The notes under the pieces were generated by a model. It was not told the origin of the DNA, searched no databases, and saw nothing but the letters and a program-made list of their open reading frames with translations. This document shows, piece after piece, positions 1 to 48,207 of a stretch of DNA of 48,207 nucleotides (positions within the stretch are counted from its first letter, which is position 1; each line of letters starts with the position of its first letter). This DNA is from Candidatus Pacearchaeota archaeon (GTDB lineage Archaea; Nanobdellota; Nanobdellia; Pacearchaeales; GW2011-AR1), in the NCBI GenBank assembly GCA_016186425.1, contig JACPLR010000023.1, forward strand, positions 1 to 48,207. The letters are read 5' to 3'. Both the position numbers and the translations under genes were made by a program.

Positions 1-342
1 AATGGACAGCTTTGGGATACTACTGAAGGTAGCTGTAAAGCCCTAAGCGAAGGTGATTATGTACTGGGCATAATAAATAACAGAAATATTTGGTCTGAAA
101 AAAAATTAACAAATTTTAAAGGCGAGTATAAAAATAAATATTCTGAAATAAAAGATTTTTTTATACAAAAAACAAATGATTTTGGCTTTATTATAAAAGA
201 AGTTGAAACAGAAAAGACACTATTTGACGGGCAAAGAAATATTCCTCGCGGAGTTAATGTTTATGCTGAAACAACCCCGATAGACATTCTTGACAAGAAT
301 GCAAATATCACCGGAAGTTCTATAAATGTGATTGTTTGGTAA
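1..342 (+). CDS. C-terminal part of a protein truncated by the window edge (unknown function)
   Basis: Frame 1 is open from base 1 to TAA at 340-342 (NGQLWDTTEGSCKALSEGDYVLG...SSINVIVW*). Confidence 0.7.
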   Translation, partial: NGQLWDTTEGSCKALSEGDYVLGIINNRNIWSEKKLTNFKGEYKNKYSEIKDFFIQKTNDFGFIIKEVETEKTLFDGQRNIPRGVNVYAETTPIDILDKNANITGSSINVIVW

Positions 343-570
343 GGCATCATAAGATTTTTCTGAAATATTACAACACTAAATTTTAATATGCAAAAAATTT
401 AATCCATTTCTAAAATGAATTATTTAATCTTAAAATCTAAAGTATCTGTAGCTTACCCATTTAAATCAGGCAAAATTATGGTATGATTTCAAAACTTCTG
501 AAATGAATATAACCTTAAATCTTCGTTGAAGAAAATTTATACATAATTCAACATATATTTAATTATTTTT

Positions 571-600
571 TAATGAGCGTAGACCGAAGGTCTGCTCATT
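571..600 (-). other. Strong hairpin with cUUCGg tetraloop at the 3' end of the SRP RNA (terminator or 3' structure)
   Basis: Minus strand AATGAGC-AGAC-C(TTCG)G-GTCT-AC-GCTCATT: near-perfect stem with a CUUCGG loop only in the minus orientation. Confidence 0.6.
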
Positions 601-840
601 AAAACCAGAAAAGCTACCCTTATTTTTTCTCCGCCTTGCTACCCTATAAGCACCTTGATTCCTGTTTAGGGCTGCTTCGATCAAGATCTGACCCATTTCG
701 CAAGAGCAAGATCGAATAGGACAAAACATCAACGTCCAAACAAGGACTTGACTGATCCTAAATCACTCGCCTTCTTGCGGCCTGCTTAAAGCTCGCTAGC
801 AGATGGCGCAGAGCTAACGCGCCGGCCTGTCTACTGAAAT
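600..840 (-). ncRNA. ffs: Signal recognition particle (7S/SRP) RNA; boundaries approximate
   Basis: Minus strand has the helix-8 core GGGUCAG-N12-GCAGCCC, with the same 19-nt CAG...GCAG spacing as E. coli 4.5S and human 7SL. The Alu-like 5' domain has two hairpins, GGCGC-GUUAGCUCU-GCGCC and CUGCU-AGCGAGCUUUA-AGCAG, whose loops are complementary (AGCUC/GAGCU). A helix-6-like hairpin UCAAGUCC...GGACGUUGA lies between them. A TATA-like ATATATTTAAAAAG sits about 25 nt upstream on the minus strand. Confidence 0.85.
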
Positions 841-930
841 TCAACATAGAGAGCCTTTTTAAATATATCTTTTAGAAATTTGAAAATAAGTAAACGAAAG
901 TATTTTAAATGAGTTTTATATTATTTAAGT

Positions 931-1077
931 ATGAAAAAAGAAGGTGTTTATGATTTAGTTACAATAATAATGTTCTTATTGGGAGCGTTATTTTTAATTT
1001 CAAATAATATTACAATAGGTTTTGGATTGTGGATACTAACTCTGATAGCTGTTCTATTTAAAAGACAAATATTATAA
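931..1077 (+). CDS. Small membrane protein (48 aa)
   Basis: ATG at 931, TAA at 1075; MKKEGVYDLVTIIMFLLGALFLISNNITIGFGLWILTLIAVLFKRQIL, two hydrophobic segments; ends 1 nt before the next ORF. Confidence 0.6.
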   Translation: MKKEGVYDLVTIIMFLLGALFLISNNITIGFGLWILTLIAVLFKRQIL

Positions 1078-1078
1078 A

Positions 1079-1447
1079 ATGGGGTTTATTGAAAACATTA
1101 ATGCAGATGGTTTGCCTAAACAAATAAGATATGACTTTTTTCTCGCTCTTCTAGGGACCATCATTATGTTATATAGTGGATATGTTTTGATTAATAAACT
1201 GCCTCAAGATCCAGATATTAATTTATTATTTTTTATGATTATAGGTTATGGAATATTTCTATTAGGGCTAAATAATCTAAGAGAAGATTTTGTTATGGAG
1301 TATAATTTAAAAAGACTATATTATGAGATAACTAAATTTGATTTATTAAAAGAATTAGAAAAAAGAAAGATTAATACAAAAAGAATATTTTTGATGAAAA
1401 TGAGATATAACAAAGTAAAAGAAGAAACGATTAATAATAAGAAGTAA
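1079..1447 (+). CDS. Small membrane protein (122 aa)
   Basis: ORF with two TM-like segments, tightly coupled to 931-1077. Confidence 0.7.
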   Translation: MGFIENINADGLPKQIRYDFFLALLGTIIMLYSGYVLINKLPQDPDINLLFFMIIGYGIFLLGLNNLREDFVMEYNLKRLYYEITKFDLLKELEKRKINTKRIFLMKMRYNKVKEETINNKK

Positions 1448-1524
1448 ATATACTATTACTTTTAAATTTAAAATTAGTGGCTCCAGATAATAAATTAGGT
1501 AAAGTTATTGCAATATTTTCAGAT

Positions 1525-1884
1525 TTATTTAGTACTAGGATATCTTCTCAAGCTAAAATTCCCTTTTCCATCATTCTCAAAAAAATATAAACGTCCTTTC
1601 CTATACTCATAAAGATTATATACTCCAGCAACTAAATCTACATCTCCATCTCCATCAAAATCTGCACTTGTTAAATCCATTCTAGATTTACTTCACATAG
1701 GGATTTCAGCAAAATAATCTGCTTTAACAGCTTCCTGTTCAGCTTGTATTCGGGATGTTTCTTTTTCTTGTCTAATACTTTTTAATTTTTCACGGAGATT
1801 ATAAGCAAAAAAAGAGCTTCCACCTATAAAAAGTATTAATAGTCCACCATTAACTATTTTATTTGTTAAATCTTTTCTTTCCAT
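1525..1884 (-). pseudogene. Membrane-anchored FG-GAP/VCBS-type repeat protein interrupted by an in-frame TGA
   Basis: ORF 1693-1884 (TM + coiled part, ...YFAEIPM) ends at TGA. The same frame continues as SKSRMDLTSADFDGDGDVDLVAGVYNLYEYRKGRLYFFENDGKGNFSLRRYPSTK* to 1525, a clear FG-GAP/VCBS-like repeat. Confidence 0.6.
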
Positions 1885-1930
1885 TTTTTTATTAGTATTA
1901 TAAGATTTTTAATCTTTTATATACTATTTT

Positions 1931-4900
1931 TTACCCCCTAAAATAAAGAATTAATCTAATTATAGCAATTATTATTCCAATAATGAATAAAGCATCTAAA
2001 ATCCATAAAAGATATTTTATTGTCGGGTCTTTTAGATATTCAGCAGCTTTCTTGCTGTAATCTGTCTTTCCATTTTCCATCTGTGGCTTTGTATCTTCTT
2101 TGTAAATTGTTAGCTTCTTTTTATTGCTTGTCAGCTTTGCAGTTCCAAGATTTATTACATTATCTTCTTCAGCAACTGGCTGTGCTGTTTCAGCTTCTTC
2201 ACTAACAGATGTTGCTGCAACAGCAACTTCTTCAGTTTCTTTTGTGATTGTAAGTGTTTTTGCTTCCCTGTCAACTCCGCTTCCATTGAAATAAACACTT
2301 GCAGTTATTTCATAGCTTGCTTCACTTGCATTTTGCGGAAGCGTGAATGAGAAACTTTTAGTCGCACTATCATCATCACCAAAGCTCTCAATGTCAAATT
2401 TTTCTGATTTAAGATTAATTCCCAATTCAGTATTTTTTATCTCAACATAAACATCTTCCTGATCGTCACTTCCAACATTTTGGACTTTTACTCTGAAATT
2501 TATAATTTCTTGCTGTGAAGCTTGAGACGGATCAATAGTAAATTTGTCAATTACAACTTTATCATCTTCTCTCTCAATATTTACATTTATGAAATTGGAA
2601 TTGCACTCGCCAGAATCTGCTTTTGCAAATACATAAATTGCAAACTCGTCTTTTTCATCAATATCTTCAGGAATTGTAATTTTTATCTCGCTGTCTTTAC
2701 TCCTTCCTTTATTAATATCTAATGAATCATCATCACTGTCTTCAGACCGGTTTGTATCTAAATTATACAAATGAGCTTCGACCTTGAAATCATTATCTTT
2801 ATTTAATCCGTTTCTTATTTTAGCTTCAACAGTTATATCATCTCCAATATTCAGCTTATCATTATTATCAGGGTTTCTTATTTCAATGCCAATTAAGCTG
2901 GTTTTATTTGAACATTGAGCCACATTACTGAATGCAGGAGGCTGTTTAACATCATTTACAGTTATTTTAACTATTTTTGTTGTTGTTAAATTTGTTTCAT
3001 CAGTAGCTATAAATCTGACATTATAAATTCCGCTTTGGCTAAATGTTGGAGTCCATAAAAATCTTTGGTTTTCAAAACTTGCTCCGCTTGGCAAATTATT
3101 AGCAGTGTAAGTTATATTGTCTCCATCAAGATCAACAGCATTAACACTGAATTCTATTGTCTGGTTTTCTAAAATTGTTCTATCACTGATACTATTAAAA
3201 ATAGGCGCATCAGGAGCGCTTACACTAAATGTCCTGTTTTCAGATGCAAAGGCAGAATTCCTTGAATCACTGCATCTTACATTCCATAAATAGATTCCAT
3301 CATTAACATTTTCTAAAGCGAAATTTCCTGTAACCATTCCATTTACAAGAGAAAATATCAAAGAAGATACTGGCCCGAAATTACCATTAACATTGCTGTA
3401 TAATTCGCAGTTTAAATTTTCAGCATTGTCAGTAGTGTTAAATGTAAAATTAACATTCCTTACATTAAATGTAGAATTATTATCCGGATTATTCAGAACA
3501 ACACTTGGAATAATCATATCTGCGGAATTTGGCAGTTCAAGTGTTGGAATGTCAAACACTTTAAAGTCATTGCTGTCAGTATTTGTATCCAATCCGTCTG
3601 TTTTTCTTCCAACAGATTTGTTTTGCGGAGGAAGAGGGGCATTTTCCTCTCCGTCCCCATAAATAATCATATCCACATTCTCATTATTGCATATTAATTT
3701 TATAGTATCTCCAGTATCTCTCAACCCATTAACCCATTCAAAAACTATAAACTCTCCAGAATTTAAGCTTCCGTCAAGAGCAAGATTGTCATTATTGCTA
3801 TTTTCTAATTTGCATATTCCCAAATTAAGATTCGTATTGCTTGGATTATAAATTTCAACCCAGTCATTTTCTCCAGTTCCCGGATTTGCTAATAATTCAT
3901 TAATAACTGCTTTTGGCATTACATTTATTGTAATCTGCTGTTCATCTATTCCCCCTTTTCCATCACTTACACTAATCATTACATTGTAACTTCCTTCATT
4001 TCCTTTAGTCGTTTGCCACATTCCGGAAGCATTTAATGGAGATGAAAATGCAAATACAAGATTATCATTGTCAATATCACTGGCAGAAGGGCTAACAACA
4101 ACTAACTGTCCTGCAACTACATCTATATTGTTTAAATGTTGCAATACAGGAGCATCATTTGCTGCAGTAACATTGATAAGAATATTATTGCTATCCACAG
4201 AATTCTGCCCGTCAGAAGCACTGATAACTATAAATCCGTTTCCAAACCAGTTTAATACATTTCTTAAAGTCAGCATACTTCCGGAAATTGTCGCCAAAAT
4301 ATTATTATTTGAAACACTTTTAATGCTGTAATTTAGCGGATCATTCTCAGGATCGCTAAAGTGGCCGTTTAAATCCACATTTAAATTTAAATCTTCATCA
4401 AATGAAACAGATGAGAAATTAGATATTAATCTCGGAGCATCGTTTATGCAGTTTTTAAGCAAGTCACTCGAATTTATATTATATGTTGCATCATCATCAT
4501 TGCAGTCATTACCGCCAGCGACTATTGCGTTGAAACCATCTAAATCAACATCCCTTAAGTCTTTGCCATCGCAATTCTCATCAATTCCATTGTATTTTAT
4601 TTCAGTCGCATTCGGATTAATATTGGCATTGTCATCATTGCAGTCATTGTCAAAAAATCCATCTCCATCCCTGTCCTGCCCGTTAATGCTCCAAGCTAAA
4701 GAATTTCTGAATAAATTTCTTGTATCCCCGCTCCAGTATGCTGTTTCAGTCAGGCCAAAAAACAAGCTTCTTTTGCTTGCTATTTTTCCATTAAGCATAA
4801 GCGTGTTTGGCTGAACATAAGCTACAAATGTTTCGCCGCTTGCAGCATTTTCTCCAATACTAACTTTTTTTAATACTGGTTTTTTTCCACTAAGGTAGTA

Positions 4901-5989
4901 AGCATTTACAGTTGCAGGAGTGTTTGTATAAGCAAAAAATAAATCATTTAATCCTTCTGTTATGGTTATATTTATTTTATTATTTCTTAATTGCAGGAAG
5001 CTTGCTCCGGTTTGTCCGCTGCTTGCACTCCATCCCCATTTTGTTGCAAAATATTTTGAATTAAATATAAGTGAGTTGTGTTGAGTTATTATATTAGATA
5101 ATCTGTCAACATTCAAGCTTCCAAATAAATCATCTCCCACAAAAACTAATCTATAATCTGAGAAATTTGTGCTTTGAATCTGAGTTTCCTGTATTATATC
5201 ATAGCTGTATCCGCTTTCATTAAATATATTCTTTAAGTTGTTATCAGCCATTGAAGCACTTTTTACAACATAAGCAATGTCTTTGGCAAAAACAAGTGGT
5301 GAAACCATTAGAGCTAAGAATACTGTTAAAAAAATTCCAGCCAATATTAAAATAAATAATTTCTTCTCCTTTTTCTTTTTTATAATATACATCAGGCCAA
5401 CAATAACTGCAATTAATAAAATACTTGTTAGCAGCAGGCTTAATACTAAACTGCCATTTATTTTTCCATCGCTATTATTATTTCCTGAAAATACTGAAAG
5501 TATATTTCCACTCAGGGTTCCATTGCCATTTGAATTGCTGTTTGAACTTCCTTGATTAACATTGACAATAATCTGTGAAGATAAAATAACTCCTGCCTCA
5601 TTTTCGTTTGTCGGAGCAAACTTTACATTGATTCTTCCCTCATCTCTTCCAGTTTCCTCTCCAGCCCTTAATGTAAACTTTGCCCGTTTCTCCTCTCCGG
5701 CATTTAAGATAAAATTCTCATCAATTAATTCTATATTGTCAGTTAAATTCCCGCCAACAAATAGAGTGATATTCAAAGGAACATCATTATCATTAATAAC
5801 CTGTATTGATCTTTCAATTTCCTCGCCAGGATCAAGATTTAATACCATTCGGCCGTTTCCTATCTTGCCGGTTATAGCGCTGGCTAAATTTAATGAAAAA
5901 ATTAATAAAATAAATAATCCAATAACCATCCATATACCCTGAAATAAGTTAAATAAATTCTTTTTTTTCATTTGAAAATATAATAACAC
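1931..5989 (-). CDS. Giant secreted, membrane-anchored surface protein: Rossmann-like ectodomain, MopE-type metal-binding repeats, cadherin-like repeats, lamin-tail domain, C-terminal TM
   Basis: 1352 aa; N-terminal signal/TM; DRDGDGFFDNDCNDDNANINPNATEIKYNGIDENCDG (MopE-like); VINELLANPGTGENDWVEIYNPS (LTD); several DxDxDxxxY repeats; C-terminal TM. Confidence 0.85.
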   Translation of the reverse strand: MLLYFQMKKKNLFNLFQGIWMVIGLFILLIFSLNLASAITGKIGNGRMVLNLDPGEEIERSIQVINDNDVPLNITLFVGGNLTDNIELIDENFILNAGEEKRAKFTLRAGEETGRDEGRINVKFAPTNENEAGVILSSQIIVNVNQGSSNSNSNGNGTLSGNILSVFSGNNNSDGKINGSLVLSLLLTSILLIAVIVGLMYIIKKKKEKKLFILILAGIFLTVFLALMVSPLVFAKDIAYVVKSASMADNNLKNIFNESGYSYDIIQETQIQSTNFSDYRLVFVGDDLFGSLNVDRLSNIITQHNSLIFNSKYFATKWGWSASSGQTGASFLQLRNNKINITITEGLNDLFFAYTNTPATVNAYYLSGKKPVLKKVSIGENAASGETFVAYVQPNTLMLNGKIASKRSLFFGLTETAYWSGDTRNLFRNSLAWSINGQDRDGDGFFDNDCNDDNANINPNATEIKYNGIDENCDGKDLRDVDLDGFNAIVAGGNDCNDDDATYNINSSDLLKNCINDAPRLISNFSSVSFDEDLNLNVDLNGHFSDPENDPLNYSIKSVSNNNILATISGSMLTLRNVLNWFGNGFIVISASDGQNSVDSNNILINVTAANDAPVLQHLNNIDVVAGQLVVVSPSASDIDNDNLVFAFSSPLNASGMWQTTKGNEGSYNVMISVSDGKGGIDEQQITINVMPKAVINELLANPGTGENDWVEIYNPSNTNLNLGICKLENSNNDNLALDGSLNSGEFIVFEWVNGLRDTGDTIKLICNNENVDMIIYGDGEENAPLPPQNKSVGRKTDGLDTNTDSNDFKVFDIPTLELPNSADMIIPSVVLNNPDNNSTFNVRNVNFTFNTTDNAENLNCELYSNVNGNFGPVSSLIFSLVNGMVTGNFALENVNDGIYLWNVRCSDSRNSAFASENRTFSVSAPDAPIFNSISDRTILENQTIEFSVNAVDLDGDNITYTANNLPSGASFENQRFLWTPTFSQSGIYNVRFIATDETNLTTTKIVKITVNDVKQPPAFSNVAQCSNKTSLIGIEIRNPDNNDKLNIGDDITVEAKIRNGLNKDNDFKVEAHLYNLDTNRSEDSDDDSLDINKGRSKDSEIKITIPEDIDEKDEFAIYVFAKADSGECNSNFINVNIEREDDKVVIDKFTIDPSQASQQEIINFRVKVQNVGSDDQEDVYVEIKNTELGINLKSEKFDIESFGDDDSATKSFSFTLPQNASEASYEITASVYFNGSGVDREAKTLTITKETEEVAVAATSVSEEAETAQPVAEEDNVINLGTAKLTSNKKKLTIYKEDTKPQMENGKTDYSKKAAEYLKDPTIKYLLWILDALFIIGIIIAIIRLILYFRG

Positions 5990-6116
5990 TTCATGCCTGG
6001 ATAGTGCTACTTAGAAATTAAACCTTTTTCGTAAGTATTTAAAGATTATTATCGTCGAGAAAATAGTTTTTTGTAGTTACTTGAATTAGATGAAAATTTA
6101 ATATAATTAGTAATTT

Positions 6117-6373
6117 AAGGGAGATGTCAAGAAGAACCGCAGCATTCTAAAGGGAAGCGTCATAAGAGAAACCGCAGGTGTCTTTTATTTTTGAAAATAA
6201 TTCAATATCTTTACATGATTTTTAAGCTGGAAATAATTAAGTTACATTTAAAAGGAGATGTCATAAGAAGAACCTTGGTTCTTTTTATCCAGTAACTTTA
6301 TCTAATGAATCAATCCAAATTTCTCCTAATAAAAGGAAAGTTTGATAAAGAAAACCATTGGTTGTCTTTATTA
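6117..6373. repeat. Cluster of hairpin intergenic repeats (AAAAGGARRTGTCATAAGARGAACC...GGTTCTTTTTAT family), 4 copies
   Basis: Copies at ~6117-6140 (degenerate), 6148-6192, 6249-6288, 6328-6373. Confidence 0.7.
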
Positions 6374-6397
6374 TTTAATATGGTATATTTACCAAAA

Positions 6398-7399
6398 TCA
6401 AATCGGCTTAATTACGCAATTCAAGCTCTTTACTTCATTGACTTCATTAAGCCCCTTTCCAAATATAAATACATTGTCATTTACAATATCGTAAATATCG
6501 GGGAACAATGTTACATCATATGCAGGGCATAGATTATTCTTGTTGTAAGGTGTTTTAACCAGTGTGAATGTGTTTGCAGTGAAATCTCTCCATTTTTCCA
6601 ATCCAGCCATTTCTCTTTTAACTCTCACATAAAGTTTTCCTTGATTGTCAACTCTTGCATAGAACTTGTAAGTATCATTTCCAGTTATAATATAATGCAT
6701 GTCAGTGCCTATTGAAAATGGTTCTACAGGCTGGTATTGGGTATAGAGTAATCCGCTTAATACTGAGAATCTATGCTTCTGTATTCCAGCTTCAACTTCG
6801 CGATAGCTATTATCTAATGTTAGAGTTACAGGAGCTCCAGGCTGATTGCTCTCGCCATATGTACAATAAAAATTATATGTATGTCCTTGCTGCAAGCTTG
6901 TTTGTATAGGCTGTTTTATTTCCAAATACCTTTCAGGATTTGGATTAAATATTGTGCTCGCCTGGCAGATTTGATTGAAATTATCGAAATCATCGTCAGT
7001 TATATTAATAATTGTATCATTTTCACGAGGTTGTGGCAAGCATGCAGCATTCAAGCATCCAAATGGGCAATTTTGTACAAATGTATTGGTTGTCTGTGTG
7101 TTGCAGTTATTGTTTAAGCATTGTGGAGTTTGAGTTCTGTTCATAATATTATTTCCATCACAAAATAGCTGGCTTGTTACACTTCCGCATTGTGAATCAA
7201 TTGTACATTGAGGTTGCGGCAAACACGCTCCATTACTGCAACCAAACTGGCAGTTTTGCAAAGTAGTATTTGTTGTAATTGTTGTGCATGTATTAGTCAA
7301 AGTGCATGTTGGTGTTTGAGTAATATTGATTCTGTTATTTCCAGAACAAATTACCTGGCTTGACTGGATTCCACACTGCGCGTTATTTATGCATTGCAA
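6398..7399 (-). CDS. Cys-rich repeat surface protein, C-terminal part (probably a fragment of a larger gene)
   Basis: INNAQCGIQSSQVICSGNN.../CTIDSQCGS... repeats plus a unique C-terminal domain; only a TTG start; upstream ORF continues the repeat pattern in another frame. Confidence 0.7.
   Translation of the reverse strand: MQCINNAQCGIQSSQVICSGNNRINITQTPTCTLTNTCTTITTNTTLQNCQFGCSNGACLPQPQCTIDSQCGSVTSQLFCDGNNIMNRTQTPQCLNNNCNTQTTNTFVQNCPFGCLNAACLPQPRENDTIINITDDDFDNFNQICQASTIFNPNPERYLEIKQPIQTSLQQGHTYNFYCTYGESNQPGAPVTLTLDNSYREVEAGIQKHRFSVLSGLLYTQYQPVEPFSIGTDMHYIITGNDTYKFYARVDNQGKLYVRVKREMAGLEKWRDFTANTFTLVKTPYNKNNLCPAYDVTLFPDIYDIVNDNVFIFGKGLNEVNEVKSLNCVIKPI
7257..7394. repeat. 138-bp exact direct repeat within Cys-rich gene (copy 1)
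   Basis: Identical by reading to 9502-9639. Confidence 0.85.
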
Positions 7400-7899
7400 C
7401 TATTCACAGTTCCTGGATTTACACAAATGTCAGTTGTCTGCGCATTATTATCATTGCAGTCATTATTTGTTATGCATCTTATATTATTGTGCTGGCAGAA
7501 GCTCTGTTGTGTTCCCGGATTTATGCAAAGATCCTGGGTATATGCATTATTGTCATTGCATTCAGCATCTGTAAAACATATTGGTCTTGGAAGGCAGGCT
7601 GCATTAGCACAACCATACTGGCAGGCCTGAACTAACAAATCATTTGTCACACTTGTGCAAAAATTATTTGCAGTGCATGTAGGTGTTATAGTTCTGTTAA
7701 CTAGATTATTTCCAGAACAGACTAAAATACTTGCCATACTTCCACACTGAGCATTATTAATACACTGCAATAAATCATGTCGGCAGAAACTATTAACAGT
7801 TCCAGGATTTACACAAATGTCTCTTGTCTGCTGGTTATTATCATTGCAATCAACATTTGTGAAGCATATTATTGTTTCATGCCTGCATTGATTATTCAC
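7387..7899 (-). CDS. Cys-rich repeat fragment (same broken gene)
   Basis: CNDNNAQTTDICVNPGT repeats. The same frame is open upstream (CVNPGTLQSNCVVSRTPRLIQDCNDNNANTQDSC...) back to the 8085-8110 junction, without an obvious gene start. Confidence 0.6.
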   Translation of the reverse strand: MNNQCRHETIICFTNVDCNDNNQQTRDICVNPGTVNSFCRHDLLQCINNAQCGSMASILVCSGNNLVNRTITPTCTANNFCTSVTNDLLVQACQYGCANAACLPRPICFTDAECNDNNAYTQDLCINPGTQQSFCQHNNIRCITNNDCNDNNAQTTDICVNPGTVNSCNA

Positions 7900-8084
7900 A
7901 CATTGATCTATAGTATGATTATTATTATCATTACAATCTAAATCCTCATCACATTCTCCAATTTGTGTGAATACACAAATTCCATTACTGCATGAATCCT
8001 GAGTATTTGCATTATTATCATTGCAATCCTGTATTAATCTAGGTGTTCTGCTTACAACGCAGTTGCTTTGCAGTGTTCCAGGAT

Positions 8085-9659
8085 TTACACAAATGTCTTA
8101 TAAACATCATTCAGCGAACAGAATTCTCCATCAATAAATCCAGTCACTCCGCACTCTAAATCATTCAAACAATTTACTTCAGTATTCAAACAATAACTTT
8201 GAGGTGTTGAAGGATTTACACACTGGTCAACAGTTCTCACATTATTATCATTGCATTCATTGTCATTATTACATTCAATATTAGGTATTATACACACTTC
8301 ATTATTGCATCCATACTGACATGTTTGAACAACATTATCTGTTGTAATTGTTGTACATGTATTGCTGGCAGTGCAGTCTGGTGTTTGAGTTCTATTAACT
8401 CTGTTGTTCCCAATACAAATTATATTACTTATTTGTGTTCCACACTGAGCATCATTTATGCATTGTAATAAATTATTTTCACAGAAACTCTGCGGAGTTC
8501 CAGGATTTCTGCATATATCCTGTGTTTGTGAATTATTATCATCACATTCATTATCATTATTACATTCAATTGTCTGATTTACACAAACCAATTCACAGGT
8601 ATTATTTCCAAGGTTTTCATAAAGCTGGATTATTCCATTATAGTTGTCAACAAAGAAATACTGCCCATTAGTTATTTGAGCCATGTCTTTCAAAACCTGC
8701 TCGTTAATTTCGTTTTTCTTTCCAAATCCGACAGTTATTATCATAACTCCTCTGTTTTTGGCATAATTTGCAGCGCTGATTGAAGATTCAATATCAATAG
8801 GATCTGTGAATGTTCCTGTAGTATCTTGTGAATTTGCAACAGTTGGCGCTCCGTCTGACAAAAATATTATGACCTTTGGCGCAGTATTTCTTCCCTGGTT
8901 GATTAGCTTGTCGACAGCAGCAATTATGGATTGATTATAATTTGTATCAGCATTTCCGTTTGCATATAATTGGGTTATTCCAGCATTTATTACATTAAAG
9001 TTGCTTGTCAAGCCAACTTCATTGACAACATCTGTTGAAAAAGTGCTTAATCCTATTTTTGTTCCGCTGTTTTTGTTTAAAGCAGCTTCAGCAAGTTTTG
9101 AAGCAGCGTCTCTCGCGCTTTTTATTTTTGTTATTCTCTGGAACCTATTATCTGCAGGAGGATCTAGATAGCGATTCATGCTTCCACTTCTGTCAAATAC
9201 CAACTCAAAATCCAACGCCCCACCAGAACATATTTCTGTGCATATCTGCCCTTCTATTATACAAGTTGACGAACATCCATCTCCATTAATTAAATTTCCA
9301 TCATCGCACTGCTCTCCGCTTTCTCTAATTCCATTACCACATACTGGTTGTATAGGATTATGTACACATTGTGATTGTGGAGTTCCAGGATTCAAGCAAA
9401 TATCCTGTGTATTTGGATTATTGTCATTGCATTGCGCATCATTACTACATTCAATATTCGGCTGGATACAAGCGCCATTTACACAACCATATTGGCAATT
9501 CTGCAAAGTAGTATTTGTTGTAATTGTTGTGCATGTATTAGTCAAAGTGCATGTTGGTGTTTGAGTAATATTGATTCTGTTATTTCCAGAACAAATTACC
9601 TGGCTTGACTGGATTCCACACTGCGCGTTATTTATGCATGCAGCGGAGTATTTACGCAA
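8085..9659 (-). CDS. VWA-domain + Cys-rich repeat surface protein fragment
   Basis: MIDAS motif ELVFDRSGSMN; VIIFLSDGAPT; Myxococcus-type Cys-rich repeat VCGNGIRESGEQCDDGNLINGDGCSSTC; flanked by CNDNN and QCG repeats. Confidence 0.75.
   Translation of the reverse strand: MRKYSAACINNAQCGIQSSQVICSGNNRINITQTPTCTLTNTCTTITTNTTLQNCQYGCVNGACIQPNIECSNDAQCNDNNPNTQDICLNPGTPQSQCVHNPIQPVCGNGIRESGEQCDDGNLINGDGCSSTCIIEGQICTEICSGGALDFELVFDRSGSMNRYLDPPADNRFQRITKIKSARDAASKLAEAALNKNSGTKIGLSTFSTDVVNEVGLTSNFNVINAGITQLYANGNADTNYNQSIIAAVDKLINQGRNTAPKVIIFLSDGAPTVANSQDTTGTFTDPIDIESSISAANYAKNRGVMIITVGFGKKNEINEQVLKDMAQITNGQYFFVDNYNGIIQLYENLGNNTCELVCVNQTIECNNDNECDDNNSQTQDICRNPGTPQSFCENNLLQCINDAQCGTQISNIICIGNNRVNRTQTPDCTASNTCTTITTDNVVQTCQYGCNNEVCIIPNIECNNDNECNDNNVRTVDQCVNPSTPQSYCLNTEVNCLNDLECGVTGFIDGEFCSLNDVYKTFV
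9502..9639. repeat. 138-bp exact direct repeat within Cys-rich gene (copy 2)
   Basis: Identical by reading to 7257-7394. Confidence 0.85.
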
Positions 9660-11362
9660 TTGCTGTTTATTGTTCCTGGATTATCACATTGATCACTTGT
9701 TTGAGAATTTCCATCATCACAATCAGCATTTGAATTGCATTCTATAATAGTATAGTTGCATTGATAATTAATACACTGGTCAATTGTCAAAGCATTATTG
9801 TCGTTGCAATCCACATTATTAATACATTGTATAGGATTATGCACACACTCGGCTTGCGGTGTTCCTGGAGATAAACAAATATCTTGTGTATATGCATTAT
9901 TATCATTACAGTCAGCGTCGTTGTTGCAAGCTGGCTGATTTAAACAAGCTCCATTGCTGCAACCAAACTGGCAGGTTTGAATTAAAACAGCTTCGTCTTC
10001 AGGATTGCTTACACAAGAATTATCACTGCATCCCCTGTCTGTACAAACCCTATTTTGATAAACGCTATTATTTAAGCAATATCTCGCTCCAACATCACTG
10101 CAGGAATCTTCTCCGCATTCATTTACTAATAAAGGATTTTGAGTTACAACGCAGTTGCTTTGCAGCGTTCCAGGATTAATACAAGTTGAATTCTGGAAAG
10201 TTTTTTGAACATCATCAGCTGAGCAAAATTCCTGTCCAAGAAATCCTGTGAAACCGCAATCACTATTTGTCAGGCAGTTTACTTCTGTATTTCTGCAAAA
10301 ACTATCTTCATCTCCCGGATTAATGCATTCATCAACTGTTCTGTTGTTATTGTCATTGCAGTCGCTGTCAGATGAACATGGAATAGGTATGTATTCGCAA
10401 GTGTGATCCTCTTTACACTGGTCAATTGTTCCAGCATTATTGTCATTGCAGTCAGCATCAACATTGCATTCAACGCAATTTCCATTGAAGCAGGCATTAG
10501 TGCATTCCTGAACTAATGTTTTATTCTGAGGCACTCCAATACATTGGGCATTTAAGCTTCCAGGATTCTGGCAGCTGTAATCAACATTGTCTCTGAAAAT
10601 ATTTTTTCCTTCACAATAAGGGTCTCCAATAGAATCATCTGAACAATCATTGTCGTTTGAGCAAGCTGTTGCAACAAATGCCGCACATTCTGAGAAAAGC
10701 TGCTTTGCCTCCGGAGTCCAAAAATCAGACTCTATAATCCCATAGAAACACATCTTTCCGTCTGCAAATTCTCCATTGTTTAATCTGCTGCTTGCATTTG
10801 CATAAGCTATTACAGCCCCCAAATCTCCGTCTAAGTTCCCGACATGAGTTCCTGCTATTTCTTCAAATCCAGGAGCTTTGTTATTGTGGTCAAGATAATA
10901 ATAAGGAATTGCAACAGTGCTTCCCGGATTAAAAAAAGCATCAGTATAAACCTGCAGAACCTGTATAAAATTTCCAAATTTTTTTACCTTAAGAGGCTGA
11001 GTTCCGCCTATTTTGGACACTCCATCAGCATCAGTTATATCCCAGTCTCTTCCATGATAATAATTTGCGATAATGCTTGGAAAATCATTGACAGGTATTA
11101 ATCTTGGATTTGAGAATTTTTCATCACCAACGAAAATTAATCTATACTGCGAGAAATCTGTCTGTGAAGCCTGGGATGATTTTATTGTATCAACGCTTAA
11201 TCCCAAGTTATTGAAAACTTCTATTACATTGGGGTCAATCTTGAAATTTTTGTTGTAAATGTATGCAACATCTGCAGCGCTTGCAAAAGAAATAGATAAC
11301 AGGCTGATAAATATAATGCAACACAATAGGAGTATTACACCCCTTTTTTTAATGCCCCTCAT
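9632..11362 (-). CDS. Secreted Cys-rich repeat protein with N-terminal signal peptide and Rossmann-like ectodomain (5' part of the broken gene)
   Basis: Signal MRGIKKRGVILLLCCIIFISLLSISFASA; DVAYIYN...FSQYRLIFVGDE...FYGIIESDFWTPEAKQLFSECAAFV, then DCNDNNAxTxDQC repeats. Confidence 0.8.
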   Translation of the reverse strand: MRGIKKRGVILLLCCIIFISLLSISFASAADVAYIYNKNFKIDPNVIEVFNNLGLSVDTIKSSQASQTDFSQYRLIFVGDEKFSNPRLIPVNDFPSIIANYYHGRDWDITDADGVSKIGGTQPLKVKKFGNFIQVLQVYTDAFFNPGSTVAIPYYYLDHNNKAPGFEEIAGTHVGNLDGDLGAVIAYANASSRLNNGEFADGKMCFYGIIESDFWTPEAKQLFSECAAFVATACSNDNDCSDDSIGDPYCEGKNIFRDNVDYSCQNPGSLNAQCIGVPQNKTLVQECTNACFNGNCVECNVDADCNDNNAGTIDQCKEDHTCEYIPIPCSSDSDCNDNNNRTVDECINPGDEDSFCRNTEVNCLTNSDCGFTGFLGQEFCSADDVQKTFQNSTCINPGTLQSNCVVTQNPLLVNECGEDSCSDVGARYCLNNSVYQNRVCTDRGCSDNSCVSNPEDEAVLIQTCQFGCSNGACLNQPACNNDADCNDNNAYTQDICLSPGTPQAECVHNPIQCINNVDCNDNNALTIDQCINYQCNYTIIECNSNADCDDGNSQTSDQCDNPGTINSNCVNTPLHA

Positions 11363-11514
11363 TTTAGTTAAAAATTAACTTTTTTAAAGTAAAATCATTT
11401 ATAAATATTGTTGTCGTCGAAAAAATACTTCTTTGTAATTACTTTTGATTGATACTAGAGGTATTTTTTGCGTTTTAAAAGAAATATTAAATATTTTTAA
11501 GTGATATTTAAAAT

Positions 11515-11769
11515 TTAATTACTATTAATCTTATCTTTAATTTCTAATTGAATATTGTTACAATTAGAAAATTGTTTTACTGCAAGTGCTCCAAAAATTC
11601 CTAACCAAATTATACTAAGAAGAAGTGCAATTGTTTTTTCATTTATAAATTCTTTTGCGATTGAATAGAAAGAAAAAGCTCCAATAATACCAAAACCTAA
11701 AAACGAAGCCCCCTTAACAGAATATAAATCATGCTGTAAATCTAATAAATTCTTTTTTAGATTGTCCAT
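11515..11769 (-). CDS. Small membrane protein (84 aa)
   Basis: Two TM-like segments in ORF MDNLKKNLLDLQHDLYSVKGASFLGFGIIGAFSFYS... Confidence 0.65.
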   Translation of the reverse strand: MDNLKKNLLDLQHDLYSVKGASFLGFGIIGAFSFYSIAKEFINEKTIALLLSIIWLGIFGALAVKQFSNCNNIQLEIKDKINSN

Positions 11770-11772
11770 TCT

Positions 11773-11931
11773 TTAACTTAAAGATTTTACTATAAGAAAA
11801 ATTCCAAATAAAATCCCTATAATTGCTGGAATCTGGTACTGATTATAATTTACTAAGCTAATTACTTCTAAAATAAGTCCTGACACGAACATCAAAGTTT
11901 TTTTAGTACTATCATCAAATGTCTTTACCAT
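11773..11931 (-). CDS. Small membrane protein (52 aa)
   Basis: MVKTFDDSTKKTLMFVSGLILEVISLVNYNQYQIPAIIGILFGIFLIVKSLS*, stop 4 nt before the ATG of 11515-11769; below the ORF-track length cutoff. Confidence 0.6.
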   Translation of the reverse strand: MVKTFDDSTKKTLMFVSGLILEVISLVNYNQYQIPAIIGILFGIFLIVKSLS

Positions 11932-12020
11932 TTCACTCTTTTTTATTGTTATAAGTATGATTTTATACTTTTTAATACTTTCTTATCCTTTTAGGTCATA
12001 TAATTATTTGATATATTATA

Positions 12021-15000
12021 TTAAGCAAGATTAAATTCAACTTGCTTAGAATCAGAATTTCCAGCTTTGTCAACAGCCCTTATTGTTAGATTATGGGTGC
12101 CTGGCTTGAATGTTATCTTTCTTTCGCAAATGTTTCCTTCTTTTAATCTTGAGCATAATAGTTTCCATTTCGGCCTTGAATCGCTGTTATCAATGTATTT
12201 AACAGAATCAAGATTAAGCTCGGATATATTAATTGTAAATTTAACTCTTTTATTATCAATCGTTTTATTTATGTAATTAATTATTGGAGGAGTTGTATCA
12301 ACATTTATTGGAATTTCTCTTGATTCTCCAATATTTCCGGCAAGATCAGTTATTGTAAATTTATATTTAACTTCTTGCCCATCAAATGAACTTAAATCTT
12401 GGTTTATGAATTTTTCAACATTTCTGCCAGATTCACAAGGACCAGCTCCACCTCCTCCACTTTGCTGTCCACTTATTGTTAGCCCAAGCGATTTACAGTT
12501 ATCTTCACTGTATCTAATATAAAAATTACTTCCGTTTGTGAAAGAGTTTCTTCTTGGAAGTGTTTTTAGGATTCTCGGTTTTTTGGGATCTATAATGGGC
12601 TGAGTATTAATTGAAGAATTATATACATAGAATTGAATATTGAATTCATTATTTGATTCATTTGTTTCTTTAAATTGATTATTCGGATCTATATTAATCT
12701 TAAAAAGATGCTGTCCTGGATTTAAAGGACCTATGACCCAAACAAATCCCGATTTAACTAATCCTCCTCCCTCAAAGTTAAACGAGTGTATCATTGAAAT
12801 ATTATCTAATGATGTAATTGTGGGAAGATTAACCTCAGAATCTAAAGGATTGTAAGTATAAAAAAAGAAAGCTAAAGTAGATTCATTATCATATATTTTT
12901 GGAGGACTATTAAAATAAAGATAACTATTTCCAGGGAAAACTGATCCGTTTAACATATAAAAGTCAATTAGTTGATTATCACAAGCATCTCCAATTCCAT
13001 CATTATCTAAATCTTTTTGATCAGGATTGTAATTATTAGGGCAATTATCTAAATTGTCTTTTATTCCATCGTTGTCTGAATCTGGTATTACGTTAACAAA
13101 AAATTCTAAAATATTATTTGTGGTATCACATAAAGTAGTATTAAAGATGAGAGGAAAAATAATAGATTGATTTTGTAACCCACTTTTTAAAGACAAGAAT
13201 TCCATAGAACTACTTTTATTTATTCTAAGTTTACATGTATTATATATAGTATTCAATCCTGAAAATCTAAAAGTATAGTAATTATCTTTAATTAAAGCAG
13301 TTGTTTCATCTCCCGGTTCCATGTGATAAAAATTTGGAGGTTTTGGTAAAGAAGAATCTAAGTTTATCTCATATACATTTGTCCTTAATGATTGTATATT
13401 TATATCTTTCCCAGTATCTTGATTATTAACATATAAGTCATAATTCCCAGATGAGATGGTAGTTCCCAGTTCTACAGAATTACCAGAATAATAAGTAAAT
13501 ATTCCGGTATCAATATTTTTTACTAAAGGATAATCAATAGAAGATTTTCTTAATTTAACACAGGAAGGACAAGGGGTATTAGAGCCAGTAAATCTTATTA
13601 GAACCATTCCCTCATTAAAAGGATAGTTAATGCTATTTTGTGTTAAATAATATTCGTTTGATTTAAGGTTAAAGTTATTCTTAACATTAGATTCACCAGA
13701 GTCTTTCAAGAAAGAAGATATACCAGATACAAGATTATTAATGCTACATGTCGATATTGTACTACTACACCAAGGAGCTAAAGGGATTACACTCTTTCCA
13801 TGTTCATTAGCATGGTTAAGTTGTAATAATACTAATGGAATGTTATGATTTAATAAACTTGTACTTGAAGCTGAAACAACAGAATCAGAATCATCAGCTT
13901 CATAATAAAAAGCATTTATTACTATTATATCGTCCGCAATTCCAGAAATGGCTAAATATCCTATTGAAGATGATATACCTTTTTGATTTAAATTCCAAGT
14001 TAATGCACTTCCAACTGATAAATCGTGATATGATGCCTCATTAAAATTTTCATTAGTATATTTGCCAAAAGTTAAAATTTCCTTAGTATTATAAAGATTT
14101 CGCAATCCAATATCGCCTTCAACTAATTTATTGGAAGCGTATGAACCGTATAAAGGAGAACCAATTGTAACTAAATGTGCTATATCAGAATCATAATTGA
14201 TATAGTTTCCAAAACTATTTCTGCCTAATCCAGCTGTATAAACTCTAGCAACTAAACCCCCCATACTATGACCTATCAAATTTACTTGTGATGAAGTTGC
14301 ATGGATTTTTACAGCATCAATACATCCTTTAAGGAGGTAAGCATTATACCTATTATCTCCATTTGCGGGAGAATATTCTATTTGATATACTTTAAATCCT
14401 TTATCTGAAAACTTATCCGGAATATGCCCCCAGTATTTTTCTTCATCTCCATGGATTCCATGAATTAAAATAATAGGATAATAATTACTTGGATTATTTT
14501 TTAATGATCTACATATAGAAGACAAAGAGAAGGAAGGCAATGGTGGATCTTGAATTGAAGAAAAGGATTTAACCGTTTGGTCATTATTTTCTCCATCAAA
14601 TCCATTAATCTTTTTAATATATCCATTATAATAAATTAAGTTTGATTTATCGATAGATTGATATTCTCCCTTATTATTAGATAGTTTAAGATTAGGTAAG
14701 GAACCATCGTAAATATAAATATACTTTAAATAAAAAGATGATGATCCATTTATATTAGAGATGTTAAAGGTATATTCTTTATTTGATAAATTATCTGATT
14801 TAAATACTATTTTTTCTTTATTAGAACTAAATTCCATCCAATATGCGTTTAAACTCAACCTCAAATTATCAACTAAATCACTAGTTAGTATTGAGCCATT
14901 ATACTCAATATAATATCCATCTTTACTTATTCCAGGTAAATTTTTATCAATTTCTTTTATATTATTATATTTATCAGAAGATTCGTCTATGATAACATCC

Positions 15001-15353
15001 TCAAAATAATTTTCAAATTTATTAATATAATTTGATGTATGGTACTCTATAGATATTGGAGTCTCTTTTTCAATTATTAAATATTCTCCCCCTATTGGAG
15101 GAACAACATTACATCCAGACCAACAAAAGATATCTTTAGTTTCTACATTATAATTACCTAAAGAATCTGTCATAATATTTTTTATCTGTCCACTAGAAAA
15201 CTTTATTTCAATAAAAGTATTTGAATAGGGATTATATACAGACTTATTTAATGACGAGTTGACCTCAATAGAAGCTATTTTCCCGCTATAGGAAAATACA
15301 AAATTTATTGTTAAAATAAAAAAGAATAAAATAAAGATTTTCTTACCATTCAT
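12021..15353 (-). CDS. Secreted alpha/beta hydrolase (lipase/PGAP1-like) fused to thrombospondin type-3-like, CARDB-like and C-terminal Ig-like modules
   Basis: Signal peptide; YPIILIHGIHGDEEKYWG oxyanion region; NLIGHSMGGLVARVYTAG nucleophile elbow (GHSMG); DSDNDGIKDNLDNCPNNYNPDQKDLDNDGIGDACDN. Confidence 0.8.
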   Translation of the reverse strand: MNGKKIFILFFFILTINFVFSYSGKIASIEVNSSLNKSVYNPYSNTFIEIKFSSGQIKNIMTDSLGNYNVETKDIFCWSGCNVVPPIGGEYLIIEKETPISIEYHTSNYINKFENYFEDVIIDESSDKYNNIKEIDKNLPGISKDGYYIEYNGSILTSDLVDNLRLSLNAYWMEFSSNKEKIVFKSDNLSNKEYTFNISNINGSSSFYLKYIYIYDGSLPNLKLSNNKGEYQSIDKSNLIYYNGYIKKINGFDGENNDQTVKSFSSIQDPPLPSFSLSSICRSLKNNPSNYYPIILIHGIHGDEEKYWGHIPDKFSDKGFKVYQIEYSPANGDNRYNAYLLKGCIDAVKIHATSSQVNLIGHSMGGLVARVYTAGLGRNSFGNYINYDSDIAHLVTIGSPLYGSYASNKLVEGDIGLRNLYNTKEILTFGKYTNENFNEASYHDLSVGSALTWNLNQKGISSSIGYLAISGIADDIIVINAFYYEADDSDSVVSASSTSLLNHNIPLVLLQLNHANEHGKSVIPLAPWCSSTISTCSINNLVSGISSFLKDSGESNVKNNFNLKSNEYYLTQNSINYPFNEGMVLIRFTGSNTPCPSCVKLRKSSIDYPLVKNIDTGIFTYYSGNSVELGTTISSGNYDLYVNNQDTGKDINIQSLRTNVYEINLDSSLPKPPNFYHMEPGDETTALIKDNYYTFRFSGLNTIYNTCKLRINKSSSMEFLSLKSGLQNQSIIFPLIFNTTLCDTTNNILEFFVNVIPDSDNDGIKDNLDNCPNNYNPDQKDLDNDGIGDACDNQLIDFYMLNGSVFPGNSYLYFNSPPKIYDNESTLAFFFYTYNPLDSEVNLPTITSLDNISMIHSFNFEGGGLVKSGFVWVIGPLNPGQHLFKINIDPNNQFKETNESNNEFNIQFYVYNSSINTQPIIDPKKPRILKTLPRRNSFTNGSNFYIRYSEDNCKSLGLTISGQQSGGGGAGPCESGRNVEKFINQDLSSFDGQEVKYKFTITDLAGNIGESREIPINVDTTPPIINYINKTIDNKRVKFTINISELNLDSVKYIDNSDSRPKWKLLCSRLKEGNICERKITFKPGTHNLTIRAVDKAGNSDSKQVEFNLA

Positions 15354-15563
15354 TTAACTTAAAGCCTCCTTTAATCCAAAGAATATAGGCCAAAATAAGA
15401 TTATTATAATATTTGACCAAATACTGCTAAAATAAGTTTCAAGGAAATTTTTATTGGGTAAGGTTAAAAAAGTTAAATAGTTTACATATATAGATATAAA
15501 AAATCCAATTAATAAATAGATGAGTAAAAAAATAATGAGGATATTTTTAGTTCTCTTTTTCAT
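15354..15563 (-). CDS. Small membrane protein (69 aa)
   Basis: ORF with two TM-like segments ending directly before the hydrolase gene. Confidence 0.55.
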   Translation of the reverse strand: MKKRTKNILIIFLLIYLLIGFFISIYVNYLTFLTLPNKNFLETYFSSIWSNIIIILFWPIFFGLKEALS

Positions 15564-15737
15564 GTTTCATCAACCCCAAATTACACTCTTTCTTTCCATC
15601 CTCTCCCTACGTTCCCCCTTCTCTTAAACCTATCTTACTACTCAAAGATAATCATAAACAATTGTTAAGTTTTTTGAAGATAAGACAATGGAATTTAACG
15701 ACCGAAAGATTTAAATTGTATATATATGTGTATATAT

Positions 15738-15805
15738 TAACAGGTAAGACCTGAAAGTCAGTGTACCTTGAGGTGCACGTTTTAGTGCTTTCAGGTTCTG
15801 TTGCT
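15738..15805 (+). ncRNA. Candidate structured small RNA (strand uncertain)
   Basis: Three nested stems: AACAG/CTGTT, ACCTGAAAG/CTTTCAGGT (perfect 9 bp), GTGTACC-TTGA-GGTGCAC. BRE/TATA-like CGAAAGATTTAAAT lies about 25-30 nt upstream on +; T-rich GCTTTTATTC follows. Confidence 0.45.
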
Positions 15806-15806
15806 T

Positions 15807-16040
15807 TTATTCTACCAGACATGATAAACCCCTTGGCCATTTTTTATCTGCCTCTTTAATAGCTTCTTCAATCGGAATAAATCCTTCATCAGACATTAAG
15901 AATTCTTTTAGCTGCTCTTTTACAGCCATAGCATAAATCCTTTTAAGAATTTCATCATAACTTTCTACTTTTAAGCCAAAAGTAGATATTTTTTCTTTTG
16001 TTTCCTTGCTTAATTGAATTGTTGTTGTTTCCCTGTTAAT
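15807..16040 (-). CDS. Antitoxin-like small protein (~77 aa), no canonical start codon
   Basis: (I)NRETTTIQLSKETKEKISTFGLKVESYDEILKRIYAMAVKEQLKEFLMSDEGFIPIEEAIKEADKKWPRGLSCLVE*; resembles archaeal VapB/DUF7557-type antitoxins. First codon after the upstream TAG is ATT. Confidence 0.5.
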   Translation of the reverse strand: MNRETTTIQLSKETKEKISTFGLKVESYDEILKRIYAMAVKEQLKEFLMSDEGFIPIEEAIKEADKKWPRGLSCLVE

Positions 16041-16058
16041 CTATAGTAACTATAGTTT

Positions 16059-17648
16059 CTAAATCTTCTTACACTTGCAGTTCGCTGTTTCTCCTCTAGA
16101 AGTATTTTTGTAAGCTATTGTGCAGTTCCATCCTAAATCAATAAAGCTGGTTAAATGGCTATCTTTAGCATACCCACATGCAATATTTTTTCTGTCACTG
16201 CTGCTTAAATACTTGAAATAATTTAAGAAACTTAAATTTGTTGAATTAGCATTTATAATTTTTTGGCTTTCCAGTTTTTTTATTCTTCCCTCTTGGTTAT
16301 TTGTTTTTGAAATTAATCCGTTTATTGTTAGTGTAAAATTTGCAATTGTGTTTATTATTGAGGTTTTCCATATTTCCAAAGCAGAAACTTTATTTTCAAT
16401 ATTTTTTATTCTTGCTTCTGTAATATTATTTTCCTCTTTAAGTTTTGCTTGCACTAAACCATAGCCATAAATCTCATCCCATCCGCTAATTCCAAGATCA
16501 AGTGCATCTTCATGAAGCTTTGCTCTTATTTCATTGGGAGTTTTGCTTTTATTTTGTTCAAGCATCAGCGCAGCAACTCCTGCAGCATGTGGTGCTGAAA
16601 AAGAAGTTCCTGATGCAATTGCATAACTATTATTTATGTAAGTTGTCAGAATATCTGTTCCAGGAGATGCAAACTCTAAATCACTTCCAATATTTCCGAA
16701 GGGAACATCATTATTTTCATCAATATTTCCAGCTGCAATTACACTTGTATATTTTGCAGGATACAAAACATTGCCTCCATCATTTCCTGCAGCTGCAACC
16801 AAAATTATCCCGGAATTATATGCTTCAGCAAGCTTAATTTCTAATACTTCTGAATAAACATCTGTTCCAAAACTCATGCTGATTATACTCATATTATTTT
16901 CAATAGCCCAATCAATTCCGCTTATTATATCACTTAATGTTCCCCCTGTTTCATCCATTACCTTAACCATATATAATTCAATGTTTGGAGCAACTCCAAC
17001 AATTCCAATTCCATTGTCTCTGGCTGAAATAACTCCTGCAACAAGTGTTCCATGCCCGACAAAATCCTGAGTGTAATTTTCTCCTGCAATAAAGCTGATT
17101 CCTCCGCTTACATTTAGCTCACTATGTTTTGCATCTATTCCTGTGTCTAAAAGTGCCACTCTTATTTTTTTGCCAGTTGTTTTATGCCAGACATAAGGCG
17201 CTCTAACTCTTTCAACTCCCCACGGAATTAATTCACTAGAAGCCAGCTCAGAATAAGTTTCATTGCTCACATTGTTTAATATATTATATTCTGTTTCTGA
17301 ATCAGGATTTATCTGAATTTTCTTGCCTCTCAGCACAGGCTTCAGTGTAGCTTTTGCCTTGCTTACAGAAATTCTTTCGCTAACATTTGGCAATGGAATT
17401 TTAAAATTCTTTTCACTCACCCACTTGTCATTTTGAGAATCATAAACATTTACTATAACGCTTCCATCAGTGCTTTTATTAATTACTGCTTTATTTGCGT
17501 ATTTTGCAGAGCTGAATGGCAGGGCAATAAAAACTATGAATCCTGCAAGTAATATAATTAACATTAACTTATACAACAGCCTCTTTTTCATTTTAAATCT
17601 AATATAAGAATAATCATGATTGTAAGTTATAAAGTTTGTTATGGTCAT
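16059..17648 (-). CDS. Secreted subtilisin-like serine protease (S8 family)
   Basis: Asp/His/Ser motifs IRVALLDTGIDAKH, GHGTLVAGVISA, GTSFSAPHAAGVAALM; prepropeptide-like N-terminus. Likely start at internal MKKRLLYKLM. Confidence 0.9.
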   Translation of the reverse strand: MTITNFITYNHDYSYIRFKMKKRLLYKLMLIILLAGFIVFIALPFSSAKYANKAVINKSTDGSVIVNVYDSQNDKWVSEKNFKIPLPNVSERISVSKAKATLKPVLRGKKIQINPDSETEYNILNNVSNETYSELASSELIPWGVERVRAPYVWHKTTGKKIRVALLDTGIDAKHSELNVSGGISFIAGENYTQDFVGHGTLVAGVISARDNGIGIVGVAPNIELYMVKVMDETGGTLSDIISGIDWAIENNMSIISMSFGTDVYSEVLEIKLAEAYNSGIILVAAAGNDGGNVLYPAKYTSVIAAGNIDENNDVPFGNIGSDLEFASPGTDILTTYINNSYAIASGTSFSAPHAAGVAALMLEQNKSKTPNEIRAKLHEDALDLGISGWDEIYGYGLVQAKLKEENNITEARIKNIENKVSALEIWKTSIINTIANFTLTINGLISKTNNQEGRIKKLESQKIINANSTNLSFLNYFKYLSSSDRKNIACGYAKDSHLTSFIDLGWNCTIAYKNTSRGETANCKCKKI

Positions 17649-17731
17649 CTGTTGAGAAGATATTTTTCTGCGACAGAATTATGGTTCATTTAGTCAAATA
17701 TACAATACTAAATTTCTCCCTGCTAGAAATC

Positions 17732-17814
17732 TAAATTAATTTATTATACATATTAAATAATCTTAAAATAATCAGTAACTTTCATTGATAAAGTATGTAA
17801 AGATATTATATGTT
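17732..17814. repeat. 83-bp dispersed intergenic repeat (copy 1)
   Basis: About 80/83 identity with 33293-33375. Confidence 0.8.
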
Positions 17815-18015
17815 TTCAAAAATATTTAATGAATCACTACAACACTAAATTTTTCTCTTGTGAAAAATTTAACATAATTTTAACATTAATGAAGTGATTT
17901 TAAATCATATGAGTATTAATTATAGCTTACTTAAACTTAGTCACTTAAAATGAATAAATAAGGTAAAATTATAGCATGATTCAAGAACAATTTCGGATTA
18001 ATATTATTTATTTTC

Positions 18016-18882
18016 CTATTTGCACCTCTCCATCAGAGTTGCTGTCATGTCATCAACATTCATATTCTTGCCCGCAATATCTACCATTTTATTTTTCTTG
18101 TCAAGATTTATCACAGCTAATTGTTTTATATTGGCATTTCTGTTCTCTCTGAAATCTCCGTTTACAAGAATCTGTGCATTATTATTGTCATTTGATAAAG
18201 CTCCGATTACTTCAAAGCCATAAGTTATTCTTTTTTTATTTCCCTGAGCCTGCAATGATCCCTGGCTTGGAGCTGCATTCGCCAAAGGTATGCTGAAGCT
18301 TAATTTATTTCTTGATCTTTCACTGCCATCCTCTAAACTTCCCCCATTAGCCCTGACAGAACAGCCTGCAAGCATTGTTTTATTTACAATAAATAATGGC
18401 TCTCCAATTTTTTCTCCATCTTTTTCATTATTCAGGAATGTAATAAATTTTGTAGAATAAATTCCTATTTTATAATTTTTGGTATTTGAAGTAATATTAT
18501 ATGAAAAAATGCCGTTTGTAAAGCAATTGTTATATCCATAGCCATATCCATAGCCATATCCATTGCAAGATACATTTTCAACTTCAGAAATTTTTTTAAT
18601 TGTCATTCCCTTGCATCCTGAAATTATTGTCCCATTTGGAAGAAAATCACATGCGATTGTTTCAGGCCCGTCAAGAACAAAAGAAAATTTTGTGATCGGC
18701 ATTTTTTCGTTTGACTCAATTTTTGCCGAGACAAAAAAATTTGTTTTCTGCCCGCTTCTTACAAATTGGTCAGAAGAAATTAATCCAAGTGTGAATGCCT
18801 GTGCAGGGCCGGCCATAATTAAGAGTAGAAGTATTGTTATTGTCGTTATTGCTGAAAATATTTTTATTGATTTGCCATTCAT
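18016..18882 (-). CDS. Secreted protein (288 aa) with GY repeat, paralog of 19243-20298
   Basis: Signal peptide ...LLLIMAGPAQAFTLGLISSDQFVRSGQ; shared N-terminal domain with the neighbouring ORF. Confidence 0.75.
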   Translation of the reverse strand: MNGKSIKIFSAITTITILLLLIMAGPAQAFTLGLISSDQFVRSGQKTNFFVSAKIESNEKMPITKFSFVLDGPETIACDFLPNGTIISGCKGMTIKKISEVENVSCNGYGYGYGYGYNNCFTNGIFSYNITSNTKNYKIGIYSTKFITFLNNEKDGEKIGEPLFIVNKTMLAGCSVRANGGSLEDGSERSRNKLSFSIPLANAAPSQGSLQAQGNKKRITYGFEVIGALSNDNNNAQILVNGDFRENRNANIKQLAVINLDKKNKMVDIAGKNMNVDDMTATLMERCK

Positions 18883-19242
18883 TATTCCCCTAGTCCCGAT
18901 CCATGTTCACATCTTTTTTAAATGTCTTTTTGTGATTTAACAATATTTACAATTATTAATCACACGAAAGTTAATACGCGCTTATATTTAAATTGTGTTA
19001 ATTGATATCCAGTGGTAAAAATTTCAAAAATACCATATTTAAGCTTTATTTTTGGCCTTTTCAGCAGTATTTTTAATAATTTTAGTTAAATTTAGTGTGA
19101 ATAGTCCAGCTAAATTTGTAAGTTATTTTGAAACACCAAAACTGATTAAATTGATTAAATAAATGGTAGTTTAATAATTAAGAAATAGTTGTTAAGTATA
19201 ATAAGTTAGGGGAAGATATTGTAGTAATTCAAAATTTATTTT

Positions 19243-20298
19243 TTATCTTTTCTTTGCATAAACAATTCCGACAAGAGCAACCATGATTAAGTTTACAAGA
19301 ACAAAAATTAAAATCATAAACCAGTAGTTGTTTGTTGAATTAGTATTTCCTGCTTCATTTTCATCTTTAACAACAACCGGAATTTTAGTAAGTGAATTTG
19401 CTTTTTTAGCAGTTAATTTCTGAGAAGCAATATTTGAAGTCTGTGCTTTGTCATCTTTTATTATTTTTCCGTCATAAACTTCAGCATAAATACTTGCTTC
19501 ATTTTTTCCTAAAAACCAGATGCTCATTTCCATATCTTCTTTTTGATCCTTATTCAGGTCCACTTTTTCTGTCTCATCCATTTTTATTTCAAGTTCCTGC
19601 TTATCATTGCTATTAATTCCAACATGAACTGAATCAGCATCTATGCTTTCAATCTGCATTTCATGCCAGTCTTCAGATGTCATGATAGTGTAATCATCTC
19701 CGCTTGTTACTTTCAATGTTTGTTTTGAATCTCCGGCATTATTCACATTTGTTTTCTTGCTATTTCCCCTGCTATGCCCGTAAGGGTTTGAGCTTGAGGA
19801 TTCTGATTTTATAACAACTTTATTGCTCATTTCCTGAATAATAACATCATTCCCAATAACTGCTTTTGCAATAATATCATAAGCTCCTAAAGAATATCCA
19901 TCTGTATCCAAGGTTATTTTATAAGTTACTTCCTTGTCCTTGAAACCATATCCAAATTCAGATAAATAGCCGTATATTCCTCCAGCAACATTAACTTTTG
20001 TAATATTAACCACTCCCATACACTGGGATAACTTATTCCCGTTTGAATCAAAAACACATTCTTTGCTTCCATCTGGTCCGTCAAGTGTTAAAGTTATGGT
20101 ATTCAGCGAAGTTTCCTCATTTGAATTCATCTTAACAGAAACATCAAAAGTTATATTCTCGCCTTTGCTAACAAAATCCTTGTTGGAATCAATAGCTAAA
20201 GTAAATGCTTGTGCAGGCCCCGAAATAACAAGAACTGCAATAATTATCAAGCTCATAAGAACCGCGCTTGTTTTTATCAGAATATTTTTTGCTTTCAT
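19243..20298 (-). CDS. Secreted surface protein with C-terminal TM (351 aa), paralog of 18016-18882
   Basis: Signal ...VLVISGPAQAFTLAIDSNKDFVSKGEN; C-terminal YWFMILIFVLVNLIMVALVGIVYAKKR. Confidence 0.75.
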   Translation of the reverse strand: MKAKNILIKTSAVLMSLIIIAVLVISGPAQAFTLAIDSNKDFVSKGENITFDVSVKMNSNEETSLNTITLTLDGPDGSKECVFDSNGNKLSQCMGVVNITKVNVAGGIYGYLSEFGYGFKDKEVTYKITLDTDGYSLGAYDIIAKAVIGNDVIIQEMSNKVVIKSESSSSNPYGHSRGNSKKTNVNNAGDSKQTLKVTSGDDYTIMTSEDWHEMQIESIDADSVHVGINSNDKQELEIKMDETEKVDLNKDQKEDMEMSIWFLGKNEASIYAEVYDGKIIKDDKAQTSNIASQKLTAKKANSLTKIPVVVKDENEAGNTNSTNNYWFMILIFVLVNLIMVALVGIVYAKKR

Positions 20299-20474
20299 TT
20301 TTTATCAATTTTCTAATGCTTTTTCTTAATTTTACTTATTTATAAATGTTACTATTTTTAAATTAACACAAAATGATAAGCTTTAAATACTACTATCAAC
20401 CAGGGAATAACATATTATATATAGAAGAAGGACTTCAAATGAGAAATAAATTAAATAAATTGGTTCCAGGATTC

Positions 20475-20499
20475 ATAAAAACCCAGAGGTGGTTTTTAT
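20475..20499 (+). promoter_or_regulatory. RNA hairpin presenting a Shine-Dalgarno-like sequence in its loop, immediately 5' of a GT2 gene
   Basis: ATAAAAACC-CAGAGGT-GGTTTTTAT (9-bp perfect stem); GAGGTG about 10 nt before ATG 20502. Confidence 0.5.
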
Positions 20500-20501
20500 A
20501 A

Positions 20502-21497
20502 ATGATAACCTACTTAAAAATGCCGCAAAAAAAGAAAGTAAAATTAATTGTGCAGATTCCTGCTTATAACGAGGAAGCTCATATAGGCAAGGTTATAAAA
20601 GAAATTCCGAGAGAGATAGAAGGAATTGATGAAGTTGAAGTTCTTGTTATTGATGACGGTTCTTCTGACAATACAATTGAAGAGGCAAAGAAAGCAGGAG
20701 CTGATTATATTGTTAGGAATATTGACAATCAAGGTCTAGGAAAGACATTCAAGAATGGAATCGATCATGCTATTGAACTTGGAGCAGATATAATAGTAAA
20801 TATTGATGCAGATGGGCAATTTAATTCTAAAGATATTTCAAAATTAATTAAACCTATTTTAGATAAAGAAGCTAATATGGTTACTTGCTCTCGTTTTTTA
20901 AAACCCGAGATGACAAGAAACATGCCTTGGATTAAAAAATGGGGCAATAGAAGATTTACTAAATTAGTTAACAAGCTTACTGGACAAAAGTTTACAGACA
21001 CTCAATGTGGTTTTAGAGCTTATAGTAAAGAAGCAGCTATGAGGTTGAATGTTACAGGAAGCTTTACATATACACAAGAGGTTTTTCTTGATTTAGCTGA
21101 GAAGGGTTTGAAAATAAAAGAAATACCCTTGGAAGTTAATTATTTTAAAGATAGAAAGTCCGTTGTGTCTGGTAAATTAATGAGATATGGCTTTAAGAGT
21201 TTTGGAATAATTGCAAGAGCAACACGTGATACACAACCAATGACTTTTTTTGGATTGCCTGCAATGATAATATTCATCTTAGGATTTATTGGAGGCGCTT
21301 ATTCATTCGGCTACTGGCTTTTTACTAGCACTACAACTCCTGTAAGAACTCTTTTATGGATTTCTATATTTTTTGTAACATCTGGAATAGCACTTGGAAT
21401 ACTTGCTCTTGTTGCAGATATGCTTAAAAGAGTTAATAAAAATCTTGAAGAGATTTTATATAAATTAAAAAAGAAAGAGTTTGGCAACGGGCATTAG
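20502..21497 (+). CDS. Glycosyltransferase family 2 (dolichol-phosphate mannosyltransferase-like) with C-terminal TM segments
   Basis: VQIPAYNEEAHIGKVI, VLVIDDGSSDNT, IIVNIDADGQF, DTQCGFRAYSKEA; two C-terminal TM. Confidence 0.9.
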   Translation: MITYLKMPQKKKVKLIVQIPAYNEEAHIGKVIKEIPREIEGIDEVEVLVIDDGSSDNTIEEAKKAGADYIVRNIDNQGLGKTFKNGIDHAIELGADIIVNIDADGQFNSKDISKLIKPILDKEANMVTCSRFLKPEMTRNMPWIKKWGNRRFTKLVNKLTGQKFTDTQCGFRAYSKEAAMRLNVTGSFTYTQEVFLDLAEKGLKIKEIPLEVNYFKDRKSVVSGKLMRYGFKSFGIIARATRDTQPMTFFGLPAMIIFILGFIGGAYSFGYWLFTSTTTPVRTLLWISIFFVTSGIALGILALVADMLKRVNKNLEEILYKLKKKEFGNGH

Positions 21498-21503
21498 GGG
21501 GAG

Positions 21504-22562
21504 ATGATGAAACTCCTGTTTATTACAAAATCATATTCTATGAATAAAGGGGGAAAAGAAATATATAATTATAATCTTGTTAAATCTCTAAAAGACAATA
21601 AATTTAATATTAAATTAATTGCAACTTATGGGAATATCTTAAACTTGATATGGTTTTATCCATATTCATTGATAAGAGGCTTTTTTTCTTTGATCTTTAA
21701 TAAAATTGATTACATTCATATTGGAGATACTTTCACACTTCCAGTAGGTATGGTTTTGGCAGCTTTATTTAATAAAAAAATATCAGTTACTTTATATGGA
21801 TTAGACATAACTTATCCTTCTGAAGTCTATCAATCAGTTTTTATACCTTTAGTTAAGAAATGCGATAAAATTATTGTTATTAGCGAAGCAACAAAACAAG
21901 AAGCAATTAATAAAGGAATTAGTAAAGATAAACTAGTTGTCATGCCTTGTGGAGTGAATATAGATGATTTTTCAATAAATAAAGATAAGAATAAATTAAA
22001 AGAAGATATTGAAAAGAAATTCAATTTAAACTTAAAAGATAAAAAAATACTCTTAACAGTTGGCAGATTGGTTAAAAGAAAAGGTGTTGAATGGTTTATC
22101 AATGAGATAATGCCAAAATTAGAGAAAAGCTATATTTATTTAATTTCAGGAGAAGGAAAAGAAGAAGAAAATATAACAAAGGCTATAAAAAATAATAACC
22201 TAGAAAAGAGAGTGTTTTTGCTTGGAAGAGCGGATTTTGAAACACTTAAAATACTATATAATATTTCAGATGTTTTTGTTATGCCAAATATAAAAGTTGA
22301 AGGAGATATGGAAGGTTTTGGTATTGTTGCTATAGAATCTGCATCTGTTGGATTGCCTGTTGTTGCTTCAGATATTGAAGGCATAAAAGATGCAGTTATA
22401 AAAAATAAAACAGGTTATTTAGTAAAAGAGAAAAGTACTAAAGAGTTTATTAAATCAATTAAATCAGCCAATATGCTAAACAAACAAACCATGAAAACAT
22501 TAATAAAACAAAACTTCGCTTGGGATAAGATTGCCCAAGAGTATGGGGGTGTTTGGAGATGA
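21504..22562 (+). CDS. Glycosyltransferase family 4
   Basis: TVGRLVKRKGVEWFI, VMPNIKVEGDMEGFGIVAIESASVGLPVVASDIEGIKDAV (EX7E-type motif). Confidence 0.9.
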   Translation: MMKLLFITKSYSMNKGGKEIYNYNLVKSLKDNKFNIKLIATYGNILNLIWFYPYSLIRGFFSLIFNKIDYIHIGDTFTLPVGMVLAALFNKKISVTLYGLDITYPSEVYQSVFIPLVKKCDKIIVISEATKQEAINKGISKDKLVVMPCGVNIDDFSINKDKNKLKEDIEKKFNLNLKDKKILLTVGRLVKRKGVEWFINEIMPKLEKSYIYLISGEGKEEENITKAIKNNNLEKRVFLLGRADFETLKILYNISDVFVMPNIKVEGDMEGFGIVAIESASVGLPVVASDIEGIKDAVIKNKTGYLVKEKSTKEFIKSIKSANMLNKQTMKTLIKQNFAWDKIAQEYGGVWR

Positions 22563-23542
22563 AAATAATTGTCTGTACTAGAGACTTAGATTTTGGAGTA
22601 GGAAGCGTTGTGAAAAATGAATTAAAAGATATGGACAAAGATAAAAAAATTAGAAAAGTAATTGTGATAGGTCCAAAAAAATTAGGTGGATATAGTGATA
22701 AGATTAAATTTGAAATAATAAATAATATTGGAAGATTTTTTATTACTAAAGAACCTTATTTTGCATTTAAATGTAACTATAAAATAAAGGAAATCTTGAA
22801 AAAAGAGGAATTTGATAGGATTAATTTACATTTTCCAATATATGCTGAAAATTTTGGCCCAAAATTAATTATTAAATTTCATAGAATACATAAAGCTAAA
22901 GTTCCTATAAAAGAGGTTAAGGAATTTATGAGTCTACTATTTCATAATATATACTCTTATTTTGATTACAGAACAATAAAATATTCAAATCAGGTCCTAT
23001 TTGTTAGTAGAGCGTCATTAGAAGAGGCTAAAAAATTATATCCTAAATTTAAATCAAAATTCTTATTTGAACCTAATAAGGTAGATAGGTCAAGATTTTT
23101 TCCATTATCTATTAATAAAAGAGAGAATCTCAAAAAACAATTAGGGTTTGGAGATAGAAAAAAGAATCTATTATATGTGGGGAGGTTAGATCCTCTAAAG
23201 GGGATTATGAATCTAATTAAAACCTTAGATGAATTAAAAGATCCTAAATTAAGGTTAATAATTATTGGTGATGGATTTCTTAAAAATAAGGTAGTAAAGT
23301 ATCCGTTTGTAGTTTATTTAGGGAGAATTTCAAATGAAGAACTTTATAAATATTATAATATTGCAGACCTATTTATTTTACCCTCACTTTATGAAAATGC
23401 CCCAATGTCAATACTAGAAGCAAAGGCTTGTGAATGCAAAATATTGGCGACCAATGTTGGAGATAATATGTATTTATTAAATAAAGGTCAGATTTATTTA
23501 GATAATAATGAACTGAAGAATAAACTAAAGAGGTTAAAATGA
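22553..23542 (+). CDS. Glycosyltransferase family 4
   Basis: LLYVGRLDPLKGIMNLI, LFILPSLYENAPMSILEAKACECKILATNVG. Confidence 0.88.
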   Translation: MEMKIIVCTRDLDFGVGSVVKNELKDMDKDKKIRKVIVIGPKKLGGYSDKIKFEIINNIGRFFITKEPYFAFKCNYKIKEILKKEEFDRINLHFPIYAENFGPKLIIKFHRIHKAKVPIKEVKEFMSLLFHNIYSYFDYRTIKYSNQVLFVSRASLEEAKKLYPKFKSKFLFEPNKVDRSRFFPLSINKRENLKKQLGFGDRKKNLLYVGRLDPLKGIMNLIKTLDELKDPKLRLIIIGDGFLKNKVVKYPFVVYLGRISNEELYKYYNIADLFILPSLYENAPMSILEAKACECKILATNVGDNMYLLNKGQIYLDNNELKNKLKRLK

Positions 23543-25020
23543 GATTAAAAAATAAACTTTTATATTGTCTTTTTGTTTTAATTATTTTAATTTATTTATT
23601 ATTTTATTCAGTTTCTTTTTGGAATTATCATTTACCTTTTTATGGTCAAGGTTTTGATTCTTATCAATATATGGGCTTATATAAAATTAGTGAAGATAAG
23701 ATATTTAACTCTTTTATTTATTCAGAAAATCTTTTTCCAGGATTATATTCTGATGATTTTCATTTTGGAATTAATATTTTTTTATTTATTATCTTGAAAA
23801 ATATACTAGGAATAAACAATTTACAGACAATATTTATAGTGGGGTTGTTTGGGTCCTTACTATTTTTAGTTGCTATTTACTTTTTCTTAAAGAAAGTTAT
23901 GGATAAGGACACTAATAAAATTATCCTTACGATAATAATATATCTAATTTTTTCAGTAGGTTCATTAAAATGGCTTGGTAGATTTAATTCCTTTTTTGAT
24001 TTGTTAGTTATCTCATCTTACCCATCAAACATTGGAATTTCTTTAATGTTAATTCTATTAGGGCTTAATATAAATATAGTTAAATTAAATTTTAAATTAG
24101 TAACTTTAAACATATTAATATTTTTTTTGCTATTTTCCTCACATATTTTAACTGGATTTATTTATTTATTATTATTCTTTATATTATTTTTTACAAATTC
24201 TATAAAAGTTAAAAAAATAAATAGAAATTATATATTTATATTTTTGATTTATATAATGATACTCTCAATATTGCTTTTGTGGCCATATTATAATTGGCTA
24301 GATTTTTTTATTAATTCTAATCCAATTCAAACCGAGAGTCTTAGAGAATTACCATTAACTATTCAAGAATCGTTATCAATTTTAGGTATACTTATGATAA
24401 GTTTGGGTTCTTTAATTAAAAAACCTAAAGATAACTTATTCATGATTATATGGATTTTAGTCTTTTTTATAGTTACTTTATCCTATTTAACCCCATTCAG
24501 AGTTTCTTCTTACTGGAGATTCTTAAGTTTTATAAAAATACCTTTAATGATATCAACGACTCTACTCTTATTTTATCTCGATAATAAGAAATTAAGAGTA
24601 TTTATGATATGTATAATAATAATTACTTCTTTTTTAGCTATTTCTTTTAATATTAATGAGTTAAAATTGAAAGAGAATAATTTTGATAAGGTGTTAAATA
24701 TTAATAATCAGCTAAAATCTAATTCTAGAATATTTGGAGATCCCTTTATCTCGTATGGATTACAAGGACTTGGCGATCAACAAACCTTTTTTGTTGCTGA
24801 AGGGCATACAGGAAATATTAAATCCCAGAAAATAAATAAAGAGAGATTAAAAATATGGGATAGTGGATGTAATAATCTTACTAAAGAATTTTATATTCAA
24901 TTTGACTATTTTATAACATATAAAAACACGAATTGTAAGTCTAATTTTTTAAAGGTTTTTGGTTCAATAAATTATACAGACTATAAAGGTATTGAAATAT
25001 ATGAAATATCAAAAATTTAA
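23539..25020 (+). CDS. Polytopic membrane protein, GT-C/oligosaccharyltransferase-like
   Basis: About 10 hydrophobic segments, located in the glycosyltransferase operon (overlaps the upstream stop). Confidence 0.7.
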   Translation: MRLKNKLLYCLFVLIILIYLLFYSVSFWNYHLPFYGQGFDSYQYMGLYKISEDKIFNSFIYSENLFPGLYSDDFHFGINIFLFIILKNILGINNLQTIFIVGLFGSLLFLVAIYFFLKKVMDKDTNKIILTIIIYLIFSVGSLKWLGRFNSFFDLLVISSYPSNIGISLMLILLGLNINIVKLNFKLVTLNILIFFLLFSSHILTGFIYLLLFFILFFTNSIKVKKINRNYIFIFLIYIMILSILLLWPYYNWLDFFINSNPIQTESLRELPLTIQESLSILGILMISLGSLIKKPKDNLFMIIWILVFFIVTLSYLTPFRVSSYWRFLSFIKIPLMISTTLLLFYLDNKKLRVFMICIIIITSFLAISFNINELKLKENNFDKVLNINNQLKSNSRIFGDPFISYGLQGLGDQQTFFVAEGHTGNIKSQKINKERLKIWDSGCNNLTKEFYIQFDYFITYKNTNCKSNFLKVFGSINYTDYKGIEIYEISKI

Positions 25021-25024
25021 GCAT

Positions 25025-25108
25025 TCCAAACTCTTCCCCCAGTCAAAATGTGCCAGAGAGACCTTGAAGATTTACAAGCAAGTTTTGAAAGAAAAAATAA
25101 AAAAATAA
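25025..25108 (+). pseudogene. Remnant 3' end of a GT4-like gene (copy 1)
   Basis: SKLFPQSKCARETLKIYKQVLKEKIKK*, no 5' part; about 90% nt identity with 27637-27702. Confidence 0.5.
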
Positions 25109-25124
25109 ATTCTATTTGTAACAA

Positions 25125-25292
25125 TTACTTAGCAAAAAATGCTAAATTTGCCATGATAAGATATATAAATGCGCAAGAAAACATTATTACTTTTTGCCAA
25201 CTTTTTGGAACAATAAATCCTATTCCAAATAAAGATAATGCTACTCCTAGCAAAGTTGACCCATTAACAAAAGTGGGTGTTATAGTTATCAT
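25125..25292 (-). CDS. Small membrane protein (55 aa)
   Basis: MITITPTFVNGSTLLGVALSLFGIGFIVPKSWQKVIMFSCAFIYLIMANLAFFAK*; two TM-like segments. Confidence 0.45.
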   Translation of the reverse strand: MITITPTFVNGSTLLGVALSLFGIGFIVPKSWQKVIMFSCAFIYLIMANLAFFAK

Positions 25293-25521
25293 TTTGTTAT
25301 TTTGACTCCTCCATAGAGAATAAAAATACTCAAGTTATTTAAATGCTTACTTTTATACTTTTTTTATTTTTTTAAAATATATTAATAAAACAACTTAACC
25401 CTCTTCTTCACCCCCCAACCCTACTTTTACTTAGGCTTGATAATTTCAGGAACAACGCTAATTTTGTGTTTGGCTTATTTGGTTTATGATTGGAGAAAAA
25501 GAGGAAAAAAACCTTAAACAA

Positions 25522-25599
25522 TCCAAAAAATTCCCTTATGATAAATGTGTAAGGGAGACATTGAAGGTTTATCAAGAAGTTATGAAAAATAACCAATAA
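25522..25599 (+). pseudogene. Remnant 3' end of a GT4-like gene (copy 2)
   Basis: SKKFPYDKCVRETLKVYQEVMKNNQ*; preceded in another frame by a TM-type tail LGLIISGTTLILCLAYLVYDWRKRGKKP*. Confidence 0.5.
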
Positions 25600-25703
25600 C
25601 CACATTGATAATATAAATAAGGCATAAATTTTCTTAATGAAAATTTAAACATTGTATGCTTAAAAGATAACAACAAAAGTCTTATAACTCCTTTATTCTT
25701 ATT

Positions 25704-25919
25704 TTGATTATGGAAATAGTTTTTACAGAACATTCAAAAGAGAGGATGCAGATAAGAAAAATAACAGAAGAAGAAATTAATGAAGCTATAAAATATCCAG
25801 AAGAAGTAAGAAAAAAAGAAGGAAAATATTATGCAAGAAAGAATATTGGAAGAGCCAATATAGAAGTTGTTTACGAAAAAGAAAAATATATAAAGATCAT
25901 AACTATATATTACTTATAG
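25704..25919 (+). CDS. DUF4258-like protein (putative RelE-type toxin)
   Basis: IVFTEHSKERMQIRKITEEEINEAIKYPEEVRKKEGKYYARKNIGRANIEVVYEKEKYIKIITIYYL. Confidence 0.75.
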   Translation: MIMEIVFTEHSKERMQIRKITEEEINEAIKYPEEVRKKEGKYYARKNIGRANIEVVYEKEKYIKIITIYYL

Positions 25920-25941
25920 ATTACAAAGGTAAAAATAAAAA

Positions 25942-26151
25942 ATGAAAATAACATTTGACAAGGAAGCAGATGCAATGTATATAGAAGTAAGCGAGGGAGC
26001 TTTTGCTAAAAATAGAAAGATTGATGATGAAACTATTATAGATTTAGATAAAAATGGGAAGATTATAGGAATAGAATTATTGAATGTAAGCAAAAGAATG
26101 TCAAGTGATTTTCTTTCAGATATAAGGGTTCAAAACTTGGTTTCTTCTTGA
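25942..26151 (+). CDS. DUF2283 family protein (putative antitoxin partner)
   Basis: MKITFDKEADAMYIEVSEGAFAKNRKIDDETIIDLDKNGKIIGIELLNVSKRM. Confidence 0.8.
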   Translation: MKITFDKEADAMYIEVSEGAFAKNRKIDDETIIDLDKNGKIIGIELLNVSKRMSSDFLSDIRVQNLVSS

Positions 26152-26238
26152 GATTTACAGCTAAATAGATGATATTTTTGAAAATATATAATACTAAATT
26201 TCTCATTGGAGATAAATTTAACCTACTTTAATAGTTTT

Positions 26239-26424
26239 TTAAGTTGGTTTTAAATTAGCAATCTGTTTATAACTCTTTTCCTCATCTTTTGTTCTCCCTC
26301 TTCCCAAATAACATTTTCCACAAAAACATAACTTTAAAAATCCCTTCCTTATCTTTCTACCATTAATATAATGCCAAAAAATGCCAAAACTAAATGCCAA
26401 AATGCCAATTAATACTAAAGACAA
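26239..26424 (-). CDS. Small TM protein with CxCGxC motif (61 aa, TTG start)
   Basis: MSLVLIGILAFSFGIFWHYINGRKIRKGFLKLCFCGKCYLGRGRTKDEEKSYKQIANLKPT. Confidence 0.4.
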   Translation of the reverse strand: MSLVLIGILAFSFGIFWHYINGRKIRKGFLKLCFCGKCYLGRGRTKDEEKSYKQIANLKPT

Positions 26425-26445
26425 GAAGCGGATACTTATAATTAA

Positions 26446-27105
26446 CTATGAATTCCCGCTTAAAAAACTAGCAGCAGAATTTCCATGCAAAACTTGCCCG
26501 TCAAAATTATTCCAAAGAGCTTCAGCTATTTTAAATGATTCTGAATCTGCTTTTGCAAGAATTTTTCTTATATTTTTTAACATTTGTTTCTTTGCATTCT
26601 CGTTTGCATAAGATGCTGAATTTCCTTTTATTAATGATATTGGAACAAGATTAGAAGGCTCTAAAAATAACCTTGCTGTATTGTCTTTTAAGGGATTGCC
26701 TATCCATTGTGTATCTACATAGAATTGAAATGGCCTGTCATAACCAATAAAACATCCATCTTTGGAATTTTTTGTGCAGGCAACACCGAGAACTGCGGCA
26801 GCATGGCAAGATCTCGCATAAACTATTCTATCTTTGATTAGAAAATCATTAACTCCAGCTTCTACTAAAATTTCTTTATTTCCGCTTATAGCTTTATCTG
26901 ATCCATGGCCATTAAAAATAACCATTTTATAATCTTGCTTCTTGATTATTTTTTCAAATATATCTTTAACTGCATCTTTATCTTTAAGAGGCTTAATTTC
27001 TATATTTGCCTTATTGGCTGCATCTTCAATTTGCTGTGAAAATTGGGATAAATATTCAGTTACATCATCATGTCTTGGCATGGTTATCAGAATTCCTTTT
27101 TTCAT
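26446..27105 (-). CDS. Caspase/CHAT-like cysteine peptidase (clan CD fold), start at MKKGILITMPRHDD
   Basis: Putative dyad: His in YKMVIFNGHGSDKAISG and Cys in DRIVYARSCHAAAVLGVAC. ATG at 27105 lies 1 nt after the stop of the upstream gene. Confidence 0.65.
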   Translation of the reverse strand: MKKGILITMPRHDDVTEYLSQFSQQIEDAANKANIEIKPLKDKDAVKDIFEKIIKKQDYKMVIFNGHGSDKAISGNKEILVEAGVNDFLIKDRIVYARSCHAAAVLGVACTKNSKDGCFIGYDRPFQFYVDTQWIGNPLKDNTARLFLEPSNLVPISLIKGNSASYANENAKKQMLKNIRKILAKADSESFKIAEALWNNFDGQVLHGNSAASFLSGNS

Positions 27106-27106
27106 T

Positions 27107-27343
27107 TTATATAGTTGTAATAGCCCTTGTAAAGTCTCCCCTCGCAACAGCTTTCATAAAAGAAATATGCGAATTAATTATTTGTCTGCCTATAGAATCC
27201 CCATCTTTAACATGCCTTATCATCTCTTCTTTTGTTAAAGCTTTATCGCTGCCTATGGCTAGTTTAAGATTGGAAGGAATCGTTTCTATTCGCATTATAA
27301 CAACTTCTTTCAATTCCTCTTTAATTTCTTTTTCTTCACTCAT
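27107..27343 (-). CDS. Small protein of unknown function, second gene of caspase-like operon (78 aa)
   Basis: MSEEKEIKEELKEVVIMRIETIPSNLKLAIGSDKALTKEEMIRHVKDGDSIGRQIINSHISFMKAVARGDFTRAITTI; ATGA overlap with the upstream ORF. Confidence 0.75.
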   Translation of the reverse strand: MSEEKEIKEELKEVVIMRIETIPSNLKLAIGSDKALTKEEMIRHVKDGDSIGRQIINSHISFMKAVARGDFTRAITTI

Positions 27344-27534
27344 ATTATTTTAATATCCTCCAATACTTTCAAAATTTTCTTTCCTAAAGCAGTATTTTCC
27401 TCTATCTCTATAAATGCAGTATTCCAAGTGTATGGCTTTTTTTCAATAACTACTATTATATCTTTCCTTAACCCATCAGGAATATCTGCGTAAATCTTAA
27501 GAAATTTAGCCCTTTTATCTTCTTGCTTTGCCAT
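27340..27534 (-). CDS. Small protein of unknown function, first gene of caspase-like operon (64 aa)
   Basis: MAKQEDKRAKFLKIYADIPDGLRKDIIVVIEKKPYTWNTAFIEIEENTALGKKILKVLEDIKII; TATA-like TTAAATATATA just upstream. Confidence 0.75.
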   Translation of the reverse strand: MAKQEDKRAKFLKIYADIPDGLRKDIIVVIEKKPYTWNTAFIEIEENTALGKKILKVLEDIKII

Positions 27535-27636
27535 AAATAGTTAATGTTAAGTATATATTTAAGTTTAACGCTCTTGGTTTTTGCAATATTTTGCCTACTA
27601 TTATAACTTATTCCAATATACAAACCTCTCTGTTTT

Positions 27637-27711
27637 TCAAAACTCTTCTCCCAGTCAAAATGTGCCAGGGAAACCTTGAAGGTTTACAAGCAAGTTATGA
27701 AAAATGATTGA
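27637..27711 (+). pseudogene. Remnant 3' end of a GT4-like gene (copy 3)
   Basis: SKLFSQSKCARETLKVYKQVMKND*; direct repeat of copy 1. Confidence 0.5.
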
Positions 27712-27785
27712 TTCTAAGGCCTCAAAAGAATATCTTTTTAAATACTCCAAGATAGCTTAATTAAGCCTAAAACCCTCATTTTAGC

Positions 27786-28736
27786 ATGGAAATTAGCTAT
27801 AAAAAAATCATAGGTATTTTGATAATTTTAGTTTTATTAGCTTTGCTTATATATTATGCAAGCACTAATATATCTGATTTTAAGCAGTTAAAAATAGAAA
27901 ATCCCTGGTACATCTTTCCAATTGCCATTCTGTTTCTTTTGCTATCTCTTACTAACGGGCTTGTAATAAAATATTTTACAGAGCCTTTTAATATAAAGTT
28001 AAAAGCAAAAGAGTGGTTTGGCTTGTCAATAATCACTTCTTTTTACAATATGATCACTCCTTTCAGGGGGGGAGCAATAGCAAAGGCAGCTTACCTGAAA
28101 AAAAAGCATAAGCTGGCTTACACTGATTTTTTAGCAACATTTTCAGGAGTATATGTCATTACTTTTCTTGTCGCAAGTTTCTTCGGTTTATTTTCTTTTA
28201 GCCTGCTTTATTTATATCAGGGAATATTCAACGTGATTGTTTTGCTAGTCTTTTCAGCAGTTTTCTTTCCGCTGTTATTTATTGTTTTATTTTCTCCATA
28301 TATTCCTCCTGTAAAACATAAACACTTAAATAAAATAATTCAGGTTATTAACGGGTGGCATACTATCAGAAGAAACAGAAAAATAATTGCAGAAATTTCA
28401 ATTATAACTTTAATACAGCTTATTTTATCCCTTATTTCAACAATTTTATCCTTTAGGGTATTTGGAATAAATATTGGGGTGATTGAATCAGCATTTTTAG
28501 TGTCTATAGGCAGTCTTGCAATGCTGGTAAGCATAACTCCAGGTTCTTTAGGAATTGCCGAAGCAATAGCTGTTTTTTCAGCGCTTATAATCGGAATAAC
28601 TCCTGCCCAGTCTCTTACAGTCGCGATTCTTGGAAGGGTTATTTCAGTGGCAATCATATTTATTCTAGGGCCGGTATTTTCTTTCATCCTTATTAAACAC
28701 AGGCCCAGAAAAATTTCTTATAAAATTAGGCGTTAA
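27786..28736 (+). CDS. Lysylphosphatidylglycerol synthase TM-region/UPF0104 flippase-like membrane protein
   Basis: GLSIITSFYNMITPFRGGAIAKAAYLKKKHKL...; SITPGSLGIAEAIAVFSALIIGI motif typical of the family. Confidence 0.8.
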   Translation: MEISYKKIIGILIILVLLALLIYYASTNISDFKQLKIENPWYIFPIAILFLLLSLTNGLVIKYFTEPFNIKLKAKEWFGLSIITSFYNMITPFRGGAIAKAAYLKKKHKLAYTDFLATFSGVYVITFLVASFFGLFSFSLLYLYQGIFNVIVLLVFSAVFFPLLFIVLFSPYIPPVKHKHLNKIIQVINGWHTIRRNRKIIAEISIITLIQLILSLISTILSFRVFGINIGVIESAFLVSIGSLAMLVSITPGSLGIAEAIAVFSALIIGITPAQSLTVAILGRVISVAIIFILGPVFSFILIKHRPRKISYKIRR

Positions 28737-28742
28737 TAGAAA

Positions 28743-30362
28743 ATGAAACAAAAAATCCAGTCTATTATGGAAAGCAGCTTTTATCAGCTTTTGTTAATTT
28801 ATTTTATACTTGTATTGATGATTACTTTTAGTTTATTTTATAAATACACTATTCACATGGAGGTATTTGCTTTAATCCTGGGGATATTGGGATTTTTTAT
28901 TATAGGAAAGAACATTGAAGAAAAAACCAGCAGGTTTTTAGAAAACAAAAATTTTCATTATTCTCTGGTTGTTCTTGCTTTATTGCTTATCTTTTTTCTA
29001 AGAGCTATACCTTACATGAATAATAATATTCCTCTTGGTTATGATGCCGGAATTTACAAATATGCAATAGAACACGGTCTGGAAAATTTAGATAACTGGA
29101 TTCTGCAGGGAGTAGAGCCAGGATTTCTGTATTTAATGTCAGTATTTAGATTATTTTTAAGCACAGATTTCACACTTAGATGGCTTTTTATTTTGTTTAA
29201 TGTTCTTCTTGGGTTTTCAATTTATCTAGTTGCCAGAGAATATTTCAATAAAACTGCCGGCATTTTGGCTTTGTTCATTTACACATTTTCAATTATCCAG
29301 TTTAAGGTTTTTGAAATGATGTATTATAAGAATGTTATTGGATTAAGCCTTGCTTTGCTCGCCTTGTATTTTCTGAAAAAGCATGAAACCAGAAAAAAAT
29401 ATAGTCTTTTATTCTTTGTTATCTGCGCTGTCTTGACTGCCTGGATTCATAGACCAACCTTTTATATATTTGGGCTTTCATATTTCTTTTACTCATTTGC
29501 AAGCCCGTATAAGGACAGAAAATACCAATGGAAGATGCTTGCAAATAATATTTTAATCGGAATAATTATTCTTGCCCTCGCTTCGCTGCTTTATTTTGGG
29601 AAATTCAGCAAAGCAATCTTGCTTTTAATTGAACCTATTTTCTCGGGTTTTGTCGAGCCAGGGCAGAGTTCCGGAACATTTATCAACTTTTTCACTTACC
29701 AATTTACAACTCTTGTTTATCTGCCGCTGGGAATTATTGGGCTTTTATACCTCACCAAAAAGAAGCAGTTTAATGCACTTTTCTTCTGGGCATTAATAAG
29801 TGCAGTCATTGTTTATTTTCAATTTTTCTTTTTCAACAGGTTTATAATTTTTTTAGATATTGTAATAGTGATCCTGGCTTCAGCAGGATTTTCAGTAATT
29901 CTTGAAAAAAGCAGAAAAATAGGCATATTAATATTCATAATTCTTTTTATTTCTTTAATATTCAGCTCTTTTTCCTATTCTTTTGGCTCAAAACCTCTTT
30001 TAAACGAAAACGAGCTGGATACAATAAGCCAAATATTTACAATATCTGAAAATGAGGCCTTTGCAATGTCAACCTCAGCATATTACTCCACATGGGTTCA
30101 GGGATATTCTCAAAGAAGGACAATTGCCCCGGGATTATTTGATTATGATATCCATAATGAGCAGGAATGGAAAGATTTTTGGGCTTCAAATCAACCAAAT
30201 TTAATAAAGAATTTTTTAGAGGATTATATAAACAAATATAAACAGCCATTATACATATTTATTGGCGAAAGGCAGAAAGACAATCTAATGTCTGTAAACA
30301 TCACCTGCCTTCAGCAGGTCTATAATAAAAATGGAAACAAAATTTACAAATATCAATGTTAA
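28743..30362 (+). CDS. Polytopic GT-C-like membrane protein (539 aa)
   Basis: About 11 TM segments; N-terminal loop NNNIPLGYDAGIYKYAIEHGLE resembles GT-C acidic loop motifs. Confidence 0.7.
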   Translation: MKQKIQSIMESSFYQLLLIYFILVLMITFSLFYKYTIHMEVFALILGILGFFIIGKNIEEKTSRFLENKNFHYSLVVLALLLIFFLRAIPYMNNNIPLGYDAGIYKYAIEHGLENLDNWILQGVEPGFLYLMSVFRLFLSTDFTLRWLFILFNVLLGFSIYLVAREYFNKTAGILALFIYTFSIIQFKVFEMMYYKNVIGLSLALLALYFLKKHETRKKYSLLFFVICAVLTAWIHRPTFYIFGLSYFFYSFASPYKDRKYQWKMLANNILIGIIILALASLLYFGKFSKAILLLIEPIFSGFVEPGQSSGTFINFFTYQFTTLVYLPLGIIGLLYLTKKKQFNALFFWALISAVIVYFQFFFFNRFIIFLDIVIVILASAGFSVILEKSRKIGILIFIILFISLIFSSFSYSFGSKPLLNENELDTISQIFTISENEAFAMSTSAYYSTWVQGYSQRRTIAPGLFDYDIHNEQEWKDFWASNQPNLIKNFLEDYINKYKQPLYIFIGERQKDNLMSVNITCLQQVYNKNGNKIYKYQC

Positions 30363-31914
30363 CAAGACGAACAATAAGGAAAAAAAGATACCTAGTTTAT
30401 CAAATATAGAAGCAGATAGGCTTAGAAAACTTGTTTCAGAACCATATTATATTAAATTTATTAAAACTCTCATTATTTTAATTCCTGCTGCAATAATTAT
30501 TTATATTACAGCATCTCATTTTTTAATAAACCAGCAGTTCAATTATGTTTATGATATTGGAAGTGAAGATGATAATTATCTTTCCCCATTACAAAGAGTG
30601 TCTGATAAAATATCAGACAAAACCATAAATTATCGAAATATAACTTCCTCGCTTGTTTATTTTGACATCCCAATAGCTGAGGGGGCAAGCGAAATTGAAA
30701 TAGATATTAAATTCAAAGATAACTTTCCAGATAATTCAAAATTGATACTTGGGGCAAAAAATCAGGAAAATTGGAGTTATTATTTTCAGACGATTTACTC
30801 GCCAACTATAGAAGATTTGATGAATATAAACTCTTATGAAGAAGATAGCCCATTTATACTGATTAAAACTAATGAAAAAGCCAAAAATTACTCAATAAAG
30901 GAAATATTTGGCTCTGGAGAAAATATAGGAGGAATCAAGCTTGCAACAGACCAAAACTTGACTGTTAGAAAATTCTTTATTCCGGATTACACTCCTGAAA
31001 AATTTACAATAGATACTGCATTAAGGGAAAGCCCAAATTTTTATGTTTATGTTAAAGGAGATTTCACAGTAGAAGTTGAGAAAAATGACTTGAACTGGTA
31101 TGAAAATCCGGATATTCTTGAAATAAATTTATATAACTTAAATAATACTTTAATTGCAAAAACAAAAATAGAAGATGATGGAGAAAAAGACAAAGAGCCG
31201 GATAAAGATGATAAAACAGTTCAAAAAGGCAAGCTGGAAGTATCTAATTTAGATGAGGGAGTTTACAGGCTTGAACTCAAAAATAATGCAGATATGATTA
31301 TAAGAAAGATTACCTTAAATCAAAATAAAATTGTTTTGAAAGACAAGGTTTTTTTAGCTTCAAGCAGTGTTTATTTTAATAATATTGAATCAAAATCCAA
31401 AATTTACTTTAAAGCAGAAGATAGTGATAAACTGAAACTAATCACTTATCATCCATATGCTTTAAATCAATCAATAGAATTAGATAATAGGAATATTAAA
31501 TTAAAAGAAATAAATAAAGAGTATCTTTTTGATATTTTATATTCTGACAACTTGCACACTTTAACTTCTAAAAAAAATGATGTTATCGTGTCTGCTCCGG
31601 TTTTGTTCTCATTTTCAGAGGATTCCTGGTTTGATCCGTTTAATGCTGGAAAGCTGGCATTTAAAGATGATATTAATTATCTTGAAAAAAATGCAGATTA
31701 TGTGCTTGTTTCTTACAAACCGGTAATTAATCAGGATGAAAACTGGAGAATAGCTAAAGTAAGATTTAACTTATCCGGCTTGTATATTAAAGATAATAAG
31801 CTGAACATGGTATTTAATCTTCCACATTTAAATGAGAATAATAACCTCACAAAACAAGATTATATTTCAATAGACTGGATAAATATAACAGTTTATAAAC
31901 CATCTAAATTTTAA
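30331..31914 (+). CDS. Single-pass membrane protein with large extracytoplasmic domain (527 aa)
   Basis: TM at residues ~45-70, long beta-rich ectodomain; 32-nt overlap with the preceding CDS. Confidence 0.7.
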   Translation: METKFTNINVNKTNNKEKKIPSLSNIEADRLRKLVSEPYYIKFIKTLIILIPAAIIIYITASHFLINQQFNYVYDIGSEDDNYLSPLQRVSDKISDKTINYRNITSSLVYFDIPIAEGASEIEIDIKFKDNFPDNSKLILGAKNQENWSYYFQTIYSPTIEDLMNINSYEEDSPFILIKTNEKAKNYSIKEIFGSGENIGGIKLATDQNLTVRKFFIPDYTPEKFTIDTALRESPNFYVYVKGDFTVEVEKNDLNWYENPDILEINLYNLNNTLIAKTKIEDDGEKDKEPDKDDKTVQKGKLEVSNLDEGVYRLELKNNADMIIRKITLNQNKIVLKDKVFLASSSVYFNNIESKSKIYFKAEDSDKLKLITYHPYALNQSIELDNRNIKLKEINKEYLFDILYSDNLHTLTSKKNDVIVSAPVLFSFSEDSWFDPFNAGKLAFKDDINYLEKNADYVLVSYKPVINQDENWRIAKVRFNLSGLYIKDNKLNMVFNLPHLNENNNLTKQDYISIDWINITVYKPSKF

Positions 31915-31930
31915 AAAACAGAACAATAAA

Positions 31931-32323
31931 ATGGAAAAATACTTATTAAAAGGACATTTGGCCTCAATTGTAAATTACACTTTTCAAACATTGCTGGTTA
32001 CATACCTTATTTTGCTCCTAGCAGAGCAAATACAAAAGGGTTTTATTTTAAACTATCTTAATTTAAATTACTTGCTTGCCTTGGTTATTCTTTTAGGAAT
32101 TTTAGATGTTTTTTCAGAGCATTCTTTTATCTCAAGCACCAAGCCTACTTGGAAAGATTATTCATTTATAACTATCTTAGGTATGGCAGGTTTTATAATA
32201 ATAAAATTTAAAACAGAACAGCTTGGCTGGTTGTCCTTAGTTATTTCAATAATAGCTGGAATACTGATAATTCTGCTTTCAATACTTGTGCTGGAGGATA
32301 ATGAAAATGAACAAACTGAATAA
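31931..32323 (+). CDS. Membrane protein (130 aa)
   Basis: Four TM-like segments. Confidence 0.7.
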   Translation: MEKYLLKGHLASIVNYTFQTLLVTYLILLLAEQIQKGFILNYLNLNYLLALVILLGILDVFSEHSFISSTKPTWKDYSFITILGMAGFIIIKFKTEQLGWLSLVISIIAGILIILLSILVLEDNENEQTE

Positions 32324-32738
32324 TGCAAAGATTAAATGGATAATTGGGATTATCCTGGCAATTCTGGTATTGAACATCATATCAGTTATTATTGTCGCTT
32401 TCTCAAATATAAGTTATAAAGAATCACTTAGGATAGTTTTTGGGGCAGTTTATGTACTCTTTCTGCCAGGTTTTATAATGAGCTATATTTTCTTCCCTAA
32501 AACAAAATCAATTGAGGAAAAAATAAAAAGCGAAGCAGAAAATAGTAAAGAAATTGACTTGATTGAAAGAATAGCTTTAAGCTTTGCACTTTCAATTGCA
32601 ATTGTGCCTTTGCTCGTTTTTTATTTGAATTTGATTGGCGTAAAAATAAGTTTTCTTAATACTTTTATGACAATTCTTGGAGTAATTAGTATTTCTGCCA
32701 TAATATTGCTTGTAAAGAATAAAAAGAAAGTAGATTAG
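32301..32738 (+). CDS. DUF1616-like membrane protein
   Basis: RIVFGAVYVLFLPGFIMSYIFFPKTK...IDLIERIALSFALSIAIVPLLVFYLNLIG resembles the DUF1616 signature; ATG at 32301. Confidence 0.65.
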   Translation: MKMNKLNNAKIKWIIGIILAILVLNIISVIIVAFSNISYKESLRIVFGAVYVLFLPGFIMSYIFFPKTKSIEEKIKSEAENSKEIDLIERIALSFALSIAIVPLLVFYLNLIGVKISFLNTFMTILGVISISAIILLVKNKKKVD

Positions 32739-32815
32739 CGTATTTAAAAACTCTCCCATAAAAATCTTTAAAAATCGAAAAGTTCTTATATTTATATAAT
32801 CAATTTGACTATACG

Positions 32816-33010
32816 ATGAATCGAACAATAAAAGATCAATTGGACAGGTATATATTCGCATATGAGCATGCAAAAACCACTGATGAGAGAAAAGAGATAG
32901 ATAAAGAGGTTATTCATTATCTCGGAGAAACATATAGAAATCTTCCTTTTAAAGATGAAGTTACTTATCTTGAATATTATGCTAGAAAAAGAAAAAACGG
33001 AAGGAAATAA
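32816..33010 (+). CDS. Small helical protein of unknown function (64 aa)
   Basis: MNRTIKDQLDRYIFAYEHAKTTDERKEIDKEVIHYLGETYRNLPFKDEVTYLEYYARKRKNGRK. Confidence 0.5.
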   Translation: MNRTIKDQLDRYIFAYEHAKTTDERKEIDKEVIHYLGETYRNLPFKDEVTYLEYYARKRKNGRK

Positions 33011-33042
33011 CTCTTTTTTCTGAAAATATTGCAATATCCAAA

Positions 33043-33460
33043 TTAAAAGGAAGCTTCATAAAAGAAACCCTAGGTGTCTTTTATTTTTACGCTGGATTAT
33101 ATAAATTTAATTAAATCTAGTAATCTAAGTAATTTAAGATATATAAACCAGGTAAGATTATGGTAAGGATTCAAAAACAGATTCTGAAATTATTACAACA
33201 CTAAATTTCTCACTTAAAAGGAGAGTTCATAAAGAGAACCTTGGCTATTAAAAGGAGATGTCATAAGAAGAACCTTGGTTCTTTTTATTATTTAAATTAA
33301 TTTATTATCCATATTAAATAATCTTAAAATAATCAGTAACTTTCATTGATAAAGTATGTAAAGATATAGTATGTTTAGCATTTAAAAGGAGATGTCATAA
33401 GAAGAACCATTGGTCTATTAAAAGGAGATGTCATAAGAAGAACCATTGGTTCTTTTTATA
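33043..33460. repeat. Cluster of hairpin intergenic repeats, 5 copies
   Basis: Copies at ~33043-33089, 33214-33246, 33248-33290, 33382-33415, 33418-33460. Confidence 0.75.
33293..33375. repeat. 83-bp dispersed intergenic repeat (copy 2)
   Basis: About 80/83 identity with 17732-17814. Confidence 0.8.
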
Positions 33461-35612
33461 TTACACCAAATTCAACATCTTCACTATCAGAATTTCCAGC
33501 TTTATCTGTTGCTCTTATAGTTATCTCATGATTCCCAGGCTTGAAGCTTTTTGTAACATTTTTCACAATTCCAAAATCCTGGCAGTTTGAGCATAATCTC
33601 TTCCATCTAGGCTTGAAATCAGAATGGTCAATGTACTCAAGCAACACCGTTTCATTTATGCTTACTTTAAAGGGAACTTTTTTATTATAAACTTCCTGTT
33701 CTGGCTTCATCACATTTAATACAGGAGCTTGTGTATCAACAATCACTCTTATCATACTTGAATTAACAGTATTGACTTTGTCTTTTAACTGAAAGTAAAA
33801 ATCAATAAATTCTCCATTGAATGCAGTTAAATCTACAAATTGTGAACAAATTGCATTACTGCCTGAAACACAACCATTAAACTGAATTACCGGATTAAAT
33901 ATTAAAGAAACATTCTGTAAATCTCCTTCAGTATATTTTACCAAAAACTCAGATCCATTAACAACCTGATTTTTCTTTGGCATTGTTTGCTTTATTTGTG
34001 GAGGTTTTGAATCAATAAACAAAACAATATTCTCTTCTTTTACAATTCCAAACTCGCTTGTTCCTCTTATTGTTATATTATTCCATCCGTCATTCAGAGA
34101 CTGTGTTTTTCTCCTGCTTTCTCCATACTCTTCGCAGTTTCTGCATAAAGTTATCCATCTTGGCCTTCCGTCATTATAATTGATATATTCTAAAATTGAA
34201 GCAACTCCTTCAATACTTATATTAAATTCAGCTCTTTTATTATTATACATTTCATTTTCAGGCGAGTTAACAGTTATGTTAAATCCGTCTGTAATATTTA
34301 GCATAAACTGCCATGTTAATTGTGAGTTTCTTCCAGCCTTGTCAGTTGCATTAATTGTTACATTATGCCATCCTACTGATAAAGGATTTGGAGTATTATA
34401 TTTCGCAATTACATCCAAGCTTCCTGAATTAAGCAGTGTTGGTATTACAGGACTGCCATCTAAAAACATGAAAACCTTGAGCTTATTTATTCCGGAATTT
34501 GATTGATATACCTCATCAATTAATGCCTGAATCTGGGGCATTAGATTATTATAGACAATAGAATTATGCGGAGGTTGTAAATCATTTATCAAAGGATCTG
34601 TAAAATCAGACTTAAATGTTTTGCTTTGCTCGTTCTCAACCCTGTTACAACTGAAATTGCTCCAATAAGTTAAAGTCATTACCCCTCCGGTAGTATTTCC
34701 GTTGTTTGGAGTGTTTTCCAAGCCAAATGCAATTCCAGAAAACACTGAATATGCCAGCCCGTCCCATCTATAAAAAATATTTGCAGCATCAGTATTTATT
34801 AGAATGAAACTTGGCTCACTAATGTACCATCCAGCCAAGCCATCAGGATTAGCAGGATTTACTGAAAGAATTGTTTTATTATTCACATAAAAGCTTTCAA
34901 TGCCGTCCTGTGCAGTTATATTTAAGCAGTTTCGAGTATAAACAGTCCAGTCAACATTTCCAGTTAAATTAAATAAAGAAGAATTTATAGTTGTTGTAAA
35001 ATTTGTCGGATTATTTTCAACTCCTGTAAAATTCATCCAATTTCCATTAATTAACACACTAAAAATAACTTCTTCAGCACAAAATCCAGAAACATTTACA
35101 TTTAACCTTACATTATCTCCGTTTAAAACACAGATAGGAGAACTTGTTTTGTTCTGTATTGTTGTTGGCTGGTTTGAAGCGTTTTTTGTCCCTAATTGAA
35201 ATATAAAACTTCCTGTAACATCTGGTATTCTGCTGTAAGTGCTTCCATTATTTCCAATATCAGTAAATATTCCTGTCTGATCTATTAAGCTGTTAGTATT
35301 ATCGAAAAGTTTTAAGTTCTGGCTCGTATCTGCAATAGAAGGAGTAAATCCCTGCCTAATATAAAACGAATTTTCATTTAAACTAATATTATCTAAAGAA
35401 TGATTTAATCCTCCAGCAGTATTAATATACCATCCACTTAGGTTTACCCCATTATTATCATTGTTAAATATTTCAACCCATTCAGTTCCTATATCGCTAC
35501 CAGCAGGATTTATTTCAGCTTCATTAATCACAACTGCTGAAATAAATGAGATATTAAAGATAGAAAAAATTAGAATAAAGAATAATAATGCTAATATTTC
35601 TCTTTTTATCAT
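33456..35612 (-). CDS. Secreted lamin-tail-domain surface protein with tandem Ig-like modules (718 aa)
   Basis: Signal peptide; VVINEAEINPAGSDIGTEWVEIFNNDNN (LTD); repeated RPRWxxLCxxC...GxxxxTIRAxDxAGN modules. Confidence 0.8.
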   Translation of the reverse strand: MIKREILALLFFILIFSIFNISFISAVVINEAEINPAGSDIGTEWVEIFNNDNNGVNLSGWYINTAGGLNHSLDNISLNENSFYIRQGFTPSIADTSQNLKLFDNTNSLIDQTGIFTDIGNNGSTYSRIPDVTGSFIFQLGTKNASNQPTTIQNKTSSPICVLNGDNVRLNVNVSGFCAEEVIFSVLINGNWMNFTGVENNPTNFTTTINSSLFNLTGNVDWTVYTRNCLNITAQDGIESFYVNNKTILSVNPANPDGLAGWYISEPSFILINTDAANIFYRWDGLAYSVFSGIAFGLENTPNNGNTTGGVMTLTYWSNFSCNRVENEQSKTFKSDFTDPLINDLQPPHNSIVYNNLMPQIQALIDEVYQSNSGINKLKVFMFLDGSPVIPTLLNSGSLDVIAKYNTPNPLSVGWHNVTINATDKAGRNSQLTWQFMLNITDGFNITVNSPENEMYNNKRAEFNISIEGVASILEYINYNDGRPRWITLCRNCEEYGESRRKTQSLNDGWNNITIRGTSEFGIVKEENIVLFIDSKPPQIKQTMPKKNQVVNGSEFLVKYTEGDLQNVSLIFNPVIQFNGCVSGSNAICSQFVDLTAFNGEFIDFYFQLKDKVNTVNSSMIRVIVDTQAPVLNVMKPEQEVYNKKVPFKVSINETVLLEYIDHSDFKPRWKRLCSNCQDFGIVKNVTKSFKPGNHEITIRATDKAGNSDSEDVEFGVI

Positions 35613-35806
35613 TTTTTCCTCTTGTAAAATATATTCAGATATATTAATATAATTTTAGTTATCGCCCATATTTAAATGCTTTTGAGAATTGTTTATTACT
35701 TGAATCAGATGAAATATTGATCAACCAAAACCCTTAAAAACATACTTTAATTATTTATATTATTAAATAAATTTTAAATAAAATCGTAAAAAACAGGGGA
35801 AAATAA

Positions 35807-36091
35807 ATGGATTCAATTCTTCTTGCAGCAATTCTTGGAGGCATTGGAGGATTAACACGGGGTTTTGTTGGTTTGTTGAAAGCATTAAGCTTACGAAGAA
35901 GAATTTTATGGGGATATTATGCAATTACAGTTCTAATTGCTTTAATAATCGGAATCTTCGTCGGAATTGTGTTTAATTTTGATCCAAGGCTTTCCCTGCT
36001 TTCAGGATACGCAGGAACAGATATTCTTGAAGGAATCTACAAAAGTTTTGCCGTTCAGAAGGTTTATATAGCACCTAAATCTACAAAATAA
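35807..36091 (+). CDS. Small membrane protein (94 aa)
   Basis: Two TM-like segments; AILGGIGGLTRGFVGLLKALSLRRRILWGYY. Confidence 0.65.
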   Translation: MDSILLAAILGGIGGLTRGFVGLLKALSLRRRILWGYYAITVLIALIIGIFVGIVFNFDPRLSLLSGYAGTDILEGIYKSFAVQKVYIAPKSTK

Positions 36092-36118
36092 TAAGTTAAT
36101 AATTGAACAAAAAGAAAA

Positions 36119-36784
36119 ATGGCAAAAAAAATAGCAAAAAAACCTGTGAAAGAAATAACTGAAAAAAAAGAGAATAGCCAAACATTAACTCAAAAAGAAA
36201 AGAAAAATATATCATTCTTTTCATATTCAAAATCAAGATTTATCCTGCCAGTTGTAATCATCTTGATTTTGCTATCAATTTTTATTGCAACTAAAAATCT
36301 TGACAATGCATTGGGCAGTTATTCATGCAAATTCTTGGATTTAAGCAAGCAGTTTAATGAGGCAAGAAACACAAGTAATAACGAATCTCTTAACAGAATA
36401 ATGACAGAAACAAGAAATTTGCAGCAGGAGATGTCTAGTAAAGTTTCTTCCAATAAAAAATTATATGCTTATGCAATTGCAGGAAATATTTATCTTGCTA
36501 AAATAGACCCTATTTACCCTGTTGATTGTGCTTTTGTTCCCGGCAGCAAATTCTGTTCTTTTTATATAAGCGAGGAAAATTATCAATGCAGCAAGACAGT
36601 TATTGAAGAGCAAGCAAAGGCTTTAAATAGGCCCCTGCCAAACTTGCCAGAATACAAATCAATGGATTACATTATGCTTTTGATTAACCTTGCGATATTC
36701 TTTGTCATAGGATATTTAATCTCTTTCTTAGTCGCTTTGGCTTACAGCAAATCAAAGATAAGAGTTAATATAGCTAAAGATTAA
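36119..36784 (+). CDS. Membrane protein with two TM and extracytoplasmic loop (221 aa)
   Basis: N- and C-terminal TM flanking a Cys-containing ectodomain. Confidence 0.65.
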   Translation: MAKKIAKKPVKEITEKKENSQTLTQKEKKNISFFSYSKSRFILPVVIILILLSIFIATKNLDNALGSYSCKFLDLSKQFNEARNTSNNESLNRIMTETRNLQQEMSSKVSSNKKLYAYAIAGNIYLAKIDPIYPVDCAFVPGSKFCSFYISEENYQCSKTVIEEQAKALNRPLPNLPEYKSMDYIMLLINLAIFFVIGYLISFLVALAYSKSKIRVNIAKD

Positions 36785-37028
36785 TTATGTTTAGGTAATC
36801 ATACCATAACTCTTACATAATTTATATGAGCAGCTAACTTTACAACTTTATTTTAGTGTGATTTAATATAAATTTAGTAGATTAATCCAATAAATTAGGT
36901 CAAATTTTTTCTATATAAAAAATTTATTATAATATGTTTTCAAAAAATGTTCAGATAATATCAAATAATTTCTAAAACTTACAATTTAAAAACCCAAAAA
37001 GCTTTATCTAATTATTAAAAGAGGCAAA

Positions 37029-37382
37029 ATGCCAAATAAACAGCTTATTAATTTTATAAAAGAGGCAAGAAAAAGAGGTTTTGACGATTACCAGATTAAA
37101 GAACCTCTACTTAAGAATGGTTGGCCTTTAAATGAAATTGAAAAAGCATTTGCATCTTTAAGTCCAAATATTGAATTCAAAAACAAGATTACAATATTTG
37201 TTGATTCAAAAATACTGAAACTGCTTGAAAAAAGAGCTAAGAAAAATATGTTAACAATAAGCGAGCAGATCGAGGATATTTTAAGGAGAAGCGCAATAAA
37301 TGCAGGAAAAATAAAGAAAGATAAAGAAAAGCTCGATGATCTTTTAGTTGCTTTATTTTCAAGAAAAACTTATAAAAAATAA
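37029..37382 (+). CDS. Ribbon-helix-helix-like protein with N-terminal helical domain (117 aa)
   Basis: NKITIFVDSKILKLLEKRAKKNMLTISEQIEDILRRSAI; N-terminal LINFIKEARKRGFDDYQIKEPLLKNGW. Confidence 0.6.
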   Translation: MPNKQLINFIKEARKRGFDDYQIKEPLLKNGWPLNEIEKAFASLSPNIEFKNKITIFVDSKILKLLEKRAKKNMLTISEQIEDILRRSAINAGKIKKDKEKLDDLLVALFSRKTYKK

Positions 37383-37630
37383 ATTTATAAAATTTATAAA
37401 ATATATAAGTTACTATTAAAGATAAACTATGAAATATAAGATAATAAAAATATGGGTGTATAAAAATAAAAGAATCAGAAACTTATCTATAATAAATCAG
37501 GCAAAGGCATTGTAATAATTCAAGAATATTAATGAATCAATACAATTCTAAATTTCTCGTTTAGAGAAATTTAACATGGTTTATTAAACAGTTAAGTTGG
37601 TTCTGGGAAATTGATTGATAATAAAATAAA

Positions 37631-38185
37631 ATGGGACGAACAATAACTATTTACAGATGGGAATTTGACCTAGTTAATTTAATTATCACAGGAATTGCTT
37701 TGCTTGTTATCCTCTCATTAATTTTTTTTATAATCCCAAGCTTAAAAAACAATTTAAAAGATATAAATACTGGAAAAAATGCAGAAGTAACTGCAGATAA
37801 TTCATCAATAAATAGGCAGGAAGCAACAGCGATTCAAGTTATTGATGGGGATACATTTCAGATTCAAACTGGAGAATATGTAAGGCTTATTGGCATAAAT
37901 GCGCCTGAAAGGACAGAAAAATATTATGATGAATCAACTTCATTTTTAAGATCTTTAATTTTTGATAAAGCGATTATTCTGGAATCTGATCTTGATAATC
38001 GGGATAGCTATGGCAGGCTATTAAGGTATGCTTATTCTTCAGACGGCAAATTAATTAATGAAGAATTAGTAAGGCGTGGCTATGCTATTCCTATGGAAGT
38101 AACTCCTAATTTAAAATACAGAGAAAAAATCAGCGATGCTTATAGGCAATGCATAAGCGAAAGATTAAGGTTATGCGGGGAGTAA
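37631..38185 (+). CDS. Membrane-anchored thermonuclease (SNase-like)
   Basis: N-terminal TM; VIDGDTFQIQTGEYVRLIGINAPE, DSYGRLLRYAY, NEELVRRGYA. Confidence 0.88.
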   Translation: MGRTITIYRWEFDLVNLIITGIALLVILSLIFFIIPSLKNNLKDINTGKNAEVTADNSSINRQEATAIQVIDGDTFQIQTGEYVRLIGINAPERTEKYYDESTSFLRSLIFDKAIILESDLDNRDSYGRLLRYAYSSDGKLINEELVRRGYAIPMEVTPNLKYREKISDAYRQCISERLRLCGE

Positions 38186-38192
38186 ATAGGAA

Positions 38193-39728
38193 TTAATGAA
38201 TATTATTTTTAGGAACAATAACCTCAACAGAAGATTCTGAAGTATTGCCTACACTGTCTGATGATTCATAAGTTATTGTGTAAACTCTTCCATTATTCTG
38301 AGGATATCTTTGAGCTCTCAGAAATATATTCCCAAGAGAATCTATTTGCGTATCTTCTTTAACATTTCCTTCACTGCTTGTAATTTGCTTTAAATATACA
38401 GAAGGATTTGGATCACAATTATCAGATGATTCAACAGAGGGATAAACCTGAACCATTTTATTATTTGGTGGCCATATAAATCCAGGAGTTACTGAAAGAG
38501 AAATTATTGGAGGAATTCTGTCTAGCATATTTGTAAATAATAAATTTGGCCTATTGTAAATAGCAGCAACAATATCCAAAGCTCCATCCCTATTAACATC
38601 TCCTATATCAATGTTATAAATCCATCCAATATCAGAAGTTAGGTCTATTCCACTTACCCCGTCAAAGGAATTAGAGGTTTTATTATTAAGATAAAGAGAT
38701 ATTTTTTTCTCCGGAAATCCAGATATTAAATCCAGATAACCATCTAAATTGACATCACCTAAAGAAAGAACCATGCCTCCAGCAAGTCTAGAATCATAAT
38801 CCACAACTCTCGCTTCAATATCTCTAAATGGATCATTTGTTCTGTTATTTCTGTAGAATAAAATTTCTCCCATAGTGCTAAGAATTAAATCTTTATATCC
38901 GTCATTATTTGTATCTCCTACAGAAATACCTTGTCCGCTTCCAACTCCTGGAAGACTTAATCCAATAACTCCGTTAAAGGGATTTGCAGTTCCATTATTT
39001 AAATAAAGATAACTTAATTCTCCATTATACGCAGCATTTCCTGCAATAATGTCATTATCTCCGTCGTTATCTATATCAACTATGGCTACTGATGGTGTAT
39101 GATTTATATCACCACTTAATGGAACTCCTGCAACTCCTGTAAAAGGATTTGGAGTGTTATTATTAAAATATATATTATTAGTGCTATTAGGGTTATATGT
39201 CCCAAGTATTACATCTAAACTTCCATCTCTATTTAAATCTCCTAGTGCAATAGAATGGCAACTGCCAGTATCTGGAGCAAATCTTACCCCTCCAACTCCA
39301 TTAAATGGATCCGGTGTTCTATTATTTAAATAAAGAAAATGTTCTCCAGTTAAATAACCTGCAGTCAAAATATCTAAAGCTCCATCTCTGTTAATATCAC
39401 CAATTGCTAAACTATTTGCATGATAAGACTGGTTAGGAATATCTTTGCCAGTAACAGATTCAAAGGAAAATTGCGTTCCATTATTAAGGTATAATTTATT
39501 TGCATCACCAAATTCGTTTGCAACAATAACATCTAAAAATCCGTCCCTGTTCATGTCTGCTAATTTTATTGCCCTTGTTCTTTGAGTATCATTTGTAATA
39601 TTTGTTGAGACAAAATTTTCTAACCCACAAGAATTTTGTTGAGCCAATAGTTCTCTTTGAGGTAAAATAGAAATGGCAAACATCAAAGGTATTGCAACTG
39701 TTTTTGATAACTTGCTAATTAGTTTCAT
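38193..39728 (-). CDS. Secreted FG-GAP/VCBS repeat protein (511 aa)
   Basis: Seven or more DxNxDGxxDxxxG repeats with interspersed LYLNNGTxNPFNGV strands; signal peptide. Confidence 0.88.
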   Translation of the reverse strand: MKLISKLSKTVAIPLMFAISILPQRELLAQQNSCGLENFVSTNITNDTQRTRAIKLADMNRDGFLDVIVANEFGDANKLYLNNGTQFSFESVTGKDIPNQSYHANSLAIGDINRDGALDILTAGYLTGEHFLYLNNRTPDPFNGVGGVRFAPDTGSCHSIALGDLNRDGSLDVILGTYNPNSTNNIYFNNNTPNPFTGVAGVPLSGDINHTPSVAIVDIDNDGDNDIIAGNAAYNGELSYLYLNNGTANPFNGVIGLSLPGVGSGQGISVGDTNNDGYKDLILSTMGEILFYRNNRTNDPFRDIEARVVDYDSRLAGGMVLSLGDVNLDGYLDLISGFPEKKISLYLNNKTSNSFDGVSGIDLTSDIGWIYNIDIGDVNRDGALDIVAAIYNRPNLLFTNMLDRIPPIISLSVTPGFIWPPNNKMVQVYPSVESSDNCDPNPSVYLKQITSSEGNVKEDTQIDSLGNIFLRAQRYPQNNGRVYTITYESSDSVGNTSESSVEVIVPKNNIH

Positions 39729-39831
39729 AAAAAATTCAGTTATAAGTTATATTTAAGCTTTTCTTAATGGGTGAATTAACTACTAATATGAACTCAATTA
39801 TTTATATATCCACACAGGCATAAATTTTCCT

Positions 39832-39876
39832 TTTAAAAGGAAGCGTCATAAGAGAAACCTTGGTTCCATTTATTAT
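39832..39876. repeat. Hairpin intergenic repeat, single copy
   Basis: TTAAAAGGAAGCGTCATAAGAGAAACCTTGGTTCCATTTAT. Confidence 0.65.
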
Positions 39877-39903
39877 TTATTGTTATGATCCAAGAAAGTC
39901 TTC

Positions 39904-41892
39904 TTACCAAAATTTCTTCTTCTTTTTCTGTATAAAGAATATTACAGCTCCAATTATTACAATTAGGATAATAATGCCGATTATCACTCCTGTTACAGCT
40001 GCATTGCTGGTTTTTTCAGTTTCAACTGGAGGAGCTGTTGGCTCGCTGACAGTAGTTGCTTCTTCAGGAGTTACTACTTGCTCCTGAACTTTTTCTCCAA
40101 TAGCAAAGAAACTGAATGATAGCAGTTCTACATCATAATAATAATTTGTTGCATCTTCTTCTTTAAATGTTGTTGGCAGCTCTTTCCAATCTCCATTTAT
40201 AAACTTAAACATTGATATTTTGTCTTTAGCCAAACTTTTCCCATTTGCCCATGATTTCTCAACTTGTATTCTTACTATTGCTTTAGATAGCTTATCTTGA
40301 ACATTTTCAGCGCTTATTTGAAGATATTTGTAAACATTTCCGGATTTTTCAACACTTACTTCAGCAGGCTTTCCGTCATATTTAGATACAGTTATCTTTA
40401 CATTCTGTGCAGGGTTATTTACATCAATTGTTATTTCCTTAACTCCATACTCTTTGTCAAAATTCTTGACAATTGCCGCAGCTCCGGGAGTAATTTTATC
40501 TAAAGTATTGACTACTTTCTTAGAAGGTGCTGTTGTGCTGCTTCCTCCACCTCCACTTCCTGCACTGCTACCAGGCGCTTGATTTACTCTATATTGAATA
40601 GTAGAGCTTGCTGATAAGCCTACATGATTTGAAACAGTGCATGATGTTGAAATACTTCCTGTTTCAGATGTTGATGGATTTGTAGTATAAGTTGTTATAT
40701 TTATTCCAGAGTCGTCATCCGATCCTGTGCAGCTGCATGTGATAGTTGCATCTTTTTGTACAGGATCTGGCGTACAGCTGAATGTGCTTACAGATGGAAC
40801 AGTATTATCAAATCTTACAGTGAAAACCTTTGCAGTATTATTCTGGTTTCCAGCTGTATCATTTACATAAGCGGTTATATTATAGACTCCACCGAGAAAA
40901 TTAGCAGTATTGAAACTAACATTCCATACATTGCCTGTAGGGTTTGTTGTAAATAAAGTAAGATTCTGCGCTCCGCTGCTGTTTGTTATATTAAACATAA
41001 CAGATCCAATACTGCTGTTATCATCAGAGACAGATATGTTTAGCATGAATGTTCCAGTAAGATTTTGCCCGTTTGCAAGCCCGGAGAAATTAGCAGCAGC
41101 AGCTCTCGGCCTCGTTCCATCAATCCTTATACCATTGGCAAGAGCCCGGCTATTATTTAAATTATTAACAGTATCATTAGCATAAATTGTGACATTATAC
41201 ACCCCCTCACCTCCCAACGCATGAGTATTCAAGGTAGCATTCCAAAAATTTCCACTAGGGTTTGTAGCATTCGCTATATATACCTGCGTTCCAGTAATAT
41301 TTGTTATATTAAAATAAACTGCCTGAACAAGCAGCGTTGAATCTACAATAGATACATTAATAGTGAAATTACCACTAACATTCTGGCTGATATTCTGGGC
41401 ATTTATAGGGGCAGTAAACGCTGAAACATTTGGAGGGGTTGAGTCAAACCTAACAAAACTACTTAAATTATTTGTTATAATAACATCAGCAGAACCACTA
41501 GTCAAATTATATAATGTCACATTAATAGAATAATTTCCATCAGCTATTGAGGTAAAATTAACCAAAGTCCAACAAGCATTTGCGGTACAAGTTCCAATTA
41601 CCCTACTTGTAACATTTAACATAGTGCCGTTTCCATTTGGACTTGCCCATATAGTAATATTTGTGGGGCTAGTAAGAATTGTGTCATTGGTATAACTTAC
41701 ATTTACAAGAACATTTGTTTTAGTGAAATTTGTTCCGTTTCCAGGATTACGCATAGCTAAACCGCTTGCACTGACAAAATTCATTAAAAATATAACTCCA
41801 AATAGAACTGCTAATGAAAACAACCATACTTTAACAGGTAAATTACTTTTTGCCATCCTCTTTTTTATACTTATGCAAACTATATTTTGCAT
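39904..41892 (-). CDS. Surface protein with Ig-like repeats, PGF-pre-PGF-like domain and C-terminal TM
   Basis: TVRFDNT/IRIDGT repeat ends; ITIDVNNPAQNVKITVSKYDGKPAEV...VYKYLQISAENV...LSFSFFAIGEKV; C-terminal TM + KKKKKFW. Confidence 0.8.
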   Translation of the reverse strand: MQNIVCISIKKRMAKSNLPVKVWLFSLAVLFGVIFLMNFVSASGLAMRNPGNGTNFTKTNVLVNVSYTNDTILTSPTNITIWASPNGNGTMLNVTSRVIGTCTANACWTLVNFTSIADGNYSINVTLYNLTSGSADVIITNNLSSFVRFDSTPPNVSAFTAPINAQNISQNVSGNFTINVSIVDSTLLVQAVYFNITNITGTQVYIANATNPSGNFWNATLNTHALGGEGVYNVTIYANDTVNNLNNSRALANGIRIDGTRPRAAAANFSGLANGQNLTGTFMLNISVSDDNSSIGSVMFNITNSSGAQNLTLFTTNPTGNVWNVSFNTANFLGGVYNITAYVNDTAGNQNNTAKVFTVRFDNTVPSVSTFSCTPDPVQKDATITCSCTGSDDDSGINITTYTTNPSTSETGSISTSCTVSNHVGLSASSTIQYRVNQAPGSSAGSGGGGSSTTAPSKKVVNTLDKITPGAAAIVKNFDKEYGVKEITIDVNNPAQNVKITVSKYDGKPAEVSVEKSGNVYKYLQISAENVQDKLSKAIVRIQVEKSWANGKSLAKDKISMFKFINGDWKELPTTFKEEDATNYYYDVELLSFSFFAIGEKVQEQVVTPEEATTVSEPTAPPVETEKTSNAAVTGVIIGIIILIVIIGAVIFFIQKKKKKFW

Positions 41893-41958
41893 TAACTATG
41901 ATGTAATATAGATAATTAAGGTTTATAAATCTTTCTTCGAATTATTTTAAAATGAAAC

Positions 41959-42441
41959 TTAATTAAAGCAATTTTTATATTTAATTTCATTTTTGTATTT
42001 CCACAAAAAGCTGACAATATTTAATTTCATTTCAAAATTCATCTCATTATTTTCTTTTGCTTTCTTTAATGTCTCACACAAGCCATTTTCAAGCTCGTCA
42101 ATATATTTTGAATTTAAAGTTATTGCTACATCAGGATTTTCTGCCTCATTTTCCATAACACTATTCCTAGAGATAATATAATTTTTTTCAATAATCTTTT
42201 CATCATTTATTAGTTTCAATAATATCTCAGAATCTTTTGGAAGATCTTTTACAATTTGCTGCGAAACAAGATATTGCGGGAAATTTTCCTTATTTATATC
42301 ACTCCACTCGCCATTATCCTCTTTAAAATTTAATGTGGCCTTGCCTGAAAAAATTCCTTTAGATCCAATATAAAGAAAAAAAGAAATTATAATTAATGCA
42401 AAAAGAACTGACAAGAAAATTAACAGTTTTTTAGTCTTCAT
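41959..42441 (-). CDS. Membrane-anchored/secreted protein (160 aa)
   Basis: N-terminal TM/signal followed by a soluble domain. Confidence 0.6.
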   Translation of the reverse strand: MKTKKLLIFLSVLFALIIISFFLYIGSKGIFSGKATLNFKEDNGEWSDINKENFPQYLVSQQIVKDLPKDSEILLKLINDEKIIEKNYIISRNSVMENEAENPDVAITLNSKYIDELENGLCETLKKAKENNEMNFEMKLNIVSFLWKYKNEIKYKNCFN

Positions 42442-42710
42442 AAAAAATCAAGTTATCCTTTGTTTAAATAGTTTTTTATAATTAAAGTAAAAACCATTTA
42501 AATTCTAACATAAAACTAATCTAAGACCTGGAAGCGCAAACGAATAAGTAAGGCAAAAGTATTGTAATAATTCAAGATATTTTTGAAGTTATACAATAAA
42601 TAAATTTTCTATATGAAAATTTATCCCTTATTTAAATAAACTATTTAGGGGTTATTCTTAATAGCTTATATATATAAGTTGTTCTAGACATTCGTAGTAA
42701 TATGATAACT

Positions 42711-43397
42711 TTAGATATTTCTTTTCAATTTCTTAATATTTTTCTTATTTGCTTTTTCCTCTTTCTTCTCTATTTTTGCATTTAATTTCATATTTAGGCT
42801 TAGCATGTAAATAAGCACAATAACTAAAACAAGTGTTGAAGTTAGCATTGGAATCATTGCCAGTTGTGTTGTTGACATGCCAGAAACAGCGCCGGTTATT
42901 TTATTTAAAACAGATTCTCCATCAGAGCCAGAGCTTTCATTTCCAATTTCATTTTCTTCAGCCGCATTTCCATTAACCTTCAATATTATCCATGTGCCGA
43001 CAGCAGCGCTTTTATTTGTGCTGTATATTAGCGAACCATAATAGGTGCCTGCTTTATTGCCGCTAATGCAAACATTGAACTCTAACTGCCTCTTTGCATA
43101 AACTTCTTTTGGATACTTGAAAGTTATTCCAAGCCCATTAGCACTTAAAGTGTATTTTCTTATATCTTTGACAAAAGTCTTCTCACTAGACCATTTATCG
43201 CTTCCTATTAAATTCTCATCCTCGCCAGAATAAACACTGACTTTTTTACATACTTCCTGTCCTGCATCTGCTTTAAACTCAAGTTGTGCAGGAGAAATTC
43301 CAATTTCAACGGCAGAAACCATTGAAGCAGCTGAAATGCTTAACATTATACCTAATATTATAATAGCTGAAGCAAATAAAGCAACTAGATTCTTCAT
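42711..43397 (-). CDS. Secreted, C-terminally TM-anchored surface protein (228 aa)
   Basis: Signal peptide; VEIGISPAQLEFKADAGQEVCKKVSVYSG; C-terminal TM + basic tail. Confidence 0.7.
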   Translation of the reverse strand: MKNLVALFASAIIILGIMLSISAASMVSAVEIGISPAQLEFKADAGQEVCKKVSVYSGEDENLIGSDKWSSEKTFVKDIRKYTLSANGLGITFKYPKEVYAKRQLEFNVCISGNKAGTYYGSLIYSTNKSAAVGTWIILKVNGNAAEENEIGNESSGSDGESVLNKITGAVSGMSTTQLAMIPMLTSTLVLVIVLIYMLSLNMKLNAKIEKKEEKANKKNIKKLKRNI

Positions 43398-43474
43398 ATC
43401 ATCCCTCTTTTAATAAATATAATATATAATAGCTATAATGCCTATATTAATATTATTGTGGGGGAGAATATACT

Positions 43475-43518
43475 ATTAAAAGGAAAGTTTGATAAAGAAA
43501 GCCTTTGGTTGTTTTTAT
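43475..43518. repeat. Hairpin intergenic repeat, single copy
   Basis: TTAAAAGGAAAGTTTGATAAAGAAAGCCTTTGGTTGTTTTTAT. Confidence 0.65.
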
Positions 43519-43988
43519 GTAGCATCCATAGCTAAGAATCTTATTTGTGCGGTTGCATCAAGAATATCTTCAGTTATTGCAGTTCCATTATAGTCCTCTA
43601 AATTTATTCTTACATTGATATTTTTACTTGTTATATCACCTAAAGAAGGTTTATTTATAGTTGTTGTGAAATTATCAACTCTTCTAATAGCTTCTGTTGT
43701 AGTATCAAATTCTGTGTAATTAAATACCTCATGATCTGAATTAATTAGTTCAGATGTAATTCTTACTTTTACATTTCCAGTATTATTTATTGTGAAATTC
43801 ATCCAAGAAGGGGTATCCCCATTTGATATATTTCCTAAATCTATTTCATCTGGAACTTGAATACTTACTCTTGGCCCAATAATATCTGCTTTTACAGTCA
43901 ATATATCATTTGCTTTAACTAAAAAAATTAACATCGCAATGAATAATAAGCTAAGAATAAACAATATAACCTTTCTATTATATACCAT
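43515..43988 (-). CDS. Secreted beta-sandwich protein (157 aa)
   Basis: Signal peptide; VSIQVPDEIDLGNISNGDTPSWMNFTINNTGNVKVRI. Confidence 0.65.
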   Translation of the reverse strand: MVYNRKVILFILSLLFIAMLIFLVKANDILTVKADIIGPRVSIQVPDEIDLGNISNGDTPSWMNFTINNTGNVKVRITSELINSDHEVFNYTEFDTTTEAIRRVDNFTTTINKPSLGDITSKNINVRINLEDYNGTAITEDILDATAQIRFLAMDAT

Positions 43989-44148
43989 TTTAATATATAT
44001 CTTGTAATATATATTTTATAAAATAGATATTGGTTTATAAATCTTGCTTACTACTCAATTCTACGACTTTTATTAAGAATAATATTCATCATTATCCAAA
44101 CTTATTGAATAAAACAAACATTTTAAAAAGATAATAATATTAAATGAA

Positions 44149-44331
44149 TTGATAAAAAGAGGGAAAATGGTTAAATCAATCTTTCCATTTAAGGTTATAG
44201 AAAATCAGAGAGTTTGGTCTATTGTAATATTATTATTGTCTATTTTTCTGATCTTTTCTCCACAGATTAAAGTTTTAGGAATAATATTATTCTTAATTTC
44301 TGCATTTTATCTTTTAAAGACTTTTATTTAA
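44149..44331 (+). CDS. Small membrane protein (60 aa)
   Basis: Two hydrophobic segments; 2 nt before the next ORF. Confidence 0.5.
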   Translation: MIKRGKMVKSIFPFKVIENQRVWSIVILLLSIFLIFSPQIKVLGIILFLISAFYLLKTFI

Positions 44332-44333
44332 AA

Positions 44334-44573
44334 ATGAAGGATTCAGAAAAGCAAAAGAATATCTATGATTTACAGTATCAGACTTACTTAAATTATCTTA
44401 ATATTTTTCTTGTAGGCATATTGGGTATATGGATTACAATATTTTTTCAAACTGAAATTCAGTTAAGGGATAAATTGCTTATAACTTCATTGGCGATAAA
44501 TTTAGTAATAATCTCTATTGTCGCTTTTATTTATTATTCAAATAGATTAAAGCAAAAGATATTGTCGATTTAA
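44334..44573 (+). CDS. Small membrane protein (79 aa)
   Basis: Two hydrophobic segments. Confidence 0.55.
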   Translation: MKDSEKQKNIYDLQYQTYLNYLNIFLVGILGIWITIFFQTEIQLRDKLLITSLAINLVIISIVAFIYYSNRLKQKILSI

Positions 44574-44789
44574 CACTTTCTCCAGATGAATTTTTTTAAC
44601 CTAAAACCTTAAATATTTCTTAACATTAAAATTATTGTATCCAAGCTAGTGAGTTCATCTGGTCAAGTCCAGAATGGCATAACTAGATTATTGTTATAAA
44701 CAACCCCACGGATATTTTTTTAATTTATCATCGGTAAATGGAGATTTTTGACTATAGAAAAGTTTATAAAGAAAATAAGCATTATTATA

Positions 44790-44874
44790 TCATAATGGTT
44801 GATAGTTAAGGGGGTGCCCTTACTTAAATGTCTGGGCGGTAAACCCCTTCTATTTTTATAATGGTATAAAAATG
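44790..44874 (+). promoter_or_regulatory. Structured 5' leader of NYN-domain gene
   Basis: Nested AAGGGG(GT)GCCC...GGGC...CCCCTT hairpin, then ATTTTTAT-AATGGT-ATAAAAAT running into the ATG; TATA-like AGTTTATAAAG upstream. Confidence 0.45.
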
Positions 44875-45555
44875 AAAGTGATGATATTCATAGATAACTC
44901 TAATTTTTTTAATAGTATTAGGTGTTTACATGAAGACAGAAATCAGGATAGAGTAATAGATTACAACAAAATCCACCCATTTATAATAAAATTTCTTTCA
45001 AACAATCCTCAATATAATGATAAAGTTTTAACTCATATCAGAACCTATTATTATGATGGGGGATATACTGACAATGTCATAAACAAAATAAAAAACCATC
45101 TTTCTCAAATTGATGATTCTTCTGAAAACCAAGAGTACAAACACAAAATAACAGAAATTTTAGAGAAAACCATGAGAAGTATGGAAGCGCAGAAAAAACA
45201 AATGGAAAAAATGAAGAGCTTTTATTTTTTTGAAACCAGACTAAAACCCTTGCAATATTCTAAGACACAAGGAATTTTTCAAAAAGGTGTGGATGTCCAA
45301 TTAGCCGTTGATTTAGTCTCAAATGCTTATTTAAATAATTATGATATTGCGGTTATTTTTTCTGGCGATATTGATTTATATGAATCTTTAAAGTTGGTCA
45401 AAACCTTAGGAAAGCAAGTAATAATTTTTTCTCATAAAAACTTAATGTCAGAAGGAATGATAGAAATTTGTGATTTTTACAAAGATATATGCAGGTTAAA
45501 AGATGAACAATTAGATGAATTTACACATATTTTTGAAAAGAAGAACGATTCTTAA
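44872..45555 (+). CDS. NYN-domain (LabA/DUF88-like) putative RNase
   Basis: MIFIDNSNFFNSI, KGVDVQLAVDLVSNAYLNNYDIAVIFSGDIDLYESLKLVKTLGKQVIIF. Confidence 0.85.
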   Translation: MKVMIFIDNSNFFNSIRCLHEDRNQDRVIDYNKIHPFIIKFLSNNPQYNDKVLTHIRTYYYDGGYTDNVINKIKNHLSQIDDSSENQEYKHKITEILEKTMRSMEAQKKQMEKMKSFYFFETRLKPLQYSKTQGIFQKGVDVQLAVDLVSNAYLNNYDIAVIFSGDIDLYESLKLVKTLGKQVIIFSHKNLMSEGMIEICDFYKDICRLKDEQLDEFTHIFEKKNDS

Positions 45556-45570
45556 TTTTTTTAAGATTTA

Positions 45571-46704
45571 TCAAACAATATTAAAATTAATCGCCGAGCT
45601 GCTTGCAATATTTCCAGCTTCATCACTTGCTTGTATTATAACACTATGCGCTCCAGCCCTGAAGCTTACTTGTTTCTCGCAAATTCCGTTATTTAATTTA
45701 GTGCATAACCTTTTCCATTTTGGCCTTGAATCAGAATTATCCATATACTCAACAATATCTAAATTTATTTCAGTTATATTTATCTTGAATATCATATGAT
45801 TTTTATGTATTGTTGTATTTATTGAATTTATCTTCGGAAGTATTGTATCAACGCTTAAAGTTACAATTCTTGACATTACTTTGTTTCCAGCTTTGTCTTC
45901 AACACTAAAGTAATATTGGATTTCCTGCCCGTTGTAAGAGCTCAAGTTAACATTGTTTATATCACACCACTCTTTTTTTCCAGAAGCGCAATTCTGCAAA
46001 TTACTGCTTTTAAATCCCTTTCCTGAATTTCCGTATGTTAGATTTATTTTCTTTAAATTATCTTCAGTATATTGCAATAAGAAATCTCCACTAGCCCATC
46101 CTTTTTTTGGATCTATCTTGTGAATTATCGGGTTTTTTGAATCAATGAAAAATATTACATTTTTAAATGCCTCATTCCCTGCTCTGTCTCTTGCCCTTAT
46201 TCTCAAACTATTTATTCCTTCTTTGAAGCTTCTTTTATTTGAATATGATTTGCAGTTTGAGCAGACTTTTGTCCATCTTCCTCTTCCATTTATTAAATCA
46301 AGATAATAAACATCACTTACCTCATTTAAATTAAATGCCAATAAAACCGTTCTTTCCCTGTATAAAGAATTATTCAACGGATTTCCTAAAGTCATTACAG
46401 GCGGCGTTATATCAATACTTGCTCCGCCGCCGCTTCCGCCAGTGCATGCTGGAGGCAGTGTATTGCACACATTCCAGTTGCCAGGAGTGTAACAATTTCT
46501 TGCAGAATCAAAACTATCCATACAAAGCTTATAGTTATCAGAATTTGCAGTTCTGTCAGGAATATTTGGATTGCAGTAATCAATTCTTTGCCCGTCTGAA
46601 AAACACGCCCAGAATACCGCGCTGACAAGCGAAGCTTGAGTTGTAATTATAATTGCTAATATGAAAATTGAAAATACTAAACCAACTAATATGTTTCTTT
46701 TCAT
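45571..46704 (-). CDS. Secreted surface protein with the shared C-terminal Ig-like modules (377 aa)
   Basis: Signal peptide; two RPKWKRLC/RGRWTKVC...AGN modules like 12021-15353 and 33456-35612. Confidence 0.75.
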   Translation of the reverse strand: MKRNILVGLVFSIFILAIIITTQASLVSAVFWACFSDGQRIDYCNPNIPDRTANSDNYKLCMDSFDSARNCYTPGNWNVCNTLPPACTGGSGGGASIDITPPVMTLGNPLNNSLYRERTVLLAFNLNEVSDVYYLDLINGRGRWTKVCSNCKSYSNKRSFKEGINSLRIRARDRAGNEAFKNVIFFIDSKNPIIHKIDPKKGWASGDFLLQYTEDNLKKINLTYGNSGKGFKSSNLQNCASGKKEWCDINNVNLSSYNGQEIQYYFSVEDKAGNKVMSRIVTLSVDTILPKINSINTTIHKNHMIFKINITEINLDIVEYMDNSDSRPKWKRLCTKLNNGICEKQVSFRAGAHSVIIQASDEAGNIASSSAINFNIV

Positions 46705-46995
46705 TTTTTAATGAATTATAATAATACGCTGATTTAGTTATATAATCTTAATTGATAATTATCTACCAATTTATTAACAGCATATTGATTTTTTCTTACA
46801 TTTCAATAATTATTATATGATTTTGTAACTATCTTTTTTATTATTTATTTTGTTAATAATGTATTTTTTTATATTTCAAAATATTAATTATATAATTTCC
46901 CAACTATCTTAAATAATAATTTTATTATGTTTTTCTTTCTAAATATAAAAAACTAAAAAGGAAGGAAAATAAAAAATAAAAAATAAAATTCCCTT

Positions 46996-48096
46996 TTATA
47001 TTGCTTCTCCCCAGAAGTATATTTGTCCTGAGTCGAAGTCTCCGTTACATGGTTCTGGTAAACTCAATCTGAAGGTCAATGCCATCTCAGCACCAGGTGC
47101 AAGCACATTTGCAGCAAAATAGCCGCCAGGAGCTGGTCCTGCTTGTAAAATTTCGTATGTACCATAGAACACATTTGGATTATTCCACCCAATTCCGTAT
47201 CCTATCCCTGTGTATCCTTCGCCATCATTTGTTCCTATACCATCATTATCTCCTCTAGGGTCTAACAATGATGAGTAGGCACCATTTGTTACAAAGTAAT
47301 TGAAGTTACCTAATGCTAACTGATTTGTTGTTGGGCATCTTGCTCCGCTTGATGAACTATCGTAGAAGTCTGTACCTGATATAAACATATCAAGCATTAC
47401 TCCTGATCCATCATCAGCATCGTTTCCAACAAGTATTGTATCTGAATAAGACTCTGATCCTGGCCTTACATCTTCAAAAGCCAAACCGCCGTCAACACTG
47501 ATAGCGATTACTGGATTGAAGAACCAGAATTCATTCTCATCCATTGTTCCCATTAAACCATCTCCATCTTGTGCTTCGACAGTTACCCAGTATTCTCCGT
47601 ACATAGAGTCTGCTGTTTCAACAGTCAAAGTACAATCAAAGAAAGCCATTGTTTCTTCATTAAATTCCAAGTCTTCTTCTAGGATTCTTGCATTACAAGA
47701 ATCAAAAAGATTTCGTTGTTCATCAGTTCTCTTACAATTTACTTCAATATCGTTGCCTTCACCTTGTGAGTCTCCGATTGTAGCATATACATCTATATTC
47801 TGGTCAATTTTATTTTTGTCCATTACAAGAACTGTCCATGTAATTTGTTCTCCTTCAAAAGCATAGTTATTTATTCTTTCAGTAAGATTTACTGAATCGA
47901 AAAAATTCACCTGAAGTCTTCCTGGTTCAGTGCTATCATCAGTAACAATTCTATTATCACACATCCAAACTAATGGAGGGAAGTCTTCAGTTGTTACATC
48001 AACTCCGATTCCTGTACCTACGCTTGTAGCAAATGCCAAAGGCATAACTGACAAAAGCATAGATGTCATTAATAACAATCCTAAGAGTTTTCTCAT
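46996..48096 (-). CDS. Secreted surface (possibly S-layer-like) protein (366 aa)
   Basis: Signal peptide MRKLLGLLLMTSMLLSVMPLAFATS; acidic beta-rich ectodomain, no TM. Confidence 0.7.
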   Translation of the reverse strand: MRKLLGLLLMTSMLLSVMPLAFATSVGTGIGVDVTTEDFPPLVWMCDNRIVTDDSTEPGRLQVNFFDSVNLTERINNYAFEGEQITWTVLVMDKNKIDQNIDVYATIGDSQGEGNDIEVNCKRTDEQRNLFDSCNARILEEDLEFNEETMAFFDCTLTVETADSMYGEYWVTVEAQDGDGLMGTMDENEFWFFNPVIAISVDGGLAFEDVRPGSESYSDTILVGNDADDGSGVMLDMFISGTDFYDSSSSGARCPTTNQLALGNFNYFVTNGAYSSLLDPRGDNDGIGTNDGEGYTGIGYGIGWNNPNVFYGTYEILQAGPAPGGYFAANVLAPGAEMALTFRLSLPEPCNGDFDSGQIYFWGEAI

Positions 48097-48207
48097 TTCT
48101 TTTTACATTAACCCCCTTTCAATCAATATAGTTTTGTTATCCGATTTGGTATAACCATAAATTGAGTTCTTTGATAGATTAATTAAGTTAATCGAGTTAA
48201 TTGATTT

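Follow-up and report, generated by a model that had tools for sequence, protein, structure and literature searches.

Caspase-like peptidases are recurrent effectors in prokaryotic conflict systems (PMC7159879, PMC8195603), and in the EAD/caspase systems such an effector is accompanied by small non-enzymatic partner modules in loci that are patchy and mobile, with the adaptor domains fused to sensors or NTPases (Kaur et al., 2020, 2021; PMC7159879, PMC8195603). Caspase-type conflict systems have been tied to multicellular prokaryotes, the CPR having been excluded from the lifestyle statistics because too little was known of them (PMC7159879, PMC8195603), and an older statement holds that the Archaea are without caspase gene homologues (PMC3615174). 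A caspase-type catalytic core is also found in the SAVED-CHAT protease of type III CRISPR systems (8tl0), in gingipain R (peptidase C25, 1cvr) and in the caspases proper (C14). Recognised defence systems are few in the DPANN archaea and in their counterparts among the bacteria. According to a survey of 7747 archaeal genomes from 2026, RM and CRISPR-Cas are underrepresented in DPANN, whose systems tend to be compact, as those of Patescibacteria do (PMC12988326).

The three-gene cassette considered here, A-B-C, lies within a window of 48,207 nucleotides (the whole stretch of DNA that was analysed) from a DPANN, Pacearchaeota-like genome assembly of 868,632 bases in 29 contigs. Its features are as follows:

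27340..27534, minus strand: gene A, 64 aa, open reading frame without known family
27107..27343, minus strand: gene B, 78 aa, open reading frame without known family
26446..27105, minus strand: gene C, 219 aa, clan CD / CHAT-like cysteine peptidase fold
27340..27343, minus strand: ATGA shared by the stop of A and the start of B, translational coupling
26905..26907, minus strand: codon for the predicted catalytic His67 (NGHG) of C
26806..26808, minus strand: codon for the predicted catalytic Cys100 (YARSC) of C
27550..27562, minus strand: TATA-box-like TTAAATATATACT, ~16-28 nt upstream of the ATG of A, picked out by eye

All three genes are open on the minus strand at the positions given by the first-pass annotation of this DNA, and both signs of tight packing that it had listed, the overlap of A with B and the single base (27106) between the stop of B and the ATG of C, are present in the window sequence. 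Judged by its sequence, the TATA-box-like element is likely to be a putative archaeal promoter of the cassette. An Rfam search of the window gave no match.

The same annotation had proposed a caspase-like fold for C from its NGHGS (H67) and YARSCHAA (C100) motifs, and structure prediction bears this out. The AlphaFold2 model (pLDDT 96.1, pTM 0.92, with 42 homologs in the alignment) has a caspase-like alpha/beta core in which H67 follows the third strand (E61-65) and C100 the next core strand (E94-98), so that His and then Cys stand at adjacent strand ends, as in clan CD. In a Foldseek search of the PDB the best solved match was the SAVED-CHAT protease 8tl0 (E 1.4e-6, TM 0.58-0.60, ~16% identity), below which came gingipain R (TM 0.61), caspase-4 and caspase-1 (TM 0.43-0.54) and separase. 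Across 75 distinct complete cassettes the catalytic cysteine is present in all 75 and the histidine in 74; N65, G68 and D141 are, like C100, invariant. The one departure occurs in a Patescibacterium (locus L101 of genome G518, C gene 1501-2136), in which the catalytic histidine is replaced by tyrosine (NGYG) in an otherwise complete cassette; from its sequence this C is a possible pseudo-protease.

At the sequence level C stands apart from the families that it resembles in shape. Neither Pfam, NCBIfam nor PADLOC gave an acceptable match, and the CHAT profile (Pfam PF12770) matched neither the window protein nor, among the matches listed, any of its 42 homologs, so the relation of C to CHAT is one of structure only. 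The caspase family (Pfam C14) was likewise absent from the matches listed for C and these homologs, one of the 42 weakly matched Pfam C25 (E 0.0023), and a search of the PDB by sequence found no credible match for the cassette proteins. The model suggests that C, by sequence a family of its own, is built to act like a clan CD peptidase, and it is predicted to have cysteine-peptidase activity. It shares the CHAT fold and the His/Cys dyad with SAVED-CHAT, but is a bare peptidase domain of 215-220 aa with no SAVED domain and no cOA sensor; SAVED-CHAT has no counterpart of A and B, and the cassette is not found in type III loci, Cas genes lying near few cassettes only. With gingipain R and the caspases it shares the clan CD core, but C belongs to another family, is intracellular-looking and has no prodomain. 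The sequences of the cassette proteins show no evident hydrophobic segment or signal, so that the A-B-C module is most likely cytosolic.

The two small proteins, which the first reading of the DNA could place in no family, found no acceptable match in Pfam, NCBIfam or PADLOC, and none of the three cassette proteins matched a PADLOC 2.0.0 defence model. They constitute two new protein families without known relatives. The consensus of A is ..FLK.YANLP..LR.dII.ViD..P.TWN.Ay.EI.n.T.lG.kILk.L..l.II, with P19 and W37 invariant in 41 sequences, and that of B is ..LVIARLE..P...K.SIGS.G.F.K.ELIEHV.K.D.IG.KIIEIEL.FLRALK.G, with G31 and G52 invariant in 42. The AlphaFold model of B (pLDDT 88.7) comprises a long helix, a short beta hairpin and then three helices, for which the PDB holds no relative (best E 0.36), and no DNA-binding domain is convincingly recognisable in either protein. 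The local motif that had been said to be similar in A and B is faintly reflected in a profile-profile comparison (probability 15%, E = 0.0017 over 23 columns), and one A protein found the B profile with E = 2.6e-5 within a set of 73 sequences. Together with the similar layout of the two sequences this is suggestive of a common descent, which is possible rather than established. Unlike the adaptor domains of the EAD/caspase systems, A and B are separate tiny proteins with no NTPase; neither has an acceptable Pfam match, and no NTPase is conserved next to the cassette.

The cassette behaves as a unit. We fetched 83 distinct cassettes, and in the 75 complete ones A, B and C are adjacent, in the same order and on the same strand, with the exact 4-nt overlap of A and B kept in 46 of the 75. 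When the B and C profiles were searched separately against 380 Nanoarchaeota genomes, an even sample of the window's phylum, B was found directly upstream of 47/47 full-length C genes and C directly downstream of 50/52 strong B genes, which is the co-occurrence that the first-pass annotation had called for. No intact C without B was found among the full-length C genes of these genomes, and the two exceptions for B are a frame-broken C remnant (locus L046 of G400) and a partial B (G267). At the former (G400:C11, 1498-2100 of L046), B and the broken C directly adjoin a cas1 gene, and A was not found. In a set of 95 genomes, C homologs occurred in nine, the window genome counted, and A and B lay directly upstream of every full-length C, down to 27% identity. 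Purifying selection on the three genes is strong: median dN/dS between close pairs is 0.08 for A, 0.07 for B and 0.10 for C, hence all three are coding and constrained. Their pairwise distance matrices correlate (Mantel r 0.61-0.69, no permutation above 0.18), which reflects shared descent in part. Neither a conserved fourth gene nor a conserved sensor gene was found beside the cassette.

Decay of the cassette appears to begin with the peptidase. In five cassettes (L025, L089, L096, L103 and L138) a stop, a frameshift or a truncation disrupts C whilst A and B are open, and the reverse, an intact C with broken partners, was not seen. This is the pattern to be expected if the effector is costly and its partners are harmless; it should be considered with caution, as C makes up 60% of the length, five breaks out of five in C have a chance of ~0.08, and errors in MAG assembly are possible.

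Two short peptide patterns, which rarer or more distant relatives could escape elsewhere, were scanned against 85,462 species genomes and gave 43 loci, all of them in DPANN archaea, Patescibacteria or Omnitrophota. The DPANN carriers comprise Woese-, Pace-, Aenigmat-, Micr-, Nanohal- and Iain-archaeota together with archaeal MAGs without a finer name, and A-B-C was intact wherever the contig extended far enough and C was unbroken. By profile search, the cassette is present in 45/380 genomes of Nanoarchaeota (12%), 11/337 of Patescibacteria (3%) and 5/191 of Omnitrophota (3%), and two genomes (G155 and G389) hold three copies each, which have diverged. The carrier genomes examined are small (0.7-1.8 Mb), and the Omnitrophota, too, are reported to be mostly ultra-small (PMC10066038). 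Even close relatives of the window genome differ: six congeners gave no C match, an absence that ordinary gene loss and incomplete MAGs would also produce, and in an empty-site comparison the genes flanking the window cassette were not conserved in them.

In one bacterial genome (G543) the cassette shares a contig of 1,089,434 bases with a bacterial 16S gene (1380 bits for the bacterial against 919 for the archaeal model), so that its occurrence in bacteria is not merely a binning artefact and mis-binning is rejected at least for this genome; in G161 and G432 the cassette and an archaeal 16S gene are on the same contig. The nearest named relatives of the window C in the C tree are two Pacearchaeota loci (L092 and L091). 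Since the tree calls for two domain changes, transfer between Archaea and Bacteria is likely from the sequences; a tree that unites the bacterial members in one clade is not rejected either (p-AU 0.279), so that the data are compatible with more than one number and direction of transfers. A phage-borne origin is not supported, as tblastn of C against phages and plasmids and four scans of viral contigs found no relative.

The neighbourhood differs at nearly every locus. Among the matches listed for the 142 nearest neighbour proteins of ~50 cassettes are five MNT/Pol-beta nucleotidyltransferases, two proteins each of the BRO-N, ResIII and NYN families, HEPN, Cas1, Cas3, Cas4, YhcG, a TOTE primase and a Schlafen-type helicase. 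A control of 142 proteins at least 15 kb away on cassette-bearing contigs was richer in housekeeping genes and also included PADLOC matches, the comparison being a qualitative one from the top families listed. Cassette neighbourhoods lean towards defence islands, which is a tendency and not proof. Pairs resembling HEPN/MNT nucleotidyltransferases recur beside the cassette (L012, L014, L052 and L078, in clusters of four loci each). A BRO-N family protein (PADLOC PDC-S13) is encoded next to the cassette at L011:6202-7065, and a relative 57% identical to it lies beside the cassette of a different archaeon.

Taken together, the earlier interpretation of this locus largely holds up, and the cassette is a stronger candidate than first proposed. 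We favour the reading, with a probability of roughly 0.55, that A-B-C is a self-contained, horizontally mobile system in which a CHAT/caspase-like peptidase and two dedicated small partners form a regulated effector, most likely one acting in conflict or dormancy. Coupled translation would ensure that A and B are present whenever C is made, and the small proteins (probably B directly) would hold C under control, or assemble it in a controlled form, as inhibitor or adaptors. An intracellular trigger, such as infection, stress or the loss of labile small partners, may then release or oligomerise C, which through its His67/Cys100 dyad would cleave one or a few host proteins and so bring about growth stop or cell death. 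The patchy presence, the up to three diverged copies, the lack of a fixed fourth gene and the defence-type flanks give the cassette a conflict-like ecology. It is a tentative further step, at somewhat less than even odds, to see in it an undescribed immune or programmed-cell-death system that joins a minimal protease effector to two new partner families, is specialised to host-dependent prokaryotes of ultra-small size (DPANN, Patescibacteria and Omnitrophota) and has been shared between domains by transfer.

Much of this evidence would also be expected of a toxin-antitoxin or addiction module in which C is the toxin and A and/or B the antitoxin, the cassette persisting by addiction and not by defending the cell. 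The compact, coupled operon with its small genes ahead of a larger putative toxin recalls type II-like systems, an intact C is never without B, C is the first gene to decay, and the distribution is patchy and multi-copy. However, there are two conserved small partners here in place of one, neither of a known antitoxin family or with a convincing DNA-binding domain, the effector has a protease fold, and the strong purifying selection that C has long been under in both domains suggests that it brings some benefit besides addiction; we regard this explanation as unlikely. Regulated housekeeping proteolysis is a distinctly doubtful alternative, in which C would mature or remove a specific cellular protein, for instance during surface biogenesis, and A and B would serve as chaperones or specificity factors. 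The conserved active site and low dN/dS would suit such a role, as would the glycosyltransferase-like genes that surround the window copy, but a cassette found in only ~3-12% of the genomes of the sampled phyla, at times in three copies, with different surroundings at nearly every locus and no conserved neighbour or substrate gene, speaks against it. The tyrosine at position 67 in L101 could be taken to mean that C has the clan CD fold without being a peptidase in vivo, and is for example a binding or signalling pseudo-enzyme; with the dyad kept in nearly all cassettes of both Archaea and Bacteria and placed at the expected strand ends, this is very improbable.

The A-B-C cassette is undescribed in the family, defence and structure libraries and the literature searched, and it bears on the claim that archaeal caspase homologues do not exist. 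Occurring in about one in eight of the sampled Nanoarchaeota genomes, this 1.1 kb caspase-like module is a candidate for the infection response or death control of such cells. The carriers, ultra-small DPANN, CPR and Omnitrophota, are unlike the multicellular prokaryotes that EAD/caspase systems favour; if the reading is true, it would amount to protease-effector immunity in ultra-small prokaryotes, in contrast to the caspase-type systems reported mainly from multicellular ones. With three small genes only, the cassette is directly testable by expression.

Lone C-terminal tail fragments of C lie near complete cassettes at L004:3404-3502 and G360:C2:16544-16723, and may be remnants of duplicated or displaced cassettes. 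The DUF4258 and DUF2283 genes that had been reported beside the window cassette are true Pfam matches, forming an adjoining pair at 25704-26151 of the window on the plus strand, and a DUF2283-like gene, accompanied by a small partner, also lies upstream of another cassette (L045:2301-2815).
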